A stretch of 64,000 nucleotides of DNA from Ureibacillus sp. FSL W7-1570. Its GTDB lineage: Bacteria; Bacillota; Bacilli; Bacillales_A; Planococcaceae. The position numbers and the translations under genes were made by a program. The notes beneath the pieces were generated by a model. It searched no databases, was not told where the DNA came from, and saw only the letters and a list, made by a program, of their open reading frames with translations. This document shows positions 1 to 64,000 of the stretch, piece after piece. Positions within the stretch are counted from its first letter, which is position 1. Every line of letters begins with the position of its first letter. Location of the stretch: contig NZ_CP151979.1 of the NCBI RefSeq assembly GCF_038593265.1, positions 744,001 to 808,000 of the forward strand. The letters run 5' to 3'.

Positions 1-651
1 CTTCAACAGTTCAGGCAAATTGCTCCGGATGGCATCATTCAGGACGACTGATCCCAAGCTGCCTCCCATGACAAGAAGCACAGGTTTTCGATTTTCAAAT
101 TGACAAAGTTTGAATCCGCGCATTTTATTTCCTTTAAAAAGCTGTTCACGAACCACCGAGCCGGTGCATGTCGACTTCTCTTTCGGCAAATATTTCAAGG
201 TTTCCCGGAACACGGTGAAAATATGGGATGCAAAAGGCTGGGCCAACTTATTGGCAAGCCCGGGCGTCACATCGGATTCATGGATCACGACCGGTATATT
301 TGACAATTTCGCCGCAATCACGACCGGTACGGACACGAAACCGCCTTTTGAGAATACAATGGATGGTTTGACTTTTTTCAAAATCGCGAAAGCTTGGCCG
401 ATCCCTGCCAGCACTTTGAAGGGATCCGTAAAGTTTTTCAATGAAAAGTACCGTCTCAATTTGCCGCTTGAAATGCTATGGTATGGAAGGTCGGGGAAAT
501 TTTTTGTAATCAATTCTTTTTCAATTCCATCATGGGATCCGATGTAATGGATGGAATAGCCTTCCTCTTGCAAAGAAGGAATAATCGCTTCATTCAATGA
601 AACGTGCCCTGCAGTTCCCCCACCTGTTAAAACGATTGTTTTTTTGTCCAC
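1..651 (-). CDS. murG: MurG, UDP-GlcNAc:lipid I GlcNAc transferase (3-prime end outside window)
   Basis: This is the N-terminal part of the glycosyltransferase that adds GlcNAc to lipid I to make lipid II on the cytoplasmic face of the membrane. About 217 codons are present and the frame runs off the left edge. The glycine-rich TGGGTAGHV loop near residues 8-16 is the MurG N-terminal signature. [13 protein letters not shown] and [12 protein letters not shown] follow, and a GGSLGS loop near residue 190 begins the second Rossmann domain. The start is a GTG at 649-651, preceded by AGGAG with 6-7 bases spacing. It lies alone on this side, and the next upstream gene is separated by its own terminator. 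Identity is secure; only the truncated length is unknown. Confidence 0.93.
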
Positions 652-833
652 GATAATTCTCCTATTCTCATGAAACTGCATTCTTGATGATTACATTATG
701 CCGTCAACACTGATTTTATCATAAAGCGCCATAGAAACAATGGTGTAAGCAGAAGGCGGGCCGGATTTTGCCTATTTGCCAGGCAAGCCTGAATCCATTT
801 AATTTTCCAAAAAACCCTCCAACCCACAGCCAC

Positions 834-873
834 ACAAAAACACCCACCAATTGAGATGGGTGATTTGTTTTTT
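834..873 (-). terminator. Rho-independent terminator of the CAP-domain gene
   Basis: On the minus strand, a CACCCA/TGGGTG hairpin is followed directly by a run of five T. It lies just past the stop of the CAP-domain gene. Confidence 0.7.
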
Positions 874-876
874 CCC

Positions 877-1830
877 TTACATTTGAATGAACTGTTGTGT
901 CCAATAGTATCCATTTTCAACAAAGCCTACGCCGATATGGGTATAATTCGCATTTAATATATTCGCCCGATGCCCTGGTGAATTCATCCATGCATTTACC
1001 ACCTGTTCCGGTGTTCTTTGGCCTTGGGCAATATTTTCACCAGCCGCTCTGTATTGGATACCGGCTGCACGCATTTGGTCAAACGGGCTGCCGTAAGTGG
1101 GACTTGTATGGGAAAAATAACCTAAATTCGCCATATCCTGTGATTTTGCTTTGGCAACGGCCATTAAAGGATTGTACATCGTAAGAGGTTTCAGACCCGC
1201 TTTGGCCCGTTCCGCATTTGTCAACTCAACGACTTGTCTTTCAAACTCTGAAACTTGGTTGGTAACAGAAGTTGACGGTTTCTCTTTTGTTGCAGGATTT
1301 TCCGATTGCGGCTCTGCATTTTGTGTTGATGGAACTGCAGGTGCCGCTTGTTCCCCACCTTTTGACGGGCTGGATGGATTTCCTTTGAAATAGTGATTGA
1401 TTTGTTTGGACGTTCCGTTATTTGTCCCTTTGCCGCTTTCTGTTTCATCTTTTGCGGCATGTTGAGAGGCATTTGTCTGTCCTGAAGAATTGTCAGCTAT
1501 TGAATTTGCCGGAACTTTGACAGCCGTTTTTTCCTCTTCCTGGGTCGCAGTTGGTTGCTTGAAGGCTTTAAAAGGATCGGAAACAATGCTGTTTACGGTC
1601 TTTTTTGCCAATTCGGCGGCTTGTGTCATATCTTTCAGAAGTTCATCATTTCCTAATGCCCATCGTTCAATTTTTTTGACGATGATTCCGTTATGATTTT
1701 CAAATTTGATGATTTGTATCGTTCCTGGAGGTTGCCCCGTGTTCTCCTTACTGATGGTTGTTGCACTTGCTTGGGGAACCACCGTTGCAAATAAACATAA
1801 TGCACAAAAAGTCATGAACCATTTTTTCAT
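877..1830 (-). CDS. Secreted CAP/SCP-domain protein, YkwD-like
   Basis: The protein is 317 residues and is probably exported. It has a signal peptide of about 23 residues (basic start, hydrophobic core, ending VPQASA). A long polar linker rich in Thr, Ser, Gln, Pro and Lys covers roughly residues 90-195. A C-terminal CAP domain starts near VELTNAERAKAGLKPL. The CAP signature residues are present: FSHTSP, AGENIAQG and NSPGHRANIL, with a C-terminal WTQQF strand. Family members in spore formers include YkwD and SafA-associated proteins, but their biochemical role is poorly defined. The start has a clear AAAGGAGAG ribosome site. It is monocistronic, with its own terminator. The domain call is firm; the function is not. 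Confidence 0.88.
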   Translation of the reverse strand: MKKWFMTFCALCLFATVVPQASATTISKENTGQPPGTIQIIKFENHNGIIVKKIERWALGNDELLKDMTQAAELAKKTVNSIVSDPFKAFKQPTATQEEEKTAVKVPANSIADNSSGQTNASQHAAKDETESGKGTNNGTSKQINHYFKGNPSSPSKGGEQAAPAVPSTQNAEPQSENPATKEKPSTSVTNQVSEFERQVVELTNAERAKAGLKPLTMYNPLMAVAKAKSQDMANLGYFSHTSPTYGSPFDQMRAAGIQYRAAGENIAQGQRTPEQVVNAWMNSPGHRANILNANYTHIGVGFVENGYYWTQQFIQM

Positions 1831-2047
1831 TATTTTTCTCTCCTTTCAATATATCCATGATAAGGGAGAAAACTTGAAAAAAATGGTCCAGCTATTGCCA
1901 AAAACGCCAAATCATTTTCGGCTCAATCATTTAAAGAGTTTTCAGAAGAAAAAAATACAATGTTTTACAACTGAAAAATATATTGCTAACAATAAACTAT
2001 TGACAAAAGTTGAGATTCACAGATATAAGACATTTCCTTTACGAAAT

Positions 2048-2953
2048 TTACAACCGGTTTTCTTCGCCGATTACAGGTACGGACTGTACATTTTCTCCAA
2101 TCATGACGATTTTTGGCGGCATCTTCATATATTCCGGAATCCATTGGACCAAACCGTATGCATATTGGAATAACATCGGGTATTGCATCCCTTCGATGGG
2201 AACAAAGCCTTTCATCCGATAGACCGTTGCCGGAAGCTCTCTTACCCATTCCTCAAATTCTTCCTGGGTGAAACTGCGGTTGAATTCAATCACTCTTGAA
2301 TTCAAGTGCAGATGCCGTCCAATTTGGGCAGGTTGAATTTCTTTATCCCCTTTTGTTGCCTGTAAACTTTTCAAACTTGCCAATGGCACCCGTCCATGAG
2401 TCGTTTGCAGAATGAAGGCGTTCGGATTGAGCCCTTGCAATTCAAATACCACTCTCGCCTTTTCTTCTTCCGTCAACAAATCGCTTTTATTGGCGAGGAT
2501 GAGATGGGCATGGCGGATTTGTTCCAGAAAGAGGCTCCGTGCCTGAGGAGAGAGTTGATCCCGCCCAAGCCAACGTCTGCTGTCCGCAACAGTCACAATC
2601 CCCTTTATGTTCAACTGGTCCGCAAATAAAGGAGAATACACTGCATCCAGCGCTTCCACCGGATGGGCGGCTCCGGTTGTTTCGATGATGAGCACGTCAA
2701 AATCCGCTTCATAAAGCAATGTTTGGATTTGGGCTTCCGTCTTCTCCCCGCCCGTGCAACAAATACAACCGTCAAGGATTTCTTTCAATGGAACATCTTC
2801 ATCCACCGCTTGGGAGTCAAAGGGGATTTCCCCCAGTTCATTCATGATGACAGCCGGCTTCAAACCTTCTTCTTTCAATTGCCTTAATACGTCCACCAGC
2901 ATGGAAGTTTTTCCGCTTCCTAAAAAACCGCTGAATAAATAGACATCTTTCAC
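2048..2953 (-). CDS. CobW/COG0523-family GTPase (putative metal chaperone)
   Basis: This is a 301-residue G3E GTPase of the CobW family, whose members insert or deliver metals such as zinc. The Walker A motif GFLGSGKT is at residues 8-15. The family's metal-binding GCICCT follows near residues 62-67, then IIETTGAAHP (switch II/Walker B region) and the NKSD guanine-specificity motif. The C-terminal CobW_C region ends near EENRL and has no His-rich extension. The start is GTG at 2951-2953 with GGAGG eight bases upstream. Without a recognisable Zur box or partner gene, the metal and client cannot be named. Confidence 0.88.
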   Translation of the reverse strand: MKDVYLFSGFLGSGKTSMLVDVLRQLKEEGLKPAVIMNELGEIPFDSQAVDEDVPLKEILDGCICCTGGEKTEAQIQTLLYEADFDVLIIETTGAAHPVEALDAVYSPLFADQLNIKGIVTVADSRRWLGRDQLSPQARSLFLEQIRHAHLILANKSDLLTEEEKARVVFELQGLNPNAFILQTTHGRVPLASLKSLQATKGDKEIQPAQIGRHLHLNSRVIEFNRSFTQEEFEEWVRELPATVYRMKGFVPIEGMQYPMLFQYAYGLVQWIPEYMKMPPKIVMIGENVQSVPVIGEENRL

Positions 2954-3024
2954 TCATGATTCCTCCAATTCAGAAGAAAGAGCTGACATTCAAAAGTTTG
3001 AATGCAGCCCTCCCATTGCATCAA

Positions 3025-4512
3025 TTATTGATTTTGTAATAACTCTTTCGCTTTTAAAACTTGCGGATCGTCTTTCTGGATTTTTTCACGCAAAGCATCC
3101 ATTAATTTATAGGTTGTATCACCGGAAATTGCACCGGTACGTTCAAGACCATGATCTCTTTGGAATTGAACGACCGCCGATTCAGTTGATGCGTCATAGG
3201 TTTCATCAATTGTGCCCACATTGTATCCAAGGGCATCAAGCATCAATTCCGCTGATTTCACATAGTTGGAAACGACGCCTCTTTTCAATTCCGTATTTGG
3301 ATCAATATAAGTTGCACTGTAATATTCAGGGTATTGCACTTCCACATCCGGTTTGATTCCTTTTTCATGAATCCAATTGCCTTTCGGTGTCAACCATTTG
3401 CCTGTCGTATATTTTAAGTTTGAACCGTCCGGAAGCTGCGTCACCGTTTGGACAGTCCCTTTACCGAAGGATGTCAAACCTACAAGCGTTGCGCCTGCCG
3501 ATTCTTTCAACGCGCCTGCGAGAATTTCCGATGCGGAAGCACTTCCGTTATCAATCAATACTATAATTGGATATTTGTATTTTTTGCCGCCTTCGCTTAA
3601 AACGACTTCCGGTTCCCCTTTGCGGCTCTGCAATTTGACAATCGTTTTTCCTTCATCAATAAATAGGTTGGAAATATCAATGGCCGCATTCAGATAACCG
3701 CCAGGATTTTGGCGAACATCCAAAATGATGCTCTTCATGCCTTCCGATTCGTATTGATCCAAAAGTTTTCTCAATTCGTCGGCTGTATTTTCACTGAATG
3801 ATGTGATTTGAATGTGGGCGATTTTGTCATCCCCCATTTCTCCATAAACCGTTTCAATCGGAATATCATCACGGATAATGGTCATTTCAATTAAATCTTC
3901 GGAATTTCCACGTTTGATCGTCAACGTTACCGGAGTCCCTTTTTTCCCTCGAATCAAGAGCACCGCTTCCGTCGCGCTCATGCCTTGCAAGCTTTGTCCA
4001 TCAACGGAAACAATGATATCTTCCGGCAACAGCCCCGCCTTTTCCGCTGGAGAATTTTTGATAGGAGAAACAACGACAATATTCCCGTTTCGTTCCTGGA
4101 TTTCAGCGCCGATGCCTTGGAAGCTGGATGAGAGTTCGGAGTTGAACTGTTCCGCATCTTCTTTCTCCATATAATCGGAATATGGATCATCAAGGGCTTC
4201 AAACATGCCGTTGATGGCGCCATGGATAATCTTTTTATCGTCGATATCCGTATAATATTTTTCTTTCAATTCATCATAGGCATCATATAGTTGGGAAAAT
4301 TCTTGCCTTTCAGTCGGAACTTCGACCACTTTCTTGTCTCCGAAAGTTAAAGCAAAGATTGTCAAACCGGCAGTAAATAATATAGTAAAGACCATCAGCA
4401 TGATAAAATTGAACGGTTTTAACCGGATATATCGCTTAGCAGGTTTGTTTTGTTCTTGTTGCGGGTCTTTTTCTTGTTGCGTCTCTTTCTCTTGTTGATT
4501 TTGCTCTTCCAT
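3025..4512 (-). CDS. ctpA: S41-family carboxy-terminal processing protease, CtpA type
   Basis: This is a membrane-anchored serine protease. It has a charged Glu/Gln-rich N-terminus, one membrane segment (FNFIMLMVFTILFTAG), a PDZ domain (GIGAEIQERNG to VDGQSLQG) and an S41 catalytic domain. The nucleophile Ser lies in NGSASASEILAGAL and the general-base Lys in LTSFGKGTVQT. A C-terminal peptidoglycan-binding domain (ELMLDALGYNVGTIDETYD onward) completes it. The position next to deoD and yozE matches ctpA rather than ctpB of B. subtilis. I chose the ATG at 4512 because GGTGA precedes it. In-frame ATGs at 4527 and 4557 lie upstream with weaker sites, so the true N-terminus may be up to 15 residues longer. 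Confidence 0.88.
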   Translation of the reverse strand: MEEQNQQEKETQQEKDPQQEQNKPAKRYIRLKPFNFIMLMVFTILFTAGLTIFALTFGDKKVVEVPTERQEFSQLYDAYDELKEKYYTDIDDKKIIHGAINGMFEALDDPYSDYMEKEDAEQFNSELSSSFQGIGAEIQERNGNIVVVSPIKNSPAEKAGLLPEDIIVSVDGQSLQGMSATEAVLLIRGKKGTPVTLTIKRGNSEDLIEMTIIRDDIPIETVYGEMGDDKIAHIQITSFSENTADELRKLLDQYESEGMKSIILDVRQNPGGYLNAAIDISNLFIDEGKTIVKLQSRKGEPEVVLSEGGKKYKYPIIVLIDNGSASASEILAGALKESAGATLVGLTSFGKGTVQTVTQLPDGSNLKYTTGKWLTPKGNWIHEKGIKPDVEVQYPEYYSATYIDPNTELKRGVVSNYVKSAELMLDALGYNVGTIDETYDASTESAVVQFQRDHGLERTGAISGDTTYKLMDALREKIQKDDPQVLKAKELLQNQ

Positions 4513-4589
4513 AAATTTCACCACTCTCATATACACTTTCTTATACGAACATTTCATATTTCATATTAACAGTTTCAAGCCATTACGAA

Positions 4590-4621
4590 AAGAAAAAGAC
4601 TGTCAACATTTTATGACAGTC
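4590..4621 (-). terminator. Terminator of deoD
   Basis: On the minus strand, ACTGTCA and TGACAGT arms enclose a short AT-rich loop. A CTTTTTCTTTT tract follows. Confidence 0.75.
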
Positions 4622-4699
4622 GACATATTTTCGGCTTCGTTGATTGGATGCGGAAAAAGTGGCCAATGATTCTGTCAAACCTGGTTCGTCGGCGAAAAA

Positions 4700-5404
4700 T
4701 CAGGCTTCAATTGCAGCTTCCAAAGCAACATGGATCATGTCATTAAATGTTGTTTGTCTTTCTTCTGCAGTCGTAATTTCACCGGTCAAAATATGATCGG
4801 AAACGGTCAATACAGAAAGCGCTTGTCTGCCGAATTTTGCCGCCAACGTGTAGAGTGCGGCCGTTTCCATTTCCACCGCCAAAACACCGTAACGGGCCAG
4901 TTTTTCGTTTTGATTTTCTTCGGAGTAGAACATATCCGCAGTGAACACATTGCCGACCTTCAAATTCAACCCGGCTTTCAACCCGGCTTGATATGCTTTT
5001 AATAATAAATCAAAGTCGGCTGTTGGTGCATAATCGATTCCACGGAAAATGATTTCATTCATTTTGGAATCGGTGGAAGCGGACTGGGCCAAAATCACAT
5101 CCCGCACTTTCACATCTTTTTGCAAAGCGCCGCAAGTGCCCACCCGGATCAATTTTTTCACACCGTATTCCTGCATCAATTCCGTAATGTAAATGGAAAT
5201 CGATGGGACTCCCATGCCTGTCCCTTGCACGGAAACTTTGTGACCTTTGTACGTTCCCGTGAATCCGAACATATTGCGCACTTCATTATAACAAACCGCG
5301 TCTTCCAGGAAGTTCTCCGCAATATATTTCGCCCGCAGCGGATCTCCGGGAAGCAGCACAATGTCCGCAATTTCACCTTGTTTCGCATTAATATGAATAC
5401 TCAA
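4700..5404 (-). CDS. deoD: Purine-nucleoside phosphorylase DeoD type
   Basis: This enzyme phosphorolyses purine (deoxy)nucleosides to free base and (deoxy)ribose-1-phosphate in purine salvage. The 234-residue length is normal for the hexameric, trimeric-lobed DeoD family. Visible motifs are [14 protein letters not shown] near the start (phosphate binding), RVGTCGAL, the substrate-binding VEMETAALY and the catalytic Asp in [10 protein letters not shown]. The start is TTG at 5402-5404, preceded by a GAGGGA site. It lies between ctpA and yozE as in B. subtilis and has its own terminator. Identity is secure. Confidence 0.95.
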
Positions 5405-5480
5405 TGGCTTTCCCTCATTTCAATGTATTCAAACTAAAATATACGTTTTTTTCAAAAATTATGCAATGATACTTTCCTCT

Positions 5481-5711
5481 TCATTCCCCCAAATTTTCTT
5501 TCGTACGGTAGATTTCCCAAAGTTCGTCGAAAGCGTTTGCCGATAAATCATCATCGGCCAAAGTTTCAATATAACTTGACAGCTCTTCAAAGGAATCGCT
5601 GACTTTGGGAAAACTGTGATCTTTGAACATTTTTTCTGCAAATCGGGTCTTTGGATCGGATAAATCCCCACCGCGAAAAGATAGTGCAAATTGATAAAAA
5701 CTTTGACTCAT
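5481..5711 (-). CDS. yozE: YozE family protein (UPF0346)
   Basis: This is a 76-residue cytosolic protein of the YozE SAM-like fold family. It shows the family signature [11 protein letters not shown] at the start, [19 protein letters not shown] in the middle and a C-terminal AFDELWEIY. The family is small, conserved in Bacillales and of unknown function. A strong TAGGAGGTA site precedes the ATG. The region downstream to deoD is short and AT-rich. Confidence 0.9.
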
Positions 5712-5837
5712 TCGGTACCTCCTACCTATACAAACAAATTATCATTCTATAGGACTTTTTTTACATTTCATAGTAGAATAGATTTCGTGATTATGCTACA
5801 TTGAAAACAGGAATTTTTAAAGGGGATGACTACAAAA

Positions 5838-7634
5838 ATGACTGAAAATGTGCAGACACTGAAAAACAGCTCCAGGAAAAATGTTCAGCCAAAGGGTGGA
5901 AAAACGGAATCGAAAAGTGCTGTGAAAGGCCGTTTTTACCACACGATGCGTGGCAGAATTTTGCTCACCTTTTCGATTCTCATTGCAATCATCGTGATTA
6001 TGCTTATTCTATCCTATATCAACATCACCAGACTACAACAAAGTTTAAATGATTTCTCGGATGTGAACTTGAAAGAACAAAGGGAAATATACCAACTATC
6101 CACCGAGATATCAAATTTGACGATTTATGAACAGGCTTTTCTCATTTATGGCGATGAAGAAAACTTAAATAAATATAGTGAGACGAAACAAACCATTGAT
6201 AAAAAATTGACAGAACTTCTCACCACATTTGAAAACCGTCCTGAAGAAAAAAAACTGGTCGAATACATACATCAATTTTTCCGTACATATTTATACGCTT
6301 CCAGCGGCGTGATTGAGACACGGCAATATTACAGTTATGAACAAGCCGTCCGTTTGATGGAGAGAAGCGAAGGGCAAGCGATCAAAGGAAACATCGAAAA
6401 ACACGCGGATGAATTATTAACATTATTGGAGTCGAAAAATGAACGGACAATCAAGGAAATTGAAACATTTGCCAATTATTCCCGGGTCGCATTCATCGGA
6501 CTGTCCTCTTTGGCATTGGTGATCGCGATCATCTTCAGCTCCCTTCTATTGCGTTCCATCCGCATCAATACGAACAAAATCAATGATTCGATTTTGGATA
6601 TTGCCCAAGCCGGCGGAGATTTGACTCGTCGGGTGAAAGTGGCGACAAAGGATGAATTTGCGGTTATTGCCAACTCAACAAACCTGTTGATTGAATCCAT
6701 ATCAACATTAGTCAGAAAAGTGGCAAACTTGGCTGAGCACGTTTCATCCAGCTCGCAGGAACTGATGGCTTTGGCGGAAGAAAATGCAATCGCCATTGAT
6801 GAAATTGCCAGCTCCACCAATGAAATTGCCAATGATTCCAGCACAACGATCCATCGAATGAATGAAGCGGGAATGAAAATGAAAGCTTTGGAACAGTCGA
6901 TGGTGGAATTGAACCAGGAAGCTTTTGAAGTTCAAAAAGCGGCAAAAGAAATGCAACTGGCCGCACAAAACGGCAGCAAATCGGTACAAGATTCCACAGA
7001 AGTCATACATTTCATTGAAAATACAATGAAAAGCACGACTTCAACGATTGAAACATTGGGACAAAAATCAAAAGATATCAATTCCATCATTTCAACCATC
7101 ACCGCCATCGCGGAGCAGACGGATCTATTGGCGCTGAATGCGGCGATTGAAGCGGCCCGGGCTGGCGAACATGGAAAAGGCTTTGCCGTTGTAAGTAATG
7201 AAGTGAAGAAGTTGGCCATCCAATCCCAGGAAGCGGCAAAACAAGTGGCGGATATCGTCCACTCCATCCAAAATGAAATCGACACCATCGTTTCCCAAAA
7301 TGCAAAAGGGGCTGAATCCATTTCCCGCGGTGTGAAAGTGACGGATGAGACGAACGAAGTATTGAACGATATCCTGACACAAACAAACAAGACAACAACC
7401 ATCATCATTTCAATGGTGGAAAAAATCAGTTCCACTTTGGAAATTGTGAACGAGTTGACCTCATCTTTCAATGAAGTGAATGCCCTCAGCCAAAATACAA
7501 GCCACGCTACGGAAAAATCCGCCCAAGCGGCGATGCAAGGTTCGGCGTCGATGCAGGAAATCAACGCCAGCGCCGTGGAATTGGCGAAACAGGCGGATGA
7601 TTTACGGAATCTTGTGAGTGAATTTAAAATTTAA
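5838..7634 (+). CDS. Methyl-accepting chemotaxis protein
   Basis: This is a transmembrane chemoreceptor of about 598 residues. TM1 ([20 protein letters not shown]) is near residues 42-62. An extracytoplasmic helical sensor region of roughly 150 residues follows, then TM2 ([20 protein letters not shown]) near 217-237. A HAMP segment comes next ([22 protein letters not shown]), then a long coiled-coil signalling domain. Its hairpin tip, [19 protein letters not shown], is the conserved CheA/CheW contact. There is no recognised ligand-binding motif, so the signal is unknown. The ATG at 5838 was preferred because AAAGGGGATG lies at optimal distance; an ATG at 5826 overlaps that site. A strong terminator follows. 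Confidence 0.93.
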
Positions 7635-7652
7635 TCCGCCTGCCAACATAAA

Positions 7653-7690
7653 AAATTCGCTATTTTCTTCAGAAATAGCGAATTTTTTTT
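7653..7690 (+). terminator. Terminator of the chemoreceptor gene
   Basis: AAATTCGCTATTT and AAATAGCGAATTT arms form a long stem with a 7-base loop, followed by a T tract. Confidence 0.9.
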
Positions 7691-7740
7691 ATTTTTGGAT
7701 AGACTTTATATACAACAGGAAAATGTGGGAGATGGAAAAG

Positions 7741-8847
7741 GTGAGCAATTCAATAAAAATTGGGATTTTGCACATCATTTTTATCTGTATGACTTGTATC
7801 GGTTTAAAAAATCATATAACCGTCATTTCACCGGTTTTGGAAACGGCGAAACGGGATGGCTGGATCACTGTCCTTTTGGCCGGCATTGCCATATTTCCAT
7901 GGATCTTATGGATTCTTTATATACAAAAAAAATCCCGGATGAAACCGTTGAAAACTTGGCTGACTGAAAGAATCGGCAAAGTGGGGGCAAAAATCCTATT
8001 ATTCGGCCTTGTCATTTTTGCCTATTTCCTTGCCGCTTTCACTTTGAGAGAAACCATTCTTTGGATATCGTCCACCTTTTTAGAAAACACTCCCATCACT
8101 TTTTTGATTTTGATTTATATCATCGTATGTTTCCTGCTGGTTTCAACCAACATTCAAACAATCGTCACTGTGAATGCCTTCATACTCTTTTTCGTCATTA
8201 TATTCGGTTTTTACGCAGCTTTCACCAATATGCAAGTGAAAAATTATGAACTTCTGCTTCCCATGCTGGAACACGGGTTGCGTCCAGTGTTGATATCCAT
8301 GATTTTCCCCGCTTCAGGATTCATAGAATTGTTTTTGTTGCTCTTTTTGCAGCATTATTTTAAAAAACCTTTGAAATGGTATCATCTGGGTATTATCATG
8401 TTTTGTTTCATCGGTTTGACGATGGGGCCATTGATTGGCGCCATCGTGGAATTCGGGCCGGAAGAGGCTGCAAAGCAACATTATCCCGCTTATGAAGAAT
8501 GGACATTGGTGTCCTTTGGCCGCTTCATTGAGCATATGGATTTTTTATCCGTTTATCAGTGGTTGGCAGGAACGTTCATTCGTGTCGGAATCATATTATT
8601 CATCGTTTGCGACATACTAAATTTCACAGGGCAGCCAAAGAAAATTTGGCTATATATGGTGCCGCCCTTCGTGATATTGAATTTCTCCCTGTTTCTTATT
8701 CAGGATGAAAATTTCCTGACATGGAACAATTATTATTTTCTGGAAATAACATTTCTGTTCTTTTTCCTGCTATCGATCATACTCATTTTGATCAGCATGT
8801 TGGATAAAAAAACTGTACGTCGCGACACCCAGCAAAATACGAAATGA
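7741..8847 (+). CDS. GerAB-type germinant receptor permease subunit
   Basis: This is a polytopic inner-membrane protein of about 368 residues from the spore-germination GerAB/APC-like transporter family. It has about ten hydrophobic segments and the family's early I-H-H-x-I-F-like start (IGILHIIFICMTCIGLKNHI). B subunits are thought to bind the germinant in GerA receptors. The start is taken as GTG 7741 because GGGAG lies nine bases upstream. The frame stays open further back to 7618, which overlaps the chemoreceptor's 3-prime end and terminator and is unlikely. It is the first gene of a B-A-C ordered operon, with the A gene 15 bases downstream. Confidence 0.88.
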   Translation: MSNSIKIGILHIIFICMTCIGLKNHITVISPVLETAKRDGWITVLLAGIAIFPWILWILYIQKKSRMKPLKTWLTERIGKVGAKILLFGLVIFAYFLAAFTLRETILWISSTFLENTPITFLILIYIIVCFLLVSTNIQTIVTVNAFILFFVIIFGFYAAFTNMQVKNYELLLPMLEHGLRPVLISMIFPASGFIELFLLLFLQHYFKKPLKWYHLGIIMFCFIGLTMGPLIGAIVEFGPEEAAKQHYPAYEEWTLVSFGRFIEHMDFLSVYQWLAGTFIRVGIILFIVCDILNFTGQPKKIWLYMVPPFVILNFSLFLIQDENFLTWNNYYFLEITFLFFFLLSIILILISMLDKKTVRRDTQQNTK

Positions 8848-8862
8848 AAGAAGTGAGTATGA

Positions 8863-10317
8863 ATGAACATGGATGAAGCGGCCATCAATCTCGATACCTT
8901 GAAAAAGTTGTTCCAAAAATCCGAAGATGTGATTTTTTACCCTTTCCAAATCCAAAACGTTCCATTTACTTTGATTTTTTGCGAAGAAATGATCGATCAA
9001 CAAATCCTGTTCAATTATATTTTGCCATCGATGGAAAAGTTCATCGAAAAAGTGGAACAGCAACTGAATGAAGATCTATTGCGGAAATTGCCTTTTCCCG
9101 AACTGAAAAAAACCGTTGAAAAAGAAGAGATTATTACGGATGTCTTTACCGGAAAACTGGCGATTTATATGGATGAATTGCAGGTGCTGTTCACTTGCAA
9201 TATCGCCAAAAAACCGAACCGCAATCCGGAAGAGACCAAAATGGAAGTATTGATAAAAGGGCCGCGGGACAACTTTATTGAAAATGTTGCTACGAATATT
9301 GCCTTGATCCGGAAACGTCTCCCAACCAATTCTTTATGTGTGGAAAAAATCGTGATCGGAAAGAGATCGAAAACGACCGTGGCCATATTATACATGGAAG
9401 ATATTACGAATAAGGAAATTGTCGAAGAAGTGAAAAAACTGCTTCAAAATGTTGAGACGGATATCCTTTTAAACGGCGATACGTTAATTGAACGAATTGA
9501 TAAAAAACGATGGATGATGCCATGGACGAATGAAACCGGAAGACCGGATTTCGCCATCCAATCATTGATCCGGGGAAGAATCGTCATTTTAGTGGATGGT
9601 GTCAGTTACGCCATTATCACGCCGGTGAACTTCCCTTATTTGTTAAAAGCCGGGGAGGATTTTGAATACCCTATTTTGTTCAGCGCATTTGAGAGAGCGA
9701 TGCGCTTGATCGGCGTTTTCATAGGGGTTACACTTCCCGCCTTTTGGCTTGCACTGACCACTTTTCATCAAAACCAGTTGCCCCTTCAACTGCTCGCAAC
9801 CGTTGTTATTTCAAGCCATGGATTACCTTTTCCTGCATCGCTGGAAATGATTATACTGCTTTTGATGTTTGAAATGTTCCGGGAAGCGGGGATGAGATTT
9901 CCTACAGCCATCGGAAGCACGATCAGCGTGGTGGGCGGATTAATTATCGGAGATGCCGCCATCCGTGCCGGAATTACAAGTCCCGCGATGCTTGTGGTGA
10001 TTGCTTTATCCTTTGTAGCCACTTTCACCATTGCCAACCAGTCATTGCTTACAATCATTACCGTTATCCGTTTTATTTTTATTATTTTCACATCCTTCTT
10101 TGGCCTTTTCGGATTTTTCATTTGCATCTTCCTGCTTATTATATACATTGCGAATATGCGGATTTTCGGAGTCCCTTACTTGAATTTTGCAGCGGATTTG
10201 GACTGGTCCACACTTGGCAAATCTTTGTTCCGTTTGTCTCCTAAAGAATATAAAGACAGGCCGGAAATGTTACGTCCAATTGATAATACAAGAACGAATG
10301 ACGAGGGAAAACAATGA
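8863..10317 (+). CDS. GerAA-type germinant receptor subunit A
   Basis: This is a 484-residue member of the GerA/GerXA spore-germination family, part of the inner-membrane nutrient receptor that triggers germination. An N-terminal soluble half (to about residue 270) contains VLIKGPRDNFIENVATNIALIRKRLP, the family signature. A C-terminal half with about five membrane segments includes YPILFSAFERAMRLIGVFIG and ISVVGGLIIGDAAIRAGITSP. AGAAGTGAG precedes the ATG. The stop overlaps the next start by four bases (ATGA), so A and C are translationally coupled. Which germinant it senses cannot be read from sequence. Confidence 0.93.
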   Translation: MNMDEAAINLDTLKKLFQKSEDVIFYPFQIQNVPFTLIFCEEMIDQQILFNYILPSMEKFIEKVEQQLNEDLLRKLPFPELKKTVEKEEIITDVFTGKLAIYMDELQVLFTCNIAKKPNRNPEETKMEVLIKGPRDNFIENVATNIALIRKRLPTNSLCVEKIVIGKRSKTTVAILYMEDITNKEIVEEVKKLLQNVETDILLNGDTLIERIDKKRWMMPWTNETGRPDFAIQSLIRGRIVILVDGVSYAIITPVNFPYLLKAGEDFEYPILFSAFERAMRLIGVFIGVTLPAFWLALTTFHQNQLPLQLLATVVISSHGLPFPASLEMIILLLMFEMFREAGMRFPTAIGSTISVVGGLIIGDAAIRAGITSPAMLVVIALSFVATFTIANQSLLTIITVIRFIFIIFTSFFGLFGFFICIFLLIIYIANMRIFGVPYLNFAADLDWSTLGKSLFRLSPKEYKDRPEMLRPIDNTRTNDEGKQ

Positions 10318-11459
10318 AGCAACTCAAAATGATTTTGATTATCGCAAGTTTGATCTTTCTTTCCGGTTGTTGGGATTCGGAAGAAAGTGTACGGATGCTT
10401 TACGTTCATGGGGTTGGAATCGATTATAAGGAAGATGAATTTCATGTGTACGTACAACTCGTCAGTTTTGCGAATGTGGCAAGATCCGAACAAATCAACC
10501 AGGATGTGATGCAGTCCGAAGTGGGGTTCATCAAAGGCAAAACCATTGATGAAGCGTTTGAAAAATTGTACAGAAGCGTTGATGAGAAATTGTTTTTCGG
10601 TCATTTGACTTTCTTGATTTTTAGTGAAGAGTTACTGAAAGAAGCGCATTTGAATGAAGTCCTCAATTCGTTTACAAGATATATCAATACCCGCTATCAA
10701 ACATGGGTTTACGCAACGGATGAGCCATTGGAACAAATCTTTATTGAAACCCCTATTTTACGAAAAGCCATCACGCTGACGAAATTGGCCAACCCTTTAA
10801 ATTCATATGAACAGGATTCTTTCATCGAACCGATCAATGTCCGGAAATTAATTATCCAATTAAATGAACCAAGCCATATTGTCCTGATGCCGTATGTGAC
10901 GGAAAAAGAAAACTGGCATACGGAAAGAGGGGTTGATGCATCTTATAATATTGAAGGGGTAGCCCTTGTCACCCCAACAGGTTTCAAAGGGTATTTAAAA
11001 AAGGATGCTGCCAATGGGCTGCAATGGATAACAAACGAATCCATCACCAATTATTTGTCAACAAAAATAGATGGAAGCGACTTTACCTTTTCGAATAAAA
11101 ATAAAAAAGTGAAAATCGTTCCGAAAGTGGATGGAACTAACGTCAAGTTCGACATCAACATTTCAGTGAGCACCATAGTGAACAGTTTTGATGTGAACGT
11201 ATCGGAGAATGCGATCCGGCAAGCGGTTAAAAAAGGAATCGAAAAAGAAGTATTGGAAACTTATAAGTTGGGATTGGAAAAAAACAGCGATGTTTACCGC
11301 CTTTCAGAAGTTCTTTACCGGAAACATGTGGGCGTTTGGAAAAAACTCCAAAAAAACGGCGTCATTCCATTGACCGAAGATTCCGTCAATGTGAATGTGA
11401 TCGTTGATAAAGTGAGAGCGGGAAGAACGATGTATAAAAATACAATCGATCATCCTTGA
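10314..11459 (+). CDS. GerAC-type germinant receptor lipoprotein
   Basis: This is the 381-residue C subunit of a GerA-type receptor. The N-terminus is a lipoprotein signal with lipobox LSGC at residues 16-19, so Cys19 should be lipidated. GCWDSEE is the classic GerAC mature start (GCWxxxE). Two to three alpha/beta domains typical of the family follow, including GVGIDYKEDEFHVYVQLV and QWITNESITNYLSTKI. It is encoded last in the operon and ends just before a terminator. Identity is secure from motif, length and context. Confidence 0.93.
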   Translation: MKQLKMILIIASLIFLSGCWDSEESVRMLYVHGVGIDYKEDEFHVYVQLVSFANVARSEQINQDVMQSEVGFIKGKTIDEAFEKLYRSVDEKLFFGHLTFLIFSEELLKEAHLNEVLNSFTRYINTRYQTWVYATDEPLEQIFIETPILRKAITLTKLANPLNSYEQDSFIEPINVRKLIIQLNEPSHIVLMPYVTEKENWHTERGVDASYNIEGVALVTPTGFKGYLKKDAANGLQWITNESITNYLSTKIDGSDFTFSNKNKKVKIVPKVDGTNVKFDINISVSTIVNSFDVNVSENAIRQAVKKGIEKEVLETYKLGLEKNSDVYRLSEVLYRKHVGVWKKLQKNGVIPLTEDSVNVNVIVDKVRAGRTMYKNTIDHP

Positions 11460-11471
11460 TTCAAAATGAAA

Positions 11472-11510
11472 AGATGATCCGATACACTTTGCGGATCATC
11501 TTTTTTTTTC
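11472..11510 (+). terminator. Terminator of the germinant receptor operon
   Basis: GATGATCCG and CGGATCATC arms form a stem with a short loop, followed by nine T. It lies between convergent gerAC-like and msrB genes and may serve both strands, though the T tract favours the plus strand. Confidence 0.88.
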
Positions 11511-11949
11511 ATTCTTTATCATTTTCAAACAGCTTTAAATATTCACCATAGCCTTCTTCTTCCAATTTTTCCTTAGGAATAAACCGCAACGAGGCGGAAT
11601 TGATGCAATAACGGAGCCCCCCCAACGCCCGCGGTCCATCCGGAAATACATGGCCCAGATGGGAGTCCGCCGTTTTGCTGCGGACTTCAATGCGGCGCAT
11701 GCCGTAAGATGTATCCAATTTTTCGACAATTTCATCCGGATCGATGGGTTTTGCAAAGCTCGGCCAGCCGCATCCCGCATCAAATTTGTCCTTTGAGCTG
11801 AACAGCGGCTTTCCGGAAACGATATCCACATAAATCCCTTCTTCAAAATGCTGGTCATATTCATTCTGATATGGGGGTTCTGTGCCATTTTGCTGCGTCA
11901 CATAATATTGCATCGGCGTCAACTGTTTCAAACGTTCCTCTTTATTCAT
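11509..11949 (-). CDS. msrB: Peptide-methionine (R)-S-oxide reductase MsrB
   Basis: The enzyme reduces methionine-R-sulfoxide in oxidised proteins using thioredoxin. The protein is about 146 residues. It carries the MsrB signature [22 protein letters not shown] and the catalytic cysteine in [11 protein letters not shown]. The paired zinc CxxC motifs of some MsrBs are absent, as in many Bacillus forms. The ATG at 11949 follows a GGGGGGA site; the frame is open further upstream into msrA but lacks a site there. It overlaps the msrA 3-prime end by 8 bases, so the two are one operon. Confidence 0.93.
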
Positions 11950-12478
11950 ATAAATCCCCCCAATGCTGCTTGATAAATTGCGCTCTCCCTGATCCAACAA
12001 AATATCGTTCATAATCGAGCGGTTTTTTCTTATAAAAATCCTGATGAAACTCTTCCGCAGGATAAAAGGGTTTTGCGGGCAAAATTTTTACCGCTATCGG
12101 TTTGTCGAATTTCCCCGATTCTTCCAACCATTTTTTGTATTGTTCGGCAATGTTTTTTTGCTCTTCATTATGATAAAAAATGGCTGTTTGATAAGACTCT
12201 CCCCGATCATGGAATTGGCCGCCCGGATCAGTCGGATCAATCAATTTCCAGTATATCTCCACCAGTTGTTCATAAGGAATGACTTCCGGATCGAAAGTGA
12301 TTTGCACCGCTTCCACATGCCCGGTTGTACCGGAACAAACTTGTTGATATGTAGGGTTTTCCACATGTCCACCTGTATAACCTGAAACGACTTTTTCAAT
12401 CCCTTCAAGACGATCAAAAGGCTTGACCATACACCAAAAACACCCGCCAGCAAATGTAGCAAGTTCTTTTGACATCAT
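11942..12478 (-). CDS. msrA: Peptide-methionine (S)-S-oxide reductase MsrA
   Basis: This is the stereochemical partner of MsrB, reducing methionine-S-sulfoxide. The catalytic GCFWC motif is at about residues 12-16. [17 protein letters not shown] and [11 protein letters not shown] follow, as in the family. The chain is about 178 residues. AGGAG precedes two adjacent ATGs (12478 and 12475), and the GTG at 12484 would overlap the site, so 12478 was chosen. It lies 8 bases after the ypmS-like stop and overlaps msrB, giving a ypmS-msrA-msrB transcription unit. Confidence 0.94.
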
Positions 12479-12486
12479 ACTCACTC

Positions 12487-13065
12487 CTATTGATTTGGTA
12501 TTACGATTTCCAATTGAATTTGATTATTTTTCAAGTCAATCTCTTTCGCTTTTACCTTTGCACCGGAAGAAAGGGTTAAATTGGACAGATCGACAAAGAT
12601 TTCTTTGGCATCGGGTCTGATAACCATCCATTCAGGAAATTGGACTGCCTGATCCAATAATTTCAATACCATCGAAGGAGGCAGATTTAAACTTCCTACA
12701 TTCACTTCCGATTGGACCAAATGGATATTCCCATGTTCATTCACAACGGGATTGAATTTCATCAAAACAGGAACATTGTATCCAAATGCGACAATTTCAC
12801 TGGATATCTGAATTGAATCATTAACCTCGATTTCCACCGGCAAAGCGGAATTTTTTAATTCTCGTTTGATATATTTTATCGCCAATTTTTCAAAATCATC
12901 CGCTGTCGTCTCCACATACAGGACACTATCCGTTTCCTTGGCTTCCGGTTCTTCCGCAGAAGGAACGGCCGTTTTCACTGGCGAAGTCGCCCAGTAAATG
13001 AGTAAAGCCAACAATAAGACGATCGCGCCGGATAATGTGAAAAAGGCGACTTTCCAAACATTCAT
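12487..13065 (-). CDS. ypmS: YpmS family membrane-anchored protein (DUF2140)
   Basis: The protein is 192 residues, with an N-terminal membrane anchor ([21 protein letters not shown]) and an extracytoplasmic domain. The domain matches YpmS-like proteins in pattern: [13 protein letters not shown] early, [19 protein letters not shown] in the middle and a C-terminal LEIVIPNQ. The function is not established. Association with msrA/msrB repeats the B. subtilis order, which supports the call. Confidence 0.82.
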
Positions 13066-13209
13066 TCTATGACACTCCTATCAATGGGCAAAAAAGATTT
13101 CTATTAACATTATCTTTTTTTATGCACCAAACTCTATAAAATATGATTGCTTTTTTAAACTTATTATAAATTTTGGAATAAATTAAATAAATTAAAACGC
13201 TTCCGAGAA

Positions 13210-13253
13210 AAAAGAAAAGTGTCCATCCCTCCGAAAATGGGAATCGACACTTT
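13210..13253 (-). terminator. Terminator of degV-like gene
   Basis: On the minus strand, AAAGTGTC and GACACTTT arms with inner ATTCCCA/GGGAT-like pairing are followed by TCTTTTTT. Confidence 0.8.
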
Positions 13254-13273
13254 GGGCAGTGCTCTTTGGCCGG

Positions 13274-14116
13274 TTATTCCGCAAAGAACACCAAAGCAAT
13301 GGCGCCCCGTCCTGCATGGGTGCTGATGATGGGCGAAGTGAATGTGACTTCAATATTATCAAATCCTGACTGTTCAATCAAATGTTTCAACGGAGTTCCG
13401 ACATTGTCCATTCCACCGGCATGGGAAATAGAAACCGCTTTGACCGTTTTCCCGGAAGTATGTTTTGTAAACTCTTTGTACATATATTTAACCACTTGGC
13501 CATAACTTCTCATCTTGGAAACGGGCAAATACTCGCCTTCTTCCAAAACCGCAATGGGTTTGATGTTCAATAGGGAACCGAGAAGCGCCCTCCCCTTCCC
13601 TATCCGTCCGCCTTTGAGAAGATTTTTTAACGTCTCCAAGTAAATATACATTTTTGTGTTGGCCCGGACAAGTTCCAACCGCTTGATGATTTCATTGACA
13701 GATGCTCCGGCATCCCTCAAACGGGCGGCTTCCCGGACTTGAATCGCCATAGCGGTGGAAATGAACCGGGAGTCAAACACCGTTACATTGGCATTTGCCA
13801 TCTCTGCTCCTTGGCGGGCGGATTGCAATGTGCCGCTTAATTTCCCGGCCACATGAATGGAAATGATTTCACCCCCAACGTTCCCCAATTGTTCATACAC
13901 CTCTTGAAATCGGCCAGGTGCCGGCTGGGAACTCTTCGGCAATTCCTTTGCCTGATCCATCATATCCAAGAAAGGCTCCGGAGAAATATCCACCCCATCG
14001 ACATAGGTCTTCCCGTCAATGTGCAAAGAGAGTGGCACGATATGAATATTTTTTCTTGCCGCTTCTTCCATTGAGATGTCGCATGAAGAATCCGTGACGA
14101 TATGAATCTTTCCCAC
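13274..14116 (-). CDS. DegV family fatty-acid-binding protein
   Basis: This is a 280-residue DegV (EDD-fold) protein. Family members bind a fatty acid and some act as FakB, presenting it to the fatty-acid kinase FakA for membrane phospholipid synthesis. Characteristic segments are IVTDSSCDIS at the start, the SSQPAPGRFQEVYEQL loop, the lipid-head-group loop ISIHVAGKLSGTLQSA and LKNLLKGGRIGKGRALLG. The fatty acid specificity is not readable. It is a single gene with a terminator, next to the msr-ypmS unit as in related Bacillales. Confidence 0.93.
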   Translation of the reverse strand: MGKIHIVTDSSCDISMEEAARKNIHIVPLSLHIDGKTYVDGVDISPEPFLDMMDQAKELPKSSQPAPGRFQEVYEQLGNVGGEIISIHVAGKLSGTLQSARQGAEMANANVTVFDSRFISTAMAIQVREAARLRDAGASVNEIIKRLELVRANTKMYIYLETLKNLLKGGRIGKGRALLGSLLNIKPIAVLEEGEYLPVSKMRSYGQVVKYMYKEFTKHTSGKTVKAVSISHAGGMDNVGTPLKHLIEQSGFDNIEVTFTSPIISTHAGRGAIALVFFAE

Positions 14117-14281
14117 TGATACACTTCCTCTTGCTTAATTTGAATCATTATATAAATGGTTTTTATGGTTGTAAAGATGACAACTGTCATCACTTTCAAC
14201 ACAATTTCAAATATATGACAAATGATAGTGTTGCCGCTGCAAGTATTGGTATATCGTTATAGTCATTAGGAGGTTGATGAA

Positions 14282-14923
14282 ATGAACAACATCGAAGCAT
14301 TCGATTATAAAAACTGGAAAGAAGAATGTTGGAATGCCATCACCCACGGAATCGGATTTCTCTTCAGTATTCCTGCCTGTGTGATGTTAATTCTGTTGGC
14401 CGCCCATTCGGGAAGCGCCATCGAAATTGTCTCCTTTTCCATCTTTGGTTCTTCATTAATTATTTTGTTTTGCATGTCCACTTTATTACATAGCATGCCC
14501 GAAAAATATAAAAAGTTTTTCTCCATTCTCGATCATTCATCCATTTATGTATTAATCGCAGGAACCTATACGCCGTTTCTATTGATAGCCATCGGCGGAA
14601 CCCTCGGACTCGTTCTCCTGTGCATCATTTGGGGGATCGCCATCTTCGGGATCGTATTTAAAAGCTTATTTATTCACCGGTTTGAAGCATTTTCCTTATT
14701 GTTGTATCTGGTGATGGGCTGGCTGATCATCTTTGCGGTTAAACCGCTTTTTGCATTCATCCATTTGGAAGGGTTTTGTGTCTTGCTTGCCGGCGGATTG
14801 TTTTTCACAATCGGTTCTATATTCTATGCATGGAGAAAGCTTCCATATAATCACGCGATATGGCATTTATTTGTGATTGCGGGTTGTGTTTGCATGGTGT
14901 ATTGTGTGGCGGTGTATTTGTAA
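14282..14923 (+). CDS. Hemolysin III/PAQR family membrane protein (YplQ/TrhA-like)
   Basis: This is a 213-residue protein with seven predicted membrane segments, homologous to bacterial hemolysin III (TrhA). The PAQR family metal-site motifs are present: AITHGIGFLFSIPACV (first His), DHSSIYVLIAGTYTPFLL (Asp-His pair) and the C-terminal HAIWHLFVIAG with two His. TrhA in B. subtilis has been linked to membrane energetics; a true haemolytic role is doubtful. AGGAGG lies 7-8 bases before the ATG. It is monocistronic and faces the leucine cluster convergently across a 21-bp repeat array. Confidence 0.9.
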   Translation: MNNIEAFDYKNWKEECWNAITHGIGFLFSIPACVMLILLAAHSGSAIEIVSFSIFGSSLIILFCMSTLLHSMPEKYKKFFSILDHSSIYVLIAGTYTPFLLIAIGGTLGLVLLCIIWGIAIFGIVFKSLFIHRFEAFSLLLYLVMGWLIIFAVKPLFAFIHLEGFCVLLAGGLFFTIGSIFYAWRKLPYNHAIWHLFVIAGCVCMVYCVAVYL

Positions 14924-14950
14924 TTTTTGGATCATTGGCGGCATGAGGCA

Positions 14951-15184
14951 TTGATTAATGGCCAGTGGAATGGAACTTATCGCCACTCCGGAAAGATGAC
15001 CGCCAGTGGAGAAAAAGTGCAATTGCTGAGGGCGATTATCGCCAAGCTGATGGAATAATCGCCCCTTTTGGAAAAATATTCGCCGAAGTTGTGAACTTAA
15101 TCGCCTGCACGAGAAAAAGGGGCACTTGCTGTGGCCGTTAATCGCCGAAATTCGAAATTTAATCGCCGAACGAAAAATTTCATA
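14951..15184. repeat. Degenerate 21-bp-period array A (ATCGCC core)
   Basis: CGCC cores (preceded by AT or ATT) occur at 14981, 15001, 15040, 15060, 15081, 15102, 15143 and 15164, so spacing is 20-21 bases with two skipped slots. Flanking bases differ between units. It lies between the convergent hemolysin III and carboxyltransferase genes. It has the period of the other three arrays in this window but a different core, and no plausible gene. Confidence 0.75.
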
Positions 15185-15198
15185 TCCTTCGATTTTCC

Positions 15199-15236
15199 AA
15201 AAAGAAAACAGAGCGTACACTTCCCGCTCTGTTTTC
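15199..15236 (-). terminator. Terminator of the leucine-degradation operon
   Basis: On the minus strand, AAAACAGAGCG and GCTCTGTTTT arms with an 8-10 base loop are followed by CTTTTT, directly after the carboxyltransferase stop. Confidence 0.88.
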
Positions 15237-15242
15237 GTGCAA

Positions 15243-16781
15243 TTATACCGGACTTACGCCATGTTTCCGTTCCGAGAATACAAGATATTTGGAAGCATAA
15301 GCATGCAGTCTTGCCGTCAACACTTGACGCAAATCGTTCGGCTCGATGACATCATCGACAATCAATTCGGAAGCCAACTTATAAATATCGATTTCTTCCC
15401 GGTATTCTTGGCGTTTTTGCTCGATGAAGGCCTGCTGCTCCTCTTTTGGAAGCTGGGCAATTTTATTTGCGTAAACCGCATTCACTGCCGCTTCAGGTCC
15501 CATTACGGCGATTTGTGCCGTTGTCAACGCAATTACGCAATCCGGCTCGAATGCAGGGCCTGCCATTGCATAAAGCCCGGCTCCATAGGCCTTTCTCACA
15601 ATCACCGTAATTTTCGGCACGGTTGCTTCGCTCATGGCAAAAATCATTTTTGCACCATGGCGGATGATGCCTTGTCTTTCCACTTGAGTTCCGATCATGA
15701 ACCCTGGAACGTCTGCCAAGAACACTAACGGAATATGGAAAGCATCGCAAAGATTGATGAATTTTGCGGCTTTATCGGCAGAATCGTGGAACAGCACGCC
15801 GCCTTTCACCCTTGGCTGGTTCGCAATGATTCCGACCGCTTGTCCATCAATCCGGGCAAAGCCGGTAATGAGTTCCGCCGCAAACAGTTTTTTCACTTCA
15901 CAGAAGGAACCTTCATCAATGATTCGATCGATCAAATCATACATATTGAATGGCACGTTTTGATTTTTTGGAATGATTTCCTCAATCGTTTTTTCAAAGT
16001 TCGCAGGCAGTTTTGGCGCTTCCACCGGAGGCTTTTCCCGGTAATTATTCGGGAAATAGCTCAAATATTTTCTTGCGTATTCAATGGCTTCTTCTTCCGT
16101 TTTGGCAAGCACGTCGCCGCAGCCGGATACGGAGCAGTGCATTTTTGCTCCACCCATTGTTTCCAGATCCACTTTTTCTCCGATCACCATCTCCGCCATT
16201 CTCGGTGAACCTAAATACATGGATGCATTTCCTTCCACCATGATGACCACATCACAGAAAGCCGGTATGTAGGCACCACCCGCTGCAGAAGGCCCGAACA
16301 ACAAGCAAACTTGCGGCACTTTTCCTGAAAGTTTCACCTGATTATAGAAAATGCGGCCAGCTCCACGGCGTCCCGGGAACATTTCCACTTGGTCCGTAAT
16401 GCGGGCACCGGCAGAATCCACCAGGTAAATGATCGGGCAAGCCAGTTTTTCGGCCGTTTCTTGAATGCGCAAGATTTTTTCTACGGTTCTTTTCCCCCAG
16501 GATCCGGCTTTTACCGTGGAATCATTGGCCATAAAGCATACCGTTTGGCCATTGATTTTTCCAATCCCTGTCACCACGCCGTCCGCAGGCAAGTCGCCAG
16601 CCACACAGTTGGCGAATAGGCCGTCTTCGATTTGCACATCTTCATCAAGAAGCAGCTTTAAACGGTTGCGTACGAACAGTTTTCCTTGTTCTTTATTTTT
16701 TTGATGGTACTTTTCATGGCCACCTTTTTTGATTTCTTCTATTAAATCTGCGTGAGCCTTTTTTGTAACCGTATCACTCAT
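15243..16781 (-). CDS. yngE: Acyl-CoA carboxylase carboxyltransferase subunit (YngE type)
   Basis: This 512-residue carboxyltransferase moves CO2 from biotin to an acyl-CoA; in this cluster 3-methylcrotonyl-CoA is the likely substrate (inference from neighbours). The N-half carries GVVTGIGKINGQTVCFMAND and SAGARI, and FGPSAAGGAYIPAFCD forms the first oxyanion hole. The C-half has GFMIGTQVERQGIIRHGAKM, YGAGLYAMAGPAF and GPEAAVNAVYANKI. The length fits PccB/MccB proteins. AAAGGAGGATT precedes the ATG. It is the last gene of the operon. Propionyl-CoA carboxylase is the main alternative, but the HMG-CoA lyase and hydratase alongside favour leucine degradation. Confidence 0.9.
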   Translation of the reverse strand: MSDTVTKKAHADLIEEIKKGGHEKYHQKNKEQGKLFVRNRLKLLLDEDVQIEDGLFANCVAGDLPADGVVTGIGKINGQTVCFMANDSTVKAGSWGKRTVEKILRIQETAEKLACPIIYLVDSAGARITDQVEMFPGRRGAGRIFYNQVKLSGKVPQVCLLFGPSAAGGAYIPAFCDVVIMVEGNASMYLGSPRMAEMVIGEKVDLETMGGAKMHCSVSGCGDVLAKTEEEAIEYARKYLSYFPNNYREKPPVEAPKLPANFEKTIEEIIPKNQNVPFNMYDLIDRIIDEGSFCEVKKLFAAELITGFARIDGQAVGIIANQPRVKGGVLFHDSADKAAKFINLCDAFHIPLVFLADVPGFMIGTQVERQGIIRHGAKMIFAMSEATVPKITVIVRKAYGAGLYAMAGPAFEPDCVIALTTAQIAVMGPEAAVNAVYANKIAQLPKEEQQAFIEQKRQEYREEIDIYKLASELIVDDVIEPNDLRQVLTARLHAYASKYLVFSERKHGVSPV

Positions 16782-16816
16782 GGATGAATCCTCCTTTGAT
16801 TTGTGATGTGTCGCGG

Positions 16817-17599
16817 CTATCTTCCTTGATATTGTGGTTGTCGTTTTTCCTGGAACGCCACCAAACCTTCCAACCGGTCTTCCGTATGCAAAAGCTCATT
16901 GTAGGCAAGCTCTTCAATTTTAAGACCGGTTGTCAAATCCACCTCGATGCCTTTGTTGATGGCCACCTTTGCCTGAATCAATGATAACGGTGCGTTTTTG
17001 GCAATTTCCAAAGCGAGTTCCGTCGCTTTCTCAAGCAAAATTTCCTTGTCGTACACCGAATTGATCAAGCCGATTTCAAGGGCTTCATTCGCGGAAATTC
17101 TTCGTGCCGTGTATATAAGCTCTTTCGCTTTTCCGACCCCGATGATGCGAGGCAAACGCTGCGTTCCACCTGCACCAGGAATGATGCCGAGGGAAACTTC
17201 CGTCAGTCCCATTTTGGCTTCACTGCTGGCAATGCGAAGATCGCAAGCTAACGCGAGTTCGAGTCCTCCGCCAAAAGCGACGCCATTCATGACAGCGATA
17301 ACCGGTTGCGGAAGAGCTTCCACCTGATTGACGGTGCTGCCGATGAGTTTGACCGTTTCCCTCACTTGCTGTTCATTCATGGTTTTCCGTTCTTTCAAGT
17401 CTGCACCGGCGCAGAACGCTTTTTCACCGCTGCCTGTGATCAACACCACACGGATTTCCCGGTTTTTGGAGATGGCAACCAAAGTTTCATTCAGTTCCTT
17501 CAATAGTTGAAGGGACATTGCATTGGCCGCTTCCGGACGGTTCAGTGTGATCAAACCGATTCCTTTTTCGATTTCGTTAAACTGTACGAGCGTTGTCAA
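16817..17599 (-). CDS. yngF: Enoyl-CoA hydratase/isomerase, probable methylglutaconyl-CoA hydratase (YngF type)
   Basis: This is a crotonase-fold protein of about 260 residues, likely hydrating 3-methylglutaconyl-CoA to HMG-CoA in this pathway. Visible are GLITLNRPEAANAMS, the oxyanion-hole segments AFCAGADLKER and NGVAFGGGLELALACD, and the catalytic Glu region GLTEVSLGIIPGAGGTQRLPR. Translation most likely begins at TTG 17599, where AAAGGAG lies 8 bases upstream; the open frame continues to 17689 without a site. That start overlaps the HMG-CoA lyase 3-prime end by 23 bases, implying coupling. Confidence 0.88.
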   Translation of the reverse strand: MTTLVQFNEIEKGIGLITLNRPEAANAMSLQLLKELNETLVAISKNREIRVVLITGSGEKAFCAGADLKERKTMNEQQVRETVKLIGSTVNQVEALPQPVIAVMNGVAFGGGLELALACDLRIASSEAKMGLTEVSLGIIPGAGGTQRLPRIIGVGKAKELIYTARRISANEALEIGLINSVYDKEILLEKATELALEIAKNAPLSLIQAKVAINKGIEVDLTTGLKIEELAYNELLHTEDRLEGLVAFQEKRQPQYQGR

Positions 17600-18509
17600 C
17601 GTTTGCGCTCCTTTCGTTTCTGGCAATTTCCAATTGTTTCGAAATGAGTTTCTTGCCGATTTTTTCTTCGATAAAGAAAGCCGAATCAATCAGCGCTTCC
17701 GGATTTACGCCGGTTTCAATGTTCATTGCGGTGAGCAGATAGTTCAAATCTTCCGTAGCCACATTGCCGCTCGCTCCTTTGGCATACGGACACCCTCCAA
17801 GACCACCCGTCGAACTGTCGAAAGTGGTGATGCCCATCTCCAACGATTTCACCACATTGGCAAGGGCTGTTCCTCTCGTGTCATGAAAGTGCATGGCAAA
17901 GAGTTGAGGCGGGAAATGCTTCAATAAAGTTTCCAATAAGCTTTCCACTTGGGTAGGTACGCCGACGCCGATCGTGTCGCCCAAAGAAATTTCATAAACG
18001 CCCATTTCCGCCAATCGATCAACGACTTTCAACACCTGCTCCGGTGCAACCGGCCCATCATACGGGCAGGCAATCACCGTCGATACGTAACCCCGTACTT
18101 TTAGATCCGCCTTTTTCGCCTCATCCACGACCTCTTTTAATACAGGGAAAGTTTCATCAATCGATTTATTGATATTGCTTTTGTTATGCCCTTCGCTGGC
18201 GGACATGAAAACGCTGATTTCATCCACATGGCAGTTGAATGCCCGTTCAAGGCCGCGAATATTCGGCACCAGCGCCGCATAAGTCACACCCGCTTCTCTT
18301 TTGATGGACTTTAGAACTTCTTCGCTGTCTGCCAATTGGGGAATCCACTTCGGATGAACGAAGGAGGATACTTCGATATAGGATAAACCGGTTTTGCTCA
18401 GCCGGTTGATCCAATCCACTTTTTCCTTTGTTTCAATAAAATTGGGCTCGTTTTGCAAACCATCCCTTGGCCCGACTTCTTTGATCGTCACTTTTGTCGG
18501 AAGCTTCAT
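17577..18509 (-). CDS. yngG: Hydroxymethylglutaryl-CoA lyase (YngG type)
   Basis: The enzyme cleaves HMG-CoA to acetyl-CoA and acetoacetate, the last specific step of leucine degradation. The 310 residues form a TIM barrel of the HMGL-like family. They begin VGPRDGLQNE (catalytic Arg-Asp), contain MHFHDTRGTALANV (metal-binding His-x-His) and the signature GLGGCPYAKGASGNVATEDL with its active-site Cys. It lies 10 bases after the biotin carrier gene and overlaps yngF. The acetoacetate made could be activated by the CoA transferase encoded at the other end of the cluster. Confidence 0.94.
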   Translation of the reverse strand: MKLPTKVTIKEVGPRDGLQNEPNFIETKEKVDWINRLSKTGLSYIEVSSFVHPKWIPQLADSEEVLKSIKREAGVTYAALVPNIRGLERAFNCHVDEISVFMSASEGHNKSNINKSIDETFPVLKEVVDEAKKADLKVRGYVSTVIACPYDGPVAPEQVLKVVDRLAEMGVYEISLGDTIGVGVPTQVESLLETLLKHFPPQLFAMHFHDTRGTALANVVKSLEMGITTFDSSTGGLGGCPYAKGASGNVATEDLNYLLTAMNIETGVNPEALIDSAFFIEEKIGKKLISKQLEIARNERSANVDNARTV

Positions 18510-18519
18510 CCTTTTCCCC

Positions 18520-18735
18520 CTATTCGATTTCTAAAATGTCATCATCCACGTTGATAAAATCGCCTTCTTGCACAAAGATTTTCTTCACAACCCCATTTGC
18601 TTCCGCTGCAATCGGAATTTCCATTTTCATGGATTCCAAGATTACAACATCTTGTCCTTCTTGTACTTGTTCACCTTCTGATACGACGATTTTCCAAACT
18701 GTTCCTGCCATATTTGCTTTTACTAATGTTGCCAT
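18520..18735 (-). CDS. yngHB: Biotin/lipoyl attachment protein (biotin carboxyl carrier, YngHB type)
   Basis: This is a 71-residue single-domain carrier. The biotinylated lysine is Lys37 in the ESMKMEIP motif, flanked by conserved Gly turns (VSEGEQVQEGQ and VQEGDFINVDDDI). It would carry carboxybiotin between the biotin carboxylase YngH and the carboxyltransferase YngE. The ATG at 18735 sits 9 bases after GGAGG; a TTG at 18744 overlaps the site and is not used. It is separated from yngH by about 800 bases occupied by a minisatellite, unusual inside such an operon. Confidence 0.93.
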   Translation of the reverse strand: MATLVKANMAGTVWKIVVSEGEQVQEGQDVVILESMKMEIPIAAEANGVVKKIFVQEGDFINVDDDILEIE

Positions 18736-18799
18736 TATCATCAACCTCCAATTTTTCTATTCTTTAGGGAAAGGGATAGGGCGTTGATGGATGTGGGTG

Positions 18800-19450
18800 T
18801 TGGGCTGTTTGTTCAATTGGTGCGGATGTTTGCCCGTTTTGTGCGGATAAGTATCCATTTGGTGCGGATACATCCTCGTTTTGTGCGGATGGCCATCTTT
18901 TTTGTGCGTTTGCCACCTTGTTTTGTGCGGATAGCCATCTTTTTTGTGCGTTTGCCACCTTGTTTTGTGCGGATGGCCATCTTTTTTGTGCGTTTGCCAC
19001 CTTGTTTTGTGCGGATGGCCATCCTTTTTGTGCGTTTGCCACCTTGTTTTGTGCGGATGGCCATCCTTTTTGTGCGTTTGCCACCTTGTTTTGTGCAGAT
19101 GGCCATCCTTTTTGTGCGTTTGCCACCTTGTTTTGTGCGGATGGCCATCTTTTTTGTGCGTTTGCCACCTTGTTTTGTGCGGATGGCCATCCTTTTTGTG
19201 CGTTTGCCACCTTGTTTTGTGCGGATGGCCATCTTTTTTGTGCGTTTGCCACCTTGTTTTGTGCGGATGGCCATCCTTTTTGTGCGTTTGCCACCTTGTT
19301 TTGTGCAGATGGCCATCCTTTTTGTGCGTTTGCCACCTTGTTTTGTGCGGATGGCCATCTTTTTTGTGCGTTTGCCACCTTGTTTTGTGCGGATGGCCAT
19401 CCTTTTCGTGCGGATAGCACCTTCATTCGCTCGGATAACACCACCGCTCG
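18800..19450. repeat. 21/42-bp tandem repeat array B inside the leucine operon
   Basis: A 42-bp unit is repeated in strict register, with GCCACC at 18912, 18954 and every 42 bases to 19374 (12 copies). Each unit is two 21-bp halves. On the minus strand one half starts ATCCGCACAAAAC and the other AAACGCACAAAAAAG. Diverged 21-bp monomers extend the array at both ends (GTGCGGAT cores from about 18815; GCTCGGAT near 19432). Internal variation is almost only KK/KR-type single bases, so expansion is recent. Long open frames on both strands arise because 42 is divisible by three; none has a start site or family match. Confidence 0.93.
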
Positions 19451-19538
19451 TGCACATCCCGCATAAGGCACTACCAAATCCACACCCTGCGTCCCAAACG
19501 CCCCTATTCTCTTTCCACTTCAAATTGCTTCATTTCCA

Positions 19539-20903
19539 TTACTTTGTCACTTGGACTTCGGGTAAATAATATTCATCTACAAAACTTGTTGTAATATTGC
19601 CTTTAATAAATTCTTTGTGGCTGGCAATTTTTAATAACATCGGAATATTGGTTTTGATTCCTTCCACTTTGTACTGTTTTAATGCCTTCACTAAACGTTT
19701 GCATGCCTGTTCCCGCGTTTCGCCGTAGCAAATCAGCTTTCCAATCATCGGATCATAGAACGGGGTCACATTGGAACCTGACTCGACGGCGCAGTCATTG
19801 CGGATGCCTTCCCCTTCAGGCAATTCCAAAACCGAAATCGCTCCTGGAGAAGGATAAAATGTAACCGGATCTTCCGCATAGATTCGCGCTTCAATCGCAT
19901 GCCCTTTGATTTGTAAAGAATCGCGGGAAATTTCTAACGGAAGTCCTTGGGCAATGCGGATTTGCTGTTCAACCAGATCCACGCCGGTGATTTCTTCCGT
20001 CACCGGGTGCTCCACTTGCAAGCGGGTATTCATTTCCAAGAAATAGAAATTCTCTTTCTCATCCACCAGAAACTCAATGGTTCCTGCATTGGTATAGCCG
20101 ATATATTGTGCCGCCCGAACGGCCGCCTCCAGCATCTTTTCACGAGTCGTTTCAGAAAGGGTTGGGGACGGGGCTTCTTCAATGACTTTTTGATTGCGAC
20201 GCTGGATGGAACATTCCCGTTCAAAAAGCGGCACGACGTTCCCATGAACATCGGCTATAATTTGAACTTCCACATGGTGCGGATTTTCGATGTATTTTTC
20301 GATATACATCGTTCCGTCGCCAAAGTAGGATTGTGCCCGCTTTTTATTGCCCTCAAAGGCTTTTGCAAGTTCTTCCTGGTTATGGATTCGCTGCATGCCG
20401 ATGCCACCGCCGCCGCTAGAAGCTTTCAACATTAACGGATAACCGATTTCCTCTGCCACTTTGATCGCTTCTTCCACGCTTTCGATTGCCACATTGACGC
20501 CCTCGATGATCGGCACTCCCGCTTCCTTCATCTTGATTCTCGCTTCCAGCTTGCTTCCCATTGCGGCAATGACTTCATGTTTTGGTCCAATGAAGACAAT
20601 GCCCTCTTCCTCGCAGCGTTTGGCAAAATTCGGATTTTCAGAAAGCAAGCCGTAGCCTGGATGAATGGCATCAACATTCGCCTTTTTCGCCACTTCTATG
20701 ATTTTCTCAATATTTAAGTAGCTTAAGGCAACGGGAGGTTTACCGATTTCATAGGCTTCATCCGCTTCTCTTACGAAAATGGCATCCCGGTCCGCCTCCG
20801 AATACACTGCAACCGTTTGAATGTTCAATTTTTTGCAGGTACGAATCACTCTTCTAGCAATTTCTCCGCGGTTTGCGATTAAAATTTTCTTAAACATCGG
20901 CAT
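19539..20903 (-). CDS. yngH: Biotin carboxylase subunit of acyl-CoA carboxylase (YngH type)
   Basis: This ATP-grasp enzyme of about 454 residues carboxylates biotin on the YngHB carrier using bicarbonate and ATP. It begins with the Rossmann motif KILIANRGEIARRVIRTC. It then has HPGYGLLSENPNFAK, the glycine-rich ATP lid KASSGGGGIGMQ, and EFLVDEKENFYFLEMNTRLQVEHPVTE with metal-binding Glu/Asn and catalytic Arg. An AAGGAG lies just before ATG 20903; the ATG at 20897 (MFKKIL) is equally plausible. Upstream in-frame codons to 20984 overlap the ligase gene and are unlikely. It probably shares a transcript with yngI. Confidence 0.92.
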   Translation of the reverse strand: MPMFKKILIANRGEIARRVIRTCKKLNIQTVAVYSEADRDAIFVREADEAYEIGKPPVALSYLNIEKIIEVAKKANVDAIHPGYGLLSENPNFAKRCEEEGIVFIGPKHEVIAAMGSKLEARIKMKEAGVPIIEGVNVAIESVEEAIKVAEEIGYPLMLKASSGGGGIGMQRIHNQEELAKAFEGNKKRAQSYFGDGTMYIEKYIENPHHVEVQIIADVHGNVVPLFERECSIQRRNQKVIEEAPSPTLSETTREKMLEAAVRAAQYIGYTNAGTIEFLVDEKENFYFLEMNTRLQVEHPVTEEITGVDLVEQQIRIAQGLPLEISRDSLQIKGHAIEARIYAEDPVTFYPSPGAISVLELPEGEGIRNDCAVESGSNVTPFYDPMIGKLICYGETREQACKRLVKALKQYKVEGIKTNIPMLLKIASHKEFIKGNITTSFVDEYYLPEVQVTK

Positions 20904-20980
20904 ACTACTCCTTCCCATACCGTTTAGTGCTTTTTTTGTACAAGTTTTGCAATCGCTCGAAAGAACGCCGATTGCTTTCA

Positions 20981-22618
20981 TCAATGAACCAGTTTTGCAG
21001 TGAATTGCTCCCTCAATTTGAACTTCTGAATTTTACCGGATGCTGTCATTGGATATTGATCCACAAAGAAGATATATCTCGGGATTTTGTGTTTTGAAAT
21101 CTTCCCTTCGCAGAACTCGCGAATTTCTTCGGCGGTTGCCGTTTCGCCTTGTTTCAAGATGATGAAAGCAGCCACTTCTTCCCCGTATTTTTCATCAGGC
21201 ACGCCAACTATCTGCACATCATAGATTTTTGGATTTTTATATAGGAATTCCTCGATCTCCCGCGGATAAATGTTTTCCCCTCCACGGATGATCATATCTT
21301 TCAGGCGGCCTGTAATACGGACATAGCCGTTTTCATCCATCGTGGCCAAATCTCCGGTGTGCAGCCAATTGTCTTCATCAATGGCTTCGCTTGTCGCTTC
21401 CGGATTTTTATAATATCCTTTCATCACGTGGTAACCACGCGTGCAAAGTTCGCCTTGTGTATTTGGCGGCACTTCTTTTCCTGTTGTCGGATCGATGATT
21501 TTCACTTCCACGTTCGGCAAAGCGCGGCCAACAGATCCCACTTTCAACTCAAACGGATCATCTGTGCGCGTTTGCGTAATCACCGGGGAAGATTCCGTCT
21601 GTCCGTAGCAAATCGTAATATCTTTCATATTCATTTTTTGGATGACGGATTTCATGAGCTCTTCCGGACAGTTGGAACCGGCCATGACTCCGGTACGCAA
21701 AGTGGATAAATCGAATTCATCAAAATTCGGCAAGTTCAATTCGCTGATGAACATGGTCGGTACGCCATGAAGAGCTGTACATTTTTCTTTTTCCACCGTT
21801 TTTAATACTTCCACCGGGTTGTATTCCTGAATCGGTACCATTGTACCGCCGGCAGAAACGATGGCCATCGTACCAATCACACATCCGAAACAGTGGAAGA
21901 ATGGAACAGGGATGCATAGGCGGTCTTCATGCGTCAATTTCATGCATTCGGCAATGTTGATAGCATTGTTGACGATGTTGTAGTGTGTCAACATGACGCC
22001 TTTCGGAAAGCCTGTTGTTCCGGAAGTGTACTGCAAGTTGATGACATCATCATAATGAAGTGCAGCTTTTCTTTTATCCAATTCTTCATCCGATACTTGT
22101 TCCGCCAATTTAATGACATCATTCCAGTTGTAAACGCCATCGAATTGTTTTTCGCTGATAATGATGACATTTTTTAACATCGGCAAACGTTTTGATTTCA
22201 GTTCGCCAGGTTTACATGTTTTTAACTCTGGGCAGATTTCGTATACTGTATCGATGAAGCGATGGTCTTTGTATTGTTCAATCAGGATCAGTGTTTGGGA
22301 ATCGGATTGTTTCAATAAATATTCCAATTCCGCAGTACGGTAGTTCGTATTCACTGTCACGAGCGGTGCCCCCATTTTTCCAGTGGCAAATTGAAGTGCC
22401 ACCCATTCAGGCACATTCGTTGTCCAAACGGCGATATGGTCTCCCTTTTGGATGCCAAGAGCCATCAATGCTTTCGCCACTTGATCGGACCACGCATTAA
22501 ATTCCTGGTATGTCAGCCTCAAATTGCGGTCGGAATAGACTACCGCTTCCTTGTTTGGATATTTTTCCGCTTGCTCCTCCAATAATTGACCGATAGTTTT
22601 ATAAACGAGATCAGCCAT
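20981..22618 (-). CDS. yngI: AMP-binding acyl-CoA synthetase (YngI type)
   Basis: This is a 545-residue ANL-superfamily ligase that activates a carboxylic acid to its CoA thioester with ATP. It has the P-loop YTSGTTGFPKGV near residue 185, the A5 motif CYGQTESSPV, the hinge TGDLATMDENGYVRITGRLKDMIIRGGENIYP, and a C-terminal Lys in ASGKIQKFKL. In this cluster a short branched acid such as isovalerate, or acetoacetate, is a reasonable substrate, but specificity is inference. It lies 23 bases after yngJ. Confidence 0.91.
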   Translation of the reverse strand: MADLVYKTIGQLLEEQAEKYPNKEAVVYSDRNLRLTYQEFNAWSDQVAKALMALGIQKGDHIAVWTTNVPEWVALQFATGKMGAPLVTVNTNYRTAELEYLLKQSDSQTLILIEQYKDHRFIDTVYEICPELKTCKPGELKSKRLPMLKNVIIISEKQFDGVYNWNDVIKLAEQVSDEELDKRKAALHYDDVINLQYTSGTTGFPKGVMLTHYNIVNNAINIAECMKLTHEDRLCIPVPFFHCFGCVIGTMAIVSAGGTMVPIQEYNPVEVLKTVEKEKCTALHGVPTMFISELNLPNFDEFDLSTLRTGVMAGSNCPEELMKSVIQKMNMKDITICYGQTESSPVITQTRTDDPFELKVGSVGRALPNVEVKIIDPTTGKEVPPNTQGELCTRGYHVMKGYYKNPEATSEAIDEDNWLHTGDLATMDENGYVRITGRLKDMIIRGGENIYPREIEEFLYKNPKIYDVQIVGVPDEKYGEEVAAFIILKQGETATAEEIREFCEGKISKHKIPRYIFFVDQYPMTASGKIQKFKLREQFTAKLVH

Positions 22619-22641
22619 TCCATTCCTCCTTTATATCCTTA

Positions 22642-23784
22642 TTAGCACCCAATTAATCTTGAAATCACAAGGCGTTGAACTTCGGAAGTACCTTCACCAA
22701 TTTCCATCAGTTTGATGTCCCGTAAATGTCTTTCCACATCGTACTCTTTCATGTAACCGTAACCGCCATGAATTTGAATGGCCTGATTACATACTCTGAA
22801 GCCCATTTCCGATGCGAAAAGTTTCGCAAATGCCGCCTCCTTTCCGAAAGGTTTATTGTTGTCTTTCAGCCACGCAGCTTTATATACCATGTTGCGGGCC
22901 AATTCTATTTCCATGGCCATATCAGCCAATTTGAACTGAATAGCCTGGAATTTGGAAATCGGTTGTCCAAACTGATATCTTTCTTTTGCATATTTCAACG
23001 CTTTTTCATAAGCGGCTTGCGCAATCCCTACCGATAAGGCGGCGATGGAAATCCGTCCGCCGTCCAACGTTTTCAGGAACTGGCTGTATCCACGTTTCGG
23101 GTCGCCCAATACATTTTCTTTTGGCACGCGGACATTTTCCAAAACAATTTCACAAGTGTTGGAAGCACGTACCCCCATTTTGTCGTAATCGCAACGGATG
23201 GTTACCCCTTCAGCATCAGTCGGAACGATGAAGGACGTGATGATTTTCTTTCCGTCTTCCCTTTCTCCGGTAACCGCGGTTACAATCACTTGTCTTGCGT
23301 ATCCGGCATTTGTAATGAAACATTTTTCGCCGTTGATGATGTATTCATCGCCCACCAGTTCAGCTTTTGTTCTTGTTCCACCGGCGTCTGAACCTGCATT
23401 CGGCTCTGTCAACCCGAATGAACCGAGAGCTTCTCCTTTGGCCATCGGAACGAGCCATTTTTGTTTTTGCTCCTCTGTTCCGAAATAATAGATTGGTGAA
23501 GCGCCCAAACTGATGGCCGCTGCATAGCTGAGCCCAGTGCCGCCACAGGCTTTTCCGATTTCTTCGACGGCAATGACATAGGAAATCGTATCTCCACCTG
23601 AACCTCCGTATTCTTCAGGAAACGGAATCCCCAGAAGTCCAAGCTCCCCCATTTTTTTGAACGTTTCGATTGGGAATGTGGAGTTTTCATCATGTTCTCT
23701 TGCATAAGGTTTAATTTCCTGTTCTGCAAAATCTCTTACCATTTCTTGAATCATCAATTGTTCCTTTGTTAGTTCAAAATTCAT
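22642..23784 (-). CDS. yngJ: Acyl-CoA dehydrogenase, probable isovaleryl-CoA dehydrogenase (YngJ type)
   Basis: This is an FAD enzyme of about 380 residues that would oxidise isovaleryl-CoA to 3-methylcrotonyl-CoA. Family motifs are GSFGLTEPNAGSDAGGT, CFITNAGYA and FGQPISKFQAIQFKLADM. GGYGYMKEYDVERHLRDIKLMEIGEGTSEVQ follows in the C-terminal half; the short-chain catalytic Glu would be the one in EIGEGTSE. The ATG at 23784 has AGGGGGA seven bases upstream. It begins the catabolic operon directly after the TetR gene, with a perfect palindrome in the 30-base junction. Confidence 0.9.
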   Translation of the reverse strand: MNFELTKEQLMIQEMVRDFAEQEIKPYAREHDENSTFPIETFKKMGELGLLGIPFPEEYGGSGGDTISYVIAVEEIGKACGGTGLSYAAAISLGASPIYYFGTEEQKQKWLVPMAKGEALGSFGLTEPNAGSDAGGTRTKAELVGDEYIINGEKCFITNAGYARQVIVTAVTGEREDGKKIITSFIVPTDAEGVTIRCDYDKMGVRASNTCEIVLENVRVPKENVLGDPKRGYSQFLKTLDGGRISIAALSVGIAQAAYEKALKYAKERYQFGQPISKFQAIQFKLADMAMEIELARNMVYKAAWLKDNNKPFGKEAAFAKLFASEMGFRVCNQAIQIHGGYGYMKEYDVERHLRDIKLMEIGEGTSEVQRLVISRLIGC

Positions 23785-23805
23785 GAACATTTCCCCCTAT
23801 CATAA

Positions 23806-23823
23806 AAACCGACTAGTCGGTTT
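23806..23823. promoter_or_regulatory. Perfect 18-bp palindrome, probable TetR operator
   Basis: AAACCGACTAGTCGGTTT reads the same on both strands. It overlaps the TAG stop of the TetR gene and lies about 22 bases upstream of the yngJ start. Size and form fit a TetR-family operator; I saw no second copy in the window. Confidence 0.68.
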
Positions 23824-24454
23824 GTTTTTGACCAACAGGTGCCAGTAACTGCCCCAATTGTTCCGCCTCTTGTAAACCTTGCTCTGTCACGATGGAGCGA
23901 ATAATCATATCTTTGAAAATGGCTGTAATTTCTTCCATTGTCAGCGGACCGTCCTGCTTGAACCATTTGTATGTCCAATTGACCATTCCAATCATCGCCA
24001 TCGTAACAATGTTGGTCGGCAATTCTTTGCGGAAGTCGCCGCTTTCCTGCCCTTCGGCGATGACCTTTTCAAGCAATTTCCGGTAGCGGTCCCTTTTCTC
24101 GTTGATGATTTGCTTAAATTCATCATTCAAATAGTTGCTTTCTTCATAAAATACGGTGATGTAGGGCTTATACATGTCGAACACCTTGATGAATGAGTGC
24201 AAAATTGCCGCAAGTCTTGAGATGGGCGTTTGATTTTCAGCGTAGGAATGTTCCGCTTTTTCAATCACATAGGATATAAAGACATCATGGATTTCATATA
24301 AAAGTTCATCTTTGGATTTGTAATTGTGATAAAAACCGCCTTTGGACGTGCCTGCTTCCGACACGATTTTGTCGACGGTGACTCCGTGATAACCATGTTG
24401 CTGAAATAAGTGCAGCGATGTTTCCAGGATCCGTTCTTTCAATGGTTTTTTCAT
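23813..24454 (-). CDS. TetR/AcrR-family regulator of the leucine/acyl-CoA cluster
   Basis: The protein is 213 residues. The N-terminal helix-turn-helix runs from KERILETSLHLFQQHGYHGVTVDKIVSEAGTSKGGFYHNYKSKDELL. The C-terminal ligand domain (YITVFYEESNYLNDEFKQII onward) resembles acyl-CoA-sensing TetR proteins such as FadR. It lies between the CoA transferase genes and yngJ on the same strand. The likely job is repression of this cluster until an acyl-CoA intermediate accumulates; this is inference from context and the adjacent palindrome. The gene's last codons are part of that palindrome. Confidence 0.87.
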   Translation of the reverse strand: MKKPLKERILETSLHLFQQHGYHGVTVDKIVSEAGTSKGGFYHNYKSKDELLYEIHDVFISYVIEKAEHSYAENQTPISRLAAILHSFIKVFDMYKPYITVFYEESNYLNDEFKQIINEKRDRYRKLLEKVIAEGQESGDFRKELPTNIVTMAMIGMVNWTYKWFKQDGPLTMEEITAIFKDMIIRSIVTEQGLQEAEQLGQLLAPVGQKQTD

Positions 24455-24566
24455 TTTTTACCGCCTTTCGGTATCACGCATTAAACATAATTGGACGTTA
24501 GTAGAAATATATTTATTTTTCTAGCATTTTATGACATAAATCAAATAATTTTTGAGTATGAAATTT

Positions 24567-25220
24567 TTACCATTCTATTAAATTCGGCGAAATGCTATAA
24601 TCCGCTTCTGTTTTGCTTTTTAATTCTTCCAATGTGATATCCTTTGATTTTTCTATTAAGACCATTCCATCTTCTGTAAAATCAAACACAGCCAATTCTG
24701 TGATCAAGCGGTCAACCACGCCCTGTCCTGTCAGAGGCAACGTGCACTCTTTCCGAACTTTCGGCTCCCCTTTTTTCGATAAATGCTCCATAATGACAAC
24801 GACGCGTTTCGCTCCTTGAACCAAATCCATCGCGCCACCCATGCCTTTGACCATTTTTCCCGGGATCATCCAGTTGGCCAAATCGCCTTTTTCAGAAACT
24901 TCCATTCCGCCTAAAATGGCCAAATCGATATGTCCTCCACGAATCATGGCAAAGGATTCTGCACTGTCAAAAAATACGGCTCCTTTCACTGCCGTTACCG
25001 TCTCTTTGCCGGCATTGATCAAATCCGCATCCACTTCTTCTTCCGTCGGATATGGCCCGATTCCCAGCAACCCGTTTTCGGACTGCAACAACACTTGATA
25101 ATTTTTTGGGATTTCATTGGCAACGAGCGTTGGCATGCCGATTCCCAAATTGACATACATGCCGTCTTTGATTTCCTTTACGGCCCGCTTGACGATTTTC
25201 TCTCTGGTCGTGAGCGTCAT
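24567..25220 (-). CDS. scoB: 3-oxoacid CoA-transferase subunit B
   Basis: This is the 217-residue beta subunit of a succinyl-CoA:acetoacetate-type CoA transferase. The catalytic glutamate is in [41 protein letters not shown] and the C-terminal [21 protein letters not shown] match the family. It would convert acetoacetate from the HMG-CoA lyase to acetoacetyl-CoA. The start overlaps the scoA stop by four bases, so the subunits are coupled. Confidence 0.92.
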
Positions 25221-25930
25221 CCTTGTTGAACCTCCTCTCTTATGCGCGTCGTCTTTCTCTCGATCCGTTTTTCGTAATGATCGCCAACCAGGATGCGTTG
25301 AACGTAGATGCTTGGCGTATGGATTTGATCCGGATCCAATTCACCCACTTCAACCAGCTCTTCCACTTCGGCAATGGTGATTTTTCCTGCCATCGCAGCC
25401 AACGGATTAAAGTTTCTTGCCGTTTTTCGATAAACGAGGTTTCCTAATTTATCGCCTTTCCATGCCTTTACAAAAGCGAAATCGCCAACGATGGCCCTTT
25501 CCTCAATGTATGTTTTCCCATCGAATACTTTTGTCGGCTTTCCTTCCGCAATTGGCGTTCCGACACCGGTTGCCGTATAGAATGCCGGAATTCCTGCGCC
25601 GCCTGCCCGGATTCTCTCAGCGAGCGTTCCTTGAGGTGTCAGTTCGACCTCGATTTCACCATTTAAAAACTGCTGTTCAAAAGTTTTGTTCTCACCTACA
25701 TAGGATGCGATGATTTTTGAAATCTGTTTGTTGGCTAGTAGCAAGCCTAATCCCCAATCATCTACGCCGCAGTTGTTGCTGACAACCGTTAAATTTTTTG
25801 TCCCTTTTCGCAAAATCGCATCGATCGCTTTTTCAGGGATACCGCATAATCCGAAACCGCCGACGATGATCGTATCCCCATCCTTCAATTCTGCAATGGC
25901 TTCATCGAAGGATGTAAATACCTTTGACAT
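25217..25930 (-). CDS. scoA: 3-oxoacid CoA-transferase subunit A
   Basis: This is the alpha subunit, about 237 residues. The CoA-binding [13 protein letters not shown] motif is near residue 27. [17 protein letters not shown] and [23 protein letters not shown] are also present. The ATG at 25930 lies 9 bases after GGAGG; the frame is open to 25960 but the upstream part contains the ribosome site itself. It is the first gene of the scoAB pair, and the cluster's promoter should lie in 25931-26150. Confidence 0.92.
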
Positions 25931-26152
25931 GCTGCAACGCCTCCTTTTCCTTTCAAGCAAATAGCGTATCCATTCTTTTATATGTGGGAAAAACTATTTT
26001 TATACTAATGTTTCATCGAAAAAATAGATTTTAACATTTCAATACGCTATCTCGAAAGGTGAAAATTTTAATGCGTTCAATGCATTATTTTCTCTTTTAT
26101 ACATATTACCTTATTTTTGTCGTTATAATAAAGAATTTTTTACTTACAAAAT

Positions 26153-26200
26153 AAAAAAAAACGGCCAACCGGAAAATAATTTTATTCCAGTTGGCCGATG
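26153..26200 (-). terminator. Terminator of dfrA
   Basis: On the minus strand, CGGCCAAC and GTTGGCCG arms with inner GGAATAAAATTATTTTCC pairing are followed by a run of T (at least nine). It also insulates the scoAB promoter from dfrA readthrough. Confidence 0.92.
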
Positions 26201-26280
26201 GGCGTATTTTTTTGGACGGATGATTGATAGAGTTCCAGTAGAAAATGAACTAACATTGCTTATCCAAAGACATTTTAAAA

Positions 26281-26760
26281 TTAACTTTTTCTCTCATAAA
26301 CGACGTATTGATACGTAAATCCTTCTGTTCCCTTATAAACTTCGCTGGCTGACACCGCTTTCCATTCCTCCCCGTATTCCGGGAAGTATGTGTCCCCTTC
26401 AAATGCATGGTCGATATGCGTGATATATAACCGGTCAGCCATCGGAAGCGCCAATTTAAATATTTGTTCGCCACCAATCACCATAATTTCTTCGGCATCG
26501 CCTGCCAGTTTCAAGGCTTCCTCGAAACTGGATGCCACTTCAATCCCTTCATGATGGTAATCTTTGTTTTTGGTGATGACGATATTTCTTCTCCCAGGCA
26601 GAGGACGTCCAATGGATTCGAAGGTTTTTCTGCCCATGATGAGGGGTTTTCCCATCGTCGTTTCCTTGAAATATTTTAAATCTCCTGGCAAATGCCATGG
26701 CATCTGATTTTTATAACCGATTACTCGATTGTTGTCGTGGGCTACGATTAATGAAATCAT
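26281..26760 (-). CDS. dfrA: Dihydrofolate reductase
   Basis: The enzyme reduces dihydrofolate to tetrahydrofolate with NADPH, regenerating the cofactor consumed by thymidylate synthase. The 159 residues include ISLIVAHDNNRVIGYKNQMPWHLPGDLKYFK with the catalytic acidic Asp, the NADPH-binding GRKTFESIGRPLPGR and VIGGEQIFKLALP. AGGAGAGAG precedes the ATG. In B. subtilis dfrA directly neighbours thyB; here a complete rRNA operon lies between dfrA and thyA. Confidence 0.95.
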   Translation of the reverse strand: MISLIVAHDNNRVIGYKNQMPWHLPGDLKYFKETTMGKPLIMGRKTFESIGRPLPGRRNIVITKNKDYHHEGIEVASSFEEALKLAGDAEEIMVIGGEQIFKLALPMADRLYITHIDHAFEGDTYFPEYGEEWKAVSASEVYKGTEGFTYQYVVYERKS

Positions 26761-27234
26761 ATTCTCTCTCCTATGTATTTTTTATATTTCTATTTTACCT
26801 TGCTTCATTGCCTCATAAACAGGAACATCTAAATCTTAGCAAGGTTTCGCCAATTGAAGCATTTCCACCTCAGTATTAGTTGAACGGTTTGGATATTTTG
26901 CAAAAATTTACGGGCATTTCAAGCCTTCTTAAAATTAATAGTGCTTCCTTTACAAAACCTGATACTTATTTTATTTCATCTTGGGGATTTAGGGAATATA
27001 TTTTGGGGTTATATTATTTTTCTTTGGAAAAATCATAATCCAATTGATATAAGCTTTGCCAAAAAGGGAGGGCAGATTTAAAGATTATATATCTTCTAAA
27101 TATTCTATTGTTATCAAGAAAGACTTTCTGTCTTCGGATGTAAGGAATTTTAGTTTTAATTAATAAGACATAGAAAAACTTTTGTATCCTCAAAATATCA
27201 ATATTGAATAAAATCGATTTCTGTCTCCTTATCA
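26761..27234. other. AT-rich spacer without a recognisable gene
   Basis: No frame here has both a ribosome site and a recognisable sequence. The right part (about 27110-27140) contains an AGAC/GTCT hairpin with a following T-rich stretch on the minus strand, like those between the 5S-like copies further right, so decay of the same repeat may extend this far. Confidence 0.5.
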
Positions 27235-27300
27235 AGAAATGAATAGACTTTCGGTCTTTATCAGTATGGAAATTAAATATCAACATGAAAAAGCCATTAA

Positions 27301-27381
27301 CGATGTCCTACTCTCGCGGAGGGCCCCCCAACTACCATCGGCGCGAACTCCGAAGCACGTTGACCGGCTACTCTCGTCAGC
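27301..27381 (-). pseudogene. 5S rRNA-like degenerate copy 1
   Basis: The minus-strand block from GCGCCGATGGTAGTTGGGGG to GCGAGAGTAGGA matches the 3-prime half of the 5S gene at 28081-28196. The 5-prime half is shortened and diverged (GGTCA and CGGAGTT remain in order). It is about 81 bases against 116 for the intact gene. Confidence 0.75.
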
Positions 27382-27538
27382 TTTGGTAGTCTGGTGTTTA
27401 TGGGACTCGATTAATCCGTTTTGTGATTTTCTTGTATCCACCATATACCAACTATTTGTGTGAATTAAATTCATCTTCCTGTTAAAAATAGACTTTCTGT
27501 CTTTGTCTATGTGGAATTTCAATATGAAAAAATATTAA

Positions 27539-27619
27539 CGACGTCCTACTCTCGCGGAGGGACCCCCAACTACCATCGGCGCGAACTCCGAAGCACGTTG
27601 ACCGGCTACTCTCGTCAGC
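27539..27619 (-). pseudogene. 5S rRNA-like degenerate copy 2
   Basis: Same structure as copy 1, one repeat period away. The terminal bases TGACG and CGTCG can still pair as a short remnant of 5S helix I. Confidence 0.75.
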
Positions 27620-27779
27620 TTTGGTGATCTGGTGTTTATAGGACTCGATTAATCCGTTTTGTGATTTTCTTGTATCTACCAAATACCAGCTATTTGTATG
27701 AATTAAATTCATCTTCCTGTTAAAAATAGACTTTTCTGTCTTTGTCTGTGTGGAATTTCAATATGAAAAATACTTTAGA

Positions 27780-27859
27780 GACATCCTACTCTCGCAGACG
27801 GCCCCCCAACTACCATCGGCGCGAACTCCGAAGTACGTTGACCGGCTACTCTCGTCAGC
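27780..27859 (-). pseudogene. 5S rRNA-like degenerate copy 3
   Basis: The same 5S-like block is closest to the true 5S gene. Here it is preceded on the minus strand by a GC-rich stretch (27862-28010) not present before copies 1 and 2. Confidence 0.72.
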
Positions 27860-28043
27860 TTCGGCGGTCCGATGCTCACGTACCCGACGCTTGCGCTCCG
27901 GTTCCTCGCTTCCTTGATCTTCTTGGTCCCCGTGCTTCTCGTCTGCTTCTAATCGGTTTGCCGCTTCACTTTTTGGTTCCTGCTTCTGTATCGCGCCGAG
28001 CTGACCTCCGGTCTTTGGTAGTTGGGGGCTTAATTTTGGGCAA
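27860..28043. other. GC-rich linker between 5S terminator and 5S-like array
   Basis: This spacer is markedly richer in G+C than the AT-rich spacers of the tandem units. An open frame crosses it on the minus strand into copy 3, but it reads through the 5S-like block and shows no ribosome site or protein signature, so I do not call a gene. Confidence 0.45.
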
Positions 28044-28077
28044 TAAAAAAACACCACTGCTAAAGTGGTGCTTTTTT
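28044..28077 (-). terminator. Terminator of the rRNA operon
   Basis: On the minus strand, CACCACTTT and GCAGTGGTG-type arms are flanked by an A run and followed by seven T, immediately after the 5S 3-prime end. Confidence 0.92.
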
Positions 28078-28080
28078 GCG

Positions 28081-28196
28081 AAGCGACGTCCTACTCTCGC
28101 AGGGGGAAGCCCCCAACTACCATCGGCGCTAAAGAGCTTAACTTCCGTGTTCGGTATGGGAACGGGTGTGACCTCTTTGCCATCGTCACTTCACCA
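28081..28196 (-). rRNA. rrf: 5S ribosomal RNA
   Basis: The minus strand shows the Bacillus 5S core: GAGGTCACACCCGTTCCCAT, then CGAACACGGAAGTTAAGCTC and GCGCCGATGGTAGTTGGGGG. The ends GGTGAAGTGACG and CGTCGCTTCGC pair as helix I. Boundaries are estimated to a few bases. Confidence 0.95.
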
Positions 28197-28255
28197 TATT
28201 TAGTTGAGAGGTTGTTCTCTCAAAACTGGATAACGGCATTGAAAGCTTTTCTTTT

Positions 28256-32929
<4,674 letters not shown>

Positions 32930-33138
32930 GAAAATTTGATTAGCTCAAACTTTTGTCCGTATCCAATCCGTCGACGAGGGTCAACGAATTGGAAAATTTA
33001 TATCATTAACGTTTCGGTGTTCAGTTTTCAAGGTTCATTTTTACAACAGCTATAATATTTTATATATTTTCTATTTTGTTGTCAACTATTTTTATGCTAT
33101 TAACAAAAATAAAAACCCTCTATTAAAGCTGGTATTTT

Positions 33139-33166
33139 ATTATACTAACTTCAGCTAAAATGTCAA
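33139..33166 (-). promoter_or_regulatory. rRNA operon promoter (P1-like)
   Basis: On the minus strand, TTGACA (33161-33166) and TATAAT (33139-33144) are separated by 16 bases, about 210 bases upstream of 16S. A second TTGACA at 33080-33085 with an AT-rich -10 region suggests a tandem P2, as in Bacillus rrn operons. Confidence 0.8.
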
Positions 33167-33396
33167 TCATTTTTTAGCATTCCCAGCCGTATCAATGACC
33201 GGATAATTAATATATCAAAAACATCCATAGTTTGCAACACTTTTTATCAAAAACAATATAACTTCTATCCAATTAATTTGTTTCCATTATTCAATGATCA
33301 GAAAAGGAGGTTTCCTTTTACATAAAAAAGTTTTAACCCGGCATGCCATCAATGGAAAATAAAATTGCCAAATAGGAAGATTGATCGCTAGCAATG

Positions 33397-33444
33397 AAAA
33401 AAGCCACAAAGTTGGTATACATCATTTCCATCCTTTTGTGGCTT
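33397..33444 (-). terminator. Terminator of thyA
   Basis: On the minus strand, AAAGCCACAAA and TTTGTGGCTTT arms enclose a loop of about 25 bases and are followed by a T tract. Confidence 0.8.
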
Positions 33445-33456
33445 TCATTGAATAGT

Positions 33457-34413
33457 TTAAACCGCAACCGGCGCTTTGATCGTTGGATGAGGATCATATC
33501 CTTCAATCGACAAATCTTCCAGTTCGATGTCAAATACCGACTTTTTCTCCGGATTAATTTTTAATGTCGGCAGTGCTTTCGGTTCTCTGGAAAGCTGTTC
33601 TTTCACTTGGTCCAAATGGTTCAAATAAATATGTGTATCCCCGAAACTGTGAATGAATTCTCCCACTTCAAGTCCGCATTCGTGGGCAATCAAATGTGTC
33701 AATAATGCATAGGAAGCAATATTAAAAGGAACGCCCAAAAAGACGTCTGCACTTCGCTGGTAAAGTTGGCAAGAAAGCTTTCCTTCCGCCACGTAAAATT
33801 GGAATAACGTATGGCAAGGAGGCAAGGCCATTTCATCCACTTCCGCCGGATTCCATGCAGAAACAATCAATCGGCGGGAATTCGGGTTCCGTTTGATTTG
33901 CTCAATGACGTTCTTTAATTGATCGATTGTTTCCCCATTTTCGCCAGGCCAGCTTCGCCACTGCTTGCCGTAAACCGGGCCCAATTCTCCGTATTGTTTC
34001 GCAAACTCATCGTCCGTCAATACTTTCTCATGGAAAATTTTCATTTGCTCGTCCAACACTTTGGCAAATTCTTCATCGTTTGCGGCGCGCAGACCAAAGT
34101 CCGTCATATCCGGACCTTCATACTCATCGGATTCCACCCATTTTTTGAATGCCCATTCATCCCAGATATGATTATTATGTTCCAATAAATAACGGATATT
34201 TGTATCCCCTTTGATAAACCATAATAATTCACTGGCAATCAATTTAAACGGAACACGTTTCGTTGTTAAAAGAGGAAACCCTTTACTTAAATCAAACCGC
34301 ATCTGATAGCCGAAAATGCTGATCGTTCCCGTACCGGTTCTATCCTCTTTCTTTACCCCATGTTCTAAAATATATTGCAACAAATCCAAGTAAGCATATT
34401 CTGGATGACGCAT
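33457..34413 (-). CDS. thyA: Thymidylate synthase ThyA type
   Basis: The enzyme methylates dUMP to dTMP using methylenetetrahydrofolate, producing the dihydrofolate that DfrA reduces. The 318 residues contain [19 protein letters not shown], the active-site cysteine in [13 protein letters not shown], the nucleotide-binding [22 protein letters not shown] and DTHIYLNH. The length is longer than the 264-residue E. coli form because of an insertion around residues 75-140, as in other Bacillales. GGGAGAG precedes the ATG. It has its own terminator before the rRNA promoter region. Confidence 0.96.
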
Positions 34414-34600
34414 ATCGATACTCTCCCGTCTTATGTAAAATCAAAATAAAACGTTTTTTTCCTCATTCGAGTAAAATTCAATTCTTATCATAACATAAAA
34501 GCGACCATAAAAGAGAATGACCAAAATGTGAGCATTAAAATTCATTTTTCTGAAAATTTTGTATACAATAATAATATCCAAATACACTGGGGGGATGTCA

Positions 34601-34675
34601 ATGGCGGAGATTACGATTTATATCGGACTGATTTTGTATACAATTTATTTGACTACACTATGTTTTACCGATTAA
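34601..34675 (+). CDS. 24-residue hydrophobic peptide, paralogue 1
   Basis: This is a 24-codon frame with a GGGGGG ribosome site six bases upstream and a TATACAAT-like -10 element further up (about 34563-34570). The product is one hydrophobic segment ending in an acidic residue. It shares with the frame at 37858-37932 identical length and the positions M-A, I-T-I, I-G, I-L-Y, Y-L and C-F (14 of 24 identical). Retained length and pattern between two separate loci support a real membrane micropeptide. I recognise no named family. The IS1182 element begins 8 bases after its stop, so any terminator it had may be displaced. Confidence 0.65.
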   Translation: MAEITIYIGLILYTIYLTTLCFTD

Positions 34676-34683
34676 TGATAAAA

Positions 34684-36505
34684 GAGGCTGGGACAAAACT
34701 AGCTTCAAAATAGGAAAAAGGAGAATTTGAGCCAACTCAAATTCTCCTTTTTCCATTTCTCTCCATTATTTTTGGTCAGTTGATCTTTGTTGGCCGTGTA
34801 TTTCCGTAAATTCACGGCCATTAAGGCAATCCCCATTTCATTTTCCACCTTCGATTTTCCTCGGACGGAAAATCGAGTGAAACGCAAATTAGCCTTCAAG
34901 AATCCAAAAACTGGTTCTACGTCCATTTTACGTTGACGGAAAATAGAACCTGCTTTTTCTTCTGAAAGCTTCGCTCTTACATATTCTTTTTGTCGTTCCC
35001 ATTTTTCATTCACCATGACTTTTCGGTGGTTGCCTTCCTTTGCTTTTGTACATGAAGAACGGAATGGACATCCCGAACAGTTTTCACATTCATAGATTTT
35101 CAATTCTCGTTTGAAACCGGTCTTATCGGTACGTACAGAACGATATCGGAAGGTTACCCGCTGCTGATTCGGACACGTGTAGGTATCACTTTCTTCGTCG
35201 TACGTCCAATTGTCTGGATGAAATGGGTTTTGTTTATATTTCTTCTTTTGTTCTTTCTCATACATGGTATATGGAATAAGTGCCTCACATTTTCGATTCG
35301 AAAGGATGTCCTCATAGTTCTGTTCACTACCATAACCAGCATCTGCGACAATATATTTTGGCAATGGAAAATAATGCTTCTCAATCTCATTCAAGAACGG
35401 AATCAATGTACGTGTATCAGTAGGATTTGGAAAGATGCTATAAGCTAGTGCGTATTGACCTTCTGTTGCGATTTGTACGTTGTATCCAGCCTTCAATTGA
35501 CCGTTTTTCATATAGTCGTCTTTCATTCGCATGAACGTCGCATCTAAGTCTGTTTTGGAATAACTATTCCGTTCACCCAAGATTTCGAAGTCTTTTTGAT
35601 ACTTTTGTTTACGTAAAATCAAGTCAATCAACTGTTTGTACACTCGCTTCGGATATTTCCGTTCGCTTCTTAATGCTTTTCGTTCTGTGGCATCGGGCGA
35701 TGCTTCTATCTTTTGGTCATATTCCGTAATCACTTCATCGACTTGTTGCACCATTTGAGCGAGTTCTTCAACGGACAGTTCTCCCTCATTTTCCCGCTCC
35801 ATTTCAGGGATGATTTCCTTCTCTAACAGTTCGTTGTAGAGCTGATTGGATTTTTCAATTAAGCTTTGGTTGTATTTTTCAATGGATTTCTTCCATACGA
35901 AAGTAAATTTATTGGCATTCGCTTCAATCTTCGTACCATCGATAAAAATAGCTTCTTGATCGATTAATTTTTCTTCCACCAGTTGGCAACGGAATTGGAC
36001 AAAACATTGACGAATTAATTCTTTTACTTCCGGATGTACACGAAAACGATTGATTGTCCGATAACTTGGTTCATAGCCTTGTGCCAACCACATCATCCGA
36101 ATACTGTCCTTTAAAAGGGCTTCAATTTTCCGACCTGAAAAGACTGATTGGGAATAAGCACACAAAATAATTTTTAGCATCATGCGTGGATGATAAGCAG
36201 GACAACCTGTATTTCGAAGAAACGGCTGGAAGGCTTCATCTGGAATACTTTCAACTAAATGGTGAATGTGGAAGGCAATATCATTTTCTTGTAATTTTAT
36301 TTCTAAATCTAGAGGCAAAACTAATTGATTCATGTTATAATATTTGAACATAAGGACCCTTCTTTCTGTTAGGTTTTGTGTGCTAACTTAATTTTAACAG
36401 AAGAGGTCCTTATTTTTTATTGAAAAAATGAAAAACAGCCCATGAAATTTCATTCCAAAATTTCATGGGCTGTTTCCATTTTAGAGGGGGTTTTGTCCCA
36501 GCCTC
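34684..36505 (-). mobile_element. IS1182-family insertion sequence, apparently intact
   Basis: The element is about 1.82 kb, bounded by inverted repeats GAGGCTGGGACAAAAC (left, 34684) and its complement (right end 36505). It carries one full transposase gene. Near each end lies a strong hairpin (GGAGAATTTGAG/CTCAAATTCTCC at about 34722-34750; GCCCATGAAATTT/AAATTTCATGGGC at about 36438-36470) that could block transcription in or out. No clear target duplication is visible. The flanks are AAAA on the left and TTTTT on the right, part of a longer interrupted palindrome. Confidence 0.9.
34705..36351 (-). CDS. IS1182-family transposase
   Basis: This is a 548-residue DDE transposase. The N-terminal domain has YHPRMMLKIILCAYSQSVFSGRKIE. 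The first catalytic Asp region is IFIDGTKIEANANKFTFVWKKS, the second is KYIVADAGYGSEQNYE, and the C-terminal segment has GKSKVENEMGIALMAVNLRK. A Cys-rich segment CENCSGCPFRSSC is near residue 430. The frame is uninterrupted and normal in length for the family, so the element may still be mobile. AAGAAGGG precedes the ATG. Confidence 0.95.
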   Translation of the reverse strand: MFKYYNMNQLVLPLDLEIKLQENDIAFHIHHLVESIPDEAFQPFLRNTGCPAYHPRMMLKIILCAYSQSVFSGRKIEALLKDSIRMMWLAQGYEPSYRTINRFRVHPEVKELIRQCFVQFRCQLVEEKLIDQEAIFIDGTKIEANANKFTFVWKKSIEKYNQSLIEKSNQLYNELLEKEIIPEMERENEGELSVEELAQMVQQVDEVITEYDQKIEASPDATERKALRSERKYPKRVYKQLIDLILRKQKYQKDFEILGERNSYSKTDLDATFMRMKDDYMKNGQLKAGYNVQIATEGQYALAYSIFPNPTDTRTLIPFLNEIEKHYFPLPKYIVADAGYGSEQNYEDILSNRKCEALIPYTMYEKEQKKKYKQNPFHPDNWTYDEESDTYTCPNQQRVTFRYRSVRTDKTGFKRELKIYECENCSGCPFRSSCTKAKEGNHRKVMVNEKWERQKEYVRAKLSEEKAGSIFRQRKMDVEPVFGFLKANLRFTRFSVRGKSKVENEMGIALMAVNLRKYTANKDQLTKNNGEKWKKENLSWLKFSFFLF

Positions 36506-36519
36506 TTTTTCATGTTCCA

Positions 36520-36909
36520 TTAATTATTGACGATTTCTTTTCCTTTGATAAATCCCAAACTTGTCAATAGAATTTTCGCATCCGCATTCAAAATGTTTAA
36601 TACGTTCTTTCTTTGCAACAATTGCTCTTTCTCTTTTTCCTTCAAATATAATTTTAAACCGCGGACATCCAATTTTTTCGCGTATGTATTGATCACGGTG
36701 ATTATGTTCATTTCCTTTTTCGTTAACGGCTGTTCAGAAGAACCGAGATTGTCCTTCACAAACTGCAAAATCTCTCTTGCGTTGCTGTTGAGCAAATGGC
36801 GATTTTCGTCCACAATATCCAAATTCTGTTCAATGTATTTTCTGGCGGTTGCATATTCCAATGCATCGACCGCCCCATTGATGCAGAGAATCAATTTTTT
36901 GATATCCAT
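36520..36909 (-). CDS. Hypothetical protein, helical, about 129 residues
   Basis: I do not recognise the family. The ATG at 36909 has GGGAGGT nine bases upstream; an in-frame ATG at 36936 has no such site. The protein is soluble and predicted mostly helical, with charged amphipathic segments (ARKYIEQNLDIVDENRHLLNSNAREILQFV and LKLYLKEKEKEQLLQRKNVLNILNADAKILL). It ends 14 bases from the IS1182 right end, so the insertion left the reading frame intact but may have removed its terminator. Confidence 0.7.
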   Translation of the reverse strand: MDIKKLILCINGAVDALEYATARKYIEQNLDIVDENRHLLNSNAREILQFVKDNLGSSEQPLTKKEMNIITVINTYAKKLDVRGLKLYLKEKEKEQLLQRKNVLNILNADAKILLTSLGFIKGKEIVNN

Positions 36910-37034
36910 TACCACTTTACCTCCCAACATATCCAATTATAAAGGTAAAATGGATTTATTTTCAATACCAAATTTAAGAAAAATGATATATAACAACAGT
37001 ATTGCTTTTAGGTATTATGTCATGCTAAATTCCA

Positions 37035-37062
37035 TAAAAAAACCACCATATTGATGGTGGCA
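37035..37062 (-). terminator. Terminator downstream of ypjP
   Basis: On the minus strand, CCACCATC and GATGGTGG-type arms (CCACCATCAATATGGTGG) are followed by seven T. Confidence 0.85.
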
Positions 37063-37133
37063 GAATATCGAATCTCCGGTAAAACCGCGATTTTGGAGCA
37101 GTGCTCGATGGGAAAGAATAGCATCATCAAATA

Positions 37134-37739
37134 TTAGGACAACCACTTCGGAGGGGTGTCTTTTGAATAGTAGATATCCCCGATCGTATGGTGTGAAGCA
37201 AATTGATCTTCATAAGTGTGGTAATGGAAATTGTAGTAGTATCCTTCAAGCGGCCGTTTTTCGGTGCGCACATGGAATCGGAGCAAATCTTGTCCGCTAC
37301 GGCCATCCGCAATATGAAAGATCCTCTCGGAATAATTTCCCCCCGGCTTCCCGCTGATGGTTAAATATCGTTTTGTCTCATCGTCCAAATTTGCCAAAGC
37401 GGATGAAATAATTTGTTCGATCGTTGGAAAAATGCGTTGTTCAAATTCATCTTCAATGACCGGGGCAATTTTTGAACCAAATTTTATGTAAGACTGTTCC
37501 TTTGCCAACTGAAGGATGGAATCAATCGGGTCAACCGTTTCCGTGTTTTCATCGGCGAACGATTCTACGGTTTCTTCGGCAACACCAATGTTTTTATAAT
37601 TGGCGCTTTGTGCCCGGTTCGAATCTTGTCCATTTTCGAGATGATCCCAAATGGAATGGTTCGGAGGAATGATCCCCAATGTCAGTAACGCCACTAAAAA
37701 TACGAGCGTTTTTTGCCACCACTTTTTCAATCGCTTCAC
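37134..37739 (-). CDS. ypjP: YpjP-like exported protein
   Basis: The protein is 201 residues with a basic N-terminus and one hydrophobic signal or anchor segment (TLVFLVALLTLGII). The extracytoplasmic part ends with FHIADGRSGQDLLRFHVRTEKRP and YYNFHYHTYEDQF, which match YpjP-type proteins. B. subtilis ypjP also lies in the thyB/dfrA neighbourhood, and that synteny supports the name. The function is unknown. The frame begins with GTG 37739 but the ribosome site is weak, and a TTG three codons in is a possible alternative. Confidence 0.75.
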   Translation of the reverse strand: MKRLKKWWQKTLVFLVALLTLGIIPPNHSIWDHLENGQDSNRAQSANYKNIGVAEETVESFADENTETVDPIDSILQLAKEQSYIKFGSKIAPVIEDEFEQRIFPTIEQIISSALANLDDETKRYLTISGKPGGNYSERIFHIADGRSGQDLLRFHVRTEKRPLEGYYYNFHYHTYEDQFASHHTIGDIYYSKDTPPKWLS

Positions 37740-37857
37740 CCACTTTTGTCCAATCTATCAATTACTTACGATTTTTCATGAAAAAGGTTTCCTAATTTAT
37801 TTTTTCATAGTAAAATATGTTAGGGATTGACCATTGTTTTTTTAAGGAGGGATAAGC

Positions 37858-37932
37858 ATGGCCTCGATTACAATTGCAATCGGATTTATTTTATATTTAG
37901 TATACTTAATTTCATTCTGTTTCGCTGAATAA
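37858..37932 (+). CDS. 24-residue hydrophobic peptide, paralogue 2
   Basis: This is a 24-codon frame with a strong AAGGAGGGAT ribosome site 4-5 bases before the ATG and a good terminator right after the stop. That amounts to a complete small transcription unit. One hydrophobic helix of about 18 residues is flanked by an N-terminal MASIT and a C-terminal acidic residue; a single Cys at position 21 is shared with paralogue 1 (34601-34675). The membrane location is inferred from hydrophobicity. No named family is recognised. Confidence 0.72.
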   Translation: MASITIAIGFILYLVYLISFCFAE

Positions 37933-37962
37933 AAAGCTACGGTTTGTGGCTTTTTATTTTTT
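37930..37962. terminator. Bidirectional terminator after the micropeptide gene
   Basis: AAAAAGC and GCTTTTT arms with a short loop are followed by TATTTTTTT on the plus strand. The minus-strand version also ends in a T tract and could serve the glycerate kinase gene. Confidence 0.82.
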
Positions 37963-37970
37963 TCGAAATA

Positions 37971-38000
37971 GGCACTGCATTGATGTATCAAGGCAGTGCT
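37971..38000 (+). terminator. Second hairpin terminator
   Basis: GCACTGC and GCAGTGC arms with a 14-base loop are followed by TTTTCTATTTT on the plus strand. Confidence 0.7.
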
Positions 38001-38010
38001 TTTCTATTTT

Positions 38011-39132
38011 CTATCTTTTTATCAACTCCGCAATATTCTCAGCCAATTCTCCGACCAGTTGCCGGGCATTCTCCATCGTTTCTTCCAATGCGGCTGGCCC
38101 TTTGCAGATGGAAAAAGCCGCGGCCAATCCCAACTCTTTCAATTCTTTTCTCGATAATTCAATGGTACCACAAATTGCAACGACTGGAATATGATAAGGT
38201 TTGGCAAAATCGCAAATCCCTTTGATCACTTTTCCGTTGAAGGTTTGTTTATCCAGCTTCCCTTCTCCTGTGATGATGAAATCCGTCGAAGGCAGCAGCC
38301 TTTCTAATTGCAACGTCTCAATCAAAATATCAATTCCCTGCCGGATTTTGGTGTCAAAGAGGGCCATAAAGGATACCGGGATTCCCCCGGCTGCACCGGC
38401 ACCTTCCCGTTTCTTCAACTCCCGATGAAATTGTTTTTCCAGCACGGTTCCGTAATGGCGCAAAATGGCATCGATCTCCTGCACGTGTTCAATTCCCTTT
38501 TGTGGGCCGAATACATGGGTCGCTCCCCTCTCACCGCAAAGGGGATTGTTCACATCGGTCGCCAAAATGAATTCACATTCAAACAGCCGCTCGTCCACCT
38601 TCCGCAAATCAAGGGAGGCGATCTTCCCTATATCTCTCAAGGATTCAATTTGGACTTGCTTTCCGGCTTCATCCCGGAAAAGGACTCCCAGGGCGGAAAG
38701 CATTCCGACCCCCGCATCATTTGTCGCAGTGCCGCCCAGTCCGATGATGAAGGTGCGGCAACCTTTGTCGAGGCCGTGCAAAATGAAATCTCCCACCCCA
38801 TGGCTGAAAGATTGGTACGGATTCCTTTCCTCCTCTGGCACAAGGGTTAATCCTGTACTTTTTGCCATTTCAATGAAAGCTGTACGTTGCAATGGGTCAA
38901 TCGCCATTTTCGCACGAATCGTTCTTCCCAAAGGATTTTTGACGTTTACCTGTTCTATTTGAAATGGAAGGACCGAACAAATGCTTTCGAGAAACCCTTC
39001 TCCTCCGTCTGAAATCGGCACTTCCAAAACTTCCGCATCCATGACGTTTTCGATGCCTTGGCGAATCGTTTTGCACAGTTCAATGGAAGAAAGGGATCCT
39101 TTAAACGAATCCGGCGCCACTAAAATTTTCAT
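38011..39132 (-). CDS. Glycerate kinase (GarK/GlxK family)
   Basis: The enzyme phosphorylates D-glycerate with ATP. The 373 residues include KILVAPDSFKGSLSS at the start, PISDGGEGFLES, the GLGGTATNDAGVGMLSALG loop, GAGAAGGIPVSF and FIITGEGKLDKQTFNGKV, all family hallmarks. The ATG at 39132 overlaps the upstream stop as ATGA, the usual coupled arrangement. The upstream dehydrogenase could supply glycerate from hydroxypyruvate. Whether the product is 2- or 3-phosphoglycerate is not readable. Confidence 0.93.
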   Translation of the reverse strand: MKILVAPDSFKGSLSSIELCKTIRQGIENVMDAEVLEVPISDGGEGFLESICSVLPFQIEQVNVKNPLGRTIRAKMAIDPLQRTAFIEMAKSTGLTLVPEEERNPYQSFSHGVGDFILHGLDKGCRTFIIGLGGTATNDAGVGMLSALGVLFRDEAGKQVQIESLRDIGKIASLDLRKVDERLFECEFILATDVNNPLCGERGATHVFGPQKGIEHVQEIDAILRHYGTVLEKQFHRELKKREGAGAAGGIPVSFMALFDTKIRQGIDILIETLQLERLLPSTDFIITGEGKLDKQTFNGKVIKGICDFAKPYHIPVVAICGTIELSRKELKELGLAAAFSICKGPAALEETMENARQLVGELAENIAELIKR

Positions 39133-40100
39133 TTTCTCCAACCTTTCGTCACAGGGGTAATCGGCTCTTTGCCTGTAAGGACATTGGCGATATTCTTTGC
39201 AGCAAGTTCCGCCATTTGGGCTCTCGTTTCCAAAGTGGCGCTGCCGATATGCGGAAGCAGAATGACATTATCCAGTTCCAACAGCCCTTCCACAATTTTC
39301 GGCTCATGTTCATACACATCAAGGGCAGCACCGGCAATCTTCCCTGCTTTCAAATGTTCGTACAATGCCTGTTCATCCACAAGCGGCCCACGGGATGTGT
39401 TAATCAAATACGCATCCTGTTTCATGAGATTCAATTCATCCCGCCCAATCAAATGGTGGGATTCTTCGTTCAACGGAGCATGGATGGTGATATAGTCGCA
39501 TTCCCGGAGCAAACGATCCAAGTCTGCATAGGTTGCGTTCAACGCTTGTTCCTTTTCAATCGGAAGGCGGTTGCGATTATAATAGTAAACATCCATATTG
39601 AATCCTTTTGCCCTTTCGCAAACAGCGGTGCCGATTCTCCCGAGTCCGATGATGCCGAGCTTTTTGCCGTAGACCAGATTGCCGATGAACAAATGGGGCA
39701 GCCATCCCGTAAACTTCCCTTCCCGCACGAACTTGTCCGCTTCCACGATTCTTCTTGCAATGCCAAGAATCAATGCCCAAGTCAAATCGGCTGTGGCATT
39801 ATTCAATACGTCCGGTGTGTTTGTCACAATCACGCCATGCTTTTCCGCGGAAGCGATATCGATGTTGTTGTAGCCGACGCCGCAATTTCCGATCACTTTC
39901 AATTTCGGTGCGTTTTGGAGGATGTCATCTGTGATGAAATTGTTCACCATTGTCAGCACCGCATCATGATCTTGAATTTTATCCAATAAAGCTTGTCCGT
40001 TCAGCGTCTCTTCCTTCTCCCAAACTTCCACTTCCCCGACAGATTTTAATATATTAAGTGCTGAATCACTGATTTTGCTTGTCACAAAAATCTTCACCAT
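39129..40100 (-). CDS. D-2-hydroxyacid dehydrogenase, probable glyoxylate/hydroxypyruvate reductase
   Basis: This is a 323-residue NAD(P)-dependent dehydrogenase. The nucleotide-binding motif is KLGIIGLGRIGTAVCERAKGF. Catalytic residues are Arg in LINTSRGPLVDEQAL, Glu in DVYEHEP and His in LPHIGSATLETR. Coupling to a glycerate kinase favours reduction of glyoxylate/hydroxypyruvate over other hydroxyacids (inference). The NADP versus NAD choice is unclear, but RNR after the second strand (YYNRNRLP) leans to NADP. Confidence 0.88.
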   Translation of the reverse strand: MVKIFVTSKISDSALNILKSVGEVEVWEKEETLNGQALLDKIQDHDAVLTMVNNFITDDILQNAPKLKVIGNCGVGYNNIDIASAEKHGVIVTNTPDVLNNATADLTWALILGIARRIVEADKFVREGKFTGWLPHLFIGNLVYGKKLGIIGLGRIGTAVCERAKGFNMDVYYYNRNRLPIEKEQALNATYADLDRLLRECDYITIHAPLNEESHHLIGRDELNLMKQDAYLINTSRGPLVDEQALYEHLKAGKIAGAALDVYEHEPKIVEGLLELDNVILLPHIGSATLETRAQMAELAAKNIANVLTGKEPITPVTKGWRK

Positions 40101-40222
40101 TCTATCACTCCCCCAATTTTAATATTCTTTATTTCCGTCATGATTCCTTTAAAGTTGGGCGAAACTTTTTACTATGGGGCCCGTATAAAGTAGAAAGCAA
40201 AATAACGATAGGAGAATGAACG

Positions 40223-41035
40223 TTGGAGACACAAGAGCAATTGTTGGGCTATTTGAAAGAAATTGAAGCTTGGGAAAAGGATCAAAAAGATTTATTTTTC
40301 TGGGAAAAGCTCGGCAGAATCCCCTTTAAAATTTTGGACAAGTTGACGCCGAAATCCATTCAGCGGACAATTGGAAAATTGGTGGATGAGTTGGGAAGCT
40401 ACATCCAAACAGGCGGGCGATATTTGGTCAGCGAGCAGGCCATCATCAAAAGGATCAACAAGTTTTCATCATATAAAAATATTCAGTCGATCGAAGAGAT
40501 AAAAAAATTGCCGATAGACGACATGATGAAAATTACGGAACAACTTGGGAAAAACCGGGCTGCAATCGCAACGGTGCAAGGGGCTTCCACCGGAGTCGGC
40601 GGATTATTCACACTTGTTGTCGATATCCCGGTGATTTTGGGAATCTCTTTGAAAACGCTGCAGGAGATTGCCATGATTTACGGATACGATCCAAATGATA
40701 AAAGGGAACGCATTTTCATCGTGAAATGTCTGCAGTTCGCCAATGCGGACATCGTCGGAAAGGAAGCGATTTTGAAGGATTTATGGAAAGGGAATGAACA
40801 TAAAGCTTCCACTGACATGATTCAGCAGTTGAAAGGATGGCAGGAAGTATTTTATTCTTTCCGGGATCAATTCGGCTGGAAAAAGTTTTTCCAAGCGATT
40901 CCGATTGCCGGCATTGTGTTCGGCGCCTTTGCCAATAAAGGCATGATTGAAACCATTGCCGAAACGGGAAACATGTTGTACCGGAAAAGAAGAGTGTTGG
41001 ATCGGTTGAAGGAGATGGAGGAAGAAATAGAATAA
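40223..41035 (+). CDS. EcsC family protein
   Basis: The protein is 270 residues with the EcsC-domain pattern: QGASTGVGGLFTLVVDIPVILGISLKTLQEIAMIYGYD in the centre, then a C-terminal AIPIAGIVFGAFANKGMIETIAETGNMLYRKRRVLDRL. Central hydrophobic stretches suggest membrane association. The EcsC biochemical role is unknown. The start is TTG 40223 with AGGAG eight bases upstream; no ATG is better placed. It is monocistronic with a good terminator. Confidence 0.87.
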   Translation: METQEQLLGYLKEIEAWEKDQKDLFFWEKLGRIPFKILDKLTPKSIQRTIGKLVDELGSYIQTGGRYLVSEQAIIKRINKFSSYKNIQSIEEIKKLPIDDMMKITEQLGKNRAAIATVQGASTGVGGLFTLVVDIPVILGISLKTLQEIAMIYGYDPNDKRERIFIVKCLQFANADIVGKEAILKDLWKGNEHKASTDMIQQLKGWQEVFYSFRDQFGWKKFFQAIPIAGIVFGAFANKGMIETIAETGNMLYRKRRVLDRLKEMEEEIE

Positions 41036-41043
41036 CTTCCACA

Positions 41044-41083
41044 ATGCCTTAGTTTTGAGTGGTCGTAACTAAGGCGTTTTTTA
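41044..41083 (+). terminator. Terminator of the ecsC-like gene
   Basis: GCCTTAGTT and AACTAAGGC arms enclose a loop of about 11 bases, followed by GTTTTTTATT. Confidence 0.9.
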
Positions 41084-41169
41084 TTATGAGATGGAGGATT
41101 CTGTGCGAGGTTGAGCGTATAACATGGGGATTAATTGCGAATGTGGTGTTCCAACTGTTCAAGGGGAAC

Positions 41170-41550
41170 ACCTATCTGAGCGAGGTTGTGCTTTATCCAA
41201 GCACGTCAAATATCTATACGGACGAGTTGAGGGGTTATCCGAGCAAGATGGGATGTTATCCGAGCAAGCGGACACTTTATCCGAGCAAGATGGGATGTTA
41301 TCCGAGCAAGCGGACACTTTATCCGAGCAAGATGGGATGTTTACGAGCAAGCGGACACTTTATCCGAGCAAGCGGGATAGCCATCCGAGCAAGTCGGTGC
41401 TCTATTGTCGCATGTTGTCCCTTTATCTGCATATGGGATGGGATAAATCAACCGCTCCATGAAAGTTGTATCTGCGCAAAACTTGCTAGCTTACAAAAAA
41501 GTTGTATCTGCACTAAAAGCCTATCCATCCGCACCAAAACAGTGTTCATT
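41170..41550. repeat. 21-bp tandem repeat array C
   Basis: On the plus strand, ATCCGAGCAAG units recur every 21 bases from about 41240 to 41390. They alternate two tails (ATGGGATGTT and CGGACACTTT), so the local unit is 42 bp. Diverged monomers flank them: ATCTGAGCGAG and ATCCAAGCACG on the left; ATCTGCGCAAAA, ATCTGCACTAAAA and ATCCGCACCAAAA on the right. The right flank connects this array to arrays B and D. It lies between convergent ecsC-like and ypiP genes. Open frames through it have no family match. Confidence 0.88.
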
Positions 41551-41654
41551 CCCCCATAAAAATCCTCCTACGCCAAATCATTCATCCCACAAGAAACCAT
41601 CCGAAATAAAAAAGAGCGAATGAATTCCTCCGCTCTTTTTCAATCACAATACAT

Positions 41655-42437
41655 CTATTTTCCCAACACCCCAAAATGAAACTTCGATGTGAGGCGCACC
41701 TTCCGCTCAAAACCGAAGTCTTCAAAATGGGTGGAACGGAAATGGGCTTTCAACACAACCCGCTTCTTCGCCACACGGTAGGCTTCCCTCACCCATTCCT
41801 CCGTCAATGGATGGTGGCTGCCCACTTCCCGTAACGATTCAAAGTTGATGGATTCTTCTATCAACTGTTCGAACATCGGATCCAGATAGACGACATCAAA
41901 GGATTCATCTGGTTGCCGCTTCAAAAATCCGACAGCTTCCCCATGAATGACCTGAATCCGCTCCATCGCCTGTTTCAAATCGGAATCCGCCGTTTCATAT
42001 TCCTTCAATCCCCGGCGGACGATATAGGCGATAACGGGATCGACTTCCAGGCCGGCCACTCTGCCCTTTTCCCCAACCGCGTAAGATGCGACGATGGAGT
42101 CCGAGCCGACCCCTAATGTACAATCAAGAAAGGAATCGCCGTTTTGCAACGCACAAGCTTCCAAAAAAGGTTCCGTTTCCCCTCTTTGCAACCGCTTCAA
42201 ACGGAAAGCCGCCGTGTCGGGATGAAAAAAGAAAGGCGTAGAAGAGCCTTTCCCATAATACTCCAACCGGTTTTTTCCGGCTACGATCACATTGGCATCA
42301 TAGATTTCGCTCAATTTGGCCACTGAACGTTTCTTTCTGGGTACAACTTGTAGATTTAATTCCTCACTCACTAGTTTTGCCAGTTGGAAAGATTCCTCAT
42401 CAGGTCTCCCCGCTGTCGTGACGATTACGCGCCGCAT
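41655..42437 (-). CDS. ypiP: Class I SAM-dependent methyltransferase, YpiP type
   Basis: This is a 260-residue methyltransferase resembling the RsmJ-type group that methylates rRNA (family knowledge; target not proven here). SAM-binding motif I is in FLDCTLGVGSDSIVASYAVG, the acidic loop in VAGLEVDPVIAYIVRRGL, and the motif IV-like DVVYLDPMFEQ resembles N-methyltransferase active sites. The start lies within the last codons of brxA (13-base overlap). The order brxA-ypiP next to ypjP and thyA repeats B. subtilis. Confidence 0.85.
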   Translation of the reverse strand: MRRVIVTTAGRPDEESFQLAKLVSEELNLQVVPRKKRSVAKLSEIYDANVIVAGKNRLEYYGKGSSTPFFFHPDTAAFRLKRLQRGETEPFLEACALQNGDSFLDCTLGVGSDSIVASYAVGEKGRVAGLEVDPVIAYIVRRGLKEYETADSDLKQAMERIQVIHGEAVGFLKRQPDESFDVVYLDPMFEQLIEESINFESLREVGSHHPLTEEWVREAYRVAKKRVVLKAHFRSTHFEDFGFERKVRLTSKFHFGVLGK

Positions 42438-42856
42438 GCCTGTTTCAACACGCCCACGATATGGTCACGGATTTGTCCCACTTCATACCCTTCGATTTGT
42501 TCTCTTGGAATGAAGTATTCCAATTGGCCATCACGCAAAATGGCAATGGATGGAGAGCTTGGCGGAATCTCTTCAAAATAGGAACGCATCGCGGCAGTCG
42601 CTTCACGGTCTTGTCCCGCAAACACCGTCACTAAATGATCCGGTTTGATTTCTTTGATGGCTTCCCGAACTGCCGGTCTAGCGCTTCCCGCAGCACAGCC
42701 GCATACCGAGTTGATCACCACAAGAGAAACTCCCTTTGTCGTTGCCATAAACTCATGCACTTCATCCGCCGTTGTCAATTCTGTAAATCCGGCATCCACC
42801 AATTCCTGACGCATCGGTTGGACGATGGCTTTCATATATTCTTCATAAGCATTCAT
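42425..42856 (-). CDS. brxA: Bacilliredoxin BrxA/BrxB family (YphP-like)
   Basis: This is a 143-residue thioredoxin-fold protein that removes bacillithiol from S-bacillithiolated proteins. The active-site CGC is in VINSVCGCAAGSARPA, diagnostic for the family. The remainder (HLVTVFAGQDREATAAMRSYFEEIPPSSPSIAIL) also matches. AAAGGGGTG precedes ATG 42856; the open frame to 42892 lacks a site. It implies that bacillithiol is the low-molecular-weight thiol of this organism. It is translated ahead of ypiP. Confidence 0.94.
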   Translation of the reverse strand: MNAYEEYMKAIVQPMRQELVDAGFTELTTADEVHEFMATTKGVSLVVINSVCGCAAGSARPAVREAIKEIKPDHLVTVFAGQDREATAAMRSYFEEIPPSSPSIAILRDGQLEYFIPREQIEGYEVGQIRDHIVGVLKQACGA

Positions 42857-43226
42857 CGTTTCGCACCCCTTTATATTTTTTGGTAAATACAATTATATCA
42901 AGGTTTTCACCATATTCATAGGAATTTGATTTTCATAGTATTTCCGTTTTTTGTGACTTGAATGTTTGGAATACGAGAAAATCAACTTTTAAATCGGTTT
43001 TACATATAGAAGGAGATGAATTCAATGCCCGATCAAACAAGTGATAGATAATCATACAGAGAATGCAATAATAAAACTCGGTCACAATTGCCACATGACT
43101 AAACAAGTGCACATTCAGAATTTTGAAAAGTAAAAAAACGAAATTACCATATATTTACCAATTTAACTAATATTAAACATATTATATAATCGTATTATCA
43201 GTTAAACAGACGGAGGTTCGGATCTA
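42857..43226. other. AT-rich spacer with a possible 8-codon leader frame
   Basis: At 43012-43051 a strong AGAAGGAGATG site is followed by ATG at 43025 and only eight codons to TAA. It could be a leader peptide or the start of a decayed gene. A TTGAC-like and AT-rich region before 43200 may hold the promoter of the next gene. Nothing else is recognised. Confidence 0.45.
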
Positions 43227-43442
43227 TTGGAAATAAATTTAACATTTCTCATTTTGATGATTTTTTTCCTGCTGTTTGCCCAATATGTAATTATTGAAAC
43301 CGCTGTAAGAAGGGGAATTGATGCTTCGGAAACCAATAGAATATTAGAAAAAATGGCAAAAATCATTCAAGAATCAAATTCCGAATATAAGGAATCCGAA
43401 GAACCAATAAGTAAAGACGACAAAAATGAACATAAGAATTAA
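43227..43442 (+). CDS. Small single-pass membrane protein, unknown function
   Basis: The 71-residue protein begins with TTG 43227, ten bases after GGAGG. An N-terminal membrane helix (LTFLILMIFFLLFAQYVII) is followed by a charged cytosolic or external tail rich in Glu, Lys and Ser (MAKIIQESNSEYKESEEP). A terminator directly after the stop makes a small complete transcription unit. I do not recognise a family. Confidence 0.7.
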   Translation: MEINLTFLILMIFFLLFAQYVIIETAVRRGIDASETNRILEKMAKIIQESNSEYKESEEPISKDDKNEHKN

Positions 43443-43444
43443 TA

Positions 43445-43484
43445 AAAAAGGAGAATCTGATTTCACTTCCATTCTCCTTTTTTC
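43445..43484 (+). terminator. Terminator of the small membrane protein gene
   Basis: AAAAAGGAGAAT and ATTCTCCTTTTTT arms enclose a loop of about 14 bases. Confidence 0.88.
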
Positions 43485-43571
43485 TATATCAAAGCCAGTT
43501 TCATATCTGCATCTAAATATACGGCCACCTTCAAAATTGAACTAGAAGGCGCCCCTTCTGATGAAAAGGTC

Positions 43572-44669
43572 TTATGCATACCGTTCAACAATTGCCTGGC
43601 ATATGCGGAGTGCCGCCTTTCCATCCCCGAACACCTGAGATTGCGTTTCATTCAGTGAGTCCAAATTCCGCGAGGCCTTTTCCAGAATCGACTGGATGTT
43701 GATGGGGCATAGACAATTCCAGCCATTTTCCAACGTTTCAATCCATTCCGTCTCATTCCTCAACGTGGTGCATGGGGTTTTCAATAGATAGGCTTCTTTT
43801 TGTAGGCCGCCGGAATCGGTGACAACCATATAAGCGTTTTTTGTCAAATACAACATCAGCAAATAACCCACCGGCTGAATGATGATCACATTTTCAAACG
43901 AAATGTTCAACTCCCCCACCAATTTTCGTGTTCTTGGATGCAGCGGGACAAGAACGGGTTGATCCAACATTTCAAGCGCGGTGAAAATGCATTTCAACTT
44001 CATCAAATCGTCGGTGTTTTCCGCCCGATGAACCGTGGCAAGATAATATTCTTTTTCCTTTAATTGAGGCAGATGCGGATTATCGGCTTTCAACACTTCC
44101 AGCCATTTTCCATTTGAATAAAACTTATTTGAAAGATTCATGAACCGATTGACCGCATCGGCCATGATATCCCCCGTCAACAGGACCCCGTCCAAGATCC
44201 CTTCCCTTTTCAAATTCTCCACGGCCGTTTTTGTCGGACAGAATAACAGATCCGAAATATGGTCCGTCAATATCCGGTTTTGTTCTTCCGGCATTTGTTT
44301 ATTGTAGCTCCTCAACCCCGCTTCCACATGGAAAACAGGAATATGCAATTTGCTTGCCGCCAGAGCACCTGCCAACGTGGAATTTGTATCTCCGTAAACA
44401 AGCACCCCGTCCGGCTTTTCTTTCAAAAGCACCTGCTCGATTTTTTCAAGCATCCTCCCCGTCTGATACCCATGACTGCCGGAACCGACACCCAAAAAAT
44501 AGTCCGGTTTCGGAATCGCAAGTTCTTGGAAGAAGATGTCAGACATATTTTCATCGTAATGTTGCCCCGTATGGATGATGATTTCTTTATGCCCCTTCCG
44601 AAACATATCTGAAAACGGGGCGGATTTGATAAATTGCGGACGTGCGCCGACAATGGTGACCAGTTTCAA
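43572..44669 (-). CDS. wecB: UDP-N-acetylglucosamine 2-epimerase (non-hydrolysing)
   Basis: The enzyme interconverts UDP-GlcNAc and UDP-ManNAc for teichoic acid linkage units or capsule sugars. The 365 residues hold VGARPQFIKSAP at the start, TGQHYDENMSDIFF, VYGDTNSTLAGALAASKLHIPVFHVEAGLRS, PEEQNRILTDHISDLLF and the C-terminal VVTDSGGLQKEAYLL. The start is TTG 44669 after AAAGGTGG. It is divergent from a glycosyltransferase, suggesting a surface-polysaccharide link, but no other polymer genes are nearby. Confidence 0.94.
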   Translation of the reverse strand: MKLVTIVGARPQFIKSAPFSDMFRKGHKEIIIHTGQHYDENMSDIFFQELAIPKPDYFLGVGSGSHGYQTGRMLEKIEQVLLKEKPDGVLVYGDTNSTLAGALAASKLHIPVFHVEAGLRSYNKQMPEEQNRILTDHISDLLFCPTKTAVENLKREGILDGVLLTGDIMADAVNRFMNLSNKFYSNGKWLEVLKADNPHLPQLKEKEYYLATVHRAENTDDLMKLKCIFTALEMLDQPVLVPLHPRTRKLVGELNISFENVIIIQPVGYLLMLYLTKNAYMVVTDSGGLQKEAYLLKTPCTTLRNETEWIETLENGWNCLCPINIQSILEKASRNLDSLNETQSQVFGDGKAALRICQAIVERYA

Positions 44670-44837
44670 CCAAGATCCACCTTTCCGGAAAATGAGTTTC
44701 TAAACTATCTTATGTCTAGCTGCAAATGTTGTGACTCTCTATTTTTTATTGAAATATTAGGAAAATGAATCAGCTCTTATGGAAGATGAAACATAGCATA
44801 GGATGATGAAATGAAATAGATTTTTGGAGGAATCCGG

Positions 44838-46010
44838 ATGAAAGTTTGCAAATTGATCAGGAAACATTCTTTCAAAGATATCCGCGTCTTTGAAAAGGAA
44901 GCGATCAGTCTGAAAAAATTGGGATACGATGTCACCATTGTGGCCGGAAAAACGAACGGTGCCGTTTTTGAACCGAATCTGAAAAGAATCAAAGATCCAA
45001 CTTTTAATCAAGACCAATTTGAATATAAAGGCATCAAGTTTTTAACCTATGACATCAAAAATATGTATAATCCCCATATCGGCAAAATGGTCAACAATTT
45101 GGAAATGGATACGCAAAATTATTTTGTTGACAAGTTGTATGAACGGGCGTTGGCTGTCGAAGCCGACATTTATCACGCCCATGAATTGCACACGTTGTAT
45201 GAAGCCGTACAGATTAAAAAAGTTCTCCGAAAAAAAGGGAAAAACGTAAAAGTGATCTATGACGCCCATGAGCTGGAGCAAAACAGCAAATTGCTGAGAT
45301 TATTGATGAAGGAAGTGGATCATCTCATAACCGTTTCCGATTCCATTAAAAATATTTATCAACGAAGATATCCAGGCGTGCCCGTCACCGTCATCTACAA
45401 CTCCCCTTTATACCAGCAGGAATTGCCAAAGGATGAACATTTTCAGCACTACTTTGTCATTGCCTATGAAGGCGTTGTGCAGTATCAAAAAGGGAATCCG
45501 AAAAAAATATTACAAATCGCCGATCTTTGCAAAAATTCGATGAAAAATTTCCGATTCGATATTATCGGCTATATCGATCCGACCATTTCGTATAATGAAA
45601 AGAAATTGATCAGCGGTCATCCTGCAATCCATTGCAAATGGGTGGAATATGAAAACCTGCCCAAAGAATTGAATCAAGTCCATGCAGGTTATATTTACTT
45701 TGATATCAGGAATATAAACAAAAAATACGCCTTGCCCAACAAGTTTTTCAGCTTTTTGAATAACGGCATCCCTGTCGTAGTGAATCGGGCAATGGACATG
45801 AAAAATATCATTGAGAAACATCAATGCGGCATCGTGATAGATAAAGACGATCCAACCGCCGAAGAATATGTTGAACAGTTTTTACGCTTATACAAGGATC
45901 GGAAAATGCTTGCCCGGATGAGTAAAAACGCACGGGAAGCGATGAAAAACCATTATTGTTGGGAGAAGATGGAAGAGCGTTTGGCTGCAATTTACAAAGG
46001 GCTGAAATAA
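44838..46010 (+). CDS. GT4-like glycosyltransferase
   Basis: This is a 390-residue GT-B fold glycosyltransferase. The N-domain has KHSFKDIRVFEKEAISLKKLGYDVTIVAG and ADIYHAHELHTLYEAV (family His). The C-domain has VIAYEGVVQYQKGNPKKILQIADL, FSFLNNGIPVVVNRA and the donor-site EKHQCGIVIDKDDP. Donor and acceptor are unknown. TTGGAGGAA precedes the ATG. With divergent wecB it may act on a cell-surface glycan using ManNAc-derived sugars (inference). Confidence 0.85.
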   Translation: MKVCKLIRKHSFKDIRVFEKEAISLKKLGYDVTIVAGKTNGAVFEPNLKRIKDPTFNQDQFEYKGIKFLTYDIKNMYNPHIGKMVNNLEMDTQNYFVDKLYERALAVEADIYHAHELHTLYEAVQIKKVLRKKGKNVKVIYDAHELEQNSKLLRLLMKEVDHLITVSDSIKNIYQRRYPGVPVTVIYNSPLYQQELPKDEHFQHYFVIAYEGVVQYQKGNPKKILQIADLCKNSMKNFRFDIIGYIDPTISYNEKKLISGHPAIHCKWVEYENLPKELNQVHAGYIYFDIRNINKKYALPNKFFSFLNNGIPVVVNRAMDMKNIIEKHQCGIVIDKDDPTAEEYVEQFLRLYKDRKMLARMSKNAREAMKNHYCWEKMEERLAAIYKGLK

Positions 46011-46020
46011 TGGCCCCATA

Positions 46021-46058
46021 CGAAAGAAAAACCACTCATCATGAGTGGTTTTATCTTT
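46021..46058 (+). terminator. Terminator of the glycosyltransferase gene
   Basis: AAACCACTCAT and ATGAGTGGTTT arms form a near-loopless stem followed by a T-rich stretch. Confidence 0.8.
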
Positions 46059-46201
46059 CACAAGCCCATCCGTCGTCGTCCCGGTCCAATTTCGTTTGAT
46101 AAGCGGAATGGGTGGAAGGAACTCCATTTGTGCCCTCCCCATTCCTGCAAAAACTACATAATTATAAATAAACAAATTTTATTGGAAAGGGAGGGTTGAA
46201 A

Positions 46202-46474
46202 ATGATGCAACCACGAAAATCTTTATTCGGCATTTGCTATCCCGGTTACCGTTATTGCGGACCAGGCTGTTCCGGTCCGGGTGCCCCGACAAATCCTGTC
46301 GACTATTGCTGCATGCAACACGATTACTGTTACCGAATGTATGGACCATCAAGATTTTGTGATGATCTGTTCCAACAATGTCTTGCCCCTTACCAACATC
46401 CATATTTTGGAAAAATGGCAAAGGATGCCCGATTTTTTTCCCGTGTCATGAGATTGCGCAATATCTTTTTCTAA
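46202..46474 (+). CDS. Phospholipase A2-like miniprotein
   Basis: The 90-residue protein is Cys-rich. YCGPGCSGPG resembles the calcium loop of secreted phospholipase A2. PVDYCCMQHDYCYRMYG matches the catalytic CCxxHDxCY motif, with His-Asp at the active-site position. There is no signal peptide, so export is unclear. Bacillales carry similar short PLA2/parvovirus-VP1-like proteins of unknown role (family knowledge). ATG 46202 was chosen, with GGGAGG seven bases upstream; a TTG at 46196 abuts the site. A phospholipid target is inference. Confidence 0.8.
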   Translation: MMQPRKSLFGICYPGYRYCGPGCSGPGAPTNPVDYCCMQHDYCYRMYGPSRFCDDLFQQCLAPYQHPYFGKMAKDARFFSRVMRLRNIFF

Positions 46475-46492
46475 CACCAGTCAAAGGACGTT

Positions 46493-46510
46493 TTCAAGCG
46501 TCTTTTTTTA
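46493..46510 (+). terminator. Weak terminator after the PLA2-like gene
   Basis: A short GACG/CGTC hairpin with loop TTTTCAAG is followed by seven T. Confidence 0.6.
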
Positions 46511-46594
46511 TTCAGTAGAATTTGATTCCTCTTTAGTGTTTGTTCCCTCTAAAAGAATATCCACTAAATAAACGTTAAAAACCGTTTATTTTGG

Positions 46595-46623
46595 TTGATA
46601 AATTTGATTGATTGTAGTATAGT
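46595..46623 (+). promoter_or_regulatory. SigA-type promoter of the TetR/yhgE locus
   Basis: TTGATA and TATAGT are separated by 17 bases. The TetR operator follows 17 bases downstream of the -10 box, in the transcribed leader. Confidence 0.75.
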
Positions 46624-46640
46624 ACATTACGTGAAACAAA

Positions 46641-46663
46641 TGACCAATTTTGTCATTTGGTCA
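46641..46663. promoter_or_regulatory. Operator 1 for the TetR regulator
   Basis: This is an interrupted palindrome of TGACCAA, nine bases, then TTGGTCA, between the promoter and the TetR start. A closely related sequence lies upstream of the yhgE-like gene at 47316-47340. Confidence 0.72.
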
Positions 46664-46689
46664 GTTTTTGATTAATGGAGGTGAATCCA

Positions 46690-47262
46690 ATGGCGATCGA
46701 CCGAAAACAATTAATCCTGGAAGCTGCGAAAAAATCCTTCTCCTTATTTGGCTATAAGGCGACAACGATGGATCAGGTGGCGAAACTGGCCAATGTCGGC
46801 AAAGGAACCATTTATACATTCTTCAAAAGCAAAGAAGAAATTCTGGATGAAATTGTCACTTCCCTGATCCGGGACATGAAGGCCGAAGCGGAAAACGCCA
46901 TCGATCCAAATAGCCGCTTTGATGAAAACATCCATCGTGTTCTGATAAGGCTTTTGGAATTCCGGAAATCCCATCAGCTCACGATCAAGCTTTTCCAAGA
47001 AGAGAGAGAAATTGGAACAAAAGCGGTTGTGGATGTCATTCAGCGGGTGGAGCAAGCCATCATTGACTATATGAAAGGGATTATTCAGGATGCCATTGAC
47101 CGTGGTGAAATCAAAGAATGCAATCCGGAAATCACCGCCTTTGTCATGCTGAAAACTTATGTGGCCTTAATATTTGATTGGGAACAACATCACCCGCCTT
47201 TGGACAAGGAAGAAATGTCCGATTTGTTTAAATTATATTTCTTTGAAGGATTATCGAAATAA
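46690..47262 (+). CDS. TetR/AcrR-family regulator (YhgD-like)
   Basis: This is a 190-residue repressor. The helix-turn-helix is SFSLFGYKATTMDQVAKLANVGKGTIYTFFKSKEEIL, followed by an all-helical ligand domain ending PPLDKEEMSDLFKLYFFEGLSK. ATG 46690 lies six bases after GGAGGTG. Its own leader holds a palindromic operator, and a near-copy precedes the yhgE-like gene 97 bases downstream. Autorepression and control of that gene are therefore likely. The ligand is unknown. Confidence 0.88.
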   Translation: MAIDRKQLILEAAKKSFSLFGYKATTMDQVAKLANVGKGTIYTFFKSKEEILDEIVTSLIRDMKAEAENAIDPNSRFDENIHRVLIRLLEFRKSHQLTIKLFQEEREIGTKAVVDVIQRVEQAIIDYMKGIIQDAIDRGEIKECNPEITAFVMLKTYVALIFDWEQHHPPLDKEEMSDLFKLYFFEGLSK

Positions 47263-47315
47263 CTTTTCATTGAAGGGACTCAATTTCAGGAGGGCCCTAC
47301 ATATTTGCTGCAAAA

Positions 47316-47340
47316 TGACCAAATGAACAAAATAGTCATT
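47316..47340. promoter_or_regulatory. Operator 2 upstream of the yhgE-like gene
   Basis: TGACCAAATGAACAAAAT followed by AGTCATT resembles the reverse complement of operator 1 (TGACCAAATGACAAAATTGG, then TCATT). It lies about 20 bases before the yhgE-like start. Confidence 0.65.
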
Positions 47341-47359
47341 ACTTCTAGGGGGTAACAAT

Positions 47360-49615
47360 GTGAAAAAATCGTCTTTTTTGGCGGAACTAAAATTCCTTCT
47401 TACAAACAAAAAAGTGCTCATTTCGGTGATCGCCGTCGCGCTAGTACCTTTGCTTTATGCCGGAATGTTCATCTGGGCATTCTGGGATCCATATGCCAAC
47501 TTGAACGACTTGCCTGTTGCGGTCGTCAATGAAGATGAAGGCGCAGAATTCGAAGGCGAAAACTTGCAAATCGGGAAAGAACTCGCCGATAAGCTGGAAG
47601 ACAGCGATGAGTTTGAATTCCATGTGGTTTCCAAGGAAGAAGGATACAAAGGCCTTGAAAACCGGGATTATTATTTGCTTGTGGAAATTCCGGAAAACTT
47701 CTCTGAAAATGCAACAACCATCCTCGATGATGAGCCGAAAAAATTGGAAATCAAATATGTGCCAAATGAAAGCACCAACTTCCTTTCAGCCCAAATCGGA
47801 GAATCTGCCATGAAAGAAGTGAAAGCGGAAATCTCCAAAAAAATCATTGAAACTTATGCGGAAACAATGTTTGATTCCATCACGGAATTGGCGGATGGCT
47901 TGAATCAGGCAAGTGACGGTGCAAGCCAATTAAAAGATGGGATTGCTAAACTCGACGACGGTTCCAAAACATTAAGTGAAAATCTTGCCACATTGGCATC
48001 CAAAATGATCGAGTTCAAAGAAGGCGTGAACACTGCTGCCACTGGTTCCAATTCCATCGCCTCCGGTGCCGGCCAATTGAAAGATGGCCTAAAACAAGTG
48101 AATGATAATCTTCCAGCGCTGGTGGATGGAACTTCCCAAGTGAAAAATGGCGTCAAACAAATGAAAGACCAACTGCCAGCTCAAGTGGCGGAGGGAATTT
48201 CAGAAAATCTCAAAGACAGTGTTAAAGACATCAGTGCTGGAATCGACCAATTGGAAACCCAATTGTCCAGCGAATTATCAACTCAATTGACAACCGGAAT
48301 CGTCAACGGTCTATCCGGCCAATTGGCGGAACAAACGGTTTCAAATCAATCCCAAACATTGGCGCAAATCAAATCCGCCCTTGTGGCAAACGGCTATATG
48401 ACGGAAGCGCAAGCGGATGCCTTTATGGCGAAAGTCGCAAGCAATTCACCTTCGAAAGAACAAATCGAAGCGCAATATAAAACTTCATTGCAAGCCCAAT
48501 TGGAGCCTCAAATATCCGAAGGCATCAGCAAAGGGCTCAACCAAGGATTGACGCAATTTGAAACGTCATTGACAAACCAATTGCTTGGTTCAGCTGACGG
48601 CATTGAAGAGAAATTGAAAGCCCAAACTGCCCCAGCCTTTGATCAATTGATTGCCGGTCTTGACCAAATCAACTCCGGTGAACAAACATTGCAAAGCGGG
48701 GTAAGCAAACTTTACAACGGTTCCGTTGCATTGAACAATGGCGCCAATGAATTGACTGCAGGCATGAACAAACTTTCTGACGGTGCCAGCCAGCTTCAAG
48801 ATGGCGCAGGAAAACTTTCTGACGGCGCAAATCAATTGACATCCGGCGCGGATAAATTATTGGACGGTTCAACAGAACTTGCCGACAAACTCGCTGAAGG
48901 CGCTGAAAAAGCAGGCACAGTGAATGCCAACGATGACACTTATGATATGATGGGTGAACCGGTCGTTGTGGATAAAGAACCTGTCAATGAAGTGCCAAAC
49001 TACGGTACAGGTTTCTCTCCATACTTCATGTCGCTCGGCCTATTCGTCGGAGCATTGATGCTTTCCATCGTCTTTGAATTCAAACGACCAGTGATCCGTC
49101 CTAAAAACCCATTCGCCTGGTTCGGAAGCAAATTCGGCGTTGTCGCAATCATCGGTTTGATCCAAGCGTTACTGGTAGATTTCATTCTGTTGGTTGTATT
49201 AAAACTTGAGGTTGAGAACTTACCGTTATTCATCTTAACGTCCATAATTGTCAGCTTCGTATTCATGGCGTTGATCCAAATGCTTGTTACATTGTTGGGC
49301 GACACTGGCCGATTTATTGCAATCATCGTGTTGATTTTGCAATTGACGACAAGTGCCGGAACGTTCCCGATGGAATTGTTGCCAAACGCCTTGCAACCAA
49401 TCAACGCATTATTGCCAATGACTTATACAATCCAAGCCTTCAAAGCGGCCATCTCAAGCGGAGATATCTCCTACTTGTGGCACAACAACTTCATCCTATT
49501 GGGTTACATGGTGGCCTTTATGTTGCTTACAACCGCCTCTTTGGCCATTTCATTCAAACGTCAGAAAGATGTGGAAATGGTGGCTGTGATGCAGTCTCAT
49601 GGGGATGAAGAATGA
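47360..49615 (+). CDS. YhgE/Pip-domain membrane protein
   Basis: This is a 751-residue protein with one N-terminal membrane segment (LISVIAVALVPLLYAGMFIWAFWDP) and five or six C-terminal ones (from YFMSLGLFVGALMLSIVFEF). The long extracytoplasmic region contains heptad-like repeats of the form L-x-D-G-x-x-x-L (ASQLKDGIAKLDDGSKTL and SDGASQLQDGAGKLSDGA). The architecture is that of YhgE/phage-infection protein and ESX/T7SS-associated EsaA relatives, with ABC-2-like permease ends. It may act in cell-envelope export or as a phage receptor; no substrate is evident. The start is GTG 47360 after GGGGGT. It is controlled by the adjacent TetR. Confidence 0.9.
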   Translation: MKKSSFLAELKFLLTNKKVLISVIAVALVPLLYAGMFIWAFWDPYANLNDLPVAVVNEDEGAEFEGENLQIGKELADKLEDSDEFEFHVVSKEEGYKGLENRDYYLLVEIPENFSENATTILDDEPKKLEIKYVPNESTNFLSAQIGESAMKEVKAEISKKIIETYAETMFDSITELADGLNQASDGASQLKDGIAKLDDGSKTLSENLATLASKMIEFKEGVNTAATGSNSIASGAGQLKDGLKQVNDNLPALVDGTSQVKNGVKQMKDQLPAQVAEGISENLKDSVKDISAGIDQLETQLSSELSTQLTTGIVNGLSGQLAEQTVSNQSQTLAQIKSALVANGYMTEAQADAFMAKVASNSPSKEQIEAQYKTSLQAQLEPQISEGISKGLNQGLTQFETSLTNQLLGSADGIEEKLKAQTAPAFDQLIAGLDQINSGEQTLQSGVSKLYNGSVALNNGANELTAGMNKLSDGASQLQDGAGKLSDGANQLTSGADKLLDGSTELADKLAEGAEKAGTVNANDDTYDMMGEPVVVDKEPVNEVPNYGTGFSPYFMSLGLFVGALMLSIVFEFKRPVIRPKNPFAWFGSKFGVVAIIGLIQALLVDFILLVVLKLEVENLPLFILTSIIVSFVFMALIQMLVTLLGDTGRFIAIIVLILQLTTSAGTFPMELLPNALQPINALLPMTYTIQAFKAAISSGDISYLWHNNFILLGYMVAFMLLTTASLAISFKRQKDVEMVAVMQSHGDEE

Positions 49616-49647
49616 TTTCTTGGAAGAGTAAATAAAGATGTTAAAAG

Positions 49648-49690
49648 AAAAGGATAGATGCACGGGGAGCCTGTGTGTCTATCCTTTTTG
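49648..49690 (+). terminator. Terminator of the yhgE-like gene
   Basis: AAAGGATAGA and TCTATCCTTTTT arms with additional GCAC/GTGT pairing are followed by a T tract. Confidence 0.85.
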
Positions 49691-49908
49691 TTTGGGGCGT
49701 GAAATTGATTTAATCGGTCATTAAAAATGTTTTTGGCAAATAGATTTTTTTAGCGGTTGCTTTACAGCTTAAAACTGGAAAACTTTATCAAAACCAGGAG
49801 ATTAATGAATTGTTTTTATAACGGCTTTAGATTACAAAGACTCAAGTATTGTTTTTTCCAGTTGATAATGAGTGTTGTTCCTGACACAATGAAATCGGAG
49901 GGATTGCA

Positions 49909-50334
49909 ATGAATCGAAATTTCTTTGTCTACGGCACACTGATGACAGGGTGTTCCAATCATCATGTCATCCCCAAAAATGCAATCGAAAACATTCAAAA
50001 CGCGGCGATTGACAATGTGGAACTATATTCACATATCAGCGGCGAATATCCTTGCATGATCGAAGGAAATTCAACGGTGTTCGGAGAAGTCATTACCATT
50101 AAAGAACGTCATTTTCAAAAGGCTTTGCAAGCGATGGACCTATTGGAAGATTACGATGAAAATGCACCAACAAGGGATAACCTTTACATTCGTGAAATCA
50201 AAGAAGTTGTGTTGGAAACCGGCGAAAGGATTCAAGCCTATGTGTATATGTACAATCCAATTCATAAAGGATTAGGAAAGCGAATCCCGGATGGAAACTG
50301 GAAAACGTGGCTGGACAAAAAATGGGAGATGTAG
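49909..50334 (+). CDS. Gamma-glutamylcyclotransferase-like (GGCT/AIG2) protein
   Basis: This is a 141-residue GGCT-fold protein. FVYGTLMTGCSNHHV is the family's YGTL substrate loop. EYPCMIEG, VFGEVITI and LLEDYDENAPTRDNLYIREI follow, the last near the expected catalytic Glu region. Such proteins cyclise gamma-glutamyl amines or peptides, but the substrate cannot be assigned. GGAGGG lies close upstream of the ATG. It is monocistronic. Confidence 0.85.
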   Translation: MNRNFFVYGTLMTGCSNHHVIPKNAIENIQNAAIDNVELYSHISGEYPCMIEGNSTVFGEVITIKERHFQKALQAMDLLEDYDENAPTRDNLYIREIKEVVLETGERIQAYVYMYNPIHKGLGKRIPDGNWKTWLDKKWEM

Positions 50335-50485
50335 CCATTCCTAAAAGAACCCAGCGGCAATCCTCCCTCCTATTTTTTTACTGAAAGATTACAACAAACC
50401 TTACGTTAATCCCTTCCAAAAGCCGCCATTATGCTTTGATCCCTTAAATCCAATCCCATTCATGCTCTTAAAAAATACCGTTTCA

Positions 50486-50520
50486 AAAATAAAAGCCACC
50501 CTATATTCAATAGAGTGGCT
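50486..50520 (-). terminator. Terminator of the sfnG-like gene
   Basis: On the minus strand, GCCACTCTATT and AATATAGGGTGGC arms are followed by TTTTATTTTT. Confidence 0.88.
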
Positions 50521-50565
50521 GAACCTGTCATTTTTCCATTGAGAGCTTGTACTTGCTTTCTCCCA

Positions 50566-51642
50566 TTACGCATTTTGCAGCTCTAATTTTGCTTCTTTTT
50601 CTCTGACTAATGGAATCACTTTTTCGCCAAATGCTTGAAGATCTTCGTCATAATGCAAGAATCCTGTTAACACGATGTTGACGCCGATTTTCTTCAATTC
50701 AATAATGCGGTCTGCAACTTGCTCCGCTGTACCAATCAATCCGGTTTTAAATCCGTCATTGTATTGGATCAAGTCTTCGTATGAAGAATTCGCCCACATA
50801 CCTTCTTTTTCATTTGTAGATTGGCCGGCATGTTTCACAGAATCTTTAAATCCTAACACAGCTTCGTGATCTGCTTGTTCTACGATATCACGTAAAACTT
50901 GCTTTGCCTCTTCCTCCGTATCACGAACGATCACAAAGCCGTTTACCCCAAATTCAATTTGCCCTTTTCCATTTGCTTCACGAAGGGCTTTAACTTCATC
51001 GATTTGCTTTTTAATGTCTTCCAATGAACCGCCATTCATGAAGTACACATCTGATACACGTCCTGCCATTTCTTTGGCGGCTTTCGAATTTCCTCCTTGG
51101 AAGATTTTTGGCGTTTTTACCGGTTTCGGCTTTAAAGGAGCCTGATTGATTCGATAGAAGTCTCCGCGATAAGTAAATTCTTCCTCTGTCCAAAGACCAC
51201 GCAATACTTCAATAAACTCTTCCGAACGGCGATAGCGCTCATCATGGTCCAACCAAGGCTCACCGTATGCGTTAAACTCGCCTTTGAACCAACCGCTGAC
51301 AATGTTGATGGCTGCACGGCCATTACTGATATGATCGATTGTTGAGATAATTTTTGCCATCACACCTGGATGCCATAAGCCAGGTAATACAGCCGTGATC
51401 AGATTTAATTTTTCTGTGGAAGCCGCCAACGCGGATGCAAGAGCTGCCGCCTCCAATTGATTTTCAGCACCATAGCTTGCCAAAAACCGGGTTTGGATTA
51501 ATACATAATCAAATCCAAGCTTTTCGGCGATTTGTGCATAACGTTTATTGTCTTCAAAGGACCATCCCGTTTTTTGCGGGATTTTGGAAATCACTAATCC
51601 TCCACTAACATTTGGTGCCCAGTAAGCAAATTGTAAAGACAT
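50566..51642 (-). CDS. sfnG: FMNH2-dependent dimethylsulfone monooxygenase, SfnG type
   Basis: This is a 358-residue luciferase-like flavin monooxygenase (LLM class). SfnG converts dimethylsulfone to methanesulfinate as a sulfur-scavenging step. Motifs are FAYWAPNVSGGLVISKIPQKTGW at the start, FDYVLIQTRF, LNLITAVLPGLWHPGVMAK, INIVSGWFKGEF and the C-terminal TGLIGTAEQVADRIIEL. The name rests on overall resemblance; related alkanesulfonate monooxygenases (SsuD) are the alternative. TAGGAGG precedes the ATG. No flavin reductase or sulfonate transporter lies nearby, so it stands alone here. Confidence 0.82.
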   Translation of the reverse strand: MSLQFAYWAPNVSGGLVISKIPQKTGWSFEDNKRYAQIAEKLGFDYVLIQTRFLASYGAENQLEAAALASALAASTEKLNLITAVLPGLWHPGVMAKIISTIDHISNGRAAINIVSGWFKGEFNAYGEPWLDHDERYRRSEEFIEVLRGLWTEEEFTYRGDFYRINQAPLKPKPVKTPKIFQGGNSKAAKEMAGRVSDVYFMNGGSLEDIKKQIDEVKALREANGKGQIEFGVNGFVIVRDTEEEAKQVLRDIVEQADHEAVLGFKDSVKHAGQSTNEKEGMWANSSYEDLIQYNDGFKTGLIGTAEQVADRIIELKKIGVNIVLTGFLHYDEDLQAFGEKVIPLVREKEAKLELQNA

Positions 51643-52230
51643 GTGTATTCCTCCTAATAATTTATTTTTCCTATTGAAATACTAGTGATTATGGTTAAAA
51701 AAAATTCGAACCGTTAAAAAGAAGTTGCTGCCATGAACAAACTTTAGTGCTTGATCGATCACATGAACGCCCGGCTTATCAAACAATCAATTGCATACAG
51801 AAGCTTCCATATTCATCTAATTACTATTAATTTCTTCAGTTGTTTAATATGCTAAAGGATTGTAATTATCTTAAACAATTTTTCTTAAAATTTCAATATT
51901 TCAATTAATTTATTTTTTTAATTTTACTAATAAAGTAAATAATTCTTATTTTATTACTTTGATTATATGGGTATTAAGGTTGATAAATTTGGGGAAATTC
52001 ATCTATTGCGTTTATGACCACAATATTCTTAACCTTGTCTTTAATTTTAATTCTTTCCTTAATCTGCATCCGCTTATTTAATCGTTCAACATATGGACCA
52101 GCTTTTATGAGGTTCGTGTTCCCAGGATCAGTACTTTGCCTCCAGCTTCCTTCAGATTCCGCTTCTCTCATGTCTACCATCGTGGTTTAGTACTTGCATC
52201 TTAAAGTTCAGGCACAAATCAGACATGTAT
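51643..52230. other. AT-rich intergenic region upstream of sfnG
   Basis: The region is very AT-rich around 51830-51970. A 68-codon frame on the minus strand (51974-52180) has no ribosome site and no recognisable sequence, so I do not call it. I looked for an S-box or T-box leader upstream of sfnG and saw none. Confidence 0.55.
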
Positions 52231-52270
52231 CAAAGGCTGGCTCCTCATCAAGAGTGGATGCCAGCCTTTT
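52231..52270 (-). terminator. Terminator of the yerD-like gene
   Basis: On the minus strand, AAAGGCTGGC and GCCAGCCTTT arms enclose a loop of about 18 bases. Confidence 0.8.
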
Positions 52271-52287
52271 CATTCTTGCGATCCTAA

Positions 52288-53892
52288 TTATTTTTCCAAC
52301 AACGTTTGATAATACTCCTCCAGCGGGAACACCCGGCCTTTTTCATCTTTATAAACCACATGTTCCGGCTTGAAGTGTACCGGTGAATCAATGCCGCATG
52401 CCGCAGCGATGCGGAAAAGCCCTTCCCTTAATGTGATGACATAGTTGGCGGTGCGGTATTTCTTCTCATCAATGACCAGCGCTTTCTGCAAATCCGGATC
52501 TGTCGTTGCGACACCCACAGGACATGCATTGGAATGGCATTTTAATGCCTGAATGCAGCCCACTGTAATCATAAAACCGCGGGCGATATTGACGAGATCC
52601 GCCCCCATGGCAAGGGCAATCGCAATCCGGTCTGCGGAGAACAGTTTGCCGGAAGCGATGATTTTCACCCGCTCCCGCACGCCATGTTTGACCAGAGCAT
52701 TCTGCAACAATGGCAAGGCGGCCTTAAGCGGCAAACCGACACTATCAGCCAACTCCTGATACGTCGCACCCGTTCCCCCTTCGCCGCCATCCACCGTGAT
52801 GAAATCCGGACCTTTTCCCGATTCTTTCATCGCCTTGGCCAATGCTTCCGCTTCATGCGGGCTTCCGATGACCACCTTCATGCCCACCGGTTTCCCCGAT
52901 TTTTCACGTATTTGTTCAATGAAATCGAATAACGTATGGAAATCATTAAACTCTTTGAAACGGTTCGGGCTATCAATGGAAGTATAAGGTTCCACCATGC
53001 GGATTCTTGCAATTTCCTCCGTCACTTTTTCGGCATCAATGTGGCCGCCGCGGGTTTTAGCCCCCTGAGCCAATTTGATTTCGAAGGCTTTCACCTGCGG
53101 AATTTGGCTTTTCTCCACCAATGCGTCCCAGTTGAAATTCCCTTCTCTGTCACGTACGCCAAATAAACCGGGACCAATTTGCATAATGATATCCACATTG
53201 CCCTTCAGATGATAATCGGAAAGTCCGCCTTCCCCGGTGTTCATCCATGTCCCTTTCGCAATGCCGAGACCCTCGGACAACGCAGTAATCGCATTTTTGC
53301 CCAGGGCACCGTAACTCATTCCGGACATGCCGATTTGTCCTTTGACAATGAATGGATGCTTCGTATGTTCCCCAATCACAATGGCATCATCATCATGCAA
53401 GAGGAACGCCTTTGATTCATGATCTTCCCATTTTTCTTTCCTTTGTCCAAATAAAGGCTCATTCAATAGAATGTACCGTTTCGTTTTCACCCTTGTTTCC
53501 TGATCCATTTTCAATTCTTCCGTCAGTTTCGGAAACATGGAATTGCGGATATAAAAACCGGGTTTCTCAAAATCCCTCAATGAACCATATCCGATCACAT
53601 CGCGTTTATATTTTGCGGATTTTACAATGGTTTGATATTCAAAACGCGAAAACGGCTTCCCTTCTGTATCATGGTCGAATAAGTATTGGCGCAATTCGGG
53701 GCCGATTGTTTCAAATAAGTACCGCGCCCTGCCGATAACCGGATAATTGCGCAACACCGGATGTTGCTTTTGGCTGCGGTCAATAAAATACAAATATAAT
53801 CCACTGACGATAAAAACTATGAAGATGAAGCATATGATTACCGAACCGACAATAATCAACACATCTGCGAGATTCAATAGCGCTACCTCCAA
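52288..53892 (-). CDS. FMN-binding glutamate synthase-domain protein (YerD-like)
   Basis: The protein is 534 residues. An N-terminal membrane helix (VLIIVGSVIICFIFIVFIVSGLYLYFI) is followed by a GltS-type TIM barrel. Motifs are GQIGMSGMSYGALGKNAITALS, NTGEGGLSDYHLKG, IKLAQGAKTRGGHI, FITVDGGEGGTGATY and the Fe-S/FMN region GCIQALKCHSNACPVGVATTD, matching the FMN domain of glutamate synthase. The glutaminase domain is absent, so it is not a complete GOGAT. The YerD role is not established. It is monocistronic. Confidence 0.9.
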   Translation of the reverse strand: MEVALLNLADVLIIVGSVIICFIFIVFIVSGLYLYFIDRSQKQHPVLRNYPVIGRARYLFETIGPELRQYLFDHDTEGKPFSRFEYQTIVKSAKYKRDVIGYGSLRDFEKPGFYIRNSMFPKLTEELKMDQETRVKTKRYILLNEPLFGQRKEKWEDHESKAFLLHDDDAIVIGEHTKHPFIVKGQIGMSGMSYGALGKNAITALSEGLGIAKGTWMNTGEGGLSDYHLKGNVDIIMQIGPGLFGVRDREGNFNWDALVEKSQIPQVKAFEIKLAQGAKTRGGHIDAEKVTEEIARIRMVEPYTSIDSPNRFKEFNDFHTLFDFIEQIREKSGKPVGMKVVIGSPHEAEALAKAMKESGKGPDFITVDGGEGGTGATYQELADSVGLPLKAALPLLQNALVKHGVRERVKIIASGKLFSADRIAIALAMGADLVNIARGFMITVGCIQALKCHSNACPVGVATTDPDLQKALVIDEKKYRTANYVITLREGLFRIAAACGIDSPVHFKPEHVVYKDEKGRVFPLEEYYQTLLEK

Positions 53893-54234
53893 TAAAAACC
53901 GTTATTCATCCACATATCTTAGATTTCTCAAGTATAGGTAAAATATTCAATTGATTATTTGGACAAAATGCTTCCTTTCTATTGAAATTCCCTTATTCCG
54001 AAGCCCATAAACACCAGAGAATGTCAAAAATCGCCATTTTTCGCCATAAACGAGCAAATCGGATCTTATTAAATTCAGTAACTTGCATATTTTTTCATGC
54101 CCGTTTCCGCCGGTGGGAATGGTTTTATGTTGTGTATAAATGGCAATAATTCGATGCACCGAAATGTAGCGCCCTTTGGATAACCAAAAAGTTCAGGGAC
54201 ATTGCTAACTGCATTAAGCATGCGATATTTATTA
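53893..54234. other. Intergenic region without a supported gene
   Basis: One 70-codon minus-strand frame (53947-54159) has no ribosome site or known motif. No repeat or structured RNA is evident. Confidence 0.5.
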
Positions 54235-54984
54235 CTATTTCAATTTCAACGGCAAAAAGACATATTCATCTTTGCGAATGATGTCCAACTTTTCCACTTG
54301 AATCGGCGCCGAAAAAATCGGACCATCCAACACCGTTGTATGAAATTCCCCTGCTTCCCCGCATGGATCGATGGACCGTTCCACAAGCTCCTCTATGTAA
54401 TCACGGGTCAATATTCTTCCCAAGTCATCCATGCGCATACCCATTGATAAATTCACTGTTGTCACCATGGCCACAAAACCAGAATCAACAAATTCCTCGA
54501 CAATTTCTCGACGCTCTCTGTGCCAAAGGGGCATACATAAATCAAGCCCCACCTTATTCGCGACGTTTTCGTGCCAGGAACAGTGGTCAGGTACGTCCAC
54601 ATCGCCGGTTACGAGCACTTCCGCCCCTTTTTCCTTTGCCTCCTCCAATAGCTGGATGAACTTTTCTTCATAGGTTGTCCAGCTGGCGGCGCGTGTAAAG
54701 ATGGGACAGCCTATGGCACGGGCTTGCGCTTCCAAAAATTCAGGTGACAATCGGTGGGAGTAGGAGAAGTGATCCGTTTCATCCAGCATCCCGATCAGTC
54801 CAACCGGTTCTCCTGCTTGTATGGCTTTATATAAAGCGAGCGTACTGTCCTTTCCACCGCTGAAGGATGCGATAAATTTTTTATTCTTTATTTTAGTAAT
54901 CCAATCATTCACTTTACATACAGCCTTTCTTTCTATAATAATTTTTTCATCATGCCGGGCTTGGATATCGTTTGGTTGAATCAT
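54235..54984 (-). CDS. PP-loop ATPase, diphthine-ammonia ligase-like (Dph6-related)
   Basis: This adenine-nucleotide alpha-hydrolase is up to 249 residues. The PP-loop FIASFSGGKDSTLALYKAIQ is near residues 37-55. SYSHRLSPEFLEAQARAIGCP, GDVDVPDHCSWHENVANKVGLDLCMPLW and the C-terminal DPCGEAGEFHTTVLDGP follow; the GExGEFHT segment is shared with Dph6 proteins. Bacteria lack diphthamide, so the substrate is unknown. ATG 54984 lies 7 bases after the upstream stop with a weak site; GTG 54912, preceded by AGAAAGG, is an alternative start. It forms a two-gene operon with the upstream membrane protein. Confidence 0.83.
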   Translation of the reverse strand: MIQPNDIQARHDEKIIIERKAVCKVNDWITKIKNKKFIASFSGGKDSTLALYKAIQAGEPVGLIGMLDETDHFSYSHRLSPEFLEAQARAIGCPIFTRAASWTTYEEKFIQLLEEAKEKGAEVLVTGDVDVPDHCSWHENVANKVGLDLCMPLWHRERREIVEEFVDSGFVAMVTTVNLSMGMRMDDLGRILTRDYIEELVERSIDPCGEAGEFHTTVLDGPIFSAPIQVEKLDIIRKDEYVFLPLKLK

Positions 54985-54990
54985 TCAAAA

Positions 54991-55287
54991 TTATTTTTGT
55001 TGTTCCATCCCCAGATTCAATAACCATTCACGCAATTGGGCCTTTGGATAATACACTTTGCCATTGATCAAAATATGCGGAATGTCAGGATGCTCCTGGA
55101 TCAATGATTTTGCATCTTCTTTGGAAATCCCCATAAAATAATGCACGTTCCGTTCATTGATCAGTTCGTAATCGTCATCATCCAATGAATTCAGTACATC
55201 GGGTCTTTTGAAATTCTTTAAACCTTCCCCAATAAAATATCCAGCTGCCGCAATTCCCAATGCTAAAATGAAATAATTCCAATCCAA
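54991..55287 (-). CDS. Membrane-anchored small protein with excisionase-like HTH segment
   Basis: The protein is about 98 residues, starting at TTG 55287 with AAAGGAGG seven bases upstream. An N-terminal hydrophobic helix (YFILALGIAAAGYFIGEGL) is followed by a cytosolic part. IPHILINGKVYYPKAQLREWL resembles the wing end of MerR/excisionase-like DNA-binding domains (HVLINGKxxFxxxxLxxWL). Membrane anchoring of such a domain is unusual and could mean a membrane-bound regulator; this is inference. It lies immediately upstream of the PP-loop gene. The 55.4-56.9 kb repeat array covers the region above its start. Confidence 0.72.
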   Translation of the reverse strand: MDWNYFILALGIAAAGYFIGEGLKNFKRPDVLNSLDDDDYELINERNVHYFMGISKEDAKSLIQEHPDIPHILINGKVYYPKAQLREWLLNLGMEQQK

Positions 55288-55399
55288 CCCTTTTCCTCCT
55301 TTGATAACGATGTTGTTAACCATATTTTACCACAGTCTCCAATGTAAATTGAATGTGTATTTGTATCCAAAGAGGAAATAATATTGGCTTGTATTCGCA

Positions 55400-56935
55400 T
55401 AAAGGAGGGGATCATTTTCTTCCGCTCTAAAAAAGGAACTATACGCACCAATTGGGATTTTATCTGCACGAAAAGGGTCTCTATATGCAAGAATTTGGAT
55501 TCTATCCGCACCAAAGGGGTTACCATACGCACGAATCGATACTTTATCCGAACCAAATGCTGTGCCATCCGCACCAATTAAGACACTATCCGCACCAAAG
55601 GGGTTACCATACGCACGAATCGATACTTTATCCGAACTAAATGCTGTACCATCCGCACCAATTAAGACACTATCCGCACCAAAGGGGTTACCATACGCAC
55701 GAATCGATACTTTATCCGAACTAAATGCTGTACCATCCGCACCAATTAAGACACTATCCGCACCAAAGAGGTTATCAAACGCACGAATCGATACTTTATC
55801 CGAACTAAATGCTGTACCATCCGCACCAAAGGGGTTACCATACGCACGAATCGATACTTTATCCGAACCAAATGCTGTGCCATCCGCACCAATTAAGACA
55901 CTATCCGCACCAAAGGGGTTATCAAACGCACGAATCGATACTTTATCCGAACTAAATGCTGTACCATCCGCACCAATTAAGACACTATCCGCACCAAAGG
56001 GGTTACCATACGCACGAATCGATACTTTATCCGAACCAAATGCTGTGCCATCCGCACCAATTAAGACACTATCCGCACCAAAGGGGTTATCAAACGCACG
56101 AATCGATACTTTATCCGAACTAAATGCTGTACCATCCGCACCAATTAAGACACTATCCGCACCAAAGGGGTTACCATACGCACGAATCGATACTTTATCC
56201 GAACCAAATGCTGTGCCATCCGCACCAATTAAGACACTATCCGCACCAAAGGGGTTATCAAACGCACGAATCGATACTTTATCCGAACTAAATGCTGTAC
56301 CATCCGCACCAATTAAGACACTATCCGCACCAAAGAGGTTATCAAACGCACGAATTGATACTTTATCCGAACCAAATGCTGTACCATCCGCACCAATTAA
56401 GACACTATCCGCACCAAAGAGGTTACCATACGCACGAATCGATACTTTATCCGAACTAAATGCTGTGCCATCCGCACCAATTAAGACACCATCCGCACCA
56501 AAGAGGTTACCATACGCACGAATCGATACTTTATCCGAACTAAATGCTGTACCATCCGCACCAATTAAGACACTATCCGCACCAAAGAGGTTATCAAACG
56601 CACGAATTGATACTTTATCCGAACCAAATGCTGTGCCATCCGCACCAATTAAGACACTATCCGCACCAAAGAGGTTACCATACGCACGAATCGATACTTT
56701 ATCCGAACTAAATGCTGTGCCATCCGCACCAATTAAGACACCATCCGCACCAAAGAGGTTACCATACGCACGAATCGATACTTTATCCGAACCAAATGCT
56801 GTACCATCCGCACCAATTAAGACACTATCCGCACCAAAGGGGTTATCAAACGCACGAATCGATACTTTATCCGAACCAAATGCTGTACCATCCGCACCAA
56901 TTAAGTTTATATACGCACGAATGAAGGGAACTCTA
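55400..56935. repeat. Very long 21/84-bp minisatellite, array D
   Basis: About 73 monomers of 21 bp occupy some 1.5 kb. Plus-strand monomers start with ATCCGCACCAA, ATACGCACGAA or ATCCGAACTAA/ATCCGAACCAA plus about ten bases. Four types recur in fixed order as an 84-bp unit, with 16 counted units after an initial partial one. The fourth unit lacks one monomer (63 bp). Variant bases show duplications of 168 bp (units 4-5, 6-7, 8-9) and of 252 bp (units 10-12, 13-15). The left edge (55400-55560) holds diverged monomers. An uninterrupted 458-codon frame crosses it, but other frames are also open and none has a start site or known family, so no gene is called. Confidence 0.95.
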
Positions 56936-56978
56936 TAATTTAAACTGCCTTCCCCTCATCCAAATCCATTGAAAACGA

Positions 56979-57017
56979 AAAAGGCCACCCGGAAAACTGG
57001 CCGTTTCCAGGTAGCCG
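56979..57017 (-). terminator. Terminator of the gluconate dehydrogenase-tatA operon
   Basis: On the minus strand, GGCTACCTGGAAAC and TTTTCCGGGTGGCC arms (with mismatches) are followed by TTTTTC, directly before array D. Confidence 0.78.
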
Positions 57018-57024
57018 CGCCATC

Positions 57025-57195
57025 TTACTCATCTCTTTGATTCTCTTCCACGATTTTCTTTGTCCCATTTTTAAATTCCCTTAAGGTTTCCCCGACTGCC
57101 CTACCCAATTGGGGCAATTTACTTGGGCCAAATAACAAGATGGCTATGAATAAAATAATGATGAGTCCCGGTATTCCAATGGAGGGTAGACTCAA
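57025..57195 (-). CDS. tatA: TatA-type twin-arginine translocase subunit 1
   Basis: This is a 56-residue TatA homologue. A short N-terminal helix (IGIPGLIIILFIAILLF), the [20 protein letters not shown] hinge and amphipathic helix, and a brief charged tail ending QRDE match the family. Translation starts at TTG 57195 after a GAGGCGGTGAT site. It is third in an operon behind the gluconate dehydrogenase-like subunits, one of which carries a Tat signal. The tail is shorter than that of the second TatA at 60716-60931. Confidence 0.9.
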   Translation of the reverse strand: MSLPSIGIPGLIIILFIAILLFGPSKLPQLGRAVGETLREFKNGTKKIVEENQRDE

Positions 57196-57219
57196 ACAAT
57201 CACCGCCTCATTCAAAACA

Positions 57220-58935
57220 TTAAACCAATAATCCGCCCTTTTGCAGATATAAATCAATTCCTTCAGCCGCGCGATATGCCAATGCCCCCACCGTATCTGT
57301 CGGATTGTAGCCGGAGTTGTGGGGGAATGCGCTGGCCCCCGGAATGAAGACGTTTTCAAAATCCCACATTTGCAAATAATTATTCAATACACTCGTCTCC
57401 GGGCTGGACCCCATGATGGCGCCACCGGTATTGTGGGTGGATTGATAAGGAACTATATTATAAGGCCCCAACGTTTTTCCTGCTTGAATAATGTCCGCGC
57501 CCATCTCTTTCATGATTTTTTCCGTTTGTTCCCCTAAATACGCCACCAGCTGACGATCCTGCTCTTCAAAATCAAAGGTGATCCGCAATAACGGCAGTCC
57601 GAAAGCGTCTTTATAAGTCGGATCCAAATCGAGATAATGGTGCCGGTATGGCAAACTTGCTCCTTGGGCACCGACGCTTAATACACTGTTGGCATATTTA
57701 ATGGATTGTTTTTTAAACTCCGCGCCCCAGGATGGCGTACCAGGAGGCGTCGCATTGTTGGCGATCGGTCTTCTGCCGGTCTGGGTGATGGAAATATTGG
57801 CCCCGTGGAGGAAGTTCAAATCCGAATGGTCGAAGTTGTCGCCATTGAAATCATCAAGACAAGCCCCCAATGCTCCTGCGCCGGCATACAAATTGAATTG
57901 TTTATTCTCAAAGAAGCCCTGTGCGGATGCGCCGAATGTTTGATAGCAGTAGTTTTTGCCGACCACCCCTGTACCCGTGTTCGGATCATATGGTTTGCCC
58001 ATTTTTGAAATCAACAGGAGCCTCACATTATTTAACGCATAGCTCGTAATGCCCACCACTTCCGCAGGTTGGATATATTCTTCCCTTGTGATCGTATCAA
58101 TATATTTGACTCCAACCGCTTTTCCATCTTGATGGAGGATCTCCACCACATTGGCGTGCGTGCGCAATTCAAAGTTGCCTGTGTTCAACGCAACCGGAAT
58201 CACCGTATTCAGCGGATCGGCTTTTGCGGCATATTCACAGCCGAAACGTTCGCAGAAACCGCAGTATTGGCAAGCGGGACGCGAGATGTTGTCCGGATTT
58301 GTGTAGTTTTCGGATAAATTGGCGGAAGGCATCATGTATGGGTGCAAGTTTAATTTTTTCGCTGCTTCGAAGAATAATTCGAGGGCTGGGGTTTTCTTCA
58401 TGGGAGGAGTCGGGAATGGATTGGATCTCGGTGCGCCTAATGGAGCTTCATCTCCTGAAACGCCGATCGCTTTTTCGAACTGGTCGTAATATTTTTCAAA
58501 TTCATCATAGGTGATGCCCCAATCCTGCAACGTCATTTCTTCCGGTATTTTGGACTTTCCGTACCGTTCCACGGTTTTTGTATATATTTCAAAATCGTAT
58601 GGCAAGAAACGGAAGGTTTGTCCGTTCCAATGCGTTCCGGCACCCCCCACATTGTTCCCCAATAGGAAGGAACCGTATTGTCTCATCGGCAATGCCCGCA
58701 TTTTAAGATTGTTGCGGAATGTAACGGTTTCTGTTGAAAGATCCTGCATCATTTCGAATCGGTGGGCAAACCGCAATTCATCATGCATCATTTGAAAGTC
58801 GGCAAGCGTCTGATTTTTCCCCCGCTCCAAACCGACGACTTTATATCCCTTTTTCGACAATTCCGCTGCCAAAATTCCACCTGTCCATCCCATTCCGACA
58901 AGCACGACATCCGTTTTTTTCAATTCTTTCGCCAA
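57220..58935 (-). CDS. GMC-family oxidoreductase, gluconate 2-dehydrogenase flavoprotein-like subunit
   Basis: This is a 571-residue FAD oxidoreductase. The dinucleotide fold is VLVGMGWTGGILAAELSKKGYKVVGLERG; NVGGAGTHWNGQ and the C-terminal IPGASAFPHNSGYNPTDTVGALA are GMC hallmarks. A Cys cluster CQYCGFCERFGC near residue 225 matches the 3Fe-4S site of membrane FAD-dependent glucose/gluconate dehydrogenases. It has no signal peptide, so it probably crosses the membrane in complex with the Tat-targeted small subunit encoded 13 bases upstream. The start is TTG 58935 after AAAGGTGA. No cytochrome c subunit is encoded nearby. The sugar or polyol substrate is not certain. Confidence 0.88.
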   Translation of the reverse strand: MAKELKKTDVVLVGMGWTGGILAAELSKKGYKVVGLERGKNQTLADFQMMHDELRFAHRFEMMQDLSTETVTFRNNLKMRALPMRQYGSFLLGNNVGGAGTHWNGQTFRFLPYDFEIYTKTVERYGKSKIPEEMTLQDWGITYDEFEKYYDQFEKAIGVSGDEAPLGAPRSNPFPTPPMKKTPALELFFEAAKKLNLHPYMMPSANLSENYTNPDNISRPACQYCGFCERFGCEYAAKADPLNTVIPVALNTGNFELRTHANVVEILHQDGKAVGVKYIDTITREEYIQPAEVVGITSYALNNVRLLLISKMGKPYDPNTGTGVVGKNYCYQTFGASAQGFFENKQFNLYAGAGALGACLDDFNGDNFDHSDLNFLHGANISITQTGRRPIANNATPPGTPSWGAEFKKQSIKYANSVLSVGAQGASLPYRHHYLDLDPTYKDAFGLPLLRITFDFEEQDRQLVAYLGEQTEKIMKEMGADIIQAGKTLGPYNIVPYQSTHNTGGAIMGSSPETSVLNNYLQMWDFENVFIPGASAFPHNSGYNPTDTVGALAYRAAEGIDLYLQKGGLLV

Positions 58936-58948
58936 TCACAATCACCTT

Positions 58949-59674
58949 TCATGAATGATGTTGGGAATGTAAACTTTGCGGTTCAATCACAACAAATTCG
59001 TCTTTATCGATAATGTCTGCAAAACTCATTTGATGTCCCGGAAATTTTTTCATTCTCCATCCTTCCATATTGCGGTTTCCACCGTATAACGGATCGGCAT
59101 ACACGCCTTCCAAAGTCGCACTGCGCAACAGCGAGAAGAAATAGGATGAAGAAACCCCTTTGATTTCGACTTCCCCTTTTTCAAAAGCTTGTAAAATCTC
59201 ATCTTGCTGTGAACCTTCCAAGCTGGTGAAAGATTGGTTGAATCGTTTCTTTGCTTCGTTTTGGAGAGCTTCAATGCCCAATCGGAAAATTTGTTGTTTG
59301 TTCAAGTGCCCTTGATACCCCTGGGTCGGTTCGCCCGGATAGAAAGGTCCTTGCCGATATTCTTTGGAACCAGTCCCCCAGGCACCCGCCAACTGATGAT
59401 CGATGAAATAAGAAACCAATAATTCCTTTGCTCCCGGGCCATTTTCATCTTTCGGGAAAATCCTCTCCGCCGCCGCATCGATTACGGCGTGTTCCGTTGG
59501 GGTAAAAAACATGAGCGCTTTGTTATACTCGGTTGTCTCAACGTGGTGATCCCCTTTTGGCGTTTCCTTGGAGGAAGACATATTCGCAGCGATCGTTCCT
59601 ACGATCCCGCCGCCCAGTGCCATGCCCCCAATGGCCAATCCTGCACCTTTCAAAAATTCTCTTCTGGAAACCAA
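58949..59674 (-). CDS. Gluconate 2-dehydrogenase subunit 3-like protein with Tat signal
   Basis: The protein is about 241 residues. The N-terminus is a twin-arginine signal (VSRREFLKGAGLAIGGMALGG), then a mature domain of the gluconate 2-dehydrogenase subunit 3 family (FTPTEHAVIDAAAERIFP; YFIDHQLAGAWG; LLRSATLEGVYADPLYGGN; MEGWRMKKFPG). I chose TTG 59674, seven bases after GGGGGG, because it gives a short Tat n-region; the open frame runs to 59728. Its likely role is to carry the flavoprotein through the Tat pore. It is first in the dehydrogenase-tatA operon and divergent from tatC. Confidence 0.89.
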   Translation of the reverse strand: MVSRREFLKGAGLAIGGMALGGGIVGTIAANMSSSKETPKGDHHVETTEYNKALMFFTPTEHAVIDAAAERIFPKDENGPGAKELLVSYFIDHQLAGAWGTGSKEYRQGPFYPGEPTQGYQGHLNKQQIFRLGIEALQNEAKKRFNQSFTSLEGSQQDEILQAFEKGEVEIKGVSSSYFFSLLRSATLEGVYADPLYGGNRNMEGWRMKKFPGHQMSFADIIDKDEFVVIEPQSLHSQHHS

Positions 59675-59934
59675 ACAGATACCCCCCTTTTTCTTCACCT
59701 TATGGTTCATGAAATCCACTACCTGCACGATTCCAACGAACTGAAGCCGCTCCCCTTCCGAACCACTCCTTTTACACTACTGTTCAGTTCCTATTTTAGT
59801 AATTGGAAGTATTATGTATGACCTAAAAATTCAAAAAAATTTCAATTTCAAAATGAATAATGAATAGAAAAGCGCTTCCATTCATTAAATGTATTAAATC
59901 CTGGTTCAAGCGAATTTAAAGCGGGTGATAGAAA

Positions 59935-60684
59935 ATGATGGAAGAAAAAGAACAAACCGTCATTGACCATTTGGAGGAATTGCGGAAGCGGTTGATCCTC
60001 GTTACGGTTCTATTTATCGGATCGCTTGCGGTAGGGTTCTGGTTTGCACCAAACCTGCTTCAACTATTGAAAAATCAACCTTCCGCGGCTGGAGTGGAAT
60101 GGAATCTGTTTGGTTATACGGATGGCATCATGATCTACCTGAAATGTGCGTTTATTTTGGCGATTTTGGTCACCTTACCGATGGCCTTGCTTCAAATTTG
60201 GTTGTTTGTAAAACCCGGTTTGACAGAAAGGGAAGCAAAATACACAATGACCTTCATCCCGGCCTCGTTTCTCCTATTTTTAGTGGGCATCAGTTTCAGT
60301 TATTTCATTTTATTTCCGATGATGCTCGAATTTTTATCGAAAATTAATACATCCATTGGGGCGACGGAAACCTATGGAATCAATCAGTACTTTTCGTTGC
60401 TGTTCAATTTGACGATTCCTGTCGGCGCCGTTTTTGAATTGCCCATCGTGATTTTATTTTTAACGAATGTGGGGATTATGACACCGGAAAAATTGAAGCG
60501 GATGAGAAAAGTGGCCTATTTCATCTTGGTGGTGGTCGGCGTGTCCATCTCGCCGCCGGATTTTATTTCAGATTTTTTGATTATCATTCCGTTATTGCTA
60601 TTGTTTGAAATCAGCATTTTCATTTCCGGCTGGTCGATGAAGAGAAGAAATATGAAACAAGTGATGAATCAAAGCGGCTCATAA
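59935..60684 (+). CDS. tatC: Twin-arginine translocase subunit TatC
   Basis: This is a 249-residue TatC with six membrane segments. The N-terminal [13 protein letters not shown] is the signal-peptide contact region. [38 protein letters not shown] and [21 protein letters not shown] match the family. GCGGGTGAT lies before the ATG. It is divergent from the Tat-targeted dehydrogenase operon and followed 31 bases later by a second tatA, giving a dedicated translocase beside its probable substrate. Confidence 0.95.
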
Positions 60685-60715
60685 AGTTAATGAATATCGA
60701 ATGGAGGGATTGTGG

Positions 60716-60931
60716 ATGCCAAATATCGGTGTACCTGGATTGATTGTCATTTTGGTGATTGCCCTGATCATTTTCGGGCCAAAAAAACTGCCGCAATTGG
60801 GAAGGGCGGTCGGCGAAACATTGAGGGAATTCAAATCATCGACAAAACACATTGTCGATGAAGTGGCGGAAGAATTCAAACTGGAGGAGGCAAAAGAAGA
60901 AAAGAAAGAAAAAAGTACGGCGGCGAATTAA
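60716..60931 (+). CDS. tatA: TatA-type twin-arginine translocase subunit 2
   Basis: The protein is 71 residues with TM helix [15 protein letters not shown], the [23 protein letters not shown] hinge and a Lys/Glu-rich tail ([15 protein letters not shown]). ATG 60716 lies after GGAGGG; the frame is open to 60701 but without a site. It is very similar to the TatA at 57025-57195 in its core but has a longer charged tail. It is co-transcribed with tatC. Confidence 0.93.
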
Positions 60932-61032
60932 TGGATGGCGGAGGGAGTTCTTAAAGATTATGCTTTTGGAACTCCCGCTTTCATTTAAAATAGGGCACCC
61001 CAGTTTGTGTATGCCGGCAATATCCGGTGTAA

Positions 61033-61614
61033 TCAAACGATAGAACACTTAGCAGAAAGCTCTTTATACCCATTTTCTAATATGGGAATAAATTTTTTAT
61101 GGCTATAAATACTTTGGGATTCCGCAATAGTTTGCGAGAGGACATCGCCGATCGAACTTAATAAAGTTTCCAATGCCCCTTTAGCGAAGCCATTCTCAAA
61201 TGTTTCAAAGGGTTCCGGCAATTCCTCTTCATCCAAAATAAAATGCTCCCCATTTGGCAGCGCCAGGACATCAATAATCAAATCTTCAAATACGACCATA
61301 CCCTCTTCGAATTTTGTATTCTTTACAATGTTAAAATACGAAGCTAAATAATGTCCTGAATGATCTCTCCAAAAATACATATTATATGGACGATCCAACC
61401 AATAATAAGCAGTTGTATAACTCCCCACCGGAATGGTCAGTTGAAAATCATCCACTTTAATGGTAAAAGGTTCTTCTATCAGATGAAATAAAACGATACG
61501 GCGATTTTGGGAATTTAGTAAATGGCATTTATACTCAACCACTTTCGCATCATATCGTATTTTTCTCTCGATCATTTTCTTCCATTTATTTCGATTTCCA
61601 GCGAAATTACTCAA
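61033..61614 (-). CDS. DUF402-domain protein
   Basis: The protein is 193 residues. It shows DUF402 features: AYYWLDRPYNMYFWRDHSGHYLASYFNIVKNTKFEEGMVVFEDLIIDVLALPNGEHFILDEEELPE. These hold the conserved Tyr/Trp strands, the N-I-x-x-P-like turn and the acidic metal site (D/E cluster). Related proteins are phosphatase or nucleotide-hydrolase-like (FomD, Ntdp); the present function is unknown. The start is TTG 61614 with AAAGGAAG seven bases upstream. Confidence 0.8.
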   Translation of the reverse strand: MSNFAGNRNKWKKMIERKIRYDAKVVEYKCHLLNSQNRRIVLFHLIEEPFTIKVDDFQLTIPVGSYTTAYYWLDRPYNMYFWRDHSGHYLASYFNIVKNTKFEEGMVVFEDLIIDVLALPNGEHFILDEEELPEPFETFENGFAKGALETLLSSIGDVLSQTIAESQSIYSHKKFIPILENGYKELSAKCSIV

Positions 61615-62026
61615 AGCCTAACTTCCTTTCAAAGATCTCCATTATCAGCTTATCAATACATCAAACGGTTTTAAAGTATGATTTCAAAAATGAGCTTTCT
61701 ACTGAATAAACGCGCACTTTGCGTGAAGGAACAAACTAATTAAAGAATTCTGTAATACTCGTTTTCTATGTATGATTCCGATGATGGTTGAATAGGATGA
61801 ATAAGAAGGAGGTTCTTTATCCCCCGATTAGTGTTGAGCAAATAAGGACAAGGCTTTTGAGGTGAAAAGGATGACAACCGCTTTACAAGACCGGTATTTT
61901 GCGAACCGGGATGATGATTTACAGGCATTTGAAACCATCCATTTTGTGCACGCTGTAAATTATTAACTTGCTTTGACATAATGGAAACCGGCATCTTCCA
62001 GGCCATGCCCCGGATCATTGAGGTGA
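61615..62026. other. Intergenic region with a possible 31-codon frame
   Basis: On the plus strand, ATG 61871 follows GAGGTG by six bases and reads 31 codons to 61966 without a recognisable motif. A 92-codon minus-strand frame over the same bases lacks a site. No gene is called with confidence; decay of a former gene is possible. Confidence 0.4.
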
Positions 62027-62070
62027 AAAAAATCGGGAGGCCAGGCAGAAAGAATCCGCCTGACCTCCCG
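62027..62070 (-). terminator. Terminator of the heme-monooxygenase-like gene
   Basis: On the minus strand, CGGGAGGTCAGGCGG pairs with CTGCCTGGCCTCCCG-type sequence and is followed by ATTTTTTTC. Confidence 0.9.
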
Positions 62071-62078
62071 TAATTTCA

Positions 62079-62396
62079 TTATGCTTTTTCCAAAGTGGAA
62101 GCAACTTCTGAAATGATAATTTCACTACCTAAAATTGGAGATACCTCACTGGAGTTTTCCGGTCCTCGATGGGCCTCTCTGAATGCATCACTTTTTCTCC
62201 AGCGGTTAAAGTCTTCGATTGTTTCCCAATACATATTGACATTCAATTCATCATATTCTGTAAGATTTTTTGTAATGAGGACTTCCACTTTCACAAAACC
62301 TTCCATTTCTTGTAAAGCCCCTGGTCTTGTAAAAAATGGCGCCATTTTTTCCGCAAAACCTGTTTTTGTTTTAATTTTATTTGTGACAACGATCAT
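62079..62396 (-). CDS. Antibiotic-biosynthesis-monooxygenase/IsdG-type heme-degrading monooxygenase
   Basis: This is a 105-residue ferredoxin-like-fold protein similar to HmoA/IsdG. IVVTNKIKTKTGFAEKMAPFF begins it. PGALQEMEGFVKVEVLI and NVNMYWETIEDFNRWRKSDAFREAHRG carry the expected Asn, Trp and His positions of the heme site. Such enzymes open heme to release iron. AGGAGG lies about seven bases upstream of the ATG. No Fur box of standard form was seen, but two palindromes lie 140-215 bases upstream. Alternatively, it is a generic ABM-domain protein. Confidence 0.8.
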   Translation of the reverse strand: MIVVTNKIKTKTGFAEKMAPFFTRPGALQEMEGFVKVEVLITKNLTEYDELNVNMYWETIEDFNRWRKSDAFREAHRGPENSSEVSPILGSEIIISEVASTLEKA

Positions 62397-62697
62397 TGTG
62401 ATTTCCTCCTGATATTTTACAGATGTTTTATAAAAATCTTTTGCGGCCTAAAGCGTGGTAGAAAGGTTTTTATCCCCTTTTCGATTCACTACATCGCAAT
62501 GATGGACTTTTTTTTCCATCAGATTCTTATTAAGTTCTATAGTCGTAATTGACTATGTTTCGATTGTAATACTATTACCGCAAATACTCAAACATGATTA
62601 TTCATAATCATAATATTAAAATTTTTCAAATAAAAAAGAGCGGCTCGCCATTGAACTGCTCCTTTGGTTGTTATAAAAAAATCTTCTCCCGATTTAC
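62397..62697. other. Intergenic region with two palindromes upstream of the heme-monooxygenase-like gene
   Basis: ATAGTC-6 bases-GACTAT lies at 62539-62556 and ATGATTAT-TC-ATAATCAT at 62594-62611. Either could be a regulator site, but neither matches the standard Fur, Zur or PerR box exactly. Confidence 0.5.
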
Positions 62698-63054
62698 TCA
62701 ATTTATACATTTGGAAATTTTATGGTTTCCTATATTTCTTAAAGGCTTTTTTTGGATCAAGATGAACATCTTTGAAAAAAGGATCAGCCAAATGACAATG
62801 GCGAGGAATGCACCATACTGACTGAGAAAATATCCGAAAAGGGCCCCTGATAATAAAAGGATGGACCAAAGAAAAAGGGAATTTCTCATATCGATGCTCA
62901 TTTTCTTTTGATCATAGTTTGCTTGTTCCTCTTTGGACAGCGTATTAAATCCACTAATGAGCATTGCGCCTTTTTCTTTTAATAGCGCAAAAATCATCGA
63001 GATCATTCCAAAAACCACTGCAAGTAGTAGACAGATGATTGTTCCGATATTCAT
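62698..63054 (-). CDS. DUF3784-family membrane protein
   Basis: The protein is 118 residues with three membrane segments: an N-terminal helix (IGTIICLLLAVVFGMISMIFALL), then SLFLWSILLLSGALFGYFL and LAIVIWLILFSKMF. SGFNTLSKEEQANYDQKKM in the first loop is typical of DUF3784 proteins. The function is unknown. AGAGGAAAAGAG lies upstream of the ATG. It is 15 bases after the GNAT gene, so the two are probably co-transcribed. Confidence 0.85.
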   Translation of the reverse strand: MNIGTIICLLLAVVFGMISMIFALLKEKGAMLISGFNTLSKEEQANYDQKKMSIDMRNSLFLWSILLLSGALFGYFLSQYGAFLAIVIWLILFSKMFILIQKKPLRNIGNHKISKCIN

Positions 63055-63069
63055 AGGACTCTTTTCCTC

Positions 63070-63642
63070 TCATAATTGCGATTGAGTTTCAACACTGCAA
63101 AGAATGGATTCCTTTTTCAAAGCAATCCATTCTTCTCTTGTAATTGCATAAACCTTTGTGATTCCATTTACTTTATCAGGAAATTCCTCCACCAGTTTCA
63201 TTCCCGCCGAAATCGCAGTACGATATGAACCGGCATTTGTGTGCTTCATATATGAATAAAGAATTTGAAACGGAGTATTTGTGAAAGCCCAGTCGATCAC
63301 CGCTTTTGCGGCTTCAGTTCCATATCCTTTTCTCTGCATATCTTTTCGTATATGATAACCGATTTCCGGTTTGATGTTCCCGCCAATCTGCTGCATGGTC
63401 AGTCCGCAATCTCCAATTAATTCCCCTGTTTCTTTTAATACAACCGCCCACAATCCAAAAGAGAAAATTTCATATCTTTCAATATTCCGATGAATCCATT
63501 CCCTCACTTTGGTTTCATCAAAAACATTCGGATAGTGTTGCATCACTTCGGGGTCTCCCAAAACGGCAAACAATGCGTCAAAATCCTGTTCTGTCATTTC
63601 TCTAAGAATTAATCTCTCTGTTTCAATCATCTTTTTTTCCAT
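63070..63642 (-). CDS. GNAT-family N-acetyltransferase, RimJ/RimL-like
   Basis: This is a 190-residue acetyl-CoA-dependent transferase. ETERLILREMTEQDFDALFAVLGDPEVMQHYP is the RimJ/L-type start. The acetyl-CoA pyrophosphate loop is IRKDMQRKGYGTEAAKAVIDWAF, followed by HTNAGSYRTAISAGMKLVEEF. The substrate (protein N-terminus or small molecule) is unknown. GAGGAG precedes the ATG. It is divergent from the yjdF riboswitch-gene unit. Confidence 0.9.
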   Translation of the reverse strand: MEKKMIETERLILREMTEQDFDALFAVLGDPEVMQHYPNVFDETKVREWIHRNIERYEIFSFGLWAVVLKETGELIGDCGLTMQQIGGNIKPEIGYHIRKDMQRKGYGTEAAKAVIDWAFTNTPFQILYSYMKHTNAGSYRTAISAGMKLVEEFPDKVNGITKVYAITREEWIALKKESILCSVETQSQL

Positions 63643-63674
63643 ATGTACGGCTCCTCACCCATTGAAATTGGGGT

Positions 63675-63704
63675 TTGTTTTTATTTCGTTGTAACTGTTA
63701 TCAT
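63675..63704 (+). promoter_or_regulatory. Putative promoter of the yjdF unit
   Basis: TTGTTT and TATCAT are separated by 18 bases, ending about 7 bases before the first stem of the riboswitch. Confidence 0.5.
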
Positions 63705-63710
63705 AAATAA

Positions 63711-63825
63711 TGGAATGAAAAAACACAATCCGGTTGGTAGTCCGGATGCATCAATCGCCATATTGATGTCAGTAACCTTCCCTTCCTCGGGTTGTCCATC
63801 ATTCCATGATTCATTTTTTAGAGGA
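63711..63825 (+). promoter_or_regulatory. yjdF-type riboswitch
   Basis: The closing stem is TGGAATGA (63711-63718) with TCATTCCA (63799-63806). Inside are a CCGG/CCGG hairpin around TTGGTAGT (63730-63745) and a CATCAAT/ATTGATG hairpin (about 63749-63769), then conserved single strands including CAGTAACCTTCC and CGGGTTGTCC. The element lies directly before a yjdF gene, the place where the yjdF motif RNA (which binds azaaromatic compounds) is known. The closing stem ends shortly before the GAGGAGGG ribosome site, so it may regulate translation. Confidence 0.82.
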
Positions 63826-63835
63826 GGGAGTCGTC

Positions 63836-64000
63836 ATGATATTGACGATTTATTATGATGGCCAGTTTTGGATTGGAGTGATTGAATATCACGAAAACGG
63901 AAGATTAAAGGCGTATCGTTACGTATTCGGCACAGAGCCCAATGATACGGAAGTATGGGAATTTGTGAATAATCGGTTGCCTAAAATCATTCAAAGCAGG
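63836..64000 (+). CDS. yjdF: YjdF family protein (DUF2992), cut by window edge
   Basis: The first 55 codons of a YjdF homologue are visible: ILTIYYDGQFWIGVIEY, then RLKAYRYVFGTEPNDTEVWEFV, which match DUF2992. The ATG at 63836 has GAGGAGGG seven bases upstream. The C-terminal part lies outside the window. The function is not known; expression is likely controlled by the preceding riboswitch, which senses azaaromatic molecules. Confidence 0.9.
   Translation, partial: MILTIYYDGQFWIGVIEYHENGRLKAYRYVFGTEPNDTEVWEFVNNRLPKIIQSR

Follow-up and report, generated by a model that had tools for sequence, protein, structure and literature searches.

Results

The window, a stretch of 64,000 nucleotides, covers positions 744001-808000 of the single 3,280,775-base contig of Ureibacillus sp. 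FSL W7-1570. Since dnaA is located at 2.41 Mb, the window lies near the point opposite the origin, in agreement with the sampled GC skew. TRF, array detection and monomer labelling together delimit a 1.5-kb array of 71 core-bearing 21-bp monomers at 55420-56931 (+ strand). The open reading frames (ORFs) flanking this focal array match the diphthamide synthase, GMC oxidoreductase and gluconate dehydrogenase subunit families. For the GMC oxidoreductase, the closest named relative is that of Ureibacillus terrenus ATCC BAA-384 (98%, locus L051). A 110-aa ORF by the array gave a sub-threshold HTH_17 match. To the right of the array, a hairpin with a T tail resembles an intrinsic terminator (56983-57016, - strand); the count of terminator-like sites around the array is not above chance (3 versus 2.7 expected).

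TRF reported periods of 21, 42, 84, 147 and 252 within 55439-56905. When labelled singly, the monomers fell into four types that recur in fixed order as an 84-bp unit. U. terrenus (L051) and a second species, G011 (L309), have near-identical counterparts of three single boundary monomers (55441-55503) at their orthologous sites. Further along the + strand are an 84-bp unit without its fourth (d) monomer (55756-55818), three copies of a 168-bp higher-order unit (55819-56322) and two copies of a 252-bp higher-order unit (56323-56826). The preliminary description had read the array in just this way, with a 21-bp period, four monomer types in fixed order, 168-bp and 252-bp secondary duplications and the loss of one monomer, and all of these points stand. 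The A/T profile of the array also contains a weak 10.5-bp harmonic (P = 0.02 before correction for six harmonics).

Two other clear arrays lie in the window: 31 monomers at 18807-19457 (- strand), mostly with a CCGCAC or ACGCAC core, and eight monomers at 41216-41403 (+ strand), mostly with a CCGAGC core. Core-like monomers at 41464-41547 (+ strand) form a small degenerate remnant, the cores of which were joined to the 41216 array and for which TRF gave a period of 18 (41462-41519). Three further 21-bp arrays had been counted here at first; two were recovered, plus this remnant, and the third was not. Elsewhere in the window, a truncated, 5S-rRNA-like 238-bp tandem repeat of 2.5 copies (27276-27861) lies downstream of an intact 5S gene (28078-28193), a yjdF (azaaromatic) riboswitch match falls at 63707-63815, and a group II intron fragment matched weakly, barely over the gathering score, at 52049-52173.

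Arrays of the same kind recur elsewhere in the genome, as the preliminary description had anticipated. Using a 21-position matrix and a core score, with the same detector for this genome and for G011, we found 23 core-bearing arrays in 1,221,009 bases of this genome and none in the same bases reversed. A paired-core pattern allowing at most two mismatches gave 497+175 matches in this genome, against 13+12 for the backwards pattern. The focal array is not the largest, being exceeded by those at 2965646-2967577 (92 monomers), 3116833-3118558 (76) and 3109834-3111387 (74). By arithmetic from 17 arrays, located in the window or in regions retrieved because of their arrays, plus 6 in 960,000 bases sampled regardless of arrays, we estimate ~36 arrays genome-wide from this incomplete census. 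With model R1, 150 of 1448 candidates in this genome were scored. Core-blind TRF returned 29 long intergenic loci whose periods are multiples of 21 in the sequence scanned from this genome, 26 with the core and 3 without. One of these three, together with two loci of other periods, belongs to a sister family that has ATCCGCCA as its core, steps of mostly 21 bp and larger units of ~103 bp (L050 from 11482, L261 from 6202, L047 from 3409). Separately, ~30-bp repeats with a period of 66-70, CRISPR-like by eye, occur in this genome and in G011 (L283 near 7361, 7830 and 19227; L324 near 899-8080).

Common to the arrays is a core of ~13 bp, YATCCGMRCnARA, followed by a loose spacer of ~8-9 bp. In a profile of 18 arrays given equal weight, position 1 is A (0.98), position 8 C (0.99), position 10 A (0.98) and position 21 a pyrimidine (0.97), positions 14-17 are mostly purine, and positions 9, 13, 18 and 19 are free; the search used positions 1-8 and not the remaining ones. 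Spacers differ across the 23 arrays, and the identity of consensus monomers between arrays was 0.66 in the core and 0.38 in the tail, with some arrays out of register in this count. As the choice of core and tail could bias the contrast between them, every in-phase monomer was taken, core-bearing or not. The core was less variable than the spacer in 22/23 arrays of this genome (Wilcoxon, P = 4.8e-7), a test that is not blind, because the positions were fixed after the profile of 18 of these 23 arrays had been seen and the arrays were found by core score. The same held for 24 of the 25 G011 arrays that have at least five distinct monomers, of 27 in all (P = 1.2e-7). The one exception in this genome (0.64 in the core versus 0.58 in the tail) is probably the array at 3116833, which has several phases. 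Steps between monomers are nearly all exact: 534/547 steps of 18-23 bp are 21 bp, a hand sum over at most the five commonest steps of each array. A second count, 678/688, was set aside because the script steps 21 by default. G161, from the same genus, is less strict, with 16 steps of 21 and 13 of 20.

The sites of the arrays are inherited between this genome and G011, for which 282 reciprocal-best proteins have a median identity of 91%. Starting from intergenic spaces of at least 150 bp in this genome, we sought the orthologous gene ends in the available G011 sequence. An array stood at the orthologous place for 12/15 array sites, compared with 12/149 array-free sites (P = 1.9e-9); without the G011 regions fetched for their arrays the figures were 7/9 versus 7/130 (P = 6.6e-7), and under a stricter count in which both flanking genes are adjacent, 4/4 versus 1/73. 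Relative orientation agrees at 11 of the 12 shared sites, and the exception rests on one flank. At 3/15 array sites an array was not found in G011. Of six small G011 windows placed by prediction, two had an array and four did not; for three of these four, the anchors behind the prediction were at a distance of 24-38 kb. Outside the 15 sites, windows L350, L351 and L354, likewise at predicted sites, contained no array.

At the focal site, the 71 monomers of this genome correspond to 8 in U. terrenus and 6 in G011. The first four full monomers of G011 are almost identical to the leftmost ones of the array here. The 8 monomers of U. terrenus, with a single 84-bp unit, come from a draft assembly in which the array may have been collapsed, whereas the G011 assembly consists of one contig. 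Elsewhere, shared sites have spacers that differ in part or entirely between this genome and G011. The array is longer in this genome at 11 of the 12 shared sites and equal at one, although the sites in this genome were largely found from long arrays.

Genes were called with a simple purpose-made caller rather than a published one, and this caller drops ORFs that lie mostly in arrays; by its calls, none of the 23 arrays in this genome is inside a gene. Classed by neighbouring genes, 22 arrays comprised 11 convergent, 11 tandem and 0 divergent contexts, versus 44 convergent, 226 tandem and 68 divergent among 338 array-free spaces (convergent excess, 11/22 versus 44/338, P = 7.6e-5). This convergent preference was not replicated in G011 (4/22), where contexts without a distance cut were 15 tandem, 4 convergent and 3 divergent of 22. 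The three divergent calls each have a neighbour 933 to 5448 bp off, so genes were probably missed there. A divergent context was found for none of the 35 arrays with both neighbours within 700 bp (20 in this genome and 15 in G011), which are not independent, as the species share sites. Between tandem genes, cores run in both directions without preference (with/against genes, 6/5 in this genome and 9/6 in G011), and replication-strand bias is absent, with 12 leading and 11 lagging arrays when the origin is placed at dnaA. On the chromosome, the core is on the plus strand in 17 and on the minus strand in 6 of the 23 arrays, with no link to replication direction.

Beyond this genome, model R1 matched 16/250 genomes of the family at E <= 1e-4 (9 of the same genus, this one included, and 7 of other genera), 17/261 in the order and 3/348 in the class, these last all of the same genus; misses are likely, since only 15-21 first-look candidates were scored per genome. 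The reversed control model R2 matched 1/250 family genomes, from another genus. That match is a 21-bp-phased array (G090 C2:75560-75701), so unrelated 21-bp arrays exist in the family. A 499-base piece of the array had no match in plasmid and phage collections, and a mobile-element reading was rejected on this basis. In other genera, among 80 loci scanned, the same GMC oxidoreductase gene is followed within ~1.7 kb by 51-bp or 21/42-bp arrays (L069 7536-8341; L075 6869-7264; L083 6840-7031; L123 6784-6877). A core common to other families, sought in eight consensus units, was rejected as not robust: P values for core likeness were 0.005 and 0.12 for the Oceanobacillus units (L083), 0.014 for the Paenibacillus unit, and 0.68 and 0.58 for Neobacillus (L123), next to 0.001 for the U. 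terrenus control.

Discussion

The preliminary description knew of no named element that fits the focal array, but a class of such repeats has been published. Subirana and Messeguer (2021; PMC8161180) describe tandem repeats of constant size (20-21 nt) and variable sequence in Bacillus, and cite an earlier paper (J. Bacteriol. 2020). The focal array belongs to this class. The class is characterized by at least four tandem repeats of 20-21 nt, several sequence families per genome and a short common signal; here, we found 71 monomers with 534/547 short steps of 21, differing spacers in 23 arrays together with the ATCCGCCA sister family, and the core. The arrays are also non-coding in the same way, with 0/23 inside a called gene and frames that carry stops. 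They differ in occurring in another genus and in having a different, longer signal than the TCGCGG given for B. weihaiensis in PMC8161180. Inherited sites, gene-end location and the contrast between core and spacer are not discussed in the main text of that paper, from which the words intergenic, convergent and orientation are absent; it offers a nucleoid protein or a small RNA as ideas. A search of the open-access literature turned up no article describing arrays of this type from Ureibacillus, and none on the inheritance of their sites.

On balance, the arrays are probably helically phased binding sites for a DNA-binding protein whose existence we infer. A kept core, a drifting spacer, a two-turn step and fixed rows are what would be expected if every monomer carried one site and the sites shared a single helical face. 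Phased binding sites had been proposed in the preliminary description, and the core constraint, the step of about two turns and the inherited sites agree with that part of the proposal; binding itself we infer from this pattern. The focal array would then be one member, expanded in this lineage, of a family of intergenic 21-bp arrays that extends across the genus. In each monomer, one putative binding site, the core, would be followed by the loose spacer, and since two helical turns span 21 bp, the sites would all lie on the same side of the DNA. A sequence-specific protein may bind cooperatively along the segment and coat or wrap it. The arrays stay at inherited intergenic positions, downstream of one or both neighbouring genes, where two promoters would not be covered; they change length fast by duplication of whole units, and may have a role in chromosome organisation, segregation or silencing. 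Several observations count against binding. Length variation among close relatives (71, 8 and 6 monomers) is not predicted by a length-dependent function, and the loose period of G161, the unreplicated convergent preference and the array-less G011 sites (3/15 plus L350, L351 and L354) point the same way.

Plasmid iterons and ParR-type partition centromeres are direct repeats of about two turns, with one site per repeat and cooperative wrapping. The focal array resembles them in its direct repeats, which fall within their 20-22 bp; however, no rep or par gene was seen beside it, and the Ureibacillus arrays are chromosomal and occupy dozens of sites. The combination of constant and variable sequence also recalls CRISPR, but the array repeats are contiguous, and their spacers recur in fixed order rather than being unique.

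A possible explanation, to which we give less credence, is that the arrays are tolerated or self-amplifying minisatellites, lengthened through slippage or unequal exchange at places where this harms no promoter, and passed on by descent. Fast length change (71, 8 and 6 monomers at one site), the nested 84-, 168- and 252-bp duplications, the 0/35 divergent contexts among close-neighbour arrays and the longer arrays of this genome at 11/12 shared sites (equal at one, with sites largely taken from long arrays) all favour it. The inherited sites and orientation are expected under a minisatellite too, and therefore do not decide between it and binding. Under pure neutrality, variation should be even across the 21 positions of an array, which is not so in this genome or in G011; this position-by-position contrast between core and spacer speaks against a purely neutral satellite. 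The core might instead persist by driving its own amplification, perhaps as a pause, nick or recombination site, and not for the cell's use. Core constraint does not separate self-amplification from binding, as both need something that reads the core.

It is improbable that the phased arrays are topological elements that gyrase, or an enzyme like it, wraps at gene ends and that take up positive supercoils. REP/BIME elements are intergenic, lie downstream of genes and form arrays, and the BIME sites of E. coli are wrapped by gyrase and absorb positive supercoils. The gene-end location, the convergent excess in this genome and the weak 10.5-bp A/T harmonic would suit such a role, but the excess is absent in G011, the arrays contain no palindrome and, with both strands folded, lack the palindromic fold of REP/BIME elements, and gyrase is not known to need a 13-bp sequence core.

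Highly improbable, in our view, is that the arrays are transcribed and act as RNA, either as a sponge or as the structured repeat that the preliminary description had put forward beside binding sites. The 52-nt repeats of B. coagulans are transcribed according to PMC8161180. A 336-nt piece of the array, however, folded worse than 100/100 dinucleotide shuffles on both strands, a harsh control in that shuffling destroys the repeat, and no Rfam family matched. Promoter-like sites were not above shuffles, and tandem contexts lack a preferred core direction (6/5 and 9/6), which also argues against a transcript.

That the arrays titrate DnaA, with the core as a degenerate DnaA box, is scarcely credible. 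The core is similar to TTATCCACA with one change, and TATCCACAC occurs 39 times in the arrays; a literature search on the letters of the relaxed DnaA-box definition found no paper. However, the dnaA loci of both species each carry eight exact TTATCCACA and no TTATNCGCA, and 15,017 array bases contain TTATCCACA 7 times and TTATCCGCA once, versus 131 CATCCGCAC. DnaA-box clusters are short related sites grouped away from the origin, and the array core differs from the native consensus at one base in most monomers. PF00308 matches, dnaA included, number 25 in this genome and 13 in G011, and we take the extra ones to be probably IstB-like insertion-sequence genes.

A heptapeptide-repeat protein encoded by the focal array has negligible probability, in keeping with the initial view that a coding role was unlikely: one frame is open for 458 codons (55562-56938), Pfam ASRT barely passes its cut-off over the whole ORF (25.9 versus 25 bits, no single stretch passing) and a crude count gave fewer stops than expected (+1, 28 versus 63; -0, 21 versus 37), but the column shuffle behind that count did not re-phase the arrays, the deficit is gone with phase-correct monomers taken one per array (+1, 0.74 versus 0.88; -0, 0.63 versus 0.87), stops occur in every frame across 638 monomers (17 in the best + frame, 12 in the best - frame), the start codon of the ORF is inside the array and no PDB match was obtained at E 0.01.

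If the arrays are indeed phased binding sites, they might belong to an undescribed chromosome-wide organising or segregation system, in which a polymerising protein would take one site every two turns at about three dozen inherited gene-end positions, with array length setting its loading; we offer this only tentatively and consider it rather doubtful. In draft assemblies, long arrays will probably be missing or truncated. To the published class, the Ureibacillus arrays add a defined core, a contrast between core and spacer that two species reproduce, and sites retained from one species to the other. A defined core and persistent sites provide exact DNA probes and sites for deletion, and thus make the function of these repeats testable.
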